Source: a virus. From it: DNA of 50,647 bases. Under the pieces are notes generated by a model. The model searched no databases, was not told the DNA's origin, and saw only the letters and a program-made list of their open reading frames with translations. How positions within the stretch are numbered: position 1 is the stretch's first letter; the number at the start of each line of letters is the position of its first letter. The stretch lies in IMG/VR virus record IMGVR_UViG_3300012000_000024, positions 1-50,647 of that record; one strand, written 5' to 3'. The position numbers were made by a program, and so were the translations under genes. Below are positions 1 through 50,647 of this stretch, in pieces.

Positions 1-324
1 CTTATTTTTTTCACGTTCTACAATTTTACGAGACCAAGAAAAACCTGCATCTCCGCCCCAAGCTAACCACATAATCTTTCCATTAGAAGGATTCTCTGCG
101 TTATCCCAGTCCTTACCCTTCTTATCTACTTCATGGCGTGAGAAAAAAGAATACATACGCTTTACTGTAGAAAGGCTTAGTGTCTCACCACGAGCAAGTT
201 GTCCTGCACGAGTCCATCCTACTGCAGTTCCAGCACCCTTTGCTTTACCCTGCTCTTTTAATTTAATTGCACGACGGGCTGCTGATTGCATACCTGCTGT
301 CGGTTTGTACCCTTCTGTTGCCAT
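1..324 (-). CDS. Phage head-region protein, N-terminal part (runs off window)
   Basis: The first 108 codons of a gene that begins with ATG at 324 and is still open at base 1. The start follows an AGGAGAAAT ribosome site. Conserved-looking blocks are a TAGMQSAARRA segment (residues 9-19), a GAGTAVGWTRAGQLA segment, a TVKRMYSFFSRHEVD segment and a WLAWGGDAGFSWSRKIV segment near the end. From memory this pattern occurs in small phage proteins or domains fused to prohead protease or scaffold proteins; I could not check this. It follows the lysis genes and, if the molecule is circular, would run in frame into the scaffold-like gene at the right end, giving 245 residues. Function is otherwise unproven. 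Confidence 0.6.
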   Translation of the reverse strand, partial: MATEGYKPTAGMQSAARRAIKLKEQGKAKGAGTAVGWTRAGQLARGETLSLSTVKRMYSFFSRHEVDKKGKDWDNAENPSNGKIMWLAWGGDAGFSWSRKIVEREKNK

Positions 325-325
325 T

Positions 326-469
326 TTATTTCTCCTTTACGTTTATAACTTTTACGTTTTTAATTTCATCATCTACGCCAAATATGTCGTTGGCATAATC
401 TAAAGCATCGCCCTCATCAAAGGCTTCTACTTCTACATCTACTTCAAGTTTTACTTTATATTTTTTCAT
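326..469 (-). CDS. Small acidic protein, 47 aa
   Basis: A 47-codon gene filling the space between the endolysin and the gene that starts at 324. The ATG at 469 directly abuts the endolysin stop at 470, and its TAA is one base before the next start, as expected for a coupled operon. The protein starts MKKYKVKLEVDVEVEAFDEG and is rich in Val, Asp and Glu. The alternating hydrophobic and charged residues at the start suggest a beta strand followed by a helix. I recognise no family. Support comes from the exact fit between neighbours. Confidence 0.6.
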   Translation of the reverse strand: MKKYKVKLEVDVEVEAFDEGDALDYANDIFGVDDEIKNVKVINVKEK

Positions 470-1033
470 TTACTTACCGCAAGTAGGGCACTTTTTTGAT
501 TTTTCTGCAGGCTTTGCTGCAGGCTTTGCTGCTCCACCAAACTTAGGTCTACCAAATCCTACAATTGAAATTTGTTCTCCAGCTTTATTCTTTTTAAATG
601 CACGAAGTTTCTTTGAAACCTGTCCGCCATTTCTTTGACTTCCTTTTTTATCTGGACTAGTATTTCCTTCAATACACCAAACAGTTCCGTCTTCATTGTC
701 TTTAATAACAATTCCTACGTGAGAAATTCTATCAACACCGTCTGAAGGGAAATCAAAATAAGCGATATCTCCTGGTTCTGGATCTGCTAAATCTCCATCA
801 ATCCAAGCACCAGCCTTCTTGAATGCTTGTGCTCCACCTGGAGTATAAACAGTATTTGGAACTTTTACACCAGCTTCATTGGCACACCACATAACAAATG
901 ATCCGCACCATGGTTGAAAGTTAGCTTTTGTAAATGCACCGTATTTAGTTTCATTATCTTTAGGACCTTCAATATATCCTAATTCTGCTGTAGCAACTTC
1001 AATTAAACGTGCCGCTGTACCTTGTTCTGCCAT
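470..1033 (-). CDS. Endolysin, CHAP-type amidase/peptidase
   Basis: Cell-wall hydrolase that probably cuts the host peptidoglycan to release virions. The 187-residue protein is a single CHAP/NlpC-P60-like domain. The catalytic Cys is C43 in PWCGSFVMWC, the His is H105 in ISHVGIV, and E122 or N124 in CIEGNT is the likely third residue. After residue 165 a low-complexity Ala/Lys/Pro linker leads to a CPTCGK end that could hold a metal or act as a wall-binding tag. No separate cell-wall binding domain is visible. It lies directly after two membrane proteins and a lipoprotein, so this is the lysis cassette. The lack of a signal peptide fits holin-dependent export. Confidence 0.85.
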   Translation of the reverse strand: MAEQGTAARLIEVATAELGYIEGPKDNETKYGAFTKANFQPWCGSFVMWCANEAGVKVPNTVYTPGGAQAFKKAGAWIDGDLADPEPGDIAYFDFPSDGVDRISHVGIVIKDNEDGTVWCIEGNTSPDKKGSQRNGGQVSKKLRAFKKNKAGEQISIVGFGRPKFGGAAKPAAKPAEKSKKCPTCGK

Positions 1034-1035
1034 GA

Positions 1036-1446
1036 TTAATCCTTATCCCAATCAGTGTCTACTGGTTGTACTTCTGGCATTGCGCCATCTGGCTTAGCTG
1101 CTAAACGTGCTGCGACTGCATCAATTTCTGCTTCAAGCTTTTTATCTGCTTGTGTATTTTTAGCATCCATCTCTTTATTATCAAGTTGTGCTTTCATAAT
1201 ATCTTTAGCACCTGATTGACCAATTAATAGTCCAGCAAGTGTTCCTGTAATAAATGTTGCAACAGATCCAAGTACGTTGAAAAACATTTTATCATTTTCT
1301 GATTGTGCTCCAATTGGTTGTGTTACAAATAAAAGTCCATATAATATTCCTAATGATGTAGCCAATAGGATTGTTCCAAGCGTAATTCCTAAAATAAATT
1401 TTAATCTAGCGTCCAGATCTTGTGGACTTAGTCTTTCTTTAGCCAT
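1036..1446 (-). CDS. Two-helix membrane protein, holin candidate
   Basis: I place the start at the ATG at 1446 (MAKERLSPQDL); the longer frame needs a TTG at 1488 inside the upstream lipoprotein gene. The 136-residue protein has a short basic N-terminus, one hydrophobic helix (about residues 18-41), a polar loop, a second hydrophobic helix (about 56-76) and a long charged C-terminal tail that should be helical. Two membrane spans with a charged tail directly upstream of the endolysin is the classical layout of a class II-like holin. No family signature confirms this. The start overlaps the lipoprotein stop by 8 bases. Confidence 0.6.
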   Translation of the reverse strand: MAKERLSPQDLDARLKFILGITLGTILLATSLGILYGLLFVTQPIGAQSENDKMFFNVLGSVATFITGTLAGLLIGQSGAKDIMKAQLDNKEMDAKNTQADKKLEAEIDAVAARLAAKPDGAMPEVQPVDTDWDKD

Positions 1447-1657
1447 TTGTTGTACCTGTTTCAGTAGTAGTAGTTGATGCTTTACCAATTACATCTTTAG
1501 TGCATGTGCCTGATGCTTCACAAATTGGAGGATTGCATTCCGCCTTCTCCCAATTAGCAGGGTCTTGGCATGGGTATCTATATGATCCCTGATAGCCACA
1601 GCTAGTTAATGATAGCATTAATAGACCTGACAAAGCAATAGTAGTTATTCTCTTCAT
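1439..1657 (-). CDS. Small lipoprotein, 72 aa
   Basis: The N-terminus has two basic residues, a hydrophobic core and a lipobox LTSC with Cys at residue 20, so it should be cut by signal peptidase II and lipid-anchored outside the membrane. The mature part is about 53 residues with four further Cys (CQDPANWEKAEC, ICEASGTC), probably two disulfides, and a Thr-rich end. Possible jobs are superinfection exclusion or a lysis accessory; an outer spanin is unlikely if the host is Gram-positive. A TATAAT box 6 bases before its ATG suggests a leaderless transcript from its own promoter. Confidence 0.75.
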   Translation of the reverse strand: MKRITTIALSGLLMLSLTSCGYQGSYRYPCQDPANWEKAECNPPICEASGTCTKDVIGKASTTTTETGTTNG

Positions 1658-1663
1658 AACCCT

Positions 1664-1672
1664 ATTATATCA
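1664..1672 (-). promoter_or_regulatory. Extended -10 promoter, leaderless start
   Basis: On the minus strand TGATATAAT lies with 6 bases (AGGGTT) between the -10 box (1664-1669) and the ATG of the lipoprotein. No good -35 box is visible at 16-18 bases, but the TG extension can substitute. The start of transcription should fall at or next to the ATG. Confidence 0.55.
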
Positions 1673-1673
1673 T

Positions 1674-1859
1674 TTATTCGTCTTTTTCTGCCCGCTCTCT
1701 AATTCCTATGGTTAGGAACCATAGTGCTACAGAGGCTAGGGTTACATAGCCCACTACTGTTTTAGCGCTTCCCTCTAATACTACCCAGGCTACAAAAAAC
1801 CCTAGGAACGTGAAGTTTTCGCTAAGTATAGCTATTGCTCTTTTTTTCAACCAGTTCAT
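1674..1859 (-). CDS. Small two-helix membrane protein, 61 aa
   Basis: The protein has a basic N-terminus (MNWLKKRAIA), a hydrophobic helix around residues 16-29, a short polar turn, a second hydrophobic helix around 34-52 and a charged end (RERAEKDE). It sits between the large surface protein and the lipoprotein, so it belongs to the surface and lysis block and is an alternative holin or antiholin candidate. Its Shine-Dalgarno sequence (GGGGGTAA) overlaps the end of the upstream gene. No family is recognised. Confidence 0.6.
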   Translation of the reverse strand: MNWLKKRAIAILSENFTFLGFFVAWVVLEGSAKTVVGYVTLASVALWFLTIGIRERAEKDE

Positions 1860-1862
1860 AAT

Positions 1863-4340
1863 TTACCCCCTTATTCTTAAAATTGCGCTGCCAAGAATCA
1901 CTTGACCAACTAAAATTGCTGCTACTAAAACTTCCTTGGCTTTTTGTCTTTCTTGTGGACTCATATCTGCCCCAATATTTGCCAATGCCTTAAATACTTC
2001 ACATTTTTGCTCTTCGGTTAATCCTTCAATTGCTTCGTCTGGATTAAAACATCCCGCAATTGCATTTACTAATGCAGCAGGTGATTCTAATGTAAGTAAT
2101 GCTGAAGCAACTTCTGCTGTAATGACAACAGGATTTCCATTAATATCGGTTCTAACTTCTACTGGTATTTCGGGTGGAAGGTCACGATATTCAAGACCTG
2201 CCTCCGCAATGGCTGATGCAGTTACTGGCTCACCATTTGAAGATTGAATTAATGCATCTGCAACTAATTCTTTTTCGGCAAGTGTAAACTTACCATCTGC
2301 TGTTAATGCTTCAGAAAGATTATTAACCTCAGAAGATGTTATTTCTCCGTCAGACATTAATGCATCTAATACTGCTTCTGCATCTGATGCTGTTAAATTT
2401 CCATCACTAATTAAATTTTCTACTACTGAAATAATTTCTTCTACAGTTAATGGTGTCTCTTCTGCAGGTGGCTCCACAGCAGGTGGCTCTTCTGCAGGTG
2501 GCTCTTCTGCGGGTGGTTCCACAACTGGTGGTTCTTCTGCGGGTGGTTCCACAACTGGTGGTTCTTCTGCGGGTGGTTCCACAACTGGTGGCTCTTCTGC
2601 GGGTGGTTCCACAACTGGTGGTTCTTCTGCGGGTGGTTGTACAACTGGTGGAAGATCTATTATAACTGGTGGTTGTGCAGGAGGATTAGCAATTAAATTT
2701 GAACTTTGAGTAGATGGTATAGAAACAATAGTTTCAGAATATTGACTTACTGGTCCAGACCAGTTAGCAATTCTTATTGAATATGTCGCTCCTTCTTCAA
2801 GTCCTGTGAGTTGTATAGACTCTGGGGCACCATCAGTATTTAATGTTTGTCCAGCATATGGGTTATCTGCATTTGGAGTAACTGCAACTACTTGATAAAA
2901 CCAAGTGTTTGGTGTATATCCAGTTGGTAATTCTGGAGCAACTGTTACCGTAGTTCCCTGAACAATTGTTTCTGAAATAATTGGAGCAGGGGTAGGAATC
3001 TTATTAGATATTGCAGTAGTTAATTCTTGAGAATTTGTGTTTAATTCTGTTTGTAAATTTGTTTTTGTATTAGAAATTGTATTTATTGAATTGTTTAAAG
3101 ATGATATATTTGATGCAAGCGTGGCATTTGCAGCATTATTTATAGCATTTTGAGTAACTACTGGAGTTAAGCTTTGATTAAGTTGAGCAATAGTAGCATT
3201 TGCTGAGTCAACTGCGGCTTGAACAGATGATGTATTTGGATCAACATATGGAGTAAATGACGCACCTTGACTTATTTGTCCAGCAAATCCAGATCCAGGG
3301 TTATTGTCTGTAATTGGAATAACTGTCCCATTGTTTGTTTGTCTATAATTAAATCTTGCACCATTAGGAATTGGGCCAGTAGCACTGACATTTGCTATCC
3401 ATGCACCATCTGTTGGATTAACATCAGCATTAAATCTTATTTGAACCATCTGTGTAGAAGCATCCATTTGAGGATAAGGACGAACATCCCAAGCAATATC
3501 TAAACTTGTTCCAGTAGTTGCATATGTAATTCCTGTTCCAGTACTCCAGGTAGTCCAGTCCCAACCAGCAATAGAAACTGATGGTGCAGTCGGTGTCTGA
3601 TAATAGATCCACCCTTGGTCTACGCCAAAAGTTATTGTTGCATTTGATCCAACATATACGTTATTATATAAAGTTCCCCCCATTTGCATTCCAAATGGTA
3701 AATTCATTCTTATTCCAGCATCATCTACTCCAGCCAATACGTTAGTGCTAGTTCCAATTGTTGCCTGTAAATTATTTACTGCTGTTTGAGCATTATCAAT
3801 AGCAATATTTGCTTGAGTTAATTCTGTTTGTGCTGTTGCTTGTGCTGCTACAGAAGCATTTCTTGCAACAACTACTTCTGATACTGCTGTTTGAACAGTT
3901 GATGTATCTATATTATTTATTGCAGTTTGTGCTGTAGATACGGTTTGTTTAGCATCTTGAACTATTTGTGAATTTTGATCTACTGGAGTAACAGATAAAT
4001 CTACTGCATTAATTGTAGCTGTTGCTGTATCTACTGCAGCCACACTAGATTGAGCTGTACTAACTAATTGATTAACTTGGGATATAGCAGCAGAAGCTTC
4101 TACTCTTTCGGCCTGTGCAACAGATATTAAAGCTGTAGCAGTGTCTGTTGCTGCTATTGCTTGTTGAACTTCTGTTGTGGCGGTTGCAAGTGCCGTGTTA
4201 ACAGCTTGTTGTGCAGGACTTACAACTACCTGTTCTGCTGGAGCTGGTGGCTCATCAGCATAAGAAGATGTTGGTCCAAAAATAAAAAGCCAGCCTACAA
4301 CAATCAGGCTGGTTAGTAGGTATTTTGCCCTTCTAGTCAA
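1863..4340 (-). CDS. Large secreted, membrane-anchored surface protein
   Basis: An 825-residue protein with a TTG start at 4340, chosen because AGGAG lies 8 bases upstream. Residues 1-28 form a Sec signal peptide ending SSYADE. Residues 30-200 are an Ala/Thr/Val-rich coiled coil. Residues about 205-350 form a beta-rich domain (Gly, Tyr, Trp), followed by another coiled segment and a fibronectin III-like domain. Then comes a Pro/Glu repeat (PPAEEPPVVE), three EF-hand-like loops containing SDG or ADG, and a C-terminal hydrophobic helix with a short basic end. This looks like a protein shown on the infected cell rather than a virion part. Function is unknown; superinfection exclusion, adhesion or wall remodelling are all possible. 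Confidence 0.75.
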   Translation of the reverse strand: MTRRAKYLLTSLIVVGWLFIFGPTSSYADEPPAPAEQVVVSPAQQAVNTALATATTEVQQAIAATDTATALISVAQAERVEASAAISQVNQLVSTAQSSVAAVDTATATINAVDLSVTPVDQNSQIVQDAKQTVSTAQTAINNIDTSTVQTAVSEVVVARNASVAAQATAQTELTQANIAIDNAQTAVNNLQATIGTSTNVLAGVDDAGIRMNLPFGMQMGGTLYNNVYVGSNATITFGVDQGWIYYQTPTAPSVSIAGWDWTTWSTGTGITYATTGTSLDIAWDVRPYPQMDASTQMVQIRFNADVNPTDGAWIANVSATGPIPNGARFNYRQTNNGTVIPITDNNPGSGFAGQISQGASFTPYVDPNTSSVQAAVDSANATIAQLNQSLTPVVTQNAINNAANATLASNISSLNNSINTISNTKTNLQTELNTNSQELTTAISNKIPTPAPIISETIVQGTTVTVAPELPTGYTPNTWFYQVVAVTPNADNPYAGQTLNTDGAPESIQLTGLEEGATYSIRIANWSGPVSQYSETIVSIPSTQSSNLIANPPAQPPVIIDLPPVVQPPAEEPPVVEPPAEEPPVVEPPAEEPPVVEPPAEEPPVVEPPAEEPPAEEPPAVEPPAEETPLTVEEIISVVENLISDGNLTASDAEAVLDALMSDGEITSSEVNNLSEALTADGKFTLAEKELVADALIQSSNGEPVTASAIAEAGLEYRDLPPEIPVEVRTDINGNPVVITAEVASALLTLESPAALVNAIAGCFNPDEAIEGLTEEQKCEVFKALANIGADMSPQERQKAKEVLVAAILVGQVILGSAILRIRG
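2464..2650 (-). repeat. In-frame 30-bp tandem repeat, Pro/Glu-rich
   Basis: About five near-identical 30-base units encode PPAEEPPVVE; shorter variants (PPAEE, PPAVE) lie on the low-coordinate side. The DNA copies are almost perfect, which points to recent expansion or slippage. The encoded stretch should be a stiff extended stalk, typical of wall-spanning linkers. Confidence 0.9.
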
Positions 4341-4350
4341 TTAGGTTTCT

Positions 4351-4389
4351 CCTAAGTAAAACAATACTTTTGTTTACTTAAGAATTATA
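4351..4389 (-). promoter_or_regulatory. Promoter and leader hairpin of the surface protein gene
   Basis: A perfect TATAAT (4384-4389) has only a weak -35 match upstream. Right after the expected transcription start an imperfect inverted repeat (arms 4352-4362 and 4372-4382) can fold into a stem whose 3' side runs into the AGGAG ribosome site of the TTG-started gene. It could therefore limit translation. The rest of the 4341-4421 gap shows nothing else. Confidence 0.5.
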
Positions 4390-4421
4390 ACACAATGATC
4401 TTATTAAATTAAACTAGTTAA

Positions 4422-4607
4422 CTACTTTGGATTATCTGTTTTGTAAAAGCCACTGCCTTTAAACTGAATGCCAAATCCGCCATAGTGTCTTTGCAATCTC
4501 TTACCACATTCATTACACAAGTATGTTGGTTCTACAGAAGTTATTGATCTTTCTTTAGGGACTATACTATCTGGTGAACACTCACACTTATACTCGTAAA
4601 TAGGCAT
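4422..4607 (-). CDS. FmdB-type zinc ribbon protein
   Basis: The 61-residue protein has the FmdB family pattern: MPIYEYKCEC at the N-terminus, a second pair CNEC about 23 residues later, and the typical end FKGSGFYKTD. Four Cys should bind one zinc. In bacteria the family is annotated as putative regulatory protein with no firm role; phages carry it now and then. Its ATG overlaps the stop of the nuclease gene (shared base at 4607), so the two are coupled. Confidence 0.85.
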   Translation of the reverse strand: MPIYEYKCECSPDSIVPKERSITSVEPTYLCNECGKRLQRHYGGFGIQFKGSGFYKTDNPK

Positions 4608-5014
4608 TACTTACCGCTCTTTTTTCTCTTTTCTGCTAAGGCTGCAAAATCTTTGACCTTAGTTTCTCCCATATATGACCATGCATAGCCATCTTCAATC
4701 ATCTGTTCATTAACCGACTTTGTATTGCCATCAATATAGACCCAGCCAAGTATTCTTCCATACTTCTCTGAACTGTCTGGTTTTTCTGTCTTTACAACTA
4801 TTTCTTTAGCATCTTTAAACTTATACTTCAAATAATCTTTTGCTTCAATTCCCAAACTTTTTTCAAACTTATCTGAGGTTCTAGATTCTGGAGTATCAAT
4901 CCCAGCCAATCTTAATCTTTGAGAATAGGAGATGCTGAATCCAAGATCGATATCAACATCAATGGTGTCTCCGTCCACTATTTTTGTGACTTGCTTAACT
5001 CTGTATTCAAACAT
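4607..5014 (-). CDS. Thermonuclease (staphylococcal nuclease) homologue
   Basis: A 135-residue SNase-fold nuclease that should cut DNA and RNA with calcium. The catalytic set matches Staphylococcus aureus nuclease even in numbering: D21, R35 (RLRLAGID), D40, T41, E43 and R87 (YGRILG). DGDT at 14-17 is also conserved. There is no signal peptide, so it would act in the infected cell, perhaps on host DNA, or be released at lysis. It follows Hsp20 and precedes FmdB. It has its own TATAAT promoter and a long structured leader. Confidence 0.9.
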   Translation of the reverse strand: MFEYRVKQVTKIVDGDTIDVDIDLGFSISYSQRLRLAGIDTPESRTSDKFEKSLGIEAKDYLKYKFKDAKEIVVKTEKPDSSEKYGRILGWVYIDGNTKSVNEQMIEDGYAWSYMGETKVKDFAALAEKRKKSGK

Positions 5015-5034
5015 AATTCTCCTTAAATTTTAAT

Positions 5035-5116
5035 GAGCAGTTTCGGGACATGCTCAGGTCCATCCTTCGGGTAGCGACCCGAATAATCTGCGACTCCCCA
5101 GTGACGGGGTGCAGAT
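5035..5116 (-). promoter_or_regulatory. Three-hairpin structured 5' leader of the nuclease gene
   Basis: The minus-strand transcript can form three consecutive stems. H1 (5086-5116) has ATCTGC/GCAGAT outside and CCCC/GGGG inside. H2 (5066-5083) has a perfect 7-bp stem TTCGGGT/ACCCGAA with loop CGCT. H3 (5035-5055) has GAGCA/TGCTC around an 11-base loop containing CCCGAA. That loop is complementary to the 5' arm of H2, so H2 and an H2-H3 interaction (pseudoknot or kissing) exclude each other. This is the layout of a riboswitch-like or protein-bound leader. I match it to no known RNA family. It is not a tRNA: no cloverleaf can be drawn. Confidence 0.6.
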
Positions 5117-5120
5117 CTTT

Positions 5121-5126
5121 ATTATA
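5121..5126 (-). promoter_or_regulatory. -10 box of the nuclease promoter
   Basis: A perfect TATAAT on the minus strand just before the structured leader. No clear -35 box is seen at the usual distance. The predicted transcription start falls at the first base or two of hairpin H1. Confidence 0.5.
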
Positions 5127-5130
5127 CTAT

Positions 5131-5556
5131 TTATTTGACCTTAATAGTCTTAGGCTTTTTCTCTTCTGGTAGAATGCGTACAATATCAATCTTAAGCATT
5201 CCATCCTTTAGTTCCGCAGCCTTTACTTCCATATACTCACCAAGGGCCCACTCACGAGTAAATTTACGGGCAGCAATTCCACGGTGGATAAACTTCGAAT
5301 CGTTATCCTCTGTGTTTAATTCTCCCTTTACGGTAAGTTTGCCATCTGCTGTTGATACATCAATATCTGTTTTACTAAAACCAGCAACGGCTAATTCGAC
5401 AACAAAATTGTCTTCGTCTACCTTGATTACATTATATGGCGGATAGTTAGTTGCGCTAGATACATTTTGAACATGATTCCATGTATCTAAAGCCCTATCA
5501 AATCCAATAAAAAATGGGTCCTTGAAAAGGTCCCATGCGAAATGTGTTGTTACCAT
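5131..5556 (-). CDS. Small heat shock protein, Hsp20 family
   Basis: A 141-residue chaperone with an alpha-crystallin domain at about residues 42-132. Visible marks are YNVIKVDEDNFVVELAVAGF, the segment LTVKGE, FTREWALGEYMEV, LKDGMLKIDI and a C-terminal extension KPKTIKVK with an IxV-like tail. Such proteins hold unfolding proteins in the cytoplasm without ATP. Phage copies are known mainly from cyanophages and other environmental phages, where they are thought to help virion protein folding; that role is inference here. It has a strong own promoter, a hairpin leader and an AAGGAGG ribosome site. Confidence 0.92.
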   Translation of the reverse strand: MVTTHFAWDLFKDPFFIGFDRALDTWNHVQNVSSATNYPPYNVIKVDEDNFVVELAVAGFSKTDIDVSTADGKLTVKGELNTEDNDSKFIHRGIAARKFTREWALGEYMEVKAAELKDGMLKIDIVRILPEEKKPKTIKVK

Positions 5557-5589
5557 TTTATTCCTCCTTCAAGCGAATAAGTTAATTTG

Positions 5590-5614
5590 TGTGGGTCCCT
5601 GACGGCGACCCACA
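5590..5614 (-). promoter_or_regulatory. Leader hairpin of hsp20
   Basis: A perfect 8-bp stem (GACCCACA with TGTGGGTC, 5590-5597 and 5607-5614) around a 9-base loop begins at the expected transcription start. It has no T tract, so it is not a terminator. It may protect the 5' end of the mRNA or regulate translation. Confidence 0.55.
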
Positions 5615-5617
5615 TAT

Positions 5618-5646
5618 ATTATACCAAATTATATTTTGAATTACAA
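5618..5646 (-). promoter_or_regulatory. Promoter of hsp20
   Basis: Minus-strand TTGTAA (5641-5646), a 17-base spacer and a TATAAT (5618-5623) preceded by TGG, so an extended -10. The -35 box overlaps the stop codon of the broken gene upstream. Confidence 0.7.
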
Positions 5647-5818
5647 AATTCTTTTTTGTTCTTTTGCCTTTTCTTCATTTGCTGTTGCGGCATATAAAGC
5701 TCTTTGGTGAGCGGCTGCCCTGCTTTTACTTGGGTGGCAACCCTTTAATTCACCTTTGTCATTCACTACTGCCCAACCTTTACATCCAGCAACATTTTGT
5801 TTTACATTGTATGGCATA
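5641..5818 (-). pseudogene. Small conserved phage protein, split by a +1 frameshift
   Basis: The ATG at 5818 has a strong AGGAGG. Frame one gives MPYNVKQNVAGCKGWAVVN and then hits a stop within four codons (TGA near 5750). One base later another frame continues with DKGELKGCHPSKSRAAAHQR and runs to a TAA at 5641. Together they give a 58-residue protein of the phage type that starts MPY and carries GC.GWAVV followed by GCH and a Lys/Ala-rich helix; I know this pattern from actinophage proteins. The extra base is a G in AATGGAC (about 5760-5762). It may be a real mutation, a programmed +1 shift or a sequencing error. An ATG at 5763 could also start the second half alone. Confidence 0.6.
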
Positions 5819-5825
5819 TATCCTC

Positions 5826-6275
5826 CTAATTAATTGTTTGCTTTAAGCTAGATCGTAACCACCAGCCCCAGAACTCGTGCTTATCTTGACGATCTGCCAA
5901 GAAATTTGCAAGGCCCTGCTCCTTTTGAAGAGTTGCTTCATCAAACATTACTTTGATATCAGAAATCATTTTATCATTCATTGTCAATAGTTGTCTTGTC
6001 ATTGATACTGGAGAATTAGAATCTAGCTGAACATCTCCATAATTATTATTAGAAATAAAATCTGTAAGAGTATAAGGAGCAACAACATCAAACTTTCTCA
6101 ACCATTCTGAAATTGTATCAATTGTGTCATCAATATCTTCATAAATTTCTTTAAAAAATGCATGGTATTGTGTAAATAATGGACCCTCTACGTTCCAATG
6201 AAATCCATGTGCTGTGCTTTTAAATACAACAGAATTTGCCTGCCATGTTTTAAGCATATTAATTAATCTATCCAT
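5826..6275 (-). CDS. dps: Dps/ferritin-like DNA-protecting protein
   Basis: A 149-residue four-helix ferritin-like protein. The Dps ferroxidase pattern is visible: H26 in FHWNVEGPLF, H38 in QYHAFFKEIY, then D47, D50, D53 and E57 (EDIDDTIDTISEWL). The FHWNVEGP signature is typical of Dps and miniferritins, which form 12-mers, oxidise Fe(II) with peroxide and shield DNA. Length is slightly below the usual 160-170. In a phage it could protect replicating DNA from oxidative damage or bind iron; both are inference. It precedes the broken small gene and hsp20 in the same direction. Confidence 0.88.
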   Translation of the reverse strand: MDRLINMLKTWQANSVVFKSTAHGFHWNVEGPLFTQYHAFFKEIYEDIDDTIDTISEWLRKFDVVAPYTLTDFISNNNYGDVQLDSNSPVSMTRQLLTMNDKMISDIKVMFDEATLQKEQGLANFLADRQDKHEFWGWWLRSSLKQTIN

Positions 6276-6283
6276 CTTGTCTC

Positions 6284-6604
6284 CTAATCGTTAGGGATAT
6301 CCTTGTTTAAATCCATTTCAACAAGCCCTTTTTCTTTTGCCACTCTATGTCCTTCTGGCGTAAGATGAAGTGTGGCTTCTAAGTTTTCATCATACTCTAC
6401 TTCAATAAAACCCTGTTCGTATAATTCCATTAATGATCTATCTACATATTCTGTATGAGATTGCCATAATTCTGGAGCTATGTCTTTAGCAAGGTCTGTT
6501 ATGCTATAAATAATTTCTCCGCTTTCATCTACTCCCTCAAAACTAACTGCACCAATTTCTAGGTAGTAAGCTAACTTTTCATCACTTTCATCTGGCTCTT
6601 GCAT
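6284..6604 (-). CDS. Acidic protein with winged-helix-like region, 106 aa
   Basis: An acidic protein starting MQEPDESDEKLAYYLE. The middle and C-terminal part (EYVDRSLMELYEQGFIEVEYDENLEATLHLTPEG, read as helix, two strands and a turn) resembles a winged helix as in MarR-like or phage structural winged-helix proteins. I see no catalytic residues. Its ribosome site AGGAG lies immediately after the 3' end of the tRNA at 6617, so the tRNA must be processed out of the same transcript. Function unknown. Confidence 0.6.
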   Translation of the reverse strand: MQEPDESDEKLAYYLEIGAVSFEGVDESGEIIYSITDLAKDIAPELWQSHTEYVDRSLMELYEQGFIEVEYDENLEATLHLTPEGHRVAKEKGLVEMDLNKDIPND

Positions 6605-6616
6605 TATTCTCCTTTG

Positions 6617-6690
6617 TGCAACAGGTAGGACTTGAACCTACGATAGCCGAATTATGAGTTCGGGGCCTTAACCAACTTGGCTACTGTTTC
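6617..6690 (-). tRNA. tRNA with CAU anticodon (Met or Ile2)
   Basis: A complete cloverleaf can be drawn by hand. The acceptor arms are GAAACAG and CTGTTGC (one A-G mismatch at pair 2-71). The D arm is GCC/GGC with loop AAGTTGGTTAA. The anticodon arm is CCGAA/TTCGG with loop CTCATAA, anticodon CAT. The T arm is GTAGG/CCTAC with loop TTCAAGT. The discriminator base is A and CA follows in the genome. It lacks the three G-C pairs of an initiator, so it is elongator Met or lysidine-modified Ile. It sits between coding genes on the same strand. Confidence 0.9.
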
Positions 6691-6697
6691 CAAGTAT

Positions 6698-6949
6698 CTA
6701 TTGTAACGTTCCGTCTTCATTTTTGTCAATGGTAGTCTCTACTATTTGCTGAACATATTCAGAAAAATGCTTTCTAATATTTCCAGCTGGCCTAGAACCC
6801 AAAGATTTCCATAACCTCTTATATTCTATCACATTTGCAAAACTTGTGGGACATAGCATTACGCCACCATATTCTTTAAGTGTTGTAGGAAGCGGAACAT
6901 GCTTACCACAACATTTACATTCCTTAGCTTTTTCTTGATATATACTCAT
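6698..6949 (-). CDS. Small zinc-finger-like protein, 83 aa
   Basis: The N-terminal half has CKCCGKHVPLPTTL and a further Cys in VMLCPTSFANVIEY, a pattern that could bind one zinc. The rest is helical with basic patches (EYKRLWKSLGSRPAGNIRKH). The ATG overlaps the stop of the large terminase by four bases, so it is translated with it and may serve packaging or DNA handling. Small Cys-rich proteins of this type are common in actinophages, mostly without known function. Confidence 0.6.
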   Translation of the reverse strand: MSIYQEKAKECKCCGKHVPLPTTLKEYGGVMLCPTSFANVIEYKRLWKSLGSRPAGNIRKHFSEYVQQIVETTIDKNEDGTLQ

Positions 6950-8733
6950 ACTATTTCCATTCCGTCTAGTGCATTTGACAATGCTTGAGGCATCCTTGGA
7001 GGCCTTATCATATTTGTCGATATAGTTTCTTCTTCTTCTCTATCCCACTTTAAAGAATCATAGGTATGTATATCTATTGTTTCATTGTTTTGTGGTTTGC
7101 TTCTGCTTATAGCATTATAAACAGATCCACAAACTGCATCAGCCAAGTCTTTTGAACCTTTTCTTGGGTGATCAACTCTATCTCTCATAATTTTTAATTG
7201 AAGTAATTCGTCTATCAGAAGTTTTATAGCTGGACCACTTAATCTGTCTTCTGCTACAACCATTGCCATATCGTCATAATGTTTCTTAGAAACAGATAGC
7301 GTTTCTGTATTAATTCCATATTGTTTTAATTGCTGCATCATATCATGAGAGTTCCAGCGGTCAAAAGTACAGACACGTATTTTAAATCCTTTAGTTCTAA
7401 GAGAAAGAATATAGTCTTTAACTTCTGTAAAGTCTACGGATTTATCTGGAGTTGGGGTCCAGTATCTTACTACATCAACTTCTACAATTGGTGCTGGTTG
7501 AGAGTATGTATCTGTAACTTTTACATTGACCCATTTTTGTACGTGAGACATTGCTACAGCACAATGGTCATGTTTTTGTGCTAAGTCTACGTGAATAAAA
7601 TATTCTTTATCTGGATCTGGCGCAAACCAATCTTCAAATCTTCCAAAACTATCTACTGCTATGGCCATATTGCTAAAAGCTTTTTCAATCTTTTCTCGTG
7701 ATTTAAAAAATGCGTCAATTGCTTCAGACGGCATACATGCAAATCTTCCCAGAGCATCTGGAGCATTTTTATAAAATGCCACTTTAAAATCATCAATAGA
7801 TCTGGTTGGATTAATTTCCCAAGTAGGTCTTCTTAGTGCATACATTCTAGGATACTTGTAAGATAAAATATGATCTTCTTCCCACTCAATATCAAATTCA
7901 TTTCCTTCTGTTCCATCTGGAAGATTTTCATCTAATTTAAAATGATGTGTTCTATTAATAACTTCTTTTTCTGCAACTACGTCATCATATCTTTGCTGAA
8001 TATAATCATTTTTATATCTAGGAAATGAGAGCAGAATTACCTTGCCATAATCTGGAAAACGAGAGTCTACTGAGGCACGATACATTTCATATATAAGGCT
8101 TCCAGTCTTTGCTTGCTCATGACCAGTTGTATTCTCTACGCTAAAACCAGAAATTTCATCAAGGATAACCACAATTACGTTATAGCCTTCCCATGCTTCA
8201 CGCTCTGAGTGACCTGAATGCACCGTAATATTTTTATTAAATTTAATTTCAGAAGCTTTTTCTGTATACTTTCCAACAAACCAAGCACATTTATCTATGC
8301 GTGTTCTAAAACCTTTAAAGAATACGTTATTCGCCTGCTGTGCGTTGATAGCAATATTAATAATATCAATAGAGTCTCCAGGTGGTTTACCGTAATATGA
8401 TGCTGGATCCTTGAGGCACAATAGTAAATATACTATATAGGCTACTGATATGGTTGAACAATAATCTTTTCCAGATCCTTTACCTAATTGAGCAACAACC
8501 TCATTAGCCGTTTGCTTAAACATTCTTTTGCCTTCATCTTCACCAAATAGTTTTATAAGCGTAGACTCTTTATACACCTGTGAAGATTTTTCAATTAATG
8601 TATATTGATATTCAGAAAGTGGTGGAAGCCCCAAGTACTCTGGGCTTGTAACAAAAGTTCTTAAGTCTACTGGGCGTTCATCAAACTCTTCGCCGTCTAG
8701 CATGTCAATTAAATCATTAAAATTAAGATCCAT
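6946..8733 (-). CDS. terL: Terminase large subunit
   Basis: ATPase-nuclease motor that packages DNA into the prohead. With the start at the ATG at 8733 (it overlaps the upstream stop as TAATG) the protein has 595 residues. The ATPase has a Walker A-like GKGSGKD at 84-90 and a Walker B VIVVILDE ending at 191-193. The RNase H-like nuclease has D383 in HVDLAQKHDH, a middle Asp in TFDRWNSHD and a late Asp in KDLADAVCG. A longer frame with a GTG at 8745 is less likely. It follows the small terminase and a zinc-finger microprotein in one operon. The portal gene that usually follows is absent here. Confidence 0.93.
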   Translation of the reverse strand: MDLNFNDLIDMLDGEEFDERPVDLRTFVTSPEYLGLPPLSEYQYTLIEKSSQVYKESTLIKLFGEDEGKRMFKQTANEVVAQLGKGSGKDYCSTISVAYIVYLLLCLKDPASYYGKPPGDSIDIINIAINAQQANNVFFKGFRTRIDKCAWFVGKYTEKASEIKFNKNITVHSGHSEREAWEGYNVIVVILDEISGFSVENTTGHEQAKTGSLIYEMYRASVDSRFPDYGKVILLSFPRYKNDYIQQRYDDVVAEKEVINRTHHFKLDENLPDGTEGNEFDIEWEEDHILSYKYPRMYALRRPTWEINPTRSIDDFKVAFYKNAPDALGRFACMPSEAIDAFFKSREKIEKAFSNMAIAVDSFGRFEDWFAPDPDKEYFIHVDLAQKHDHCAVAMSHVQKWVNVKVTDTYSQPAPIVEVDVVRYWTPTPDKSVDFTEVKDYILSLRTKGFKIRVCTFDRWNSHDMMQQLKQYGINTETLSVSKKHYDDMAMVVAEDRLSGPAIKLLIDELLQLKIMRDRVDHPRKGSKDLADAVCGSVYNAISRSKPQNNETIDIHTYDSLKWDREEEETISTNMIRPPRMPQALSNALDGMEIV

Positions 8734-8888
8734 TATATAGACCACCAGCCCTGCGGAGTAGCTTTTCCACTATCAATCCATTCTTTGTGTACTTTTGCTA
8801 CTTCTTTCCAGTCAATTCTATGTGTAGGCAGGCCACATTTTGGGCACAAATCTGTGTCCATTTCTTTATAAACATGCTCACAATACAT
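8733..8888 (-). CDS. Zinc-knuckle microprotein, 51 aa
   Basis: A short gene between the terminase subunits. It starts at the ATG at 8888 inside the end of the small terminase gene and its TAA shares a base with the large terminase ATG (TAATG). The sequence begins MYCEHVYKEMDTDLCPKCGL; C3, H5, C15 and C18 could bind a zinc ion. The rest is a Trp-rich helix ending GWWSI. The perfect fit at both ends argues that it is real. Phage genes of this look are common but not understood; it may assist terminase assembly. Confidence 0.75.
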   Translation of the reverse strand: MYCEHVYKEMDTDLCPKCGLPTHRIDWKEVAKVHKEWIDSGKATPQGWWSI

Positions 8889-9420
8889 TAGCCTCTTCTT
8901 CGTTTAGTACAACTGGTTCAACAATACCAGTAATTTGAGAAAGTCTTTTTGCCACATCCATCTTACATTTTGGACATGCCGCTGTTACCTCTTTTAATAT
9001 TTTTACAAGAATATCTTGTTTGCGTTCTGTCTCTGCAATTTGATTTGCTAGTTCGGCATTATCAAGTAAACCAACTTCTTGAAGCATACCAATTCTTTTG
9101 CCTTCAATATCAGCAATTAGTTTAAGCGCTCCTGATTTAACACTTAGTTGTCCAGCCTGGTCTGCATCTTCTACCGTCTTCCACGCTTCTTTAATTAACA
9201 TGGCGTAGTGTTGGTCTGCTCCTGAGATAGCCTCTTTAGCCCTCTCACGGGCCGCTGTGTCGTTGTGTACAACGCTCTTCCACTCATCTATCAACTCAAC
9301 AACTTCGGCTCTCTTAAAGCCTGTGAGGGTAGAAATTTGGGTTGGGTTATTACCTTTTAGCAGTTCTGAGACCACTACATTCATGCGATCAAAATGATCA
9401 GCTAATTCTATTTCAGACAT
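8878..9420 (-). CDS. terS: Terminase small subunit (probable)
   Basis: A 180-residue helical protein directly upstream of the large terminase. Residues about 22-48 form a helix-turn-helix (NPTQISTLTGFKRAEVVELI), as in small terminases that recognise the pac or cos site. A long helical middle part (60-130) would form the oligomer core. A CPKC pair near residue 150 is unusual and may bind a metal. Identity rests on position, size and the helix-turn-helix rather than on a strong family signature. It has its own promoter with the -10 box 7 bases from the ATG, so its mRNA should be leaderless. Confidence 0.75.
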   Translation of the reverse strand: MSEIELADHFDRMNVVVSELLKGNNPTQISTLTGFKRAEVVELIDEWKSVVHNDTAARERAKEAISGADQHYAMLIKEAWKTVEDADQAGQLSVKSGALKLIADIEGKRIGMLQEVGLLDNAELANQIAETERKQDILVKILKEVTAACPKCKMDVAKRLSQITGIVEPVVLNEEEANVL

Positions 9421-9425
9421 ATCTT

Positions 9426-9447
9426 AGAGTATACTCTTAGTCGACTA
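9426..9447. promoter_or_regulatory. Two abutting palindromes inside the terS promoter
   Basis: A perfect 12-base palindrome AGAGTATACTCT (9426-9437), which contains the -10 box, directly abuts a perfect 10-base palindrome TAGTCGACTA (9438-9447) in the spacer. A dimeric repressor or activator bound here would block or steer the packaging promoter. It could also be part of a terminase recognition site. Confidence 0.5.
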
Positions 9448-9456
9448 AAAAATCAA
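9428..9456 (-). promoter_or_regulatory. Leaderless promoter of the terminase operon
   Basis: Minus-strand TTGATT (9451-9456), a 17-base spacer and TATACT (9428-9433), with 7 bases between the -10 box and the ATG of terS. The -35 overlaps the stop codon of the gene before it. No Shine-Dalgarno sequence would be on the transcript. Confidence 0.7.
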
Positions 9457-9776
9457 CTGGATTTAGCTATTTTATATAATACTAGGTATCCTATGAGATC
9501 ATCTATATCATTATCCCCTGCAAATCCCTGATTATTCTTTACCCTATTTAGTTTATCATCAATGCGAACTTTTAATTGTTCTGTTGCATCCGTAGTAGAA
9601 AATATTCTAATTGGGTTCAAGGCTGAGTCTCCGTATGATATATTCTTATCAATAAGCATATGGGCAATCTCATGGCATGCCGCCCAGATCTTTGACCCAG
9701 ATGGAGCACCTACTGAATGAAGGTATAGGTCTTCACACTTAAAATCTGGTGCATCTTGAAATACTGGTCTTAACAT
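9453..9776 (-). CDS. Nucleotide modification-associated domain 1-like protein
   Basis: A 107-residue protein resembling the DUF1599 / Nmad1 family. Visible family marks are KNISYGDSALNPIRIF, the segment VRIDDKLNRVKN and the ending DIDDLIGYLVLYKIA. The acidic D/E residues recall MazG-like all-alpha folds. The family is associated in phages with modified DNA bases, but its reaction is not settled. The N-terminal part has an HEIAHML run that looks like a zinc-protease motif; I treat that as chance. The ATG shares a base with the stop of the methyltransferase before it. Confidence 0.65.
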   Translation of the reverse strand: MLRPVFQDAPDFKCEDLYLHSVGAPSGSKIWAACHEIAHMLIDKNISYGDSALNPIRIFSTTDATEQLKVRIDDKLNRVKNNQGFAGDNDIDDLIGYLVLYKIAKSS

Positions 9777-10333
9777 TATCTAGTCCTCATTACTGCAATA
9801 AAGTGATCGTCTATAGGATTATTTGGATCTGCTGTATGCTCTATGCTTTCCATTATAAAATATTTTTCTAGAATTGGCAATACCTTTGTTTCAGAATGAT
9901 CAATCCATGTTCTACTATGTATAACTATTTTATCAGTGATTGTAGAAATATCATTTAAATATTCATTTAGTTCGGAATCTTCTATGTGTTGAAATACTAA
10001 ACTGGCAAGAACCAAATCAAATCTAAAGCTTTTAACCGTGCTCCAGTCTGACGTATACAATATACTATTTGATTTATTCTCATCTGGAACTAATGAGATC
10101 ATGCTAGGCAAATCAAATCCTACAACTTTTTTATAATCTTTAGATAAAGCAATGGTATTTCTTCCCACTCCGCATCCAAAATCTAACGCATATTGGCTGC
10201 GACCTTCTGAGCTTTTGGTTAATGAAATAACCTCACCATATATTGGCATATCTTTAAACTCACCGTTATATCCAGTTAAAATTAAATCTCCAGCATTATC
10301 TGCCGTTGCATTTAGCCATACTTCTTTAGTCAT
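9776..10333 (-). CDS. SAM-dependent methyltransferase, class I
   Basis: A 185-residue Rossmann-fold methyltransferase. Motif I is LDFGCGVGRNT at 50-60, followed by VVGFDLPSM (motif II acidic residue) and FDLVLASLVFQHIED as motif IV/post-IV. The order and the VFQHIED helix match small-molecule methyltransferases (Methyltransf_11/25 type) rather than DNA methylases, which would show NPPY or PC. The substrate is unknown; a sugar, lipid or nucleotide is possible. It follows a small helix-turn-helix gene by an ATGA overlap. Confidence 0.8.
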   Translation of the reverse strand: MTKEVWLNATADNAGDLILTGYNGEFKDMPIYGEVISLTKSSEGRSQYALDFGCGVGRNTIALSKDYKKVVGFDLPSMISLVPDENKSNSILYTSDWSTVKSFRFDLVLASLVFQHIEDSELNEYLNDISTITDKIVIHSRTWIDHSETKVLPILEKYFIMESIEHTADPNNPIDDHFIAVMRTR

Positions 10334-10476
10334 CTTTTTTTAATTAGCCCAAACTTATCTAGGTATCTCTGTATGGTCATTGCAGAGACTTTACATTCAT
10401 CAGCAATCTCAGTTACTGTTTTCTTTTGTACTACATATCTTCGATATAGCCATGTCTGACTTTGATATAATTTCAT
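10330..10476 (-). CDS. Small helix-turn-helix protein, 48 aa
   Basis: A 48-codon gene with ATGA overlaps at both ends, starting at the ATG at 10476. The protein is little more than one helix-turn-helix: VTEIADECKVSAMTIQRYL fits the tri-helical resolvase/Sigma70 region 4-like pattern, with a basic tail GLIKKR. It could bind DNA as a regulator of this operon. It is too short for a classical repressor with a dimer domain. Confidence 0.75.
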   Translation of the reverse strand: MKLYQSQTWLYRRYVVQKKTVTEIADECKVSAMTIQRYLDKFGLIKKR

Positions 10477-11225
10477 TTTTTTCTCAAAACAATATTAATA
10501 AAATCTTCACCAATAACATTACCGACATTTGTTTTTACTCCAAATGTATTATATAAATTATAATTTCTAGTTATATAATTTAAAAATGATACAGGTTGAT
10601 TTTTTCCAAGTTCAATAACTATGATAGGACAATTAAGAGTATTTTCTGAAAACCCTTCAAAAGCAAACTTTTCATATCCTTCTATATCTAGTTTTATAAT
10701 GTCTGGAGTTTCATCATAAATATCTGAAAGCTTTTTTAGTTCTACCTGTTCTTTTGAATATGGTCCCCAAGCCTCTGGGTGCTCGTAGTTTTCAGTAATT
10801 GGAATGTATGATCCACCAATATTGTGTGGAATAATACGTATCTCAGCAGACTTATTTTCATTAGAAAGCCCAAACGAGTTTACTGCTATTGGTGCACAAT
10901 CTGAATAATCATTTAGCTTCTTGCCCTCTTCATATAAGTCAACAAATCTTTTTAATGGCTCAAACGCAATTACAGATCCCGTTGGCCCAGCGCATCTTGC
11001 CATAACTTCTGTAAAATATCCATTATGCGAACCTATATCTAAACATTTCCAACCAGGTTTTACTGTTTCTATTAAGAAGCTGGTAAGGTCTGGCTCCCAC
11101 ATTCCAGAATTTCTTAAAGAATTTTGAATAATCCTATCTTCTTCATCTCCTGCATAAACATAAAATGAATCCAATGCTCTATAATATTTATCAATGTTAT
11201 CTATATTTTCTGGATATAAAATCAT
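10473..11225 (-). CDS. FkbM-family methyltransferase
   Basis: A 250-residue SAM methyltransferase of the FkbM type, which methylate hydroxyls on sugars or polyketides. Motif I is CLDIGSHNGYF at 61-71, the acidic residue is in VIAFEPLKRF, and the FkbM mark DIIKLDIEGYEKFAFEGF lies near residue 184. Phages sometimes carry FkbM proteins near glycan-modifying genes. Here it sits with another methyltransferase, so the likely target is a glycan of the virion, the host surface or a modified nucleotide; which one cannot be told. It overlaps RuvC-like gene codons by ATGA. Confidence 0.85.
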   Translation of the reverse strand: MILYPENIDNIDKYYRALDSFYVYAGDEEDRIIQNSLRNSGMWEPDLTSFLIETVKPGWKCLDIGSHNGYFTEVMARCAGPTGSVIAFEPLKRFVDLYEEGKKLNDYSDCAPIAVNSFGLSNENKSAEIRIIPHNIGGSYIPITENYEHPEAWGPYSKEQVELKKLSDIYDETPDIIKLDIEGYEKFAFEGFSENTLNCPIIVIELGKNQPVSFLNYITRNYNLYNTFGVKTNVGNVIGEDFINIVLRKK

Positions 11226-11788
11226 CTTTCTGTCAACACCTTGTTTGCATAATGAGCAATGCCGAATGCATCTGCTACGTCAAAATCTGTTAAGTTTATT
11301 CCGTACTTATTATTAAAATAATCTACGGTTCTTTGTTTACGCATGTTGCGTAATTGATTTTTATACCAAGAGTCTGCGTACCCTGGATTCTTTACTCTTA
11401 TTGCTTGCTTTTCATCTTTAGTTGGATTTTTGTTTCCGATATAAGCCTGCCAAGAACTGGGTGATATGGTTATAACGCTAGATCCACTTGCCATAAGCTC
11501 AGCAATAACAACACCGTACACATAAGATAATTTTATCACAGCATCAGGAGATCTGACAAGTATGGCGCCTTCTACGGCAATATAGTCTGATTTTAGTTCA
11601 TCAATCATTGCGTGAGTATTTACTTTAGCGTTATATATTTTTTCATATATATCTGATCCAACCAAGTTAATCTTACCCCATTTTAATGGTTTATCATTTT
11701 CCATGAGGCAGAAAGCAACAGAGTTTGTTGAAGCATCAATGCCCAATACTCTGTTTGCCTTAGTCTTTACAAGATCAGCTAATTTCAT
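11222..11788 (-). CDS. RuvC-like Holliday junction resolvase
   Basis: A 188-residue RNase H-fold nuclease. The acidic residues are D18 in VLGIDASTNSVAF, E73 in DYIAVEGA and D170/D173 in DFDVADAFGIAHY, the order seen in RuvC. It probably resolves branched recombination and replication intermediates before packaging. A basic insert at about 125-155 (NQLRNMRKQRTV) may contact DNA. Comparable RuvC-like proteins are usual in actinophage replication modules. It sits with RecA and a Cas4-like nuclease, which supports the role. Confidence 0.82.
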   Translation of the reverse strand: MKLADLVKTKANRVLGIDASTNSVAFCLMENDKPLKWGKINLVGSDIYEKIYNAKVNTHAMIDELKSDYIAVEGAILVRSPDAVIKLSYVYGVVIAELMASGSSVITISPSSWQAYIGNKNPTKDEKQAIRVKNPGYADSWYKNQLRNMRKQRTVDYFNNKYGINLTDFDVADAFGIAHYANKVLTER

Positions 11789-12053
11789 CTAACATTCCTT
11801 TAATTTTAGTTCTTTTTGTTATATCTATTTTTTTCTGACATGAAGCGCATAAAGGAGTTTCATTGTATCTACTTAATTGAGAACCACATTTTTTGCAACC
11901 ACGGGTGGCACCATTTCTTATAGCCTTTTTTTCATAATATTTTTCCATGATACGCCTGTTTGTAGCAACACGGCAACACTCATCTGTACAATACTTTTGA
12001 TTATGAGTCTTTGGCTCAAAATCTTTAGCACATTCTTTATTAGCGCATATCAT
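11775..12053 (-). CDS. Double zinc-finger protein, 92 aa
   Basis: Two zinc-binding clusters. The first is CANKECAKDFEP with KYCTDECCR, which matches the common phage and homing-endonuclease-associated finger C-x4-C...YC...C. The second is CKKCGSQ with LCASCQKK. Between them is a very basic helix (RRIMEKYYEKKAIRNGATR). It should bind nucleic acid. Its start overlaps the Cas4-like gene end and its end overlaps the resolvase start, so it is part of the recombination operon. Specific function unknown. Confidence 0.7.
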   Translation of the reverse strand: MICANKECAKDFEPKTHNQKYCTDECCRVATNRRIMEKYYEKKAIRNGATRGCKKCGSQLSRYNETPLCASCQKKIDITKRTKIKGMLDEIS

Positions 12054-12835
12054 AATTTTGGAACCTTATATGTTTCTATTTGAACCGTTCCTATTAATCC
12101 AGAGTAGCATTCCTTTTTGATTGGACAGTATGTGCATGGCATCTTAGACTTTGATGCCCCTTCTGGACGCATTGGAAGATCTCCTTCTTTAAAATTATCC
12201 CACACTTCACACATCCACAAAAATGCTTCTTCTATTATTTCAGTATTTTTTTCATTCATAGAAACTGGAATAACAATTAATTCTTGAGTATTTTTATTTT
12301 CATACAAGAAGAAACCTTCTTTAGCATTTTTTAATTTCATATAAGTAAGTAATTGTAGAAGGTGATTAGCTGTAGGCTTCATCTCGGATTGACGTGCATC
12401 CCAGACTTCTTGCTTAGCGGTTTTAATTTCACCAATTACGGTTTCATTATCATATTCCATAATTAAATCTATAAATCCACGAATAGGCGGATACTCATTA
12501 ATAATTTCTTCTTCTTCTGCTCTAAATTCTGGCATTGTAGCAATTAGCTTTTGAAGTCTTTCATGTGCCTGTGTTCCCTGAGCCATATTAGCAACTGCTA
12601 CGGCATCATTGTCATCAATAAACATTGCACCACTAAAAGCCATATACCAATATCTAGGACATGTCCCATGCCCATAACCAAGGGAGCTGGGACTAAATGA
12701 TTTCTTAGTCATTTCTCCATCTGCACGTTTTGTATTTCTGTATGACTCATCAAGCAATTGTGCAAATCTTTCTGGATCAAAGTGCTTGCCCGTGTGCTTC
12801 TTAAACTTGAGGTTTTTTACTATATCTCTACCCAT
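12050..12835 (-). CDS. Cas4-like PD-(D/E)XK exonuclease
   Basis: A 261-residue RecB-family nuclease with an iron-sulfur cluster. Visible residues are C59 (TCPRYWYMAF), H91, D123 in RGFIDLIME, E136 and K138 in GEIKTAK, Q161 to Y165 (QLLTY), and the C-terminal cluster C234, C237, C243 in CTYCPIKKEC. The four Cys fit a 4Fe-4S site as in Cas4 and AddB. No other cas gene or array is present, so it is a phage recombination exonuclease, probably making 3' single strands for RecA. Confidence 0.87.
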   Translation of the reverse strand: MGRDIVKNLKFKKHTGKHFDPERFAQLLDESYRNTKRADGEMTKKSFSPSSLGYGHGTCPRYWYMAFSGAMFIDDNDAVAVANMAQGTQAHERLQKLIATMPEFRAEEEEIINEYPPIRGFIDLIMEYDNETVIGEIKTAKQEVWDARQSEMKPTANHLLQLLTYMKLKNAKEGFFLYENKNTQELIVIPVSMNEKNTEIIEEAFLWMCEVWDNFKEGDLPMRPEGASKSKMPCTYCPIKKECYSGLIGTVQIETYKVPKL

Positions 12836-13173
12836 TATGAACTATACCTAACGACATACTTAAGTGCATCTACAAGTTTGTCTATGGACTCCTTCGCTGA
12901 ATAATAAATATTCTTTTTATTGTTATTTACTGTGCCTGCTTTATCTTTAGCAATTGTAGAATATACAGAAGCCATCATTGAAAACTTCGTAGACATTGCT
13001 TGCAATTCTATAATAAGATAAGGCGCTTTAGCAGAAGGAACATCTGGATTTAAAAGAAGCTTTACAACAATAGCCAAAGCCTTGTCCAGTTGTTCATCTT
13101 TCATGTATTCATGAAGATCATTAAATTCTGTAATAGAACTAATTAACTCTAAAGTATTTTTATCGTCCGCCAT
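12835..13173 (-). CDS. Helical protein in recombination operon, 112 aa
   Basis: An all-helical looking protein starting MADDKNTLELISSITEF. The C-terminal third has a basic patch (NNNKKNIYYSAKESIDKLVD). No catalytic motif or known domain is recognised. Its stop shares a base with the start of the Cas4-like nuclease, so the two are made together; it may be a partner or a nucleic acid-binding accessory. The length and composition agree with a real, soluble protein. Confidence 0.6.
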   Translation of the reverse strand: MADDKNTLELISSITEFNDLHEYMKDEQLDKALAIVVKLLLNPDVPSAKAPYLIIELQAMSTKFSMMASVYSTIAKDKAGTVNNNKKNIYYSAKESIDKLVDALKYVVRYSS

Positions 13174-13270
13174 TTTTTGCTTTCTCTCTCTTATCTAATT
13201 TATCAATAAATAAACCTAGTGGGTATCCTAGTGCGAAGCCAATCAGAATTCCTAAAATAAATAAATCCAT
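13160..13270 (-). CDS. Membrane microprotein, 36 aa
   Basis: One hydrophobic helix (DLFILGILIGFALGYPLGLFI) followed by a basic tail KLDKREKAKNGGR. The ATG at 13270 shares a base with the stop of the XapX-like gene and its end overlaps the next gene by 14 bases. A single-span protein with a positive cytoplasmic tail; function unknown. Confidence 0.6.
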   Translation of the reverse strand: MDLFILGILIGFALGYPLGLFIDKLDKREKAKNGGR

Positions 13271-13425
13271 TAGATAAACCTCTGAACAATTCCATAGCCT
13301 ATCCAGAGCCCAACAATTCCCATCAATCCAGCAAATACTGGTGGTGCTGGAATGGGTAGTTTAAAAATACTAAATATTCCTCCTACTGCTGCTCCAGTTA
13401 ATGTTGTATACAATATTTCTTTCAT
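13270..13425 (-). CDS. XapX-domain membrane microprotein, 51 aa
   Basis: Two short hydrophobic helices separated by the conserved-looking turn KLPIPAPPVFAGLMGIVG. The pattern MKE, GAAVGGIF, LPIPAPP and GLWIGY matches the XapX (DUF1427) family, small bacterial membrane proteins of unknown role. Start and stop both share a base with neighbours (TAATG), so it is translated from the operon. XapX proteins are not usual phage cargo. A second tiny membrane protein follows at once. Confidence 0.75.
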   Translation of the reverse strand: MKEILYTTLTGAAVGGIFSIFKLPIPAPPVFAGLMGIVGLWIGYGIVQRFI

Positions 13426-13556
13426 TACTTAACCTTCTTATGATTAGCTTTGTAGGGGCCTAAATCGGCCTTTACGGTGCCATCTTTTCTAAGCCTGACG
13501 ATTCTTCCATTTTTAATAACTGTCTTATTAAATGGTATTTTATTATTTGATCCCAT
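13425..13556 (-). CDS. Basic microprotein, 43 aa
   Basis: Starts MGSNNKIPFNKTVIKNGRIV and is strongly basic throughout, with no Cys. Short repeats of hydrophobic and basic residues suggest two beta strands, perhaps a nucleic acid-binding hairpin. It overlaps its upstream neighbour by 14 bases and the XapX gene by one base. No family is recognised. Confidence 0.55.
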   Translation of the reverse strand: MGSNNKIPFNKTVIKNGRIVRLRKDGTVKADLGPYKANHKKVK

Positions 13557-13854
13557 TGTTATCCTCCCAGAACTGAATTAGTTCTTCTAATACTGCCCAC
13601 TCAATAATTCCAAGACGTACCTTAGAATCTGTTCCTATAATAATTTTTAATGCTGGATGCATATCTCTGCTTACTTTAAAAGTATCAGTACAGATCTTAG
13701 ACCATACTGGTTTATTTAAAGTAAACGATGCAGAGGCTTCTTTATAATCAACTACAAACTGTTTCCATTTAGCATCACCTTTTTGATAGTCTCCACGCCC
13801 ACTGTTCTTTTGAGCTTTAGCACCATCACGTTTTACTTCAGATCTTTCAGACAT
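13543..13854 (-). CDS. Possible PD-(D/E)XK-type nuclease, 103 aa
   Basis: The N-terminus is basic and disordered. The core reads GRGDYQKGDAKW (21-30), then FVVDYKEASASFTL (33-46) with D36 and K38 spaced like the D-x-K of restriction-fold nucleases, and an upstream acidic residue at D22 or D27. This resembles small Holliday junction resolvase-like proteins seen in actinophages. The catalytic assignment is inference. Its neighbours are RecA, a zinc ribbon and the Cas4-like nuclease, so a role in DNA processing is reasonable. Confidence 0.5.
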   Translation of the reverse strand: MSERSEVKRDGAKAQKNSGRGDYQKGDAKWKQFVVDYKEASASFTLNKPVWSKICTDTFKVSRDMHPALKIIIGTDSKVRLGIIEWAVLEELIQFWEDNNGIK

Positions 13855-14039
13855 TAATTTACCTTAAATGAATTTTTATGACCATCTGGACATTCCCAAG
13901 TCATGGTTAAAGATACTGCATTCCAAAAATATTCATCCGCATCTTTGTCACATTTAGCACACGGTTTCTTTCCGCCAAATCTTTCTAGCTCTGGTGGTTG
14001 AATCTTTTCTTTTGAAAAAAACTCATTAAGATTTGGCAC
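13854..14039 (-). CDS. Zinc ribbon microprotein, 61 aa
   Basis: I choose the GTG at 14039 as start because GGAGG lies 6 bases before it; a longer frame would need a TTG at 14063 and overlaps RecA more. The protein holds CAKCDKDADEYF and a later C-x3-H (CPDGH) that together could bind zinc. It overlaps the end of recA by 14 bases, so it is coupled to it. Function unknown. Confidence 0.65.
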   Translation of the reverse strand: MPNLNEFFSKEKIQPPELERFGGKKPCAKCDKDADEYFWNAVSLTMTWECPDGHKNSFKVN

Positions 14040-15030
14040 GTATATCCTCCTGCAATTTTTCAACTACTTTTGGATTTTCACGAAGATATTGAACTGCTTT
14101 TGCTCTGCCCTGAAATCTTTCTCCATTAACTGTATACCAGGCTCCACCTTTTTCTACAATGCCACACATTTCTGCAACATCAAGGGTTTCTCCTATTGCA
14201 TCTACTCCAAGCGTCTCGCCTTGATAATAGAAGTCATACTGTCCTGATAAGTTTGGTGGACCAACTTTATTATAATCAATAATCCAGTTTACTGGACGAC
14301 CTACTCTTTGCTCAATAATCTTATCGCCAACCTTAATGCCAGCCTTGATAGCATTAGCTTCAGCCTCTGAAGACCATAATTTAATAACTGTAGAGGAGAA
14401 GAATTTAACTGCCATCCCTCCCGTTGGGATATGACTTGCATGCATTGATCCGAATTGATTACGCTGTTGAGAGATAAGGACAAGAAGCGTATTCTTGTTC
14501 GCATAGTTAAGCATTTTAACCGCATGTGTCATATCCTTTGCTTCTGCACCGATTTGTTTTGTATCTTGCAAATCTTTTAAATCACTACCATCTTTTTCAA
14601 AGTAAATTGCTGGAAGCAGTGCTGAAATTGAATCTACAACAATCATATCAACTTCTGCATCCATGAGTTTTGTCGCTACATCTACCATATCATTTACTGT
14701 TTTAGCTGGAGAATAAATTAGTTTTGTAGAATCTACTCCTAATTGTTCTGCCCATGCTGGATCATATGAATGTTCAGCATCAATCCAAGCACATGTTTTT
14801 CCTTCTTTTTGTGCTAACGCAATCATCTGTAAACAGAAAGAAGATTTGCCCGCAGATTTATTTCCCCAAACAAGAATCTGTCTTCCATATGCTAGGCCAC
14901 CCTTAAGGGCAAGGTTTAATCCAATACTTGGAGTTGCCTGCTTATCTATGTTAACATCTACTGCTGATTGAACTCTTGCTCTTGTTTTTGGGTCTAACTT
15001 TGCTAATACATCATCTAGTACTAATTTCAT
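14026..15030 (-). CDS. recA: RecA-like recombinase
   Basis: A 334-residue strand-exchange ATPase close to bacterial RecA. Walker A is GNKSAGKSS at 56-64, Walker B is MIVVDSIS near 125-132, and the L2-region QQRNQFGSMHASHIPTGG is readable. It lacks the long acidic C-terminal tail of host RecA, ending at KLQEDIRAKS. With the SSB-like, Cas4-like and RuvC-like genes it gives the phage its own recombination system for repair and for concatemer handling. It has its own extended -10 promoter. Confidence 0.95.
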   Translation of the reverse strand: MKLVLDDVLAKLDPKTRARVQSAVDVNIDKQATPSIGLNLALKGGLAYGRQILVWGNKSAGKSSFCLQMIALAQKEGKTCAWIDAEHSYDPAWAEQLGVDSTKLIYSPAKTVNDMVDVATKLMDAEVDMIVVDSISALLPAIYFEKDGSDLKDLQDTKQIGAEAKDMTHAVKMLNYANKNTLLVLISQQRNQFGSMHASHIPTGGMAVKFFSSTVIKLWSSEAEANAIKAGIKVGDKIIEQRVGRPVNWIIDYNKVGPPNLSGQYDFYYQGETLGVDAIGETLDVAEMCGIVEKGGAWYTVNGERFQGRAKAVQYLRENPKVVEKLQEDIRAKS

Positions 15031-15054
15031 TATTATTCTTTCTTCTCTCTGCTT

Positions 15055-15083
15055 ATTATATCATTAAAATAGGTTGCCGTGAA
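15055..15083 (-). promoter_or_regulatory. Promoter of recA
   Basis: Minus-strand TTCACG (15078-15083), a 17-base spacer, and TATAAT (15055-15060) with the TGA extension. The leader is about 18 bases and contains the purine-rich GAGAGAAG ribosome site. The promoter overlaps the end of the MazG-like gene. Confidence 0.65.
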
Positions 15084-15411
15084 GTCTTGGACGCTCTTTA
15101 TTTTTATTTACTTTTGCTTCCAAAATTTCATCTAAGCTATGCAATATCTGCTCTTCGTTTCTCATTGCAGCATAAACATCCAGAAGCCTAATAATAACAT
15201 CAGCCATTTCTTCTACAATATTTTCGCTACCCTTTGATTTTCTAATTGCCTCTAATACTTCAGTAACTTCTGAATGTACAAGGGCAAGCTTATTGCCAAC
15301 TTTGTCATGAGAATACTCTCCATCCCAAAACCCCTTTTCTTTTGCTGTTTCATGAAGCATTGCGGCCAATGCATCTAATCCGTACTCTGTTATAAGACTA
15401 TTGCTGTTCAA
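15064..15411 (-). CDS. MazG-like nucleotide pyrophosphohydrolase
   Basis: A 115-residue all-alpha NTP pyrophosphatase. The magnesium-binding residues are E48 and E51 in HSEVTEVLEA and E67/E68 and D71 in EEMADVIIRL. It would hydrolyse dNTPs or (p)ppGpp-like nucleotides; MazG of phages is usually linked to host nucleotide pools. The start is a TTG at 15411, supported by AAGGG 6-7 bases upstream and by a stop codon just before in frame; the next ATG would be 17 codons later. It overlaps the gene before it by 14 bases. Confidence 0.85.
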   Translation of the reverse strand: MNSNSLITEYGLDALAAMLHETAKEKGFWDGEYSHDKVGNKLALVHSEVTEVLEAIRKSKGSENIVEEMADVIIRLLDVYAAMRNEEQILHSLDEILEAKVNKNKERPRLHGNLF

Positions 15412-15601
15412 CTGTATCCCTTAAACTAAATGTAAATGATGGAACATTCTCATCATAATCAATTACTAATTCTTTTCCTGTAGATCCTGCATCTAAAAAT
15501 CTTAGAGTTGGTACAGTTAATTTTCCGTACTCTTCTAAAATGGCGATCAAGACCTGATTCATGCTTATAGAAGTAATTAAACCGTCTATGTTTTCTGTCA
15601 T
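15398..15601 (-). CDS. Small protein between polymerase and MazG, 67 aa
   Basis: Reads MTENIDGLITSISMNQVLIA and continues with a short helix and two strands (KELVIDYDENVPSFTFSLRD). It overlaps the polymerase stop at its start and the MazG-like gene at its end, so it is clearly in the operon. Acidic, no Cys, no recognisable motif. I cannot assign a role. Confidence 0.6.
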   Translation of the reverse strand: MTENIDGLITSISMNQVLIAILEEYGKLTVPTLRFLDAGSTGKELVIDYDENVPSFTFSLRDTVEQQ

Positions 15602-18600
15602 TTTATTTCCTTAATCATCAGGGTGCCGTCATCCAATTTGGATAAAATTACCTGACACTTCATTCCCTCACGCATTTTTGCTAAGGCGATCTTATACATA
15701 CTAGAGAAAACAATTGCTCTAGTTAAATTTTTATCTTTATCTGATAATACTATATGTGCCATAGTTTTACCAGCTTTTGTTTTATATGGAGTAAAATCTA
15801 CTACAATATATTCTTTTTCATTTAAATCATATTCTTTTCTATATAAAAAGTCGACAAACGTATCTTTAGATTGAGGGTTAATGTCTTGAACCTTTACATA
15901 CTTTGCAATTCTATTATCTCCAACTAAAATAAAATACATCTGTCCAGTTTCTATAGTAGTTTGTTCATTATGAAATAAACCTATAGCGCCAGTTTCATCA
16001 ACAAGTTCTACTCTGGCCCAACCAGTTCCTCTTTTAATTGACTTTACCATTCCAAACATAACGAATGCTCCTAAATCATCAAAGTCTGATATTGGACGTG
16101 CTTGAGATTTAATTCTTGGAGGAAGATCTAAATTGAATGTAGGTATTCCTAAATATTCATAGTAGCTTTCTTTTTCTTTACCACTTCTAACATTGTCTTC
16201 AAATGCTGCTCCACCGATTGCGTTAAGTGCTGACACCGCTCTGCTATTAATACCGCTACCCTTGGCAGAAGCTTTTTGTATAAAATCGGCATAATCTAAA
16301 TAAGGACGTTTATCAATAATTTTATTTGCAATACTATCTGATATATATTTTACTTCTGCTAAACCAAATCTAATAGCATCTTTTTGTAAAGAAAAATATA
16401 TATCCGATTCATTAATATGTGGCAAAAGTACTTTTAGCCCAAGTCTTTTAGCTTCAATTAAATATTCCGTACGAACATCTTTATCATTTTCATTTTTAAG
16501 AATTGAAAACATAAACTCAAGAGGGTAATACTTTTTGAGCCAAGCCGTATAATAAGAGAGCATAGAATAAGCAACGGCGTGAGAGCGATTAAAAGAATAA
16601 CCAGCATGAGCTTCAAAATCATGCCAAAGGTGCTGGGCTTGCTTTTTACTAATATGCTTCTCAGCCCCTTCAATAAACTTATCTTTGAATTGATCGAATT
16701 CTTTTGCATCTTTCTTCTTTCCAATAATTTTACGAACCTTGTCAGCCTCTGACCAAGTCATCCCGCCAAGGTGTACGCATGCTTGCATAACTTGTTCTTG
16801 ATAAATAATAACCCCGTATGTATTTTCTGTAAATGGTTTCATAATTGGGTGTACGTACTGAACCGCTTCCTGCCCATGCTTACGTTTAATATAAGAAGCT
16901 CCCACAGTATTCATTGCACCTGGACGAACTAGAGCATTTGATGCCGCTAAATCTTCAAATTTATCTACACCCATTTTAATAAGTAAATTTGTATAAGGCG
17001 TTGCTTCAGCCTGAAATATACCTTTTGTATATCCTTCGCTAAGAGTTTTATAAACTTCTTTATCATCTAGAGGTAATTCTGAAAGAACAATATCTTTGCC
17101 TGTGCGATCTTTAATAGACTTTAAAGTGTCAGAAATAACAGAAAGAGTTTTAAGTCCGAGGGCGTCCAGTTTAATCAAACCAATATCAGCTACAGTATCC
17201 ATGTCATATGCGACAACTGGAATTCTTCCAGATACTTGATCCTGAGCATCTTCACGAGATTCTACTGGTGCATACTTTCTAATATCATCTTTGGCTACAA
17301 CAACGCCAGCAGCATGAACCCCAACGGATCGGATCTTGCCACGTAAACGTTCTGCTAACCATACAATTTCTGGATATTTAATCCTAAACTCTTTTGTATT
17401 TGGCGACTCTATAAAATCTTCAAATGTGTCAATTGATTTCATTGCACGATTAACATCAGACAATGGAACCATAAACACACGAGCAGCATCTCTAATTACA
17501 CCCTTATCTTTAAAATAAGTGTAGGTAGAAATAGAAGCCACATGCTTAAACTTTTTCTTTAAATAATCTTTAACCTCTTTACGGCGGCGGTCTTCAAAGT
17601 CAGTATCAATATCAGGAAAGTCATTACGCTCAGGGTTAATAAAACGGAAGAACAATAAATCATATTCAATTGGGTCTACATCTGTAATTCCAAGGGAATA
17701 GCAGACTAGGGAGCCTGCAGCAGAACCACGACCAGGGCCAACCATAATATTGTTATCCTTAGCCCAATTAACCATATCTGCTACAACTAAGAAATATGAG
17801 GCAAATGATTTATCTTTAATTATAGATAACTCTTCCTCAAGCCTGTCCATATAGACCTTATCTTTGTCCAGAGATAGGCGTTTAAGGCCTTCTAAGGCCA
17901 TCTGAGCCAGTTTCTGGTCAGCATTGGTCTTCGGTACAGGGAGAAGATCTAGCCCACTGTTAAAATCGTATTCTCCAATTTTAGAGGCTATCTCCATAGT
18001 ATTATCAAATATATCTGTTCTCTCTATGCCAGCTTTTTTAAAGTCCGCCTCTATTTCAGCTCTAGTCTGAATAAATAGGTTATAGTCTACAAATGATATT
18101 TTTCTGTCAGGATAAAGATAGTTAAATCTATCTAACATATCTTTCATTTGACGAGACATTTCAAAGTCTGCTTCTTTATCTGCTTTTGGGGATGTAGATA
18201 GAATAAGCATGGCCTCTTCTAATATACGATCTTCTTCTTTGGCAAAGTGAGCATCTCCTGTTGCCACCGCCTTAATTTTAAGTTCATCTGCTAGCGATAG
18301 CAATCCTTCATTTATTTCTTTTGGATTATGAGACTGGACCTCAATATAAAAATCTTCACCGAAGGTTTTCTTAAAATCTTTAAGAATAAGTTTGGCTTCA
18401 GAGAACTCATTCTTTTCAATACATTTAGAAATAAGACCGTTAAGGCATCCAGATAACACAATAATGCCTTCCGCATATTCTTTAAGAATTTCTCTGTCAA
18501 TACGTGGCTTATGATAAAAGCCTTCGTTCCATGCCAACTCTTGTAGAATATTTATATTCTCAAGACCCTTTTTATTTTTAGCCAATAAAATAATATGATT

Positions 18601-18864
18601 ATATGCTTGAATAGATTTATCTGTTTTAGAGGAGCGGTCAAATCTATCTGTTGGTGATATGTACGCTTCTACTCCTAGGATTGGCTTTATGCCCTGTTCT
18701 TTACATGCAATTTGCATTTCACGATGTGATGATAATGTACCATGATCTGTAACTGCCAACGATGTTTGACCAGCATCTTTAGCTGCTTTAACAAGTTCGG
18801 CAGGAGAATTAAGGCCATCCATTAATGAATAGTATGAATGCACATGCAAATGTGTGAATGACAT
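15598..18864 (-). CDS. dnaE: DNA polymerase III alpha subunit (DnaE type)
   Basis: A 1088-residue C-family replicative polymerase. The PHP domain (1-215) looks intact: HLHVHSYYSLMDG at the start, VTDHGTLS at 38-45, an SGC segment near 140 and GDAHF near 205, so it may have its own proofreading. The polymerase core has GPGRGSAAGS at 376-385, the catalytic Asp residues in PDIDTD at 417-422 and a third Asp in KLDALGLKTL. The finger region and helix-hairpin-helix follow. The C-terminal 150 residues are an OB-like domain. Length is near the 1150-residue bacterial norm. With helicase, primase and SSB it makes a nearly complete phage replisome; no sliding clamp or loader is visible. Confidence 0.96.
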   Translation of the reverse strand: MSFTHLHVHSYYSLMDGLNSPAELVKAAKDAGQTSLAVTDHGTLSSHREMQIACKEQGIKPILGVEAYISPTDRFDRSSKTDKSIQAYNHIILLAKNKKGLENINILQELAWNEGFYHKPRIDREILKEYAEGIIVLSGCLNGLISKCIEKNEFSEAKLILKDFKKTFGEDFYIEVQSHNPKEINEGLLSLADELKIKAVATGDAHFAKEEDRILEEAMLILSTSPKADKEADFEMSRQMKDMLDRFNYLYPDRKISFVDYNLFIQTRAEIEADFKKAGIERTDIFDNTMEIASKIGEYDFNSGLDLLPVPKTNADQKLAQMALEGLKRLSLDKDKVYMDRLEEELSIIKDKSFASYFLVVADMVNWAKDNNIMVGPGRGSAAGSLVCYSLGITDVDPIEYDLLFFRFINPERNDFPDIDTDFEDRRRKEVKDYLKKKFKHVASISTYTYFKDKGVIRDAARVFMVPLSDVNRAMKSIDTFEDFIESPNTKEFRIKYPEIVWLAERLRGKIRSVGVHAAGVVVAKDDIRKYAPVESREDAQDQVSGRIPVVAYDMDTVADIGLIKLDALGLKTLSVISDTLKSIKDRTGKDIVLSELPLDDKEVYKTLSEGYTKGIFQAEATPYTNLLIKMGVDKFEDLAASNALVRPGAMNTVGASYIKRKHGQEAVQYVHPIMKPFTENTYGVIIYQEQVMQACVHLGGMTWSEADKVRKIIGKKKDAKEFDQFKDKFIEGAEKHISKKQAQHLWHDFEAHAGYSFNRSHAVAYSMLSYYTAWLKKYYPLEFMFSILKNENDKDVRTEYLIEAKRLGLKVLLPHINESDIYFSLQKDAIRFGLAEVKYISDSIANKIIDKRPYLDYADFIQKASAKGSGINSRAVSALNAIGGAAFEDNVRSGKEKESYYEYLGIPTFNLDLPPRIKSQARPISDFDDLGAFVMFGMVKSIKRGTGWARVELVDETGAIGLFHNEQTTIETGQMYFILVGDNRIAKYVKVQDINPQSKDTFVDFLYRKEYDLNEKEYIVVDFTPYKTKAGKTMAHIVLSDKDKNLTRAIVFSSMYKIALAKMREGMKCQVILSKLDDGTLMIKEIK

Positions 18865-18888
18865 TAATTCTCCGCCTTTAACTTGATA

Positions 18889-19557
18889 TTACCAGTCTAC
18901 GCTGCTAGATGTAGCAGAAGACTCATCAGCATTAGTTCCATCGCCCATATAAAAAGCTTCTTGCTCTGCATATGGAACATGTCGTACTGCTGTTTTTTCT
19001 AGGTCAAACAATTCCAGACTAGAGAAGTCAAAAGGGGTTTCGTCTTTTGCTAGTGGAATGATTGTGTAGCTTGTATCTGTTTTAGAACCGTTACGCTTGA
19101 TTCTCCACATCAAATTTGTGATGCTTCCCATCTCGCCAGCGTACTCAATCAAGGTAGGGGTGATTGTTTTTCCGCTTGTACCTTGTGAAAGAATTGCAAC
19201 GTATGGCTCTTCTTTACCATCGTCTACCAATACATTAATGTATAGGCGTGTTCTGGCCTTCCAGCCAGCCTTTGGATCTTTGCGATGCTGTTCATTTGCC
19301 CAGTCACGACCCTCTGACTCCATTGTATCTAGAGCCTTACGACGGTAATCCTTTGGGTTGGTATGCTCTAGTGCGATAAATCCGCAACCAAGCTTATCAT
19401 TATATGTTGGTGAATCTGGATCAAGCTCCTGCAGGAATCTAATCTTTACGCTTTCGCCATCTTCGATCTTTAGCCAGCGACCCTTATTTTCGTCGCCACT
19501 GTAAGTAGGCTTATCTAGTGCCTTGTTGAGGTCTTTTAGACCCTTTACTATACTCAT
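18889..19557 (-). CDS. Probable single-stranded DNA-binding protein
   Basis: A 222-residue protein between primase and polymerase. A beta-rich core (about residues 25-160) fits an OB-fold-like protein, with aromatic and basic residues spread over strands. The last 20 residues are acidic and serine-rich and end in SSSVDW, like the acidic aromatic tip by which SSB and T7 gp2.5 recruit partners. No catalytic motif is present. The position next to the replicase and the tail suggest SSB; I could not confirm family membership. It has its own promoter and leader hairpin, as expected for a highly expressed protein. Confidence 0.65.
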   Translation of the reverse strand: MSIVKGLKDLNKALDKPTYSGDENKGRWLKIEDGESVKIRFLQELDPDSPTYNDKLGCGFIALEHTNPKDYRRKALDTMESEGRDWANEQHRKDPKAGWKARTRLYINVLVDDGKEEPYVAILSQGTSGKTITPTLIEYAGEMGSITNLMWRIKRNGSKTDTSYTIIPLAKDETPFDFSSLELFDLEKTAVRHVPYAEQEAFYMGDGTNADESSATSSSVDW

Positions 19558-19576
19558 TTATTTCTCCTCTGTAGTT

Positions 19577-19612
19577 GATGGTATATATCCATCTGTATTT
19601 TTTATTATATCA
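19577..19612 (-). promoter_or_regulatory. Promoter and leader hairpin of the SSB-like gene
   Basis: An extended -10, TGATATAAT (-10 box 19604-19609), without a convincing -35. About 10 bases after it a small stem GATGG/CCATC (19577-19593) with an AT loop forms in the leader, and the strong AGGAG ribosome site stands free beyond it. Confidence 0.5.
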
Positions 19613-20608
19613 CGAGTTCCAAGATCTGTATTCCATGTCGGATACAGAATTTTTAATGCAGGCTTTTATTTCTTGATCAGTCATATCCCCAGCATCTTTT
19701 GCATCATGAGGATATATCTTACCATATTCATACGAAGCCCACAAGAGGTCTTTGAATTTTAATTTATTGGCTATACTATATCCTAATTCCCTACCTGCAA
19801 GGTCATTATCTGTCATAATAGTTATTTTATTAAAATGTCTATTTAATAGATTGTGTTGTTCTGTTGACAAAAATCCTCCCAGTGTTGCCACAACATTTGG
19901 AAATCCAGCCTGATGTATACGTATTGCATCAAAGCTTGACTCAACAATTATAACGTGATCACCAATTTTTTTGGCACGATGTATATTAAATAATGTTTTG
20001 CTTTTAGGCAGATTAGTACTATTCTTAAATGCTTTACCTTCAATTGATCTACCTACAATTCCTATAGCAATCCCGTCTGGAGAATGAACTGGAACTGTAA
20101 CCATATTCATATTTTCTGAATACCCTAACTCAAAGTGTTTTATTGATTCTAGATCTATGCCACGAGACTTAAAATACTCCTGAGCTTTATTGTTTGATAT
20201 AAGTCCAGCATGAAGTTTATTTAGTGTATCAACAGAAAACTCTTCAAACACGGGTTTCTCTGCCATTGTTTCGGCTAACAGTTCATCAAAATTTTCTAGC
20301 GCTTCTGCTTCTTTAGATGATATAAAACGCATTGCCTCAAACTCTGTTTTACTCATTACACGTTTAACTAATTCCTGTAATGTTCCAGCTTCACCACATG
20401 CTGGGTTAAAACAAATAAAGGCACCCTTTTCACGACTTACGCTAAAACTTGAGGTGTGTCTATTAGAATGAAATGGACAGTAGCATAGAAAGTCGTTACT
20501 AGTCTCTCCAACAATATCAAGCCCTATTGATTTTAGGACTGACTTGATATGTGCTGGCGTGTAGTGCGTGGTATCGACTTCCCTTGTGTTATACCCTCTA
20601 ATTGCCAT
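19610..20608 (-). CDS. DnaG-like primase
   Basis: A 332-residue primase with start at the ATG at 20608; an earlier ATG at 20659 would extend it by 17 residues that the family does not need. The zinc-binding part has CPFH at 44-47 with C66 and C71 (CHC2-like order). The toprim domain has VIIVESSFDAI with the catalytic Glu and IMTDNDLAG with the Asp pair, plus a conserved GGFLSTEQ segment. The C-terminal helicase-binding domain is short. It makes RNA primers and would work with the DnaB-like helicase encoded just upstream. Confidence 0.92.
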   Translation of the reverse strand: MAIRGYNTREVDTTHYTPAHIKSVLKSIGLDIVGETSNDFLCYCPFHSNRHTSSFSVSREKGAFICFNPACGEAGTLQELVKRVMSKTEFEAMRFISSKEAEALENFDELLAETMAEKPVFEEFSVDTLNKLHAGLISNNKAQEYFKSRGIDLESIKHFELGYSENMNMVTVPVHSPDGIAIGIVGRSIEGKAFKNSTNLPKSKTLFNIHRAKKIGDHVIIVESSFDAIRIHQAGFPNVVATLGGFLSTEQHNLLNRHFNKITIMTDNDLAGRELGYSIANKLKFKDLLWASYEYGKIYPHDAKDAGDMTDQEIKACIKNSVSDMEYRSWNS

Positions 20609-20835
20609 GCCTTCTTCTTTCCCACATAAACACCATGGATGCTCATTAAGAACTTCCATGTCTCGCCTGTAAATTCTACCGAAAAAGCTGGATCTATGTC
20701 AAGTACTCTGACGTATCCCTTGCCCCTCATGTCTTGAATTAACAAATTTTCATACTGTGGCCTCAAGCTAATTAACTGAGAATTATCTTGAAACTGAACA
20801 TCTATTTGAAATCTTTTAATTTTTCTGTGAGTCAT
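20533..20835 (-). CDS. Small protein between helicase and primase, 100 aa
   Basis: Starts at the ATG at 20835 (MTHRKIKRFQIDVQFQDN); the longer frame to 20916 runs inside the helicase and is not needed. The protein is beta-rich and basic, with a segment YVRVLDIDPAFSVEF and a basic C-terminal tail. It overlaps the helicase by 20 bases and the primase by about 75, an unusually long overlap. I recognise no domain; it could be a primase or helicase cofactor or an OB-like fold. Confidence 0.55.
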   Translation of the reverse strand: MTHRKIKRFQIDVQFQDNSQLISLRPQYENLLIQDMRGKGYVRVLDIDPAFSVEFTGETWKFLMSIHGVYVGKKKAWQLEGITQGKSIPRTTRQHISSQS

Positions 20836-22066
20836 TATTAATATCTGGTAGGTTCTCATAAATCGGAGTAATGACACCACGATTAATATCCCAGTCAAGA
20901 TAGAAATCGAACTCATGTCCGTGTCTATTCTTTCTACTTACAACTTCAATCATATTGGTTCCTGGATATCTGTGGATAGCCATTGCCATATCAGCATCAT
21001 ATTCAATTGCCTTTGACCAAGCTACTTGGCTCATCATTGGAGGATTTTCTTGATCTGAAATATCATCTGCAGTTGCAGCAGTAATATCTATTACTGGAAT
21101 GTTATTTGACACCGCAAGAAGTTTAAACTCACGAGAAATATTACGGTTACGTTCTACTTCAGAGTTACTTCTTTTGTTATCATTAAATAGTTGATGGTAA
21201 TCTAAAATAACTAAGTCTGGTTTATGCTGGTCTATCTTACCTTGGATAGTTGCAGGAGTTACTTCTGCTGTTCCTTCATTTGATACAAGGATGAAAGAAT
21301 TCTTTCCAGCAAACTTTTTCTGACCCCAAGCTTTAAACGTGTCAACATCTACATCTCCTTTTGAGAAATCAGAAGCCCTAAATAATCCAGAGCCCATCAT
21401 TGTATAGATACGATCACGCATATTCTCAGGAGACATTTCAAGAGAAACAATCATTGGCTTAAAGCCCTGCTCCCACGCCTTACATGCTAGATAAGAAGTA
21501 AACCATGTCTTACCTTTTCCTGGCCAACCAATAGCAACAATTAAATGTCCTGGAGCCATTCCCGTAGGATACGCCTTATCAATAGCTTCAAAGCCTGTTA
21601 GAATTCCTGGACTTCCGCCCATTACTGCGGAACGTTCTTTTACTGAAAGAAAATGATTTTCTGCTGCTTCTAAATCAGTAACATCAACGTCACGGACATG
21701 ATTAGTAAACTTGGACAAAGAAGCTAATTTACTTTGCATCTCTGAAAGAACACGAGATGCGGCATCTTCTTTGAGTGCTGAGCCAGACTGAATTAAAATA
21801 GATTTCAGCTTACTAGAAAGATATTCATTCTTTAATTTATCTAAATAATATCCAGTTTCACCTTTAGTTGTTACTGGCTCAAAATCTTTAAATCTTTCTA
21901 CCAAGATACCGACTTCTGGAACAGCCTTAAACTTATAGTAGTAAGATTTTAGTGAGTCCCATATGTCACGATGTGATGTAAAGATCTCATCTACATTATC
22001 GGCGAGGAGTGTACTGATATCCTTATTCTTGCACACTGCGGATATTAGTTCTGCTTCTGTATTCAT
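20816..22066 (-). CDS. Replicative DNA helicase, DnaB-like
   Basis: A 416-residue hexameric helicase. The N-terminal 130 residues are helical (DnaB N-domain-like). The RecA-like motor has Walker A GWPGKGKTWFTS, Walker B LVILDYHQLF, the H3-type segment ISREFKLLAVSNNIPVI and the arginine-finger region. It unwinds DNA ahead of the DnaE polymerase. The first base of the start is the last base of the small gene before it, by ATGA. The window shows no DnaC-like ATPase loader; the protein before it may serve instead. Confidence 0.92.
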   Translation of the reverse strand: MNTEAELISAVCKNKDISTLLADNVDEIFTSHRDIWDSLKSYYYKFKAVPEVGILVERFKDFEPVTTKGETGYYLDKLKNEYLSSKLKSILIQSGSALKEDAASRVLSEMQSKLASLSKFTNHVRDVDVTDLEAAENHFLSVKERSAVMGGSPGILTGFEAIDKAYPTGMAPGHLIVAIGWPGKGKTWFTSYLACKAWEQGFKPMIVSLEMSPENMRDRIYTMMGSGLFRASDFSKGDVDVDTFKAWGQKKFAGKNSFILVSNEGTAEVTPATIQGKIDQHKPDLVILDYHQLFNDNKRSNSEVERNRNISREFKLLAVSNNIPVIDITAATADDISDQENPPMMSQVAWSKAIEYDADMAMAIHRYPGTNMIEVVSRKNRHGHEFDFYLDWDINRGVITPIYENLPDINNDSQKN

Positions 22067-22383
22067 TCTTCTTCGCCCTCTACCATCTTCTTCGTCGCTT
22101 CCCTGAGAACACGACGGTTAGTAATATCTTTTTCAATCTCTGCTTTTAGATAATCAATCTTGTCAAAATTATAAAAGAAGAAATTGAGCGGATGCCCAGA
22201 CTTACTAGTTTTAAAATAATATACAAGAAGCTCTACTGCACGATCATATCCTACACTATCTATTACGTCTTGCATAGCCCACTTCTCACGAAACTTATTA
22301 ATGCGTGGTTTTCTGCCATACTTTTCTAAGTATAAAGATTCATACAGGCCAATTAAAACATATGGCTGCTTCTCATTTGCCAT
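22063..22383 (-). CDS. Helical protein before helicase, possible loader
   Basis: A 106-residue helical, basic protein. Reading W-AMQDVIDSVGYDRAVELLVYYFK followed by LNFFFYNFDKIDYLKAEI gives a layout seen in small phage proteins placed just before the replicative helicase that act as helicase loaders. Position is the main support: the gene ends with an ATGA overlap onto the helicase start. No ATPase motif, so it is not DnaC-like. Confidence 0.5.
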   Translation of the reverse strand: MANEKQPYVLIGLYESLYLEKYGRKPRINKFREKWAMQDVIDSVGYDRAVELLVYYFKTSKSGHPLNFFFYNFDKIDYLKAEIEKDITNRRVLREATKKMVEGEEE

Positions 22384-22579
22384 TCTTTAATTCCTGCTCT
22401 ACTTCACGAGTTTTTTCAATAAGCTTATTCTCTACAAAGGTATAGACCCTCTCTGTGGCAGAATCTACGTTCTCGCCTTTTCTAACATCATCTTCAACGC
22501 CAATATTAATTCTTATGCTTTCATAGTTTCCTAGATTGCGTGTGAACGATAGATCCACCTTCACTCTTGTTTCTGCCAT
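22373..22579 (-). CDS. Small protein, 68 aa
   Basis: The start is the ATG at 22579 (MAETRVKVDLSFTRNLGNYE), which shares a base with the previous stop; a longer frame is unlikely. A beta-strand pair is followed by one long charged helix (RVYTFVENKLIEKTREVEQE). It overlaps the next gene by 11 bases. Similar strand-strand-helix microproteins are frequent in actinophage replication operons, without function. Confidence 0.6.
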   Translation of the reverse strand: MAETRVKVDLSFTRNLGNYESIRINIGVEDDVRKGENVDSATERVYTFVENKLIEKTREVEQELKNGK

Positions 22580-23061
22580 TACTCCGCCTTCCATACAGGT
22601 ACAAATTTTCCATCTTCTGTCTTAGTATACAATATTAAATTATGTTTGAGAAGAGCCTTTAATTCTGATTTTGAGGGAAGATCCCTAATATGCCCAGCAT
22701 CAATAATAAATTGATGAATGTCCAATATGTCCGATTCAGACAACATGTACTTAGACCATTTACTATCTGGGTTACTAATTGGATACATTTTTTGAGGCTG
22801 TTTAATTTTGCCCTGCAAAATATATTCTTCTATAGTAACCCTGTGCCTTCCTAGAATTTTACTAACTTCTATTACGGTATAGGCTTTTTCCATATTCTTA
22901 TCTACTTGAGAATAAGAATACATAACTCTTTTTTTATCTAGGTAGCACCATGCAATTAATTCGTCTTTTGCTCTTGATAGTTTAAGTACTTTGTGTAGCT
23001 TACCATTTAAGAAGAAATAGACGAATTTTTTGCGTAGTCCCTGTCTGTTTTTTCTAGCCAT
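22579..23061 (-). CDS. MerR/excisionase-like DNA-binding protein
   Basis: A 160-residue protein with a central winged helix-turn-helix: AYTVIEVSKILGRHRVTIEE followed by the wing YILQGKIKQPQKMYPI and SESDILDIHQFI. This is the excisionase/MerR arrangement. The N-terminal 50 residues are basic and beta-rich. It could be a regulator of early genes or a replication initiator that binds the origin. No integrase is present, so an excisionase role is not supported. It overlaps the zinc ribbon gene by 55 bases. Confidence 0.7.
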   Translation of the reverse strand: MARKNRQGLRKKFVYFFLNGKLHKVLKLSRAKDELIAWCYLDKKRVMYSYSQVDKNMEKAYTVIEVSKILGRHRVTIEEYILQGKIKQPQKMYPISNPDSKWSKYMLSESDILDIHQFIIDAGHIRDLPSKSELKALLKHNLILYTKTEDGKFVPVWKAE

Positions 23062-23195
23062 TTACCGAATGCATTCGTTTCTTTATTAATCATCCACCGC
23101 TTTCCGCAAAGGATGCAAAACAATTCTGTATGAAGTTTTTGAGAGAATACCCTATCGATAAATACTCTTCCATTACATCTTTGACACTTCATCAT
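23007..23195 (-). CDS. Zinc ribbon protein, 62 aa
   Basis: A classic ribbon: CQRCNGRVFIDRVF at residues 4-17 and CILCGKRWMI at 27-36, giving four Cys for one zinc. A basic tail follows. It is coupled to the phosphoesterase by an ATGATGA overlap. Possibly a nucleic acid-binding protein. Confidence 0.7.
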   Translation of the reverse strand: MMKCQRCNGRVFIDRVFSQKLHTELFCILCGKRWMINKETNAFGKWLEKTDRDYAKNSSISS

Positions 23196-23992
23196 AGCGA
23201 GAATGTCTTCCCATCAACAACACATGAATAGTCTGGAGCAATATGGATCATCTGAATATGTGGATAGTCATTTACAATATGAGCAATAGCAAATCCCTTT
23301 TGCCAATCATGGTGTTGACTATACTTCATTCCTGGCCCCTTTTCATCACACATGTGACCAATTTCATATCCACGAAGGGTTTCTCCTTCTCCGCCGTTTC
23401 TAAGTTCATATGTTACCATATGTGAAGCGATTCTGTGTGAGTGACCTCTGATAAGAGATACCTGTAAATCTTCCATATCTTTACGAACTGAACCAGTTGC
23501 AGCAATGGAAATTCCGTGATGTACGTGAACGTCTCCAAATCGACGCTTAGGTAGTTCGTTATAATAGATATACTCATAACCAAGGGAGTCCAACGACCAT
23601 AGTGTTTCTGGTGTTACTTCCTTCATATAGTCAGGAAGCTTGGCATCCATATAATTGAAAATACGAACATCGTGATTACCTAATGCTGAAAACAATTGAG
23701 CATCTGGCAACATCTCACGAGTCTTAGTATAAAAATCTCTTGCACCCTTAGCTTCATGTCTCATCATGGGAACAATTAAATCTTTACTATCTGTTTTATG
23801 TAAATTCAAGAATTCGGCTGAGCGACCTTCTGTGTATTTACTGTAGCAGGCTTGATCATCGGTATCCCCAAGATAATCTACTACGTCTGGTTTAAACCAT
23901 TTCATGACTTTAAACCATAGCGCAATCATCTTATCATCCTGATAAGGGAATTGCTGATCGGATGACAACATCCATTTTAAATCGTTTGTCAT
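23192..23992 (-). CDS. Calcineurin-like metallophosphoesterase
   Basis: A 266-residue two-metal phosphoesterase. The motifs are SSDQQFPY (replacing the usual D-x-H by a D with Q), DYLGDTDD (GD), ALGNHDVRI (GNHD), VHVHHGI (H) and LIRGHSHR (GHSH). Phage members include polynucleotide or cyclic-nucleotide phosphatases; the exact substrate is unknown. It is the first gene of the replication block, directly behind a strong TTGACA promoter and a terminator-like hairpin. Confidence 0.85.
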   Translation of the reverse strand: MTNDLKWMLSSDQQFPYQDDKMIALWFKVMKWFKPDVVDYLGDTDDQACYSKYTEGRSAEFLNLHKTDSKDLIVPMMRHEAKGARDFYTKTREMLPDAQLFSALGNHDVRIFNYMDAKLPDYMKEVTPETLWSLDSLGYEYIYYNELPKRRFGDVHVHHGISIAATGSVRKDMEDLQVSLIRGHSHRIASHMVTYELRNGGEGETLRGYEIGHMCDEKGPGMKYSQHHDWQKGFAIAHIVNDYPHIQMIHIAPDYSCVVDGKTFSL

Positions 23993-24007
23993 TTAACTTC
24001 CCTGCGT

Positions 24008-24032
24008 AAAAAAGGGTCACGGAGTCGTGACC
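24008..24032 (-). terminator. Terminator or attenuator hairpin before the replication block
   Basis: A perfect 7-bp stem GGTCACG/CGTGACC (24015-24032, loop ACTC on the minus strand) followed within one base by six T residues. It lies between the structural genes and the phosphoesterase, and downstream of the promoter at 24047-24074. It therefore ends structural transcripts and may also attenuate the early promoter. Confidence 0.75.
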
Positions 24033-24046
24033 TTGGTATTATCTAA

Positions 24047-24074
24047 ATTGTAGCATATAAAATTGGCTTGTCAA
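24047..24074 (-). promoter_or_regulatory. Strong promoter of the replication block
   Basis: A perfect TTGACA (24069-24074), a 16-base spacer and TACAAT (24047-24052). This is the best -35 box in the window, suited to host RNA polymerase early in infection. Transcription would begin about 10 bases before the terminator-like hairpin. Confidence 0.75.
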
Positions 24075-24080
24075 TAGGTA

Positions 24081-24503
24081 TTATGCAATTGCTATAAAAT
24101 AAAATCTACAGTTTCCGCCGTACTTTGCATCTCCGCCAACGCATCTAACCTTACACGATGCCGAAGATTCTGTTGCAGAAACTACTTGCGGCGAATAAAT
24201 TAAAGCCTGATTTTTTCCTGAATAAGATTGAGTTAATATAATTGATTTAGGCTTAGACCCTAGGCCAGAATAATTAATTGTAAATGTGGACCATGTTCCT
24301 GTTTTTAATTCAACAATGTCAGATAGTCCAGAAATAAATTTAGGTATTGTTAGATCTGCTGCAGTAGAGGGCTCAAGGTTAATTGTGGTACCTGCAGTAG
24401 TAGTCTTTGGAATACTAGCCTGAAGCTTAGCAACTTCCTGCGCTAAAGACTGTATTACTGATGCATCAATTGGATCGCCGTCATTAAATGTAGGTATTGC
24501 CAT
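24081..24503 (-). CDS. Tail tip or fibre-like protein, 140 aa
   Basis: Starts MAIPTFNDGDPIDASVIQSL, followed by a coiled-coil (QSLAQEVAKLQASI) and a beta-rich C-terminal part with Gly, Ser and Thr (GLGSKPKSIILTQSYSG) ending in FYFIAIA. The short trimer-like coiled coil followed by beta domain is typical of small phage fibre or receptor-binding modules. It is the last gene of the structural block. Identity rests on shape and position. Confidence 0.55.
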   Translation of the reverse strand: MAIPTFNDGDPIDASVIQSLAQEVAKLQASIPKTTTAGTTINLEPSTAADLTIPKFISGLSDIVELKTGTWSTFTINYSGLGSKPKSIILTQSYSGKNQALIYSPQVVSATESSASCKVRCVGGDAKYGGNCRFYFIAIA

Positions 24504-24907
24504 TATAAGTTTTCTCCTAAATCATGTGCCAAAATTTCTTTTTCTGACACCTCAACTAATTTTGACCTATCTAAACCATATCTAATAAAAGAATCTGGAT
24601 CAACAATGTGTCTTAGTTTATTTTGTGATACTAGATACATTTTACCATCGGAGACATTCTTGATCAAAGCGCCGTCTCGAAAGCCTAATTTACCTACTAA
24701 TTTAATTCCTGATAAAGCTACCTCAGTTGCCAATACCGTAGTAAAGCACCAAGACTGGGCAGCCCTATCTGAAATCAATTTATATCTTTTGCCATCTTTT
24801 ATCCAATATGTTGCTGATTCTGTTTTTACAGCAATTCCAGAAGGAAAATTAGTTGGCGATGTTATCAAGCTTTTCTGAATAGGCTTCTGCCGCTTCAAAT
24901 TTAGCAT
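24503..24907 (-). CDS. Small tail-region protein with wall-protein-like repeat
   Basis: A 134-residue protein whose body repeats a motif of the type found in bacterial surface proteins: GIAVKTESATYWIKDGKRYKL and GALIKNVSDGKMYLVSQNK are two copies of a strand, turn, strand unit with Tyr and Lys. The C-terminal half ends with IVDPDSFIRYG and SEKEILAHDLG. The frame begins 59 bases inside the previous gene, so the true start may be later; no good ribosome site decides it. It may attach the fibre to the cell wall. Confidence 0.5.
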   Translation of the reverse strand: MLNLKRQKPIQKSLITSPTNFPSGIAVKTESATYWIKDGKRYKLISDRAAQSWCFTTVLATEVALSGIKLVGKLGFRDGALIKNVSDGKMYLVSQNKLRHIVDPDSFIRYGLDRSKLVEVSEKEILAHDLGENL

Positions 24908-25052
24908 CTTTTTCTTTCTCTTTTTGAGTTAGTTGTTCCATAGCATTAGTATAGTCTGCACGTAAAATTGCAATTTGAGTTTCATAGTTTGAAACTAATT
25001 CTCCAATACGTTGCTGTAATGCTGTAATTACTAAGTCGACTCTGTCGGCCAT
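24849..25052 (-). CDS. Coiled-coil protein, 67 aa
   Basis: Heptad-like hydrophobic spacing over nearly the entire length (VDLVITALQQRIGELV, then YETQIAILRADYTNAM). Charged, no Cys. It should form a parallel coiled coil, such as a fibre trimerisation stalk. The next gene starts inside it. Real by position and compact spacing. Confidence 0.55.
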   Translation of the reverse strand: MADRVDLVITALQQRIGELVSNYETQIAILRADYTNAMEQLTQKEKEKDAKFEAAEAYSEKLDNIAN

Positions 25053-25058
25053 TGTTTC

Positions 25059-25289
25059 CTACTCTTCTGTAGTTGAAGTCAAGGAATCTCTTTCCGTGAC
25101 AAGGGCTGCTCTTTTTGCATTTGCAGCAGCAATTCTAGTATTAATATTTGAAACCTGTGAAGCATCTGGATTTGAAGTAGAGTTTATCTCTAGCAAATCC
25201 AACTGCAGGCCATAAATTGAATAATCAACAGATTTAAGATGCTGACTTACAATGTTTAACTTTTCTTCATTTGTTAGTTCAATAGTCAT
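25059..25289 (-). CDS. Coiled-coil protein, 76 aa
   Basis: A helical protein starting MTIELTNEEKLNIVSQHLKS, with two helices joined by a Ser/Asn/Asp loop (STSNPDASQVSN). It may fold as an antiparallel helical hairpin. A strong GGGAGGAGG ribosome site and an extended -10 promoter lie just upstream. It sits between the glycosyltransferase and another coiled-coil gene. No family known. Confidence 0.55.
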   Translation of the reverse strand: MTIELTNEEKLNIVSQHLKSVDYSIYGLQLDLLEINSTSNPDASQVSNINTRIAAANAKRAALVTERDSLTSTTEE

Positions 25290-25306
25290 ATTAACCTCCT
25301 CCCATT

Positions 25307-25315
25307 ATTATACCA
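25307..25315 (-). promoter_or_regulatory. Extended -10 promoter inside the end of the glycosyltransferase gene
   Basis: Minus-strand TGGTATAAT with the -10 box at 25307-25312, spanning the stop codon of the gene before it. Transcription would start near 25300, only a few bases from the GGGAGGAGG ribosome site. The -35 is weak. Confidence 0.5.
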
Positions 25316-26213
25316 CTTGGTAGACTTTTTTCAAAGCAAAATCTATCCCAGCAAATTGTTCGTATTCAGCCAAGGTCCTTGACGAGCCTAGAGCATACTC
25401 CCCAACAATTTTATTTTCAATGATATTGGCTAATTCGTATTTTGATTTTTCATCTATATATTTAATCTCTTTAGGGAAATCTTCTCCAACCTGACGCCTT
25501 TGATTGTTTTCACCCCTAGTGCCATCATAATAAAGATGATATATATTTTGTTTTTTAGGAAGGAGTAAGTCATATCCATGAGTATACAATCTCATTGCTG
25601 TAAGTATTTCTTCTGCCCAAAAATACATATCTTTATTTGGCTTGATGGCAGCAATACCTCCATCAGAAAATATAGAGCCCCCAGAAACTGATCTAGTAAA
25701 AATATTATTATCAGGATTTGCTACTGCACGTTGATGAGGAATATAATCCCCATTTATAAAACTAAGATCTTGAATAAAATCTGTGTAAGATACATTTGTT
25801 TTATCGTTTAATATATTTAATCCATTTTCATTATATTCATAAGCTCCAGGATAGCAAGACAGTACGGGATTTAAGCCTATGTCTTTATAAAAATTATAGT
25901 TTTCAATTAATGATTTATCCCAGCCTTCTTCAAATCTAGTGTGGGAATCAATTTGTAAATAATAATCTTCTCCATTATATAATTCATTAGCTATATGCCT
26001 AGACGTTCCCTGCCCTAGATTATTTGGGGCCTCACTTATTTCTATTTTTATATTATTAAGATTTGGAATATTGATATCATTATTTCTATAATATGAAAGA
26101 TGTACCCCAAAGTTAATTTGATTTTCTCCAGAACTTTTATACATGGCGTCTCTTATTGTTCTTCCTAATTCATAGTCGTGATATGACGGTATTTGAACAA
26201 ATACTGAAGACAT
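25308..26213 (-). CDS. Glycosyltransferase, GlcNAc-transferase family (PF11397-like)
   Basis: A GT-A fold enzyme of about 301 residues. The start is set at the ATG at 26213, which shares a base with the upstream stop; another ATG lies two codons earlier. Motifs are the N-terminal FVQIPSYHDYELGRTI, YYLQIDSHTRFEEGWD (the D-x-H metal motif), FWAEEILTAMRLYTHGYDL and HLYYDGTRGENNQRR. The order fits the family of hydroxyproline or skp1 GlcNAc transferases, also found in environmental phages. It could glycosylate tail or capsid proteins. It lies within the tail tip genes, which supports a virion target. Confidence 0.8.
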   Translation of the reverse strand: MSSVFVQIPSYHDYELGRTIRDAMYKSSGENQINFGVHLSYYRNNDINIPNLNNIKIEISEAPNNLGQGTSRHIANELYNGEDYYLQIDSHTRFEEGWDKSLIENYNFYKDIGLNPVLSCYPGAYEYNENGLNILNDKTNVSYTDFIQDLSFINGDYIPHQRAVANPDNNIFTRSVSGGSIFSDGGIAAIKPNKDMYFWAEEILTAMRLYTHGYDLLLPKKQNIYHLYYDGTRGENNQRRQVGEDFPKEIKYIDEKSKYELANIIENKIVGEYALGSSRTLAEYEQFAGIDFALKKVYQVV

Positions 26214-26494
26214 TACCATTTACCTATAGGACAGGAAGCATGCTTAACTTTTGTTTTTAATGCCATAAAACAGCCACACTTTTTACACTGTTTTGTCATG
26301 TTAATTAATTCTGGGCAAGACAGGCAGATTGAATATCTTTGATCAGCCACTTCTTCTTCAGCCCTCATACTTGGGTCTAGTAAATCCCAGGGCCTAGCGT
26401 CTCTGTCTTCTTGAGGTACAGGATTTTTTGCAGCCTCTTCTAGTTCACGTTGTTTTTTTTCTTTAAACAATTCCCATTTATTTTTTTCTGTCAT
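26213..26494 (-). CDS. DUF6171-like zinc ribbon protein, 93 aa
   Basis: The C-terminal half reads CLSCPELINMTKQCKKCGCF, then a Lys-rich segment and SCPIGKW. This is a known small phage pattern (C-x2-C-PE-L...QC-x2-CGCFM...CP-GKW). The N-terminal half is charged and helical. It is coupled to the glycosyltransferase by a one-base overlap. In other environmental phages I recall the same pairing, so it may be a partner; this is inference. Confidence 0.7.
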   Translation of the reverse strand: MTEKNKWELFKEKKQRELEEAAKNPVPQEDRDARPWDLLDPSMRAEEEVADQRYSICLSCPELINMTKQCKKCGCFMALKTKVKHASCPIGKW

Positions 26495-26883
26495 TCTAAT
26501 TCTCCTGGCAATACGAACTCATTATTAATATATTTCCATCCTGGAGCAATATATTCAGCATACTTGTCTTTTTCAGTATACCCAACAACTTTAGCATCAG
26601 AAAGCAATATAGAGTATATCATCTCATCGCATGCTAAAGTCTCAATTATTTCATTATCTTTAATTAAATCTACATAAAACTCTCCATTAATTTCTGGAAT
26701 AGATCCTTCTTTAAATTCATCTATAGTTTCCATGAAATCCGCAAACCACCTATCTGTGGCCATAGTCAATACTACTTCCGAGTCAATAATAAAGGCCAGC
26801 GGCTTACCGCCTTCAATATTATTTTCTATCCTATTTTGTTTTACTCCAGGAGTAGACCAATCTATTTCGCTATATCTAATCAT
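26491..26883 (-). CDS. Hypothetical structural-region protein, 130 aa
   Basis: A beta-rich acidic protein starting MIRYSEIDWSTPGVKQNRIE. Visible are FIIDSEVVLTMATDRWFADF, YVDLIKDNEIIETLA and a C-terminal PGWKYINNEFVLPGE, which reads like the tail end of phage fibre-assembly proteins. I do not recognise a named family. A -10 box 6 bases before its ATG indicates a leaderless transcript, so this gene and the two after it can be expressed apart from the tail operon. Confidence 0.55.
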   Translation of the reverse strand: MIRYSEIDWSTPGVKQNRIENNIEGGKPLAFIIDSEVVLTMATDRWFADFMETIDEFKEGSIPEINGEFYVDLIKDNEIIETLACDEMIYSILLSDAKVVGYTEKDKYAEYIAPGWKYINNEFVLPGELE

Positions 26884-26889
26884 TTCAAT

Positions 26890-26918
26890 ATTGTATCATT
26901 TCTATAAGATTCTGTAAA
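26890..26918 (-). promoter_or_regulatory. Leaderless promoter, TTTACA-17-TACAAT
   Basis: Minus-strand TTTACA (26913-26918), a 17-base spacer and TACAAT (26890-26895), with 6 bases (ATTGAA) before the ATG at 26883. No Shine-Dalgarno sequence fits between. Confidence 0.7.
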
Positions 26919-26923
26919 GGGTA

Positions 26924-29900
26924 TTATACGTAGCATGTAGTTCTAGTTCCAGCGCTATTTGATGTAGCCGCACACTGTCCTATAGAAAAACATACAAAAT
27001 AATTGGCGCTAGTGCTATTATTAACGTCAAATGAGTTGCAGTTCCATTTTTGAGTTTTATTTACGTTAGGGCAACATGCTCCACTTGTTGTACCACTTAA
27101 AGCTCCGCTTCTCGGAGATCCGCTAGGACAACATTGAGGTGCATAATAGTAGCTTCCCATATCTTGATATACACAGGTACAAGAGGTGGTGGTAGTGGTT
27201 GTAGTAGTGGTGGTAGTACAGGCTGGGGCTAATGGGGCCGATGGATAAGTACCAGTATTATTGTATGAACAAACAATATTATAACTTCCACAAGCATAGC
27301 CAGTATCATCCTGATTACCAATATAATTTTCATCTGGAATCTGATTATTTGTATAATTAATTCTACAATACCATCTATATACTGGCGATGTATATCCGCA
27401 TCTTCCATCTGTATATTTATATTGACCATAAACGGTTGTTGGGGCACATGCAGATTCGCTATAATCATATGTACTTCCGTCCCAAACTCCGTCTACATAA
27501 ACTTTTCTTTTATAATATGTAGTTGTATAATCTCTATTTTCTAGTCCCAAACATGAATAGCTAGATGATTCATACCAATATTCACATGCGCCATATGTTG
27601 TCTGAGATAATGGCGGGGTATATGTTATTGTCTGGGTAGCCGATGTTCCAGTTTGATTTGCTCCAGAATATATAGTTAAAAGTATAGTTGCTGACGCACC
27701 AGAATAAACCCTAAATAAGCTTCCAGAGTCTGCAGTATTAGAACTTGTTTGAGTTGTTCCAGTGTCATTATAGCTTGCAACACCTGTTTGAGTTACTGTT
27801 AAATTATAAGATGCTTGATTTGTAGATGACCAGCTTACAGTAACAGTTACTAATTGTTGAGTTGCTGTTGTTGGAGCAGAACCAGTTAAATTTGTAATTG
27901 TAGGAGTAACGGCTGCAATTCTTGTTCCCTGTACGCCATTCCCAGCAGGATACCAATTACTAGTACCTGATGCATTTTTCCCTCTAACCCAATAATATCT
28001 AGTTGTACTAGAGCTTATTGTTGTATCTAAATATGGGGAAGACACACCATAAAAATCTGGAGTAGTACTATTTGTTGGAGTGTTACCTATATTAGGATTC
28101 CAATATACATCATAGCTAGTAGCATTACTTGACCCGCCAAATGTTAATTCGACTCCGTCTGTTCTATTTGTTGTTGCAGTAAGAAATGTTGGAGTAGAGG
28201 GCAAAGTTCCTATGGTAATAGATCTTTGATTTGTACCCCTAGATAGTCTTCCTTGTGGATTCCAATACAACTGAGCAGTATATGTTCCAGTATTATTATA
28301 TGTATGTGTCCAGTTTGAATATGTTGGATTATTAGTTCCTGTTGGCCACGATACTACTTCTGCAGATCCGTCTCCAAAATTCATAATATAAGATCTTGGA
28401 TATGAAGCGTACCCAGATGGATAAGATGTTGCAGAAACTCCAAATGTAACTGTGAGTGGCGATCCTCCAGATATTGGAGTAGCCGTTAAAGTTGGTAAAG
28501 TTGAAGGTGCAATTGGAATACTAGCTGCTGAACCATCAAATATATAAGCAATTCCCTGACCCATGTTTGTTACTATTCCAGAATAAAATCTTGTTGCTTT
28601 TCCTGGAGCGGTAGCACTAACTCTAAACTCAAAATAATACCTTGACTGCCCCCCACCAAAAGTTGGTCCGCTTGGCATAACAGTACTTCCATGAATTGGA
28701 ATAGATGTTTGCCATTTTACAGTAGCTGTTGTTCCAGATGTAGTTACACTATCTGGAGATAAATCAGTTGGAAAAGAAGTGCTAGAAATTGATGCACCAG
28801 TAGTATAATTTATATAAGTAATACTAGATGCTGTATCTGCATTATATATTCTCGGTTCAAAATTAAATGTAGTTCCAGATTCATAATCGGCAACTTGTGC
28901 CACTATTTCTATTAATCCATCAGAAATAATTCTTGGTGTTGATTGATTATCCATAACATATTCGCCATATCCCTCAACTCCTTTAATATCTAAACTTGTT
29001 ATTGAAGGAACTGAACCAGTTGTTCCATAATAGCTTACTGGTGCCCCGTAGTGAGCCGTGTAAGAATTTTCTAAATACAATTGAGCAATTATATATTCTC
29101 CAGAAGAAAGAGGATTAGAGCCAACTGTGTAGTTACTATATATTGTTAAAACATTTGAAGTATTTGTATCAGATGTATAAGTGGAATCATACGAACCAGC
29201 TACATAATCGTATCCAGTTTCTATATTAATTTCTTTTAATAGTGTACCGCCTGGAGACTTACTTGTATTTCTCCACCATCTTAAAACTGGAGTTCCTCCT
29301 AAATATCCTCCTGGCTTAATCCACCAACCCCAACGTATTTGAGCATTTACTTCAATTACATCAGCAACTCCAAATCCACTTGCACCAGTCAAAACTCCAC
29401 CAGATTCAGAAAGAACTGTATAGCTGACTAATGCTGGCTTTCTTTTAATAACTTTAATTGGTTGGGAATAAGCATCTAATGGTCCATCTACGTTTGTAGC
29501 AAGTAATTGATAAAATATGTAGTATCCTTCGGCAAGATCTCTGGTTGCTTGGCTTACTGTTGCAAAATCTATTGTGTCATTTCCAGTTAAACTAAATCTT
29601 TCTACCTGTCCATCAATATTATCTGAACATAGCATTCTTCTATTAGAAATAGTAATTGGAGTTGTTCCGTCGTATTGACCGTCATCTCCCCATAATTTTA
29701 AAAATGTTCCAGATGTTCCAGAATCCGTACTTGCAAATAATTGAGGACTTGTTGCTGCATACAATGGGGCTGTTCCGCTGTCTGTTCCGCTGTATCCTCC
29801 AATTCTTATTCTAATTGGATCTGATAATCTTACTGATGGAGCATTTCCTGGCCACATTTTTACCCAGCCATTTATTGTTTTTCCAAAAACTGCTGTGGCT

Positions 29901-29995
29901 GCTACCCACCCAGAGCTTACTTTAGCCCATACTTTTTTTGTAACTCTCCAGTCTGTTGAAGAACCAGTACTAGCAACTTTTGAAAAAAGACCCAT
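26924..29995 (-). CDS. Large tail protein with PKD/Fn3 domains and Cys-rich end
   Basis: A 1023-residue beta-rich protein. After a short N-terminal part (KVWAKVSSGWVAATAVFGKT, with several Trp, typical of proteins beginning in the baseplate) follow about eight Ig-like domains: PKD-like (YIMNFGDGSAEVVSWP) near residue 545 and Fn3-like units (TPTFLTATTNRTDGVELTF and others). The last 170 residues carry many Cys and a run of ten Thr between Cys residues, which may be a disulfide-rich tip on a stalk. This suggests a side fibre or adhesin that binds cell-surface glycans. No enzyme motif is visible. Confidence 0.7.
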   Translation of the reverse strand: MGLFSKVASTGSSTDWRVTKKVWAKVSSGWVAATAVFGKTINGWVKMWPGNAPSVRLSDPIRIRIGGYSGTDSGTAPLYAATSPQLFASTDSGTSGTFLKLWGDDGQYDGTTPITISNRRMLCSDNIDGQVERFSLTGNDTIDFATVSQATRDLAEGYYIFYQLLATNVDGPLDAYSQPIKVIKRKPALVSYTVLSESGGVLTGASGFGVADVIEVNAQIRWGWWIKPGGYLGGTPVLRWWRNTSKSPGGTLLKEINIETGYDYVAGSYDSTYTSDTNTSNVLTIYSNYTVGSNPLSSGEYIIAQLYLENSYTAHYGAPVSYYGTTGSVPSITSLDIKGVEGYGEYVMDNQSTPRIISDGLIEIVAQVADYESGTTFNFEPRIYNADTASSITYINYTTGASISSTSFPTDLSPDSVTTSGTTATVKWQTSIPIHGSTVMPSGPTFGGGQSRYYFEFRVSATAPGKATRFYSGIVTNMGQGIAYIFDGSAASIPIAPSTLPTLTATPISGGSPLTVTFGVSATSYPSGYASYPRSYIMNFGDGSAEVVSWPTGTNNPTYSNWTHTYNNTGTYTAQLYWNPQGRLSRGTNQRSITIGTLPSTPTFLTATTNRTDGVELTFGGSSNATSYDVYWNPNIGNTPTNSTTPDFYGVSSPYLDTTISSSTTRYYWVRGKNASGTSNWYPAGNGVQGTRIAAVTPTITNLTGSAPTTATQQLVTVTVSWSSTNQASYNLTVTQTGVASYNDTGTTQTSSNTADSGSLFRVYSGASATILLTIYSGANQTGTSATQTITYTPPLSQTTYGACEYWYESSSYSCLGLENRDYTTTYYKRKVYVDGVWDGSTYDYSESACAPTTVYGQYKYTDGRCGYTSPVYRWYCRINYTNNQIPDENYIGNQDDTGYACGSYNIVCSYNNTGTYPSAPLAPACTTTTTTTTTTTSCTCVYQDMGSYYYAPQCCPSGSPRSGALSGTTSGACCPNVNKTQKWNCNSFDVNNSTSANYFVCFSIGQCAATSNSAGTRTTCYV

Positions 29996-30003
29996 TTATT
30001 TTC

Positions 30004-32913
30004 CTAATACGTAATCATAATATCGCCGACATTACCTGTTGTAGATGATGGGTTGCTTGTTGTATTTTTAATATAAATGTTTCTAACATATGCACCTGAG
30101 CTTCCGCCTGGATAAAACAATGGTGCTCCTTTTCTTAATCTCAAGCTTGCGTCTATGCTTATCCAAGGTACTCTGGCTGTGTTTCCAATACCAGTAGCCT
30201 GAACAGCAGAAGTAGATGATTTAGATATGTCTCCAAGATACAGTCCTTCTGTAAATATTAATGAAGATTTAGTTCTAGAAAACATTGCAGACTGTGTTCC
30301 GCCAGCTAAAATTTCTGTATACCCAGATGTGCTAGTGCTTTCTAATCTGAGTATTTGATCTGATGAAAGTTTTCCATTAGCAAGCGTGAGTGTTGGAGTT
30401 AATGTCAAACTTCCGCTACTCGCATTTGATCCATCGGCATTAGCATCAGATGCATCTGAAAGACCTGAATCTGAATAAGCTGTTAAACCACTTGAGGTAA
30501 TTTGATTTGAAACAGTAATAGTTGCTGCTCCAATGGTTCCGCCAGTAATAGAAGGTGCAGATAAAGATATATTTGAAAATACAGTTCCGTTAAAAAATGC
30601 ATCTCCTCCAGATGTTAATCTAAAATTCTTTGCTGATATTCCTCCGCCAGTTAGATTAATTGCTGTTCCAGAAGTAGAAAAATCAGATCCGTCATTAGTG
30701 CCAGAATGATTGTTGCTTTTTATAATACCTGTAGTTATCTTTCCGCCATCAATTGTAGTTACGTTGCTCATATCTGTTTTTGCCAGGCCTGCAATATCTG
30801 TTGCAGATGCATATCCAGTTATAACTGCCGATTTCATTACTACAGTTCCATCGGCTCTCACATAAAAGTTAGAATTAGTATTCCTTGCTCCGCCTGCCCA
30901 AAATACAATATCTGTTGCAGAGTTAGTATCTGGGGTAGCAATACCCGCAGTATAAGATGAGCTAGATACTCTTATTTGAGCATTAGATGAATCTAATGTA
31001 ACTGTACCAGAATTAGATGTTTTATTAACAGAACTTGATCCAACATTCCATCCACCAATATTTGCACTTGCTGTTGTAAATAATCCTGTAGCAGCATCTA
31101 TTGTAGTTATACCATTTGTTGATGCTGAATTAAATGTAAGTCCAGAACTATTTAAAATATATCCAGCTCCGCTAAGTGCACCTAGTGGAGTTAATGTTCC
31201 TGAGTATAAAGATCCTCCAGATATAATACTAACATTACCTCTAAATGTTCCTTGTCTTGCTGTGATATTTCCATCTACCGAAAATGTTGCACCGTCCCAT
31301 GATAAATAATTACTTGTATCTCCGCCAACCTTAAGTCTTGCGCTATTGGTAGCATTTATATACCAATAGTTACTTGCATCAAAATATAAACCTTTATTGG
31401 TTGAAACTCCGCCTACTCCAACTCCAAATTGAAACGGCCCGCCACTAATATAATTTGTTACAGATGGAGTTCCAGTTACTGTTACATCTGGACCAGAAAC
31501 ATATGATGTAGAAGTATTATTATATTCATCATATGTAGCAACTGCAATCTTGTATGTTGCTCCTATTGCTAAACCGCCAAGCCTATATGTAGTACCAGTA
31601 CCTGGAGAATCTACATAAGAGAATGTTGTATTGTTATCATTACTAAATCTAATTCTGTATCCACGTATTCCTCCGCCAGTAACTGCTGGCCATGATATAT
31701 CTGCGTATGCATTAAAACCAAGATAGCCACTTGTATCTATTCCGCTAGATACAGTTACAGAAGAAACGTTACTTGGCCCAGTATTATCTACAACAACTGG
31801 ACTTGTAGGTTCTACTTGAACAGCTGTTCCATATGCTGCAAAAGATCCTAAGTTGTCCATGAATCTTGCACGAACCCAGCGCTTGTTAGTGTTTGGAACA
31901 ATTACTATTGCTGGATTATTAGATCCAGAAAATACTTTTGAAAATCCAGTAGTAGGAGCAGTTGTATCAGAAGATTCAACTTCTTCTATTTCTATTTTAT
32001 CAAATGTTGCATCAGATGGAGTAGTGTACGCTACGCTATATCCATTACTAATTGGTGTGGCTGTAATTGTTGCAGATGGAAGATTGTTAACATAAGCTGT
32101 TGCTGAAAATGGGACTTCAGTTCCTTCATTACCATAGATATTTACTACCTTAACAGAACCACTAAATGATGTTTGTAATACTCCAAAAGATGCTCTGTTT
32201 TGTGAAAGACTTAATGTAAATGATTGTGCTGAAGTTCCTAAAACCGCTTGTGTATCATAAACTTTTGATACTCCTCCAGCGGTTAATGTTATTTTATAGT
32301 AACTAAAAAATTCTTCTGCTGGATTATGAGTAAATGATACTTTAAAATCCGTTCCAACCCAAGATCCAGAAGCTGAAGTTGGAAGTGTATTTGGAATAAG
32401 TTTTGGAGTTTCAAATTGAGCAGTGCTAAACGGTGATTCTACTCCATCAACAGATACTACAGTTAGTTTAACGCTATGGGCTCTTGGGGGTACCGCTACT
32501 CTTATAGTTCCTGCAGATTTTAAAAATCCTACTAGCCTGTAAGGAGAGCCTATTAAAGTTTCATCTTTTATATAAACGTTAACTCTATCAAATGCTTTTG
32601 TATATGCTTGTCCATTTGCATCTTGACCGTTCCAAGTAATGATTAGCTGACCATTAAAATAACTTAAATCTGTATTTAAAAACTTAGGGGCTGCTAGTGA
32701 TGGAATCTTAGCAGTTGTTAATCTAAATCCAGGAGACCATCCGCTTCTAGTTTCATCTTCATATATCCATTGAAATTGAAATGCATACGGAGTATCTAAT
32801 AGCAATCCTGTAACTGGTACATCAAAATATAATTGATCAGTAGTTAATTGTGTTTTACCAGCCAAGTCTGGCTGTATTGCTCCGCCGCCACCTTCTTCTG
32901 CTTTAAAAACCAT
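30004..32913 (-). CDS. Tail fibre protein with Fn3 domains, 969 aa
   Basis: The N-terminal 480 residues hold several fibronectin III-like units (PSLAAPKFLNTDLSYFNG; GPSNVSSVTVSSGIDTSG; YKIAVATYDEYNNTS). The remaining part is a repetitive Gly/Ser/Thr/Asn-rich fibre of short strands (TTIDGGKITTGIIKSNN), as in trimeric beta-helical fibres, ending with a compact tip (SSGAYVRNIYIKNTTSN). It is very likely a central or side tail fibre that meets the host. No endosialidase or chaperone motif is visible. Confidence 0.75.
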   Translation of the reverse strand: MVFKAEEGGGGAIQPDLAGKTQLTTDQLYFDVPVTGLLLDTPYAFQFQWIYEDETRSGWSPGFRLTTAKIPSLAAPKFLNTDLSYFNGQLIITWNGQDANGQAYTKAFDRVNVYIKDETLIGSPYRLVGFLKSAGTIRVAVPPRAHSVKLTVVSVDGVESPFSTAQFETPKLIPNTLPTSASGSWVGTDFKVSFTHNPAEEFFSYYKITLTAGGVSKVYDTQAVLGTSAQSFTLSLSQNRASFGVLQTSFSGSVKVVNIYGNEGTEVPFSATAYVNNLPSATITATPISNGYSVAYTTPSDATFDKIEIEEVESSDTTAPTTGFSKVFSGSNNPAIVIVPNTNKRWVRARFMDNLGSFAAYGTAVQVEPTSPVVVDNTGPSNVSSVTVSSGIDTSGYLGFNAYADISWPAVTGGGIRGYRIRFSNDNNTTFSYVDSPGTGTTYRLGGLAIGATYKIAVATYDEYNNTSTSYVSGPDVTVTGTPSVTNYISGGPFQFGVGVGGVSTNKGLYFDASNYWYINATNSARLKVGGDTSNYLSWDGATFSVDGNITARQGTFRGNVSIISGGSLYSGTLTPLGALSGAGYILNSSGLTFNSASTNGITTIDAATGLFTTASANIGGWNVGSSSVNKTSNSGTVTLDSSNAQIRVSSSSYTAGIATPDTNSATDIVFWAGGARNTNSNFYVRADGTVVMKSAVITGYASATDIAGLAKTDMSNVTTIDGGKITTGIIKSNNHSGTNDGSDFSTSGTAINLTGGGISAKNFRLTSGGDAFFNGTVFSNISLSAPSITGGTIGAATITVSNQITSSGLTAYSDSGLSDASDANADGSNASSGSLTLTPTLTLANGKLSSDQILRLESTSTSGYTEILAGGTQSAMFSRTKSSLIFTEGLYLGDISKSSTSAVQATGIGNTARVPWISIDASLRLRKGAPLFYPGGSSGAYVRNIYIKNTTSNPSSTTGNVGDIMITY

Positions 32914-33840
32914 TTAGAACTCCAACAATAACTTATATTCTATATCTACTGGTCTTCCAGGTTTTTTAATTAATGGTGTAGATAATAGTGATCTGCTAAT
33001 AATTCCATATGAAGGATCAAATGTATCTTCATCATTTAATCTAATTCCATCAAAATATACTGTGGTTGCTCCGCCAGTTGCTGTTACTTCAACTCCAATT
33101 TTAGTAATTGAAGAAGGGTCTGGTAAATTAGGAGACGCAGTGTAATTTGCAAATAAATTACTTAAAGATAAATTTTGAATTTTGTCACCTGTTCCAGAAG
33201 AAGGTGTAAAATCTACATAATAATATGCTGAAGGTGAACTATAAAACTTAACACGAATTTTAGATAAATTATTATCTGCTTTTTTATAAGCAATTGAAAT
33301 TGAATCGTTTACGCTATATCCAGATATGTCATAAGAAATTAATGAATTAGTATATTCTTTTGTAGATCCAGATGATGCATCTATTCTTACCATAGAATCA
33401 CTAATTTTAGATAGAAATGTATAATTTCCAGATGAATCTTGAGTATTACTTTGAAGAACTGGATTACTTGTTCCATCAAACCAATTAAAATTATTTGTAA
33501 AAGAAGTTACAAATTGACTATCAAAATTATTTATTGATGATCTTCCACCAGGATATAATCCAATTTCTGATATTACTCCAGATATGTCTTGAGGTATTGT
33601 GGCTTTATAAATAATTCCATAAGAAAATACTGGATCACCATCTACATCTACACCAGTTTGAGATATATCAATGCTTGACAATTCTACTGGAAGTCTATAA
33701 AATTCAAACTCTAGTCGTGTATCATTTCCTTTAACGTTAGGAGATGTTGAGCCTATTCCAAAAGCTAGCTCCTTAGAAGAAATTAAACTGTTTCCAGCCA
33801 ATGAATTTGTTAAAAATCTTTTTCCAAATTTAGTTATCAT
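32914..33840 (-). CDS. Baseplate or minor tail protein, 308 aa
   Basis: The N-terminal part (MITKFGKRFLTNSLAGNS, then ELAFGIGSTSP and EFEFYRLPVELSS) resembles proteins that dock fibres to the baseplate. The C-terminal part is a beta-sandwich with the look of a carbohydrate-binding module (SKIRVKFYSSPSAYYYVDF, TTVYFDGIRLNDED). It lies between the fibre gene and the baseplate genes, so it may connect them. No enzymatic residues seen. Confidence 0.6.
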   Translation of the reverse strand: MITKFGKRFLTNSLAGNSLISSKELAFGIGSTSPNVKGNDTRLEFEFYRLPVELSSIDISQTGVDVDGDPVFSYGIIYKATIPQDISGVISEIGLYPGGRSSINNFDSQFVTSFTNNFNWFDGTSNPVLQSNTQDSSGNYTFLSKISDSMVRIDASSGSTKEYTNSLISYDISGYSVNDSISIAYKKADNNLSKIRVKFYSSPSAYYYVDFTPSSGTGDKIQNLSLSNLFANYTASPNLPDPSSITKIGVEVTATGGATTVYFDGIRLNDEDTFDPSYGIISRSLLSTPLIKKPGRPVDIEYKLLLEF

Positions 33841-34229
33841 TGTTTCTGTCTCCTTACATCTACACCTTTAAGAATTCTACCGCTACTATTTGTAACCCTA
33901 AATACAACCCTTACGCTAGGATTATTTGCTGCATCATACACTACTGTATTAGATAAAACTTTTATATCAGACAACAATGGAGTCGAATTGCCGCTGGACT
34001 CATCATCTGGATTGGTATCATCTGGATTAAATTCTGCTCCAGAAACTTCTTCTAAAACATTTAGTACGTTTTCCGCCTGTTGTCCAGAAAGTCTAGCCGC
34101 CGCCGCATTTGCATTTAAGAATGCTAAATAATTGGCATTTGTTGTATTTGCAAGCAAGGAGTCTGCAACCGTTGCTAGCGGAGCTGCGGTTGGTTGAGAA
34201 CTTGATGAGGTCTTTGATTGCTTTGCCAT
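33837..34229 (-). CDS. Small baseplate-associated protein, 130 aa
   Basis: An Ala/Ser-rich helical N-terminal half (NANAAAARLSGQQAENVLNV), an acidic linker (FNPDDTNPDDESSG) and a beta C-terminal domain with basic end (VRVVFRVTNSSGRILKGV). It overlaps the next gene by four bases. The preceding -10 box places the ATG at the mRNA 5' end. Function unknown. Confidence 0.55.
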   Translation of the reverse strand: MAKQSKTSSSSQPTAAPLATVADSLLANTTNANYLAFLNANAAAARLSGQQAENVLNVLEEVSGAEFNPDDTNPDDESSGNSTPLLSDIKVLSNTVVYDAANNPSVRVVFRVTNSSGRILKGVDVRRQKQ

Positions 34230-34235
34230 TTTTTT

Positions 34236-34244
34236 ATTATACCA
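34236..34244 (-). promoter_or_regulatory. Extended -10 promoter, leaderless start
   Basis: Minus-strand TGGTATAAT (-10 box 34236-34241), six A residues, then the ATG at 34229. There is no Shine-Dalgarno sequence and no clear -35. Confidence 0.6.
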
Positions 34245-34248
34245 TTTA

Positions 34249-37200
34249 TTAACTATAAATAGATCTAGTAGTTATTCTGGTGTTTATCCCCCCATCAAAA
34301 CTAGTGTCTACATTAGATACTATAAATTTTTGTGTTCCATCTAGTCCGTTAGAAGGATAACTAATTGTAACAAGATCTCCTACTGAAATCAAGGGGTTTG
34401 AGAATATTTCTAACTCACATACCGATTGTTTTTTAGACCATTGATTTTTAATCCAATCAGATAACGATTTAGCATCATCTTCCGTTTGAATCCATGTTGA
34501 CTCAAATGTAACCTGTTCTGGACTAGTAAACTCATTAACTGTTTTATCTAAATATTCATTTTGTCCAGACTGAACTATTGTATTTCCAATAATACTAAAT
34601 GAGGCAAATTGAGAATCATCTAACGGAACAAAAGTTCCTGCATTATTTAAAACATAAACCTCTGCACCAAACGAGGTAAGTCTTGATCCTAGTACCTCTA
34701 CATACTGACTTAATCCAGTACTTGGAAATATTGGAAATCCAGGACGAGAATCATATTTAATATTTATTTTTCTTAATTCTCTAGCAACCGTTCCAAATTC
34801 ATCTACCTTTCCACCTGGCAGTGTAGCTTTTTCAAAATTACTGGTAAGTTTTTCTCCATAAAGGAAGTTTAATGTTGTAGAACCAAATCTTCCATAATAT
34901 TGATCCTGCATAATTCCATTTTTATATTGTTCTTCATTTAACGGAACAGCATATACGTAATCAAAAAATGCTGAACCAGTGCTTGAATAAATAGCTATGT
35001 TTGATGTTGGAGATATAATATCTGTTGTATCTAATGCTGATATCTTAAAGTTATTAATGAATACATCTATAAGAACTGCTCCTGCCGTTGAATCATAATT
35101 TACACGAATATCTATTTTATAAGAGACTGAACCAGCAATATAATTAAGAGTTTTTTGTTTTTCATTTTGTGAGTCAGTAAGTGGAATTTTAACTCCATTT
35201 ATAAGTTTAAATATGCCAAGAGATCTGTCTGATCCGCTATCTGCTAAATTACTTGTAGTTTCCATAGAAACATAATAGCCATTCATTCCGTTAGCGCTTG
35301 TAAAAAATCCTATTCCTCCAGCCGCATCTACGTCTTTTACGGTACTCTTAAAAAACATACCTGTGCCAAATGTGTAGTACTGTCCAGTACTATCTACTTC
35401 TAAATTTTTTACTGCCACAGAATTTAAATTTTTATTTGTAGAATCACAAGTTATTTGAAATAAAGATTTTTGAATTTTTTTAACAGATGGGCTAGTGGTT
35501 TCTACTGGAGTAGATTCTAGGGTTGGGGGAGTAGCAATTGACCATGCAACATCTGATGCCGTACTACTAACAACAGTGGTATCTGTCGCTGCATTAGTTT
35601 TAAAAATATTATTATATCCATTCCATCCGACTGCCGCTCCAGATCCTGCAGCTGTATGAGCTGCTGGAGTTGTCCCAAATGCACCTCTTGATTTTATTCT
35701 AACCCTACCAGTTTGTCCATAAGCTTTATTTGCTGGAATTAATAAAGAAACATCATTTGCAAACTTTTGCAAATCACTGTTCTTTTCTATAGGAATTTTT
35801 GTTACTGTTCCTAATTTATTTACATATTGATATTCAATAGCATCATACTCTATAATTTCAGAATCAATGACAAAGTATCCAGAATAGTTATATATAATTT
35901 GAGTAGTTTGTTGATTTACAGTAATTGGCGATAGACTTATCCACTCACCAGCTGCTGATGTAGCAGACAATGGTGTATTTAAAGAATATGCTCCTAAATA
36001 TGATGTTCCCGATTTCCATAAAGGTTGGGCGCTCCCTAAAAATTCGCTAGCTGTTACTGGATTCCATAAAATTTTTACTTGATTAGATGCTGGTAAATCT
36101 CGTTTTTGTAAAGATAAAATATTTGGTAGAGTATTTCCATCTTGTGAATACTTAAAGTTCCAGTTAGGCGTTGTTTGAGAAAATAGGTAATCCCTAGTAT
36201 AAAATTGTAAAACATTCTTTTCATCAAATGTGGCTACCATTTGAGAATCTCTACAAATTTCTTGTATACAATTCCAAACATTTTGAGAGTCATCTGTCCA
36301 CCAATATATTGGACTTAGTATAGACTGATCTGTTATTGTGGTTCCAGAAGACTTATAGTTAATATTATAATTTGTAAATCCAACATTATCTAATAATTTT
36401 CTAATAATTCCTATAGCAGAAGTGTCTTTACAAACCAATCCTGGAGAAACAATATCTTGCAAAATTTTAGCACCATCTAGTGCATCTAGGTTAATATCTC
36501 CAAATTCTGATGTGGTCCAATTGTTTACATAAAAAGTTCCTTGTTTTACCTTTTCATAACTTCCTTGACTATCAGATAGTGGTGCTCCAGAATAATAAAC
36601 TTTTATATAGGGATCTAATTGTACACTTTTATACATGTATAAATAAGAAGAATTAAATGCTGTTCCTTTTTCATATGAAATTATTTTTCTTGGAGACTCA
36701 TATGACACAAGGCTTGCTGACATTGAGTTTGCAGATACTTTTCCAACTGGAAGTATGTCGTCTGCACTAGTTGATGATTCTTGAGAAATAGAAAAGTCTA
36801 CGAGGTGTGGTGTTATGTCTGCCACCCATCTTGGAGACAATTCAATTACACCTACATGTGCGTCTGTTACTGCAGAAGTTGAAAGAGATAATCCTGTAAT
36901 TGAAATTGGAGTAGCTAGAGATGTTGGTTCTGTGGTACTCCAGGAGGTGCCATTATAATATAATACGAGTGTGCCCGCATCATAATTCTTAGATCCACCT
37001 GTTGTAAATGGTTTTATATTAGCACTAGTTCCTGTTGCTAAAACTGTACCGCCTTCTTTTGATATAGTCCATGTTGCAGGAATAGAATGTGATATTTCAA
37101 ATCTTACAACAATTTTATTGGTTAGTATTGCTTGTGGATAAGTAATGCTTATGCTTGCCCCAGAACCCTTTTGGGATAACCAATATTTATAATAAGTATC

Positions 37201-37512
37201 TGAACCAGCATAATAAGTTCTATAATTTAATGGATAATCTATATTTTTAGGGTCTTTCCATGTATTTAAATCTACATCTCCAAAGACTCCGTACTTTACT
37301 CCAGCGCTAAGCGGTCTAAATGGCTTAACAACAGAAGATGCTGGAAATAATTTTTTATAAGGTTTTGTTCCATCTGGTCTAATATAATCTGATCCAGTTA
37401 CAGAAATATTATCTACCATTGAATTCATATTATATTCAATAGTACAACCTATATTTGTTTTAACAGTTGTATTCTCTTCTATTAATGTTTTGACTGCTGG
37501 AGCAATAATCAT
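34249..37512 (-). CDS. Large tail-hub / tail tip protein, 1087 aa
   Basis: A mostly beta protein placed two genes after the tape measure, the usual place for the tail hub. The N-terminal 200 residues look like a discoidin or galactose-binding sandwich (RFEISHSIPATWTISKEGG). A middle domain at about 300-480 resembles the gp27/hub fold of siphoviruses (YINYKSS..IYWWTDDSQNVWNCIQEICRD, LQFYTRDYL). A further region (TGQYYTFGTGMFFKSTVKDV) reads like a LamG/concanavalin domain. The last 120 residues (LVTISYPSNGLDGTQKFIV) again match hub proteins. Sugar binding and hub role are inference. Confidence 0.7.
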   Translation of the reverse strand: MIIAPAVKTLIEENTTVKTNIGCTIEYNMNSMVDNISVTGSDYIRPDGTKPYKKLFPASSVVKPFRPLSAGVKYGVFGDVDLNTWKDPKNIDYPLNYRTYYAGSDTYYKYWLSQKGSGASISITYPQAILTNKIVVRFEISHSIPATWTISKEGGTVLATGTSANIKPFTTGGSKNYDAGTLVLYYNGTSWSTTEPTSLATPISITGLSLSTSAVTDAHVGVIELSPRWVADITPHLVDFSISQESSTSADDILPVGKVSANSMSASLVSYESPRKIISYEKGTAFNSSYLYMYKSVQLDPYIKVYYSGAPLSDSQGSYEKVKQGTFYVNNWTTSEFGDINLDALDGAKILQDIVSPGLVCKDTSAIGIIRKLLDNVGFTNYNINYKSSGTTITDQSILSPIYWWTDDSQNVWNCIQEICRDSQMVATFDEKNVLQFYTRDYLFSQTTPNWNFKYSQDGNTLPNILSLQKRDLPASNQVKILWNPVTASEFLGSAQPLWKSGTSYLGAYSLNTPLSATSAAGEWISLSPITVNQQTTQIIYNYSGYFVIDSEIIEYDAIEYQYVNKLGTVTKIPIEKNSDLQKFANDVSLLIPANKAYGQTGRVRIKSRGAFGTTPAAHTAAGSGAAVGWNGYNNIFKTNAATDTTVVSSTASDVAWSIATPPTLESTPVETTSPSVKKIQKSLFQITCDSTNKNLNSVAVKNLEVDSTGQYYTFGTGMFFKSTVKDVDAAGGIGFFTSANGMNGYYVSMETTSNLADSGSDRSLGIFKLINGVKIPLTDSQNEKQKTLNYIAGSVSYKIDIRVNYDSTAGAVLIDVFINNFKISALDTTDIISPTSNIAIYSSTGSAFFDYVYAVPLNEEQYKNGIMQDQYYGRFGSTTLNFLYGEKLTSNFEKATLPGGKVDEFGTVARELRKINIKYDSRPGFPIFPSTGLSQYVEVLGSRLTSFGAEVYVLNNAGTFVPLDDSQFASFSIIGNTIVQSGQNEYLDKTVNEFTSPEQVTFESTWIQTEDDAKSLSDWIKNQWSKKQSVCELEIFSNPLISVGDLVTISYPSNGLDGTQKFIVSNVDTSFDGGINTRITTRSIYS

Positions 37513-37982
37513 TATACTTCTTCCAACTCAATAGATACATTCCAGTGTGGCTGTAGGCCACGCTTAACAACTGAAAAATTACAGCCTCCAAATACTACAT
37601 TATATTCTTCATATCCAGAAGATGTTTGATCAGTACCATTTTTAGCTAAATTAATTCTAATCTTAAATGACTGTTGACCTTCTTCGCTTAAATAAAAGGA
37701 CCTAATATCTTCTGCTCCCCATGCACCATCAACTGTTAATGTTCTATATGATGGCAGCATTGACCAAGATACTGAGAATCTTCTTTTATCAGTAGTATAA
37801 TTTTTTCTAAGTGTTCCATTAGATGTTCTAACTGCTTTTTCAATTCTATCAACAGAAACACTTAAATCAGATCTATTATGCTCAGTAACCTTGTTCCAAA
37901 TCTTAGTTGTGCCAGCGGGAGTGGCAAGAAGGTCTTTGGCTTCTATGCTTAAAATTGATCCTCTAGGTAAATACATTGCCAT
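37512..37982 (-). CDS. Distal tail-like protein, 156 aa
   Basis: A beta-rich protein directly after the tape measure. Features are WNKVTEHNRSDLSVSVDRIE at 28-47, RFSVSWSMLPSYRTLTVDG, and a C-terminal WNVSIELEEV, similar to small distal tail (Dit) or tail-cap proteins that join tube and hub. The gene order major tail tube, chaperones, tape measure, this protein, hub protein supports it. The start and stop are shared by TAATG with both neighbours. Confidence 0.65.
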   Translation of the reverse strand: MAMYLPRGSILSIEAKDLLATPAGTTKIWNKVTEHNRSDLSVSVDRIEKAVRTSNGTLRKNYTTDKRRFSVSWSMLPSYRTLTVDGAWGAEDIRSFYLSEEGQQSFKIRINLAKNGTDQTSSGYEEYNVVFGGCNFSVVKRGLQPHWNVSIELEEV

Positions 37983-40900
37983 TATACTTGTCCTCCAACA
38001 TATCGACTAGGTCCTTCTTTGGCATTAATTAATGCTAGTTCTTGTTTAAATTTACGCATTACATCATCGGCAGTAACATTTGTTCCATTTAAGTTAATGT
38101 CTATATTATACAGATTATTACTATTTGGGCTATTTGATATGTTAACTCCATTAAATTTTGTTTGGCTAGGTATATTAAATTTTGGCATAGTAGCAGCATT
38201 TGGATAAACCATTCCAGCAGTATCAAACTTAATTCCTTCTACCTTACCACCATCATTTAGTGCATAAGGAACTCCTGGAACAACTCTTCCTCCAAGTGCT
38301 CTTCTGGCAGACATTTGTGATGGAATTACTCCTTCAAATTTTTGAGCAACCGCCTGTTTTCCAAATCCAAATTTACCCTTTTCAACTTTATATTTTCTTC
38401 CATAAGTGTCAGTAAATTGATCTCCAACCTCTAAACCATCTGCAGCAATTATTGCGCCTTTAGCATCATTTGTTAAAATTCCACCTGAGTAAGCTTTGTT
38501 AACATCACCACTTTGTCCACCCTTTACAAGGGCGGCTGAAAACGCTGCAGCATTATTAGTATAGTCTGCAAACTTCCCTTGTGAAACTTTCTCTGCCAGA
38601 ATTGTTACTTCTTTTACATTATTTAATCCATTTTTAAGAGCTTGAACTATGTCTTCAGGCTTTGAAGTAATTCCTAAAGAAGTTCCAAGTTTACCAAGTG
38701 CCGCTAATGTATTTTGATATTCTGGGGTCTTATCAAACTGCGGAATTGTTTTTAAATTAAAAAGAAGGGTTTGAAGCTGAGAAGTATAACTTGTCATTGA
38801 AGTATTATATTCGGCAGCTCTTGTTTTTAGATTAGATAAACTTTCTCCAGCTATAGAAGCCTTATCAGCAAGGTCCTGGTTCTTTTTGCTTAACTTATCA
38901 ATCTGATCCTGTAAAGGTTTAATATCTAGCTCAGCTTTTGCTACAATTGCTTCTTCTGCTGCTGCACGATTCTTTTCATTCAAAAGTTGTTCTATGCTTA
39001 ATTGTTCTTCAGCATAAGAAGTCATATTTCCAGTAGCCAAAGCTTGTTGAGCCCTTAACTGAGCTTTTTGAATTTCTAACTGAGCATTTTCTGCATCAGT
39101 TTGTTTACGAATTCCATCAACTTTTTCTTTGGCTTCTTTTCTAATAGCTTCGATTCTCTTATTTAATCCTTCAACAACTTTTCTAGAATCTATTTGTGAT
39201 TTAGCAGATTGTCCTTTAGCAGCTGTCTCTAAAGCTTTTATCTTATCTGTCATTCCAGTATAAGTTTTATTAATCTTTACTACTTCATTATTTTGTTGAA
39301 TTTGACTTGCAATTATTGAATTAAGAGATACCGCTGCAATTGCCGCTTCTCCACTAAGAGACTTAACATTTAATGCTACACCAGCTACTACTAGTTGATA
39401 TTTTGCCCATGCAGATGTTAAGCTGTCTGTATTATTTAATACATTAGCTAGTTCATGATCAGTTTTACCAATTTCATTAATAATATCTTTTGTTAATTTA
39501 GATTGAGTTGTATAAGAACCATTCATCTTATCAATTGTTTCTTTTATAGCAGCCCCAGTAGTTTCAGCAGATTTTGCAGAAGAATCACCAACCTGTGAAT
39601 TCTTTTTAATAATCTCTGCTAAAGTTCCATCCATTGCTTGGAATGCATCATGAAGAGCTCTAGCCTTAGATTCTGCATCTCCAGTTTGCATTGCAGATTC
39701 AAATGTTTTAGCAGTTTGTTTTGCAGCATCTTCTAAAGTTTGAATAGACTGGAAAGCCTTTGTGCCAATTGCTCCTCCTGCAAGGTTTGCTTTTTCTGAC
39801 ATTTTAATCATAGTAAATATTTTTGCTGTTGCTTCTTCTGCAGTATCTCCAGCAGCCATGAATTGTGCCTTCAACTGTATTGCAACGCTTTTAACATCTC
39901 TACGTTCTATTTGATTAAATAAATCAACATAGCTACCCATTGTTTTTTTAACTTCTTCTTTAAGCTTTTTATACTGTTCAATAGTCATATTCATAGGAAC
40001 ATTAGCCTTTGTCATGCTTTCATAAATCATAAGATTTCTTTCCTTAAGATCTTGTGCATTTGTAATAGCCTGTTTCATTTTATCGTTATAACTAGTATAT
40101 TTTAAACCAGCCTTTTCTGCAGCATCAGCATCCATGCCAAATGCTAATCTTCCAGTTTCTAATGCTTTTGCCTTAGCTTTTTGAATATCTATAAAAATTT
40201 TAGTTCCAATAGTAAGTGCAGTTAAAGCAGCACCTAATGGTGTTGCCATTCTTAGTATGCCCGCAAATCCTCTTATTAGTGGTCCTATTGCTTTTGTTAT
40301 TCCAGTTAATCCACCAGAAAATGCTCTTAATTTTGTAGCTGCTTTTTCAAATGGGCCAAAGGTCGTTGTGGCACTCTTTGCAAGGTCCTGTACGCCCTGT
40401 GGCAGCTTACTAGCCATTCTTACACCCATTCCAGGCTTTCCGCCACCTAAGCCTCCAAAACCTACCATAGAGCTTAATATAGATGATCCCATGGATATTG
40501 CTGAGCCTAAACCGCCACCTATCTGATTTCCAAGCATCTGTCCGCCACCATAAATTGCTGCACTGCCAAGTAGTCCTTTTATAAATCCGCCACGATTATA
40601 TCCTCTAACCATTCCACCTGTATTATATTTTTGTCCATTTTGAGATGGGATCATTCCGCCATTGCTGTAACCCTTAACCATTCCCCCACGATTATATCCT
40701 CTAACCATTCCACCTGTATTATATCCAGCAGAACTTAATGTTGAACTTAAAGGTTCTGGCATTGCTGCATGAAAAAATGTTTCTTCAGAACCAGCTTCTC
40801 CACGCAATCTATCAAACGATAGCTCTGTTCCATCTGATAATGTTAATGAATCTAAAAATGAACTTGAGCCTCTTGAAGATTTATCTGCTAACATTCCTGG

Positions 40901-43900
40901 GGTTGATGAAAATTTTGTCCATGCTTCTCTTATAGAGGCAGATTCTCTTGATAGAACCCTATTTGTAACCGCATAAATAGGATTGTTTGAATCATTAATT
41001 AAATCAAATTTTGTTAATTCTTGAGCGTATTCTTCAAAAATTTTATCTGAAAGTTTAGATGCTTGATCTGGAGTAATTTTTCCAGCTTTTACTAAAGACT
41101 GCAATAAAACATCTGCTGAAGTTCTATGTCTACCAGTTCCGCTCATCATTGAAAGAAGTAAAGCGTCTGGAGGTACTCCAGGCCCATACTTCATTTCAGC
41201 ATTTATTTTTTGTCTACTTATTGTATTTCCTGCAATAGGTTTTCTTCCTCTAGCAGACAACATCTTGTTATATGCTTTTGCAACTAATGGATTTGTAAAT
41301 GATGAACCAAATACTCCCTGTGTTCCCTTTACTTCATATTCTGTTTTAGATAAACCTGGTTTAAAACGACCTTGAAATAATGATTTTAATACACCAGTTG
41401 GAACGATTCTTCTTGCTGCAGCAGCAATTACTCCACCAGTTCCATATCTCGGACCATTATTTCCACTTCCTCCATTTATTGCACTAAGTAGTGGAAGGTT
41501 TGCTTGTGCAGCTTCTCTATTTACTACAAACTCTCCTGGGGTTAGCATTGCTGGTACAACATCTGCATTTACATTTGGGCCAGGAACCACATTTCCTTGA
41601 TTTGCAGTAAATACATATCCACCATTATTAAACTTTTTAGGAATAGTTGTTTCAATATTATATCCTGCGCCAGATGTTCTTACGCCAAGAACTCCAGCAA
41701 TTTTATTAATAAAATCTTTTGTTTTACCTTTTTTGAAAAGTTCACGCATATTTGATTTACCAGTTGCGTCAACTACTGGTTGATTTAATGTAGGAACCAT
41801 TGTTGGATTAATTGTTCTTCCCATTGAAGCCGCAGTAGCAGAAACAGAAGAAGCAATCATTTGTTCAGTTTGTAGATTAAGGGCTACAATCTTTGCTCTA
41901 GCAGCTTCAACTGTTAATTTACCTGCACGAAGCTCTGCTACAATCATTGCAGACTCTCTTGCTGCGTTATCTGTAAGATTTGAAACAACTGGTAGAATAT
42001 CATCAAACTGCATCATAAATTCTTTGCTTACAGTTCCAGTTGCAGCAATTGTTTTCTTTAGCATCTCAATTTCTGCTTTTGATTGCATGCCAAGGGTTGC
42101 CATCATTGCATGCCATCTAGCTGCTTCGCCAGAAACAATACCTGTTGATACACCCTTAACTGTTGTTAGTCCAGGTACATTTGGCAAAGGCTCGTTCATA
42201 TAAATTTGTGGGTTTTGACCAATTGCTGCGTTTACTGGAATTGCTCCTGGAACCATTCCAAACATTGTTTGAGATGCTGGATCTCTTCCAACCCTTGAAA
42301 CCATATGAGAGCTAGCTCTTGTTCCGTAATCTCCAACTAATGGATGATCTTTGTTAACAACTCTTTGTCCGCCTACACCCATTACTAAATTGCCAGCCAT
42401 TGTACTAACTGCTGGATTTACTGCCATTGCTCCTGATTTTGCTTTTGCCTCTAGCATTGCAAATTCATCAAGTAGGTTCCTTAAAGCTTGCTGTAGTACA
42501 GCCGCTGCTTTAGCATCACTATAGAATGATTGTTCAACTAATTTACCAGCTTTTTCTGCAGCCAACATTTCTGGAGTTAGATATTTCCATCCTTCTCCAC
42601 CTTTAAAGAATGCCTTCATATGAGCAGCACCCTTTAGTAAATATCCAAAGAAGTTTGCAAGCACACCCGTGAGCATAATTACTGGACCAATAACTGCCGT
42701 TAGTCCTCCAACAAGTGCCAGTATTTGTTTAACTGGCTTTGGTAGATTATTAGCAAATTGAACTACCTTATCTACAACTTGAATTAAAGCAGTATTTAAA
42801 GTTAAAAATTGTTCACCTATACCAGCTAAGTCTGCCTTTAATGATTCAAGTGCTCTTCTATATTTACCTGATGCTGATTCTGTAACCTGACTTAATTCTC
42901 GACCAGCGACATTTGCTAAGTCCTGAGAAGATGTTTTCATTAAATCTAATACTTTAAGAGTCTGACTGCCCTGTTTACCTAAATTTTCAAATAATGCATT
43001 TAGTCTTGAAAATTGAAACTTTCCAAATAATTGTTCAATTGCTTGTTGTTTTTGAAGGGGATCTAAGTTATCTAGGGCCCCTTGTAATGCTAACAAGGTA
43101 CCAGTTAAATTACCAGCATTATTGTTTACAATTCCTAAAAGGTCTATACCTAAATCTTTAAATTTTCCAACAGCAACATCTGTTGGGTTAATTAAAGATG
43201 CAAGAGCAGATTTGAGTGCATTTGCACCTTCTGCTGCATTAATTCCGCCTTCTTTCATTGCCGTAAGATAAAGCGCTAAATCTTGAATACTTCCACCCAA
43301 TCCTTGAACTACGGGACCAGCTTTTGGAATTGCTTCTATAAGGTCGCCCAGGCTTGTTGAAGTTTGGTTTTCAACTGCGTTAAGAAAGTTAATTGATTCT
43401 GCTAGTTGAGTAGTATTTTGTTTAAATGCGGATTGAATTGCAAGTGTTGCTTTCATTGCATCTTGTCTATCAACTTCTCCAAGTACTGCTAGTCTTGTTG
43501 TTTCTTTTACTGATCCCAACAATTCATTGCCAGTTTTTCCAGTTGCTGCAATATCTGCTGCTAAGCCAATTGTTTCTTTAAAATTAACACCTAAAGCAGA
43601 AGATAATTCTTTTGCTGTAGCAGAAACTTCAGATCTAACTCTACCCAATTCTGCTGCAGAAGTTCCCGAAACATCTCCATAAACTTTTGTAAGACGAACT
43701 AATTCTTGATCTGCTTCTCTAAATGCTTTAGCAGCTTGTGCTCCAAATGCTGCAAGTGGAACTGTTAAACCTACTGTTAACTGACGACCTGCCCACTGAG
43801 TATTTTTACCCCAGTTAATAAGTTGTCCCGCACCATCTTGAAGAACTTTGTTCATTATTTGAAGTTCTTGTCTTGCTAGTGCTGCTTTATTTTTTACCTC

Positions 43901-44335
43901 ATCCAGACCTCTTGGAACATGCACGTTGAACTGCATGAGTCCCTGTGCATTTCTGCCTAGCGGTTGTAATATTGAGTTCTGTAGAGCTACTTGCTGTTTT
44001 GCTAAATCTCTAATAAGTCCGCCAGATGTTTGTGCATGCTGTCTAAAAGTATTAAAATATTGATTTAGTTTTAATTTTCCGCCATCTAAATTTTTACCAA
44101 ACTTTTCTACATCTGATTGTAGGCTTACAAAGTGTGTTGAGAACTGTCCAGTACTTCTGAGAGTATCTGAAAACGATCTATTCATGACAGCAATTTGATT
44201 TGCCATCATCTTATTGGAGTTAGCTAATTGTTCCTGTAATTTTGATAGGCTGGCAGTAACCTTATGCACATCTGCAATAAGGGCTGAAAAGTCGGCATTA
44301 GCGACTATCTTGGTACTGATTGTTTCGTCAGCCAT
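37982..44335 (-). CDS. Tape measure protein
   Basis: A 2117-residue protein that sets tail length and is ejected at infection. Residues 100-500 match the TP901/phage minor tail core (AKAFREADQELVRLTKVYGD, LGVNFKETIGLAADIAATG, VENQTSTSLGDLIEAIPKAG). Long coiled coils follow. Hydrophobic segments lie near 540-570 (LALVGGLTAVIGPVIMLTGV) and near 1360-1400, where it may insert into the host membrane. A Gly-rich repeat (GGMVRGYNRGG) and the PGEFVVNREAA segment are typical of tape measures. No peptidase or transglycosylase domain is recognised. At about 0.15 nm per residue it predicts a tail near 300 nm, an inference from known tape measures. Confidence 0.95.
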   Translation of the reverse strand: MADETISTKIVANADFSALIADVHKVTASLSKLQEQLANSNKMMANQIAVMNRSFSDTLRSTGQFSTHFVSLQSDVEKFGKNLDGGKLKLNQYFNTFRQHAQTSGGLIRDLAKQQVALQNSILQPLGRNAQGLMQFNVHVPRGLDEVKNKAALARQELQIMNKVLQDGAGQLINWGKNTQWAGRQLTVGLTVPLAAFGAQAAKAFREADQELVRLTKVYGDVSGTSAAELGRVRSEVSATAKELSSALGVNFKETIGLAADIAATGKTGNELLGSVKETTRLAVLGEVDRQDAMKATLAIQSAFKQNTTQLAESINFLNAVENQTSTSLGDLIEAIPKAGPVVQGLGGSIQDLALYLTAMKEGGINAAEGANALKSALASLINPTDVAVGKFKDLGIDLLGIVNNNAGNLTGTLLALQGALDNLDPLQKQQAIEQLFGKFQFSRLNALFENLGKQGSQTLKVLDLMKTSSQDLANVAGRELSQVTESASGKYRRALESLKADLAGIGEQFLTLNTALIQVVDKVVQFANNLPKPVKQILALVGGLTAVIGPVIMLTGVLANFFGYLLKGAAHMKAFFKGGEGWKYLTPEMLAAEKAGKLVEQSFYSDAKAAAVLQQALRNLLDEFAMLEAKAKSGAMAVNPAVSTMAGNLVMGVGGQRVVNKDHPLVGDYGTRASSHMVSRVGRDPASQTMFGMVPGAIPVNAAIGQNPQIYMNEPLPNVPGLTTVKGVSTGIVSGEAARWHAMMATLGMQSKAEIEMLKKTIAATGTVSKEFMMQFDDILPVVSNLTDNAARESAMIVAELRAGKLTVEAARAKIVALNLQTEQMIASSVSATAASMGRTINPTMVPTLNQPVVDATGKSNMRELFKKGKTKDFINKIAGVLGVRTSGAGYNIETTIPKKFNNGGYVFTANQGNVVPGPNVNADVVPAMLTPGEFVVNREAAQANLPLLSAINGGSGNNGPRYGTGGVIAAAARRIVPTGVLKSLFQGRFKPGLSKTEYEVKGTQGVFGSSFTNPLVAKAYNKMLSARGRKPIAGNTISRQKINAEMKYGPGVPPDALLLSMMSGTGRHRTSADVLLQSLVKAGKITPDQASKLSDKIFEEYAQELTKFDLINDSNNPIYAVTNRVLSRESASIREAWTKFSSTPGMLADKSSRGSSSFLDSLTLSDGTELSFDRLRGEAGSEETFFHAAMPEPLSSTLSSAGYNTGGMVRGYNRGGMVKGYSNGGMIPSQNGQKYNTGGMVRGYNRGGFIKGLLGSAAIYGGGQMLGNQIGGGLGSAISMGSSILSSMVGFGGLGGGKPGMGVRMASKLPQGVQDLAKSATTTFGPFEKAATKLRAFSGGLTGITKAIGPLIRGFAGILRMATPLGAALTALTIGTKIFIDIQKAKAKALETGRLAFGMDADAAEKAGLKYTSYNDKMKQAITNAQDLKERNLMIYESMTKANVPMNMTIEQYKKLKEEVKKTMGSYVDLFNQIERRDVKSVAIQLKAQFMAAGDTAEEATAKIFTMIKMSEKANLAGGAIGTKAFQSIQTLEDAAKQTAKTFESAMQTGDAESKARALHDAFQAMDGTLAEIIKKNSQVGDSSAKSAETTGAAIKETIDKMNGSYTTQSKLTKDIINEIGKTDHELANVLNNTDSLTSAWAKYQLVVAGVALNVKSLSGEAAIAAVSLNSIIASQIQQNNEVVKINKTYTGMTDKIKALETAAKGQSAKSQIDSRKVVEGLNKRIEAIRKEAKEKVDGIRKQTDAENAQLEIQKAQLRAQQALATGNMTSYAEEQLSIEQLLNEKNRAAAEEAIVAKAELDIKPLQDQIDKLSKKNQDLADKASIAGESLSNLKTRAAEYNTSMTSYTSQLQTLLFNLKTIPQFDKTPEYQNTLAALGKLGTSLGITSKPEDIVQALKNGLNNVKEVTILAEKVSQGKFADYTNNAAAFSAALVKGGQSGDVNKAYSGGILTNDAKGAIIAADGLEVGDQFTDTYGRKYKVEKGKFGFGKQAVAQKFEGVIPSQMSARRALGGRVVPGVPYALNDGGKVEGIKFDTAGMVYPNAATMPKFNIPSQTKFNGVNISNSPNSNNLYNIDINLNGTNVTADDVMRKFKQELALINAKEGPSRYVGGQV
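40590..40724 (-). repeat. 39-bp direct repeat in the tape measure gene
   Basis: The same 39 bases occur at 40590-40628 and 40686-40724, encoding the segment YNTGGMVRGYNRGG twice. A related copy (GGMVKGYSNGGM) lies between. The identical DNA suggests duplication or exchange within the gene; tape measure length can change this way. Confidence 0.85.
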
Positions 44336-44345
44336 GTATATTAAA

Positions 44346-45010
44346 CTACTCCCTGAAGTATCCTAATCCCGCTCCAATTCCAAATCCAGCTTGCGCTGCG
44401 AAATTTCCTTGTAGCGAAACAACATCGTTGCTAGTTGCATTTATTCCTGCTGCTCTCAAACGAATGTCTTCGAAACTAGGGCCTCCTTTTTTATCATCTT
44501 CGTACTCACCTATTTCTACTCCCTTTAAAGACGCAAAGAATTTTTTATCTTCATGATCTTTTTTCTTTAAAGCTTTTAAAGTATTAATAAGTTCTGGCAT
44601 TGATAAATTTTCTTCAAGTTCATCGTAATTTTTCCAATGTCCTAAAAGAAAAACTTCTCCTTCTAAAGCGGCTAAGTCTAGTTCTGACCAGCCAGAACCG
44701 CTGCCGCTAGTAGGTTTGGGTCGTCAAGTTTAATTCCTCCGCAAACTTCTAGAATGCGGTTCATTGTTGGAACATCAATAGCATCTTCAAATGCTTCTCT
44801 GTCTGCTACTAGGTCTGGTAGCTGTTTTTCTAGTGCAATTGCACATGCATCAATTAAGATGTTTAGTGTATCATCTTCTGTTTGTGACTCTGCTGTCTTT
44901 TTAATAGCTACCATGAACTTACGAAGTTCCTTGATTGATAGTGGTTTTAGCTTTACGGTCTGCCCGTTTTGTAGCTGTACCTCTTCTACGTCATATACTG
45001 TTGTTGCCAA
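44346..45010 (-). CDS. Tail assembly chaperone, -1 frameshift product
   Basis: The long chaperone, equivalent to lambda gpGT. It reads the first 99 codons of the short chaperone, slips back one base at CCCAAAC (44714-44720) and continues in the -1 frame to a stop at 44346, giving about 221 residues. The -1 frame is open from the slip site through SELDLAALEGEVFLLGHW to the end. No separate start is needed for the second half; the internal ATG at 44600 would cut off its front part. Such fusion proteins bind the tape measure and tube subunits during tail assembly. The tape measure follows at once. Confidence 0.85.
44678..45010 (-). CDS. Tail assembly chaperone, short form
   Basis: A 110-residue protein, the gpG-like partner. 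It starts MATTVYDVEEVQLQNGQTVK, has a beta N-terminus and then helices (LSIKELRKFMVAIKKTAES; VPTMNRILEVCGGIK), and ends LAAAVLAGQN at a TAG. Position between the major tail protein and the tape measure, size, and the slippery heptamer near the end identify it. It has a strong ribosome site (AGGAGG) and its own promoter, behind a terminator. Confidence 0.9.
   Translation of the reverse strand: MATTVYDVEEVQLQNGQTVKLKPLSIKELRKFMVAIKKTAESQTEDDTLNILIDACAIALEKQLPDLVADREAFEDAIDVPTMNRILEVCGGIKLDDPNLLAAAVLAGQN
44714..44720 (-). other. Slippery heptamer CCCAAAC for -1 frameshift
   Basis: In the zero frame the codons are C-CCA-AAC, the exact X-XXY-YYZ arrangement of canonical -1 slip sites. It lies 11 codons before the TAG of the short chaperone. 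The -1 frame beyond it stays open for 122 codons. A GC-richer stretch just downstream may give some structure, but no strong hairpin is clear. Confidence 0.85.
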
Positions 45011-45039
45011 TTTAATCCTCCTAGGATCTAGTCATAATC

Positions 45040-45068
45040 ATTATACTAAAAGAAATATACTAATACAA
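45040..45068 (-). promoter_or_regulatory. Promoter of the tail chaperone/tape measure operon
   Basis: Minus-strand TTGTAT (45063-45068), 17-base spacer, TATAAT (45040-45045), then about 22 bases to AGGAGG. The promoter directly follows the terminator of the tail tube gene. Confidence 0.7.
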
Positions 45069-45071
45069 CCA

Positions 45072-45097
45072 CAAAGGCCCCCAATTTCTTGGGGGCC
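45072..45097 (-). terminator. Terminator after the major tail protein gene
   Basis: A 9-bp GC-rich stem GGCCCCCAA/TTGGGGGCC (45076-45097, loop GAAA on the minus strand), followed by TTTG and a T-rich tail. The stem is strong and the T tract is modest, so some read-through is likely. Confidence 0.8.
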
Positions 45098-45118
45098 CTG
45101 TAGATAATTATTTAATTA

Positions 45119-45841
45119 TTATACAACCAATACACGGTCAATAATCTTACCGTACTCTTGTCCTTCGTAGCCGCTCATAGCGGTTGGAAGTAGACGGAAT
45201 GTTACTGGGAATGTAGTTGGGGCTGATCTTGCCAATGTGAAAGCTGATTGCTGCACTGACAAAACACGACGTGCATAGTATACACGCTCTGTCTGAGAAC
45301 CTGATGTTGTTGGTGCTTCACCAATTGCAATAAGCTGACGCTCTGTTGGTGCAATACCAAGAGCACCTGCTGCGATACCTAGGGTATCTTTCTTTGATGT
45401 ACCAGTTCCTGAAGAAATAATTGTATTATTCTGAGAAATTGCGGTATTGTTAGTTGGGTCATCTGGCTGTCCGAAAATAACTAGAACGTTTTCTAGTGTA
45501 CCTTCTGATAGTTCAGTTGCAATCATAACCTCCATCGCTGACTTGAACAGCTTAGCTGTATCAAGAAGCTGATCCACTGTTACTGAATCATATGTTGGGT
45601 TATAAGTAATCTGCAAACCATTGTTTGTGAAACCTACGTTTCTGTAGTAGAATGTTCCAGAATCTTTTGCGTTAAGGGTATCTCTATAAGATACTCCTGT
45701 AGCAAATGCTGAAGCATTTGTTGTTCCTGGCTCTGAATTCTCATATGTTGCATATCCTGCTGCTGTTGAATCAATGTTTGAAATGAACAACGGGGACGCA
45801 CCGACGAGAATATTTTTAGCATTACCTGCGTTTTGTGCCAT
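45119..45841 (-). CDS. Major tail tube protein
   Basis: A 240-residue protein in the standard place before the tail chaperones. It is beta-rich (GVSYRDTLNAKDSGTFYYRN, GLQITYNPTYDSVTVDQLLD), contains a central helix (LFKSAMEVMIATELSEG) and ends with VTFRLLPTAMSGYEGQEYG, as in tail tube proteins of the HK97/lambda gpV type. A strong AGGAGG, a 118-base leader and a terminator behind it show that it is expressed in large amounts. Family is inferred from order and fold. Confidence 0.85.
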   Translation of the reverse strand: MAQNAGNAKNILVGASPLFISNIDSTAAGYATYENSEPGTTNASAFATGVSYRDTLNAKDSGTFYYRNVGFTNNGLQITYNPTYDSVTVDQLLDTAKLFKSAMEVMIATELSEGTLENVLVIFGQPDDPTNNTAISQNNTIISSGTGTSKKDTLGIAAGALGIAPTERQLIAIGEAPTTSGSQTERVYYARRVLSVQQSAFTLARSAPTTFPVTFRLLPTAMSGYEGQEYGKIIDRVLVV

Positions 45842-45946
45842 GTGTTTCTTACCTCCTATATTTCAATATATATATATTTTTTAAAATCTTAAATTAAAGC
45901 TGGCTAGGCTTCTTTCCTCTTAGGATAAGTTTATTCCATTATGGGT

Positions 45947-45974
45947 AAAAAGGCAAACCTCAGAGGAACCTGCC
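45947..45974 (-). terminator. Weak terminator-like hairpin before the tail tube gene
   Basis: A stem GGCAGGTT/GGTTTGCC with four G-U pairs followed by five T residues at the end of the preceding gene. It is weak. The rest of the 45842-45959 gap is AT-rich with an (AT)n run and an AGGAGG ribosome site; I see no convincing -35/-10 pair there. Confidence 0.3.
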
Positions 45975-46472
45975 CTGACCATCAGTAATTCTAGAATACT
46001 TGATTTCTAGTATAACTTCGGCTGAAAAGAATCCTTGAAGCTCTTCTGAAGGCGCTGTAGGGGATATATCGGCTATATGGACTGTATGAAACTTGAATTT
46101 ATTTGATAGACCAGACCATTTATTTATGCTTTTTGCTGATTCATCAACACGCCTAAACTCATCTGTCATATAGTTTCTTATCTCATTTATTTCTGAAAGA
46201 TCAGTTGAGTATATTGTAAATAATATCTGTTCACAGCAAATTAGCCAATTGTCCTCATAAGACATTCCTATCTTATCGTAGACTATATGCTTTTTACCAC
46301 TAAGGAATTGATTCATTTCTGCAGACTGTTGAACTGGAATAATTGGAACTATATTTTCATTTAGATTATCACTCCAATAATCTGTTTCATCAAATATTTC
46401 CCTAGAGTATAATTCTTTCCATAAATATTTTCTTAGCTCTAGCATTGCGTCTAGTTTATAATTTGCTGTCAC
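45960..46472 (-). CDS. Tail terminator/completion-like protein, 170 aa
   Basis: A GTG start at 46472 follows GGAGGT by 5 bases, and GTGA overlaps the upstream stop. The protein is alpha-beta with a helical N-terminus (LDAMLELRKYLWKELYSRE), a strand-rich centre (NWLICCEQILFTIYSTD) and EVILEIKYSRI near the end. This fits the gpU-like or HK97 gp10-region tail completion proteins. It lies just before the major tail protein, the usual slot for a tail terminator. Not proven. Confidence 0.55.
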   Translation of the reverse strand: MTANYKLDAMLELRKYLWKELYSREIFDETDYWSDNLNENIVPIIPVQQSAEMNQFLSGKKHIVYDKIGMSYEDNWLICCEQILFTIYSTDLSEINEIRNYMTDEFRRVDESAKSINKWSGLSNKFKFHTVHIADISPTAPSEELQGFFSAEVILEIKYSRITDGQGRFL

Positions 46473-47251
46473 ATTACACCTCCAAATGCTGATGCTAAAG
46501 CTGCGTCTGCCTGAGACCTTATAGTATTGGCGGAAAATGAATACTGAACCTTTTTAATATCAGAAGGAACTTTTAATGCTTTAGTCATACTGGAATTAAA
46601 TATTTTTTGAAACCCAGATCTTTTAATAGATTCATTTACAAGCCTTCCACTAAAAAATCTTGAATGGGCCAAGGTAAACTGATTACGTGCTGCCGATCCG
46701 CCAGGTCTTTTAATATTTACAGGTTTTCCTTTAGGCATAAAAACTGTTTCTCCATCAACTTCAAAAACTAATCTTTCAGAATTTTTTGGCCTAATAACTA
46801 ATGGATTTCCCTCTTCCATTATCATTGCCTTGTTTACAAACACATGTCGTCTTTTACCTTTATTGCCTGGAACCATTGATTTAGATGGCAGCAGCTCATA
46901 GTTTACTCTAAAAGATAATCCCTGATCTGAAATCTTATTTAACTTAAAAAGTCTTGCTGTTTTATTTCCAGCTTTTTTCCATTCATAAACATGATGAAGT
47001 GATTTAGGCTTAGATCTAGCTAATGCATCAATATAGTTTCCAAAATCTAAATTTATCTGATCAAACATTATTTTTGTAAATGCATTTTGAAATTGTTTAT
47101 TTGTAGTTAGCTTGGATATTACAGATGCTTCATAATATACATATGCAGATATTTGTGCAACAGTACTATCTTTAAGAGGTCCGTTTTGATTAGCAAACAT
47201 CATTCTTTCAAGTCCGCTTGAAGCCTGAACTAGCAATGCACTATTGTCCAA
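46469..47251 (-). CDS. Head-tail joining protein, 260 aa
   Basis: A protein of the neck region. Basic stretches (VPGNKGKRRHVFVNK; IKRPGGSAARNQFTLAHSRFF) and a helical N-terminal part (YYEASVISKLTTNKQFQNAF) are seen. It overlaps the upstream gene by 11 bases. In comparable phages the gene between head closure and tail terminator is a minor head-tail joining protein (HK97 gp10-like), but this one is longer than the usual 130-150 residues. Assignment rests on order. Confidence 0.5.
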   Translation of the reverse strand: MDNSALLVQASSGLERMMFANQNGPLKDSTVAQISAYVYYEASVISKLTTNKQFQNAFTKIMFDQINLDFGNYIDALARSKPKSLHHVYEWKKAGNKTARLFKLNKISDQGLSFRVNYELLPSKSMVPGNKGKRRHVFVNKAMIMEEGNPLVIRPKNSERLVFEVDGETVFMPKGKPVNIKRPGGSAARNQFTLAHSRFFSGRLVNESIKRSGFQKIFNSSMTKALKVPSDIKKVQYSFSANTIRSQADAALASAFGGVM

Positions 47252-47669
47252 TTTGCTGATTCTCCGATCTCTTCATTGATGAATTGTATCCAAGGACTCT
47301 TCCAAAAGGGTCTGTGATTGGAGTTGTTCCCATTACTTCAAATACAGTTGGTGTCTCGTTTGGAAAATTTATTTCTGTCCAAATTGTATTTCCGTGTTGG
47401 TCACGGATATTTGTTATCTTTTCTCTAGATATTAACCTATCAGATGTTCTTACCTGAATAATTTGATCATTAATATATTTATTACTAAATACTTGCTTAT
47501 CGCTTGATCTGGTTGTAGCAGAGTTACTTATAACTCCTTTAGCATGACAATTAATTGTTTTATAATAATGCCACTCTCTTTTAATTGCACCCGTATCTGG
47601 ATCTTGCATATCTGATTGACGATAAACGTCTAATTTCATTGAAAGGACTGAGTCTACTAATTCATTCAT
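47241..47669 (-). CDS. Head closure (stopper) protein, 142 aa
   Basis: A beta-barrel-like protein with an N-terminal MKLDVYRQSDMQDPDTGAIK, the look of phage head-tail stopper proteins (SPP1 gp16/HK97 gp7-like), which often carry a D-x-TG turn. The sequence IQVRTSDRLISREKITNIRD and a C-terminal VFEVMGTTPITDPFGRVLG follow. It comes after the connector and before the joining protein. The stop is shared by TAATG with the connector neighbour. Confidence 0.6.
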   Translation of the reverse strand: MNELVDSVLSMKLDVYRQSDMQDPDTGAIKREWHYYKTINCHAKGVISNSATTRSSDKQVFSNKYINDQIIQVRTSDRLISREKITNIRDQHGNTIWTEINFPNETPTVFEVMGTTPITDPFGRVLGYNSSMKRSENQQIGQ

Positions 47670-48646
47670 TATAACAACATGATCTGAGAAATTACGTAAT
47701 TAGATAGTAGTTGGTCTACATATAAATTACCAGTTCCAGAAGATGCTCCTCCAGAGTATTCAAAGTCCCAGTCAAATGTTGAAATCTTTTTAATATATTT
47801 ATTTCTCCAAGCAAAGTCTTTTGAAAAATAATCTTTCATTAATTCTATACATGCTAGCTCTACTTCATCTGGAACTTCTTCGTAGCCAAATCTTCCGTAA
47901 ACCTGATATCTATCGCCCTGTTTAAAAAAATCTGCAGATTCATGAATACTAGGCGGAATCATTCCATTAGATGTATATACGGTATTGTCTAAGCCAGACG
48001 TTCTATCAATTCTTATTCCAAACCCGCTCTCAGTAACATTTACTGACTTTGACCAGTTATTAATTTTTGGATTGGATAATGAGTCTATTAAAAGATAATC
48101 GTTCATATACATTCTATGTATTTGAATTATTTTAGTATTAAGTATTAATGTATCTGAATCATTTCCGTATAATAGGTGAGTTTCATCATATGGATAAAAA
48201 GTTTGACCAGTATAATTTTCAATTATTTTACGTGCATATCTTTCAGCTAATACCAGCTCTGCGTATGATTTATAATTTGGATCAGATCTATCCGCACCAT
48301 AGCCAAGCTCCTCACGAGTCTGTTCCAAATCAGTATATGATTTCACAACATATAAATTATGTTCTCTTGTTTGAGCTGTTCCCATTACGTTATAGGCCCA
48401 ACGTAATTTTAATGTTCTGGATCTTGAAACTACATTTTGAGGAAGAAATACCTGATAGATACCAGCATCTTCTTCAACTTTTTCTGCAGTCAGGGTTGCT
48501 TGAATTGTAGTAGGAGAAACTGGATTAAGTGGATCGTTTGTTATGTCATACACCAATACTGTTGGAAGGTTGTCAGAGTCTTGCTCTTCACCCCTCCAAT
48601 AAACTTTATGCTTTACTGGTGCTGTAGATCCTACGTAAATCTCCAT
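47669..48646 (-). CDS. Head-tail connector (adaptor), 325 aa
   Basis: The N-terminal 110 residues form an Ig-like beta domain (VKHKVYWRGEEQD, TLKLRWAYNVMG). The C-terminal 210 residues contain a helical adaptor region: ELVLAERYARKIIENYTGQTF, DEVELACIELMKDYFS and WRNKYIKKISTFDWDFEYSGG. The helix EXCEPT for a phage-typical insertion matches gp6/gp15-like adaptors that seal the portal. The fusion with an Ig domain is slightly unusual. It is followed by the stopper protein. Confidence 0.6.
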   Translation of the reverse strand: MEIYVGSTAPVKHKVYWRGEEQDSDNLPTVLVYDITNDPLNPVSPTTIQATLTAEKVEEDAGIYQVFLPQNVVSRSRTLKLRWAYNVMGTAQTREHNLYVVKSYTDLEQTREELGYGADRSDPNYKSYAELVLAERYARKIIENYTGQTFYPYDETHLLYGNDSDTLILNTKIIQIHRMYMNDYLLIDSLSNPKINNWSKSVNVTESGFGIRIDRTSGLDNTVYTSNGMIPPSIHESADFFKQGDRYQVYGRFGYEEVPDEVELACIELMKDYFSKDFAWRNKYIKKISTFDWDFEYSGGASSGTGNLYVDQLLSNYVISQIMLL

Positions 48647-48659
48647 AGTGTAGGCTTAG

Positions 48660-49061
48660 TTAGTTGTAATACTCCTGGACTTCCTTTGGAGTTGCTAATC
48701 TAAAGCCGTCCTCCTTATCAAAAATTTCTTGAGCGTATTCTTTGCTCATTGCAATAAATGGGTGTTCTTTTGTGAACGTAAATCCCATAATATCATATCT
48801 AAAATTATCTCTAGTCATTCTTACTAAAACTGTGTTTTCTGGCTGATCTGCTTTAGGATCAAATTTTGGTAGTACTTCTGTTGCCATATCTTCAGAATCT
48901 TCTTTCATGTTTTCAATGGTCTTGTTATATACAGACCAAGTTACGCCTTCTTCTGCAAGGGCCGCAATAATGTCAGCTTTATTTTTTAAGCCTTCTGTTT
49001 CAACTGCAAAATCTTCTGCGATTTGCTTTAGCTCTGATACTTTTAATGTCTCAAATGACAT
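48660..49061 (-). CDS. SAP/HeH-domain protein of the head region, 133 aa
   Basis: The first 40 residues (SFETLKVSELKQIAEDFAVE...NKADIIAALAEEG) form a helix-extended-helix as in SAP or Rho-N domains, which bind nucleic acids. The second half is beta-rich (TVLVRMTRDNFRYDIMGFTF). Proteins of this composition are commonly found behind the capsid gene in actinophages. It may contact DNA inside the head or at the neck. It has its own promoter behind the capsid terminator. Confidence 0.65.
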   Translation of the reverse strand: MSFETLKVSELKQIAEDFAVETEGLKNKADIIAALAEEGVTWSVYNKTIENMKEDSEDMATEVLPKFDPKADQPENTVLVRMTRDNFRYDIMGFTFTKEHPFIAMSKEYAQEIFDKEDGFRLATPKEVQEYYN

Positions 49062-49088
49062 ATAAATCTCCTATTTCTACTTATAACA

Positions 49089-49117
49089 ATTATAGCATTA
49101 TTAAATTAAAATGAAAA
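49089..49117 (-). promoter_or_regulatory. Promoter of the head-tail connector operon
   Basis: Minus-strand TTTTCA (49112-49117), 17-base spacer, TATAAT (49089-49094), then about 17 bases to AGGAG. The -35 box is part of the T tract of the terminator before it. Confidence 0.65.
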
Positions 49118-49143
49118 GCCCCCTAAAAATTAATTTAGGGGGC
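49114..49143 (-). terminator. Terminator after the major capsid gene
   Basis: A perfect 10-bp stem GCCCCCTAAA/TTTAGGGGGC (49118-49143, loop TTAATT on the minus strand) followed by TTTTCATTTT. It is the strongest intrinsic terminator in the window. Confidence 0.9.
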
Positions 49144-49168
49144 ATTTCTGAGATCTAAATCCTAATAA

Positions 49169-50212
49169 TTAGGAAGCGACCTTAACGTTCTTTACAACGA
49201 CCCAAGCGTCTGCCTGCTCGATTTGGCATCCTACACGAGTATACATTGTGTACTCGATAGAATCCTTACGTGGCCAGAAGAATCGGTAAACGGTTACATC
49301 ACGCTTGATACCAATAACTACGTTATTTGGGAATGTCAAGTGGATATCTCCGTGTGATCCTGTTGGGTTGGAATAATCACCAGTCTGTGTTTCTGGAAGA
49401 AGTGGTACTTCAACGATTGGAATACCAAATGCAAATGGAGCTACATAGCCAGCTGGACCACCTAGTGGTTCAGTTCCTCCACGGATAATGCTTGATGCAA
49501 TATCTTGTGGAATTGTCTGGTTTGTTCCAATGCTGTTCTTGTACAGGAAGTCCTGAATCAAGTTTGATCCTGCTAGGAAGCGAAGATCTCCACGGCGTTG
49601 CTTGTACTTACGTGGCATTGCCTTAAGAGCCTTGTTAAATGCTTCACGGCTGATTTCTGCGCCGCCGTTATCAACGACACGTCCGTTAGCCTTTGACTTT
49701 GCAACTACACCCTGGAATGCTGAAAGCAATCCTGTGCCAGTTCCTGTACCGTTAAGGATTACATCCTCAATATCGTTACCTGCCTGTGTTGCCATCAAAC
49801 GTGCAATGTGATCTTCAAGATCTGCACCTTCAATATTGTCTTCTAGAGATTCTGTTGAAAGCTCCCAATCCATGCGGAGTTTCTTTGTTGTTAGAGAGAT
49901 CTTTGAGAAAGTAACAGCGGCGTTTGTGCCAGTGTTATCTCCTTCAGCTGCGACAGTCATAAGTCTTTCGCCAACTGACATACGATCAATCTCAGTGGTA
50001 TCTGCTCTCATTCGGACAGTACGTGCAACTTTACCAATTACGGTAGCGTCGAACATGTAGTCTAGGAAGCGAGCTGATTGTTCTGGGTTAAGCAATCCAC
50101 CGTTTCCGTTTTCGGAAGCACGGTGTACACCTGTTCCACCTGTAGTGGAAGCGAATGTACCTGTAGCTGTTGTATTAGCTGCAATTGCTTTTTCTAATGT
50201 TTCATTACTCAT
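49169..50212 (-). CDS. Major capsid protein, HK97 fold
   Basis: A 347-residue coat protein. The start is the ATG at 50212, 9 bases after AGGTG; a GTG at 50224 is less likely. After an N-terminal arm (Thr/Gly/Asn-rich) come an E-loop-like region (GERLMTVAAEGDNTG), spine helix residues (LEDNIEGADLEDHIARLMAT) and the P-domain beta strands (FAFGIPIVEVPLLPE). A region with LNGTGTGTGLLSAFQ is also typical of HK97-fold proteins. The strong terminator directly behind shows high, separate expression. Neighbours are scaffold-like and SAP-domain genes. Confidence 0.9.
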   Translation of the reverse strand: MSNETLEKAIAANTTATGTFASTTGGTGVHRASENGNGGLLNPEQSARFLDYMFDATVIGKVARTVRMRADTTEIDRMSVGERLMTVAAEGDNTGTNAAVTFSKISLTTKKLRMDWELSTESLEDNIEGADLEDHIARLMATQAGNDIEDVILNGTGTGTGLLSAFQGVVAKSKANGRVVDNGGAEISREAFNKALKAMPRKYKQRRGDLRFLAGSNLIQDFLYKNSIGTNQTIPQDIASSIIRGGTEPLGGPAGYVAPFAFGIPIVEVPLLPETQTGDYSNPTGSHGDIHLTFPNNVVIGIKRDVTVYRFFWPRKDSIEYTMYTRVGCQIEQADAWVVVKNVKVAS

Positions 50213-50233
50213 TTTATATTTCACCTACCTTTT

Positions 50234-50647
50234 TTAGTTAAAAATTTCGTTCACGGAACCGAGGAAAGAACCGTTCCACTTTGATTTTTTGATTGTTACC
50301 TCCTGAGACCCGCCAAGGTCTGAGGACTTCTTAATTGCAGTCTCTGATTCTACTGCATCGACACGCTTTTCTACACCATCAATCGTGTTCTTGATGTTTT
50401 CTACAGCCTTTGAAAGGGCTGCGTGTTGTTCTGCCAACTCTGAAATTCGACCATCTACGCTCTTGCTAAATGTTTCAACTGTATCTTTGATAGCTGAAAC
50501 CTGTGCTGCATTTGCTTCTGAAGCCTTGTTCAATGTCTCTGAGAAAAATCCCTTAAGATCGCCAAGCATCTTTGCAAAATCAGGTTCATCAACCATAACT
50601 TCTGATACGTCGGCTGGTTTTTCTTGAGGTTTTGGCGGAGCGGGTCG
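50234..50647 (-). CDS. Scaffold-like protein, C-terminal part (runs in from outside window)
   Basis: The last 137 codons of a gene that is open to the window end. A Pro-rich linker (RPAPPKPQEKPAD) is followed by long coiled coil (ELAEQHAALSKAVENIKNT, VEKRVDAVESETAIKKS) and an end SDLGGSQEVTIKKSKWNGSF. The VEKRV-x5-TAIKKS-DLGGS pattern resembles the C-terminus of capsid scaffold/protease proteins of the XkdF type, which form internal scaffolds. It lies just before the capsid gene. The first frame codon (50647) is in phase with the gene at base 1 if the ends join. Confidence 0.7.
   Translation of the reverse strand, partial: RPAPPKPQEKPADVSEVMVDEPDFAKMLGDLKGFFSETLNKASEANAAQVSAIKDTVETFSKSVDGRISELAEQHAALSKAVENIKNTIDGVEKRVDAVESETAIKKSSDLGGSQEVTIKKSKWNGSFLGSVNEIFN

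Follow-up and report, generated by a model that had tools for sequence, protein, structure and literature searches.

What purpose is served by a structured leader that lies between an Hsp20 gene and a nuclease gene of a virus? The window analysed here is a virus record of 50,647 bases, and on its - strand a gap of 116 nt separates the upstream Hsp20 gene (5556-5131) from a downstream staphylococcal-nuclease-like (SNase) gene (5014-4607). The gap is occupied in its entirety by a leader on the same strand, the parts of which are given below in their 5' to 3' order, with the basis of each assignment in brackets.

5131..5556, - strand: Hsp20/alpha-crystallin gene, upstream (Pfam PF00011, E 1.5e-19)
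5121..5126, - strand: TATAAT -10 element (TAGTATAATA) of the leader promoter, with no clear -35 (sequence)
5086..5116, - strand: H1, 5'-terminal hairpin AUCUGC-A-CCCC GUCACU GGGG-AGUC-GCAGAU, 27-nt core CUGCACCCC(GUCACU/UUCAUC)GGGGAGUCGCAG (sequence, relatives)
5066..5083, - strand: H2, spacer hairpin with a perfect 7-bp stem (sequence, relatives)
5058..5061, - strand: pseudoknot stem S1, 5' strand GGAC (S1 covariation)
5056..5057, - strand: pseudoknot loop L1, CU, invariant (substitution scans)
5051..5055, - strand: pseudoknot stem S2, 5' strand GAGCA (compensated S2 variants)
5046..5049, - strand: pseudoknot stem S1, 3' strand GUCC (S1 covariation)
5040..5045, - strand: pseudoknot loop L3, CGAAAC, of which AAAC is invariant (substitution of the middle A)
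5035..5039, - strand: pseudoknot stem S2, 3' strand UGCUC (compensated S2 variants)
5012..5026, - strand: Shine-Dalgarno sequence (UUAAGGAGA) and AUG of the nuclease (sequence)
4607..5014, - strand: staphylococcal-nuclease-like gene, downstream (Pfam PF00565, E 4e-17)

The leader thus runs from TATAAT through H1, H2 and the pseudoknot to the Shine-Dalgarno sequence and ATG about 20 nt further on, and this distance of 20 nt from the pseudoknot to the nuclease AUG is also the commonest spacing among related leaders. The TATAAT is retained in relatives despite a different upstream gene (for example in L013, L017, L038 and L057). The preliminary description of this locus had reported the TATAAT, H1 and H2 and a leader filling nearly the whole gap, and all of these were found on the - strand (5126-5121, 5116-5086 and 5083-5066, respectively). 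The predicted folding energy of the leader was -33 kcal/mol compared to -25.9 kcal/mol for shuffled sequences, a modest difference (z = -2.1), with 5 of 200 shuffles reaching an equal value.

The window also contains a second promoter-like sequence, TGGTATAAT, upstream of the Hsp20 gene (5591-5626, - strand), which is followed directly by a 5'-terminal hairpin GUGGGUC-GCCGUCAGG-GACCCAC. Further TRGTATAAT sites were seen on the - strand at 25306-25315, 34235-34244 and 45039-45048, each immediately ahead of a Shine-Dalgarno sequence or a coding start, and the sequences of these sites suggest a class of phage promoter without a clear -35. Elsewhere in the window, 15-nt repeats (2436-2681) encode the proline-rich PAEEPPVVEP tract of an 825-aa protein, and a ferritin-like gene (Pfam PF00210) is present in this phage on the - strand at 5826-6275.

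The 3' part of the leader differed from what had been proposed. Its third hairpin, H3 (UGAGCA...UGCUCA), is present, but was misread, as it constitutes S2 of an H-type pseudoknot whose flanking stem GGAC/GUCC had been missed. In this fold, S1 pairs 5061-5058 with 5049-5046 and S2 pairs 5055-5051 with 5039-5035, giving a secondary structure without a three-way junction. A pseudoknot RNA had been named as one alternative, and the leader does hold a knot, but a different one from the H2:H3 pairing envisaged, and one that also occurs independently of the nuclease. The conserved nuclease-linked leaders share nnnC-CU-GAGCA-N-Gnnn-nnAAAC-UGCUC, and the general consensus of the knot, approximately 28 nt long, is nnnC-CU-NNNNA-H-Gnnn-(nn)AAAC-U(NNNN)'. 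A pattern scan of the window detected one copy only, that in the SNase leader.

We utilized covariation to determine whether this fold is a real constraint. A total of 262 distinct 28-mers were pooled, leaving 123 after dereplication, and the three outer pairs of S1 were scored since these positions lie outside the selection imposed by the search pattern. In the dereplicated set they were standard in 97, 96 and 72% of sequences, compared to a maximum of 60% in shuffles and 19-55% in slid controls. Each of the 62 distinct leaders could form three or more base pairs of S1, and the stem took 12 different sequences among them (GGAC/GUCC, AGUC/GACU, ACAC/GUGU, CCGC/GCGG and others). Fully compensated variants of S2 numbered 23, in 11 forms, with none in shuffled sequence. 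The compensated swap GGACA/UGUCC occurred in at least 120 viral stretches, and 101 of the 102 distinct copies examined retained an S1 of at least 3 bp; the uncompensated swap GGACA/UGCUC was found in 7 viral stretches, mostly without S1. Substitutions in L1 (CCU to CCA or CAU) were present in 9 and 10 stretches, against at least 120 for the wild type, and substitution of the middle A of AAAC in 12 stretches over the three alternative bases, all of these being counts that by our own rough estimate are near chance level.

Since compensated S2 swaps and S1 pairing are abundant, while loop changes are found near chance level, both stems and both loops are real constraints, and the freedom of stem sequence alongside fixed loops means that the fold itself is what is read. 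Assignment to the H-type pseudoknots, with two stems, pairing of S2 between the S1 loop and downstream sequence, and covariation in both stems, is strongly supported by these comparisons of sequence, and we regard it as nearly certain that the pseudoknot is real.

We then compared homologous leaders, retrieved through the nuclease gene at 80 loci. H1 proved to be nearly invariant, the 27-nt core showing 6 variants in 88 leaders and the next outer pair being standard in 94% (as U-A, U-G or C-G), and the core was detected in at least 119 stretches of viral contigs. H2, on the other hand, was exchanged among the 88 leaders for GGG...CCC hairpins of other sequence, for a second module or for almost nothing. 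This second module, GUCGG(R-rich)ACAGCGAC-nn-UAAAUA-n-CUG, has the shape of another pseudoknot. In the leaders L008, L010, L020 and L264, the module GUCGG(R)nACAGCGAC-nn-UAAAUA-n-CUG was seen before the main knot, where it resembles a further H-type pseudoknot (GUCG/CGAC and CAG/CUG). Among the elements of the leader, S1 and H1 were retained in relatives and H2 was swapped for other hairpins or the module.

These comparisons bear directly on the switch that had been proposed, in which H2 and an H2:H3 pairing are mutually exclusive and restrain a nuclease that is toxic if made early. The CCCGAA of the H3 loop is indeed present in the window and can pair there with the 5' arm of H2, but of 15 distinct relatives that share this H2 only 3 keep it. 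Complementarity between H2 and L3 was at the level of random pairs (mean 1.52, compared to 1.53 for randomly paired leaders), and H2 is freely exchanged. Nor is the leader dedicated to a nuclease, as the same leader was found ahead of SNase, zinc-ribbon and other genes, and the knot alone before capsid scaffold, PhoH, primase and tRNA genes. We therefore give a three-hairpin switch hardly any credence.

The pseudoknot was found in at least 120 stretches of viral contigs, with up to 5 copies per contig, and in 101 stretches of bacterial genome contigs from many phyla, most with S1; about 14 genome-contig matches had an S1 of less than 3 bp and are probably due to chance. When the whole leader was compared by BLAST with named phages there was no match, but short consensus queries did give matches. 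Copies or close variants (some with variations in S2) were read in phages of Paracoccus, Staphylococcus, Mycobacterium, Arthrobacter, Moorella and Lactobacillus, in Synechococcus, Geobacillus-type D6E, Nostoc, Cylindrospermopsis and B. megaterium phages, and in one crAss-like phage. Some BLAST matches, such as that in cyanophage S-MbCM7, were discarded as chance or knotless. One query variant had no match in 5,426 E. coli genomes. Among Bacilli, 3 of 300 genomes matched, one being the seed genome G020 and one having a long, odd spacer; among Gammaproteobacteria, 2 of 274 matched, namely the seed genome G021, with a copy lacking S1, and one with a long, odd spacer. A restriction of the knot to hosts with RNase J is suggestive only, given how few the matches are (3/300 vs 2/274).

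Two genome contigs (L395 and L408) carry pseudoknot sequences among the spacers of CRISPR arrays whose repeats are 30 nt long. Tandem pseudoknots about 40-50 nt apart were seen in a Sneathiella contig (L337, 4150-4260) and in a crAss-like phage (L428, 1460-1530), and one viral contig carries a tmRNA gene predicted by ARAGORN (L117, 11748-12110).

The position of the knot relative to genes was determined with a simple gene caller, and the counts that follow include related phages. In the viral set, 93 of 143 copies lay between genes on the same strand, and 70 of these 93 were nearer to the upstream stop codon. Of the knots with a 4-bp S1, 98 began within 14 nt of a stop codon; in 48 of them the first base of the stem lay 5 nt (29 cases) or 6 nt (19 cases) past the stop, and the distribution broke off sharply on its lower side. 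In an independent set, 5 nt was again both the shortest and the commonest distance from stop to S1 (20 of 72), and there the end of S2 clustered 17-23 nt before start codons. The upstream stop was UAA in 72 of the 98 listed contexts, and tandem stops were common. In many phages the pseudoknot was found 4-15 nt before a tRNA gene, as in Arthrobacter phage Molivia, where it lies between the gene for a ssDNA-binding protein and a tRNA. A recurrent order was portal or head-morphogenesis gene, pseudoknot, scaffold gene and major capsid gene, seen in Staphylococcus, Geobacillus, Lactobacillus and B. megaterium phages. Both upstream and downstream gene families were diverse, with no common gene family or pathway.

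The stems are free in sequence, the loops are fixed, the neighbours are diverse and the knot abuts ribosomes or tRNAs; this combination suggests that the fold has a mechanical action where mRNA segments meet. We propose, at a probability of about 0.4 and on the strength of sequence comparison, that the pseudoknot family may serve as a barrier guarding mRNA ends. The knot would form a compact mechanical obstacle fitted closely between one ribosome that terminates and another that initiates (or a tRNA), stopping exoribonucleases and leaving little naked RNA for endonucleases, so that the cistrons on its two sides would each obtain separately stabilised mRNA. In the leader of the window, the promoter would start the RNA at or next to H1, H1 and H2 would cap the 5' end, and the pseudoknot would shield the ribosome-binding site from attack at that end. 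Copies adjacent to tRNAs could protect the 3' end that RNase P cleavage produces. A single direction fails to explain all sites, because the tRNA-adjacent copies favour protection of the 3' end of the upstream mRNA while the SNase leader favours a 5' role.

Such a barrier is physically plausible by analogy, as bacterial RNase J1 is halted in vitro by a compact, pseudoknotted RNA of flaviviral origin that makes no specific contacts with it (PMC5760640). The sites between portal or head genes and scaffold and capsid genes count in favour of the barrier, as the genes downstream there need more product. Counting against it, the knot appears to lack the ring of flaviviral xrRNAs, and the constancy of its loop bases would be explained just as well by a binding pocket or by a site for a protein. 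The copy in a crAss-like phage argues against dependence on one type of RNase.

The fixed distance from the stop codon could alternatively reflect a translational insulator, in which the knot at the mRNA entry of a ribosome on the stop codon blocks sliding after termination, so that the next cistron initiates independently. That 5 nt is both a sharp lower bound and the commonest distance from stop to S1, and that UAA dominates upstream, are in agreement with this, but the SNase leaders have no translated upstream cistron and several copies precede tRNA genes, where insulation of translation would be pointless; we consider such a role unlikely, though a serious rival of the barrier, as is the aptamer that follows. 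We hold it equally doubtful that the knot is a small aptamer, with the invariant CU, AAAC and A-U/C-G pairs lining a pocket that binds a metabolite, an ion or a protein in a minimal riboswitch or operator. Its invariant loops and variable stems, and a size like that of known riboswitches with one pseudoknot, would fit this. Riboswitches, however, are expected in the 5' UTRs of genes of one pathway together with an expression platform, whereas the neighbours here share no pathway, some copies lie ahead of tRNA genes, position tracks the upstream stop codon and not the downstream start, and a terminator or a partner sequestering the Shine-Dalgarno sequence was not seen.

A nascent knot might also pause, terminate or antiterminate RNA polymerase at the ends of cistrons, and the DNA after some copies is T-rich (T about 0.4 at positions 3-10 past S2 in the viral set). 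This appears improbable, since no consistent U-tract follows S2, genes in the same direction continue downstream in most cases, and the copy in the SNase leader lies between a promoter and its gene. An intrinsic terminator in particular was rejected for the lack of a consistent U-run and for the continuing genes. A stimulator of stop-codon readthrough or frameshifting was likewise rejected, given the prevalence of UAA and of tandem stops, with slippery sites judged by eye.

Luteovirus-type frameshift pseudoknots have a 2-nt L1, a 1-nt junction and an A-rich L3 and lie 5-6 nt from the A-site codon, and the spacing of about 5 nt between stop and S1 is close to that of frameshift-stimulating pseudoknots in general. 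The phage knot shares all four of these features, but the codon ahead of it is a true stop, UAA in most cases and frequently in tandem, with no slippery site apparent by eye in the 98 contexts. The preQ1-I and SAM-II riboswitches are small H-type pseudoknots with an A-rich L3, as is the phage knot, which differs in having no Rfam match, in neighbours without a shared pathway and in its location after stop codons. The autoregulatory pseudoknot of T4 gene 32 is also of H-type and lies in a phage mRNA leader near the ribosome-binding site, where it is bound by gp32, and it is confined to the T4 family. The phage knot shares this fold and place, but occurs in many phages, beside unrelated genes and without an Rfam match.

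The xrRNAs of flaviviruses and plant RNA viruses are, similarly, short pseudoknotted viral folds that act by shape, in which they resemble the proposed barrier; the phage knot shows no sequence match, is a simple H-type structure of about 28 nt, apparently without a ring around the 5' end, and is found at gene junctions of DNA phages. STAXI RNA (RF01728) consists of pseudoknots near SSB and antirestriction genes, and some copies of the knot flank genes for ssDNA-binding and Ard proteins. STAXI is, however, a 153-nt array with UUCG hairpins inside its knots, and its aligned sequence lacks the phage-knot consensus. A search for STAXI, prompted by the SSB and Ard neighbours, gave no match on knot loci, while the E. 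coli positive control scored 132 bits, and STAXI was rejected.

That no known RNA family fits the leader, as had been stated, was borne out, as no family of Rfam 15 matched the leader or the knot loci at the gathering score. At E<=10 the leader region returned three chance snoRNA or lncRNA scores, far below the cut-off, and the tandem copies of L337 returned none. Literature searches, including searches by sequence, with preprints and most subscription journals outside their coverage, retrieved no description of the knot family. An H-type pseudoknot acting in cis is of a known kind, and the absence of the family from Rfam 15 and from the searched literature is not proof that it is undescribed.

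Taken together, these results allow the tentative view that the knot is a universal mRNA end guard of phages, an undescribed family that may rank with the more frequent structured RNAs in tailed phages, spread over many bacterial phyla and found in CRISPR arrays and in modular 5' leaders. Phage genes in long operons need very different amounts of product. That phages infecting many unrelated hosts keep a 28-nt module where genes meet, with its distance from the ribosome fixed, points to a common layer of phage gene control that has gone unrecognised. The small size of the knot, its known pairing rules and its presence in phages that can be cultured (those of Lactobacillus, B. megaterium, Arthrobacter, M. 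smegmatis and Synechococcus) make its role directly testable.
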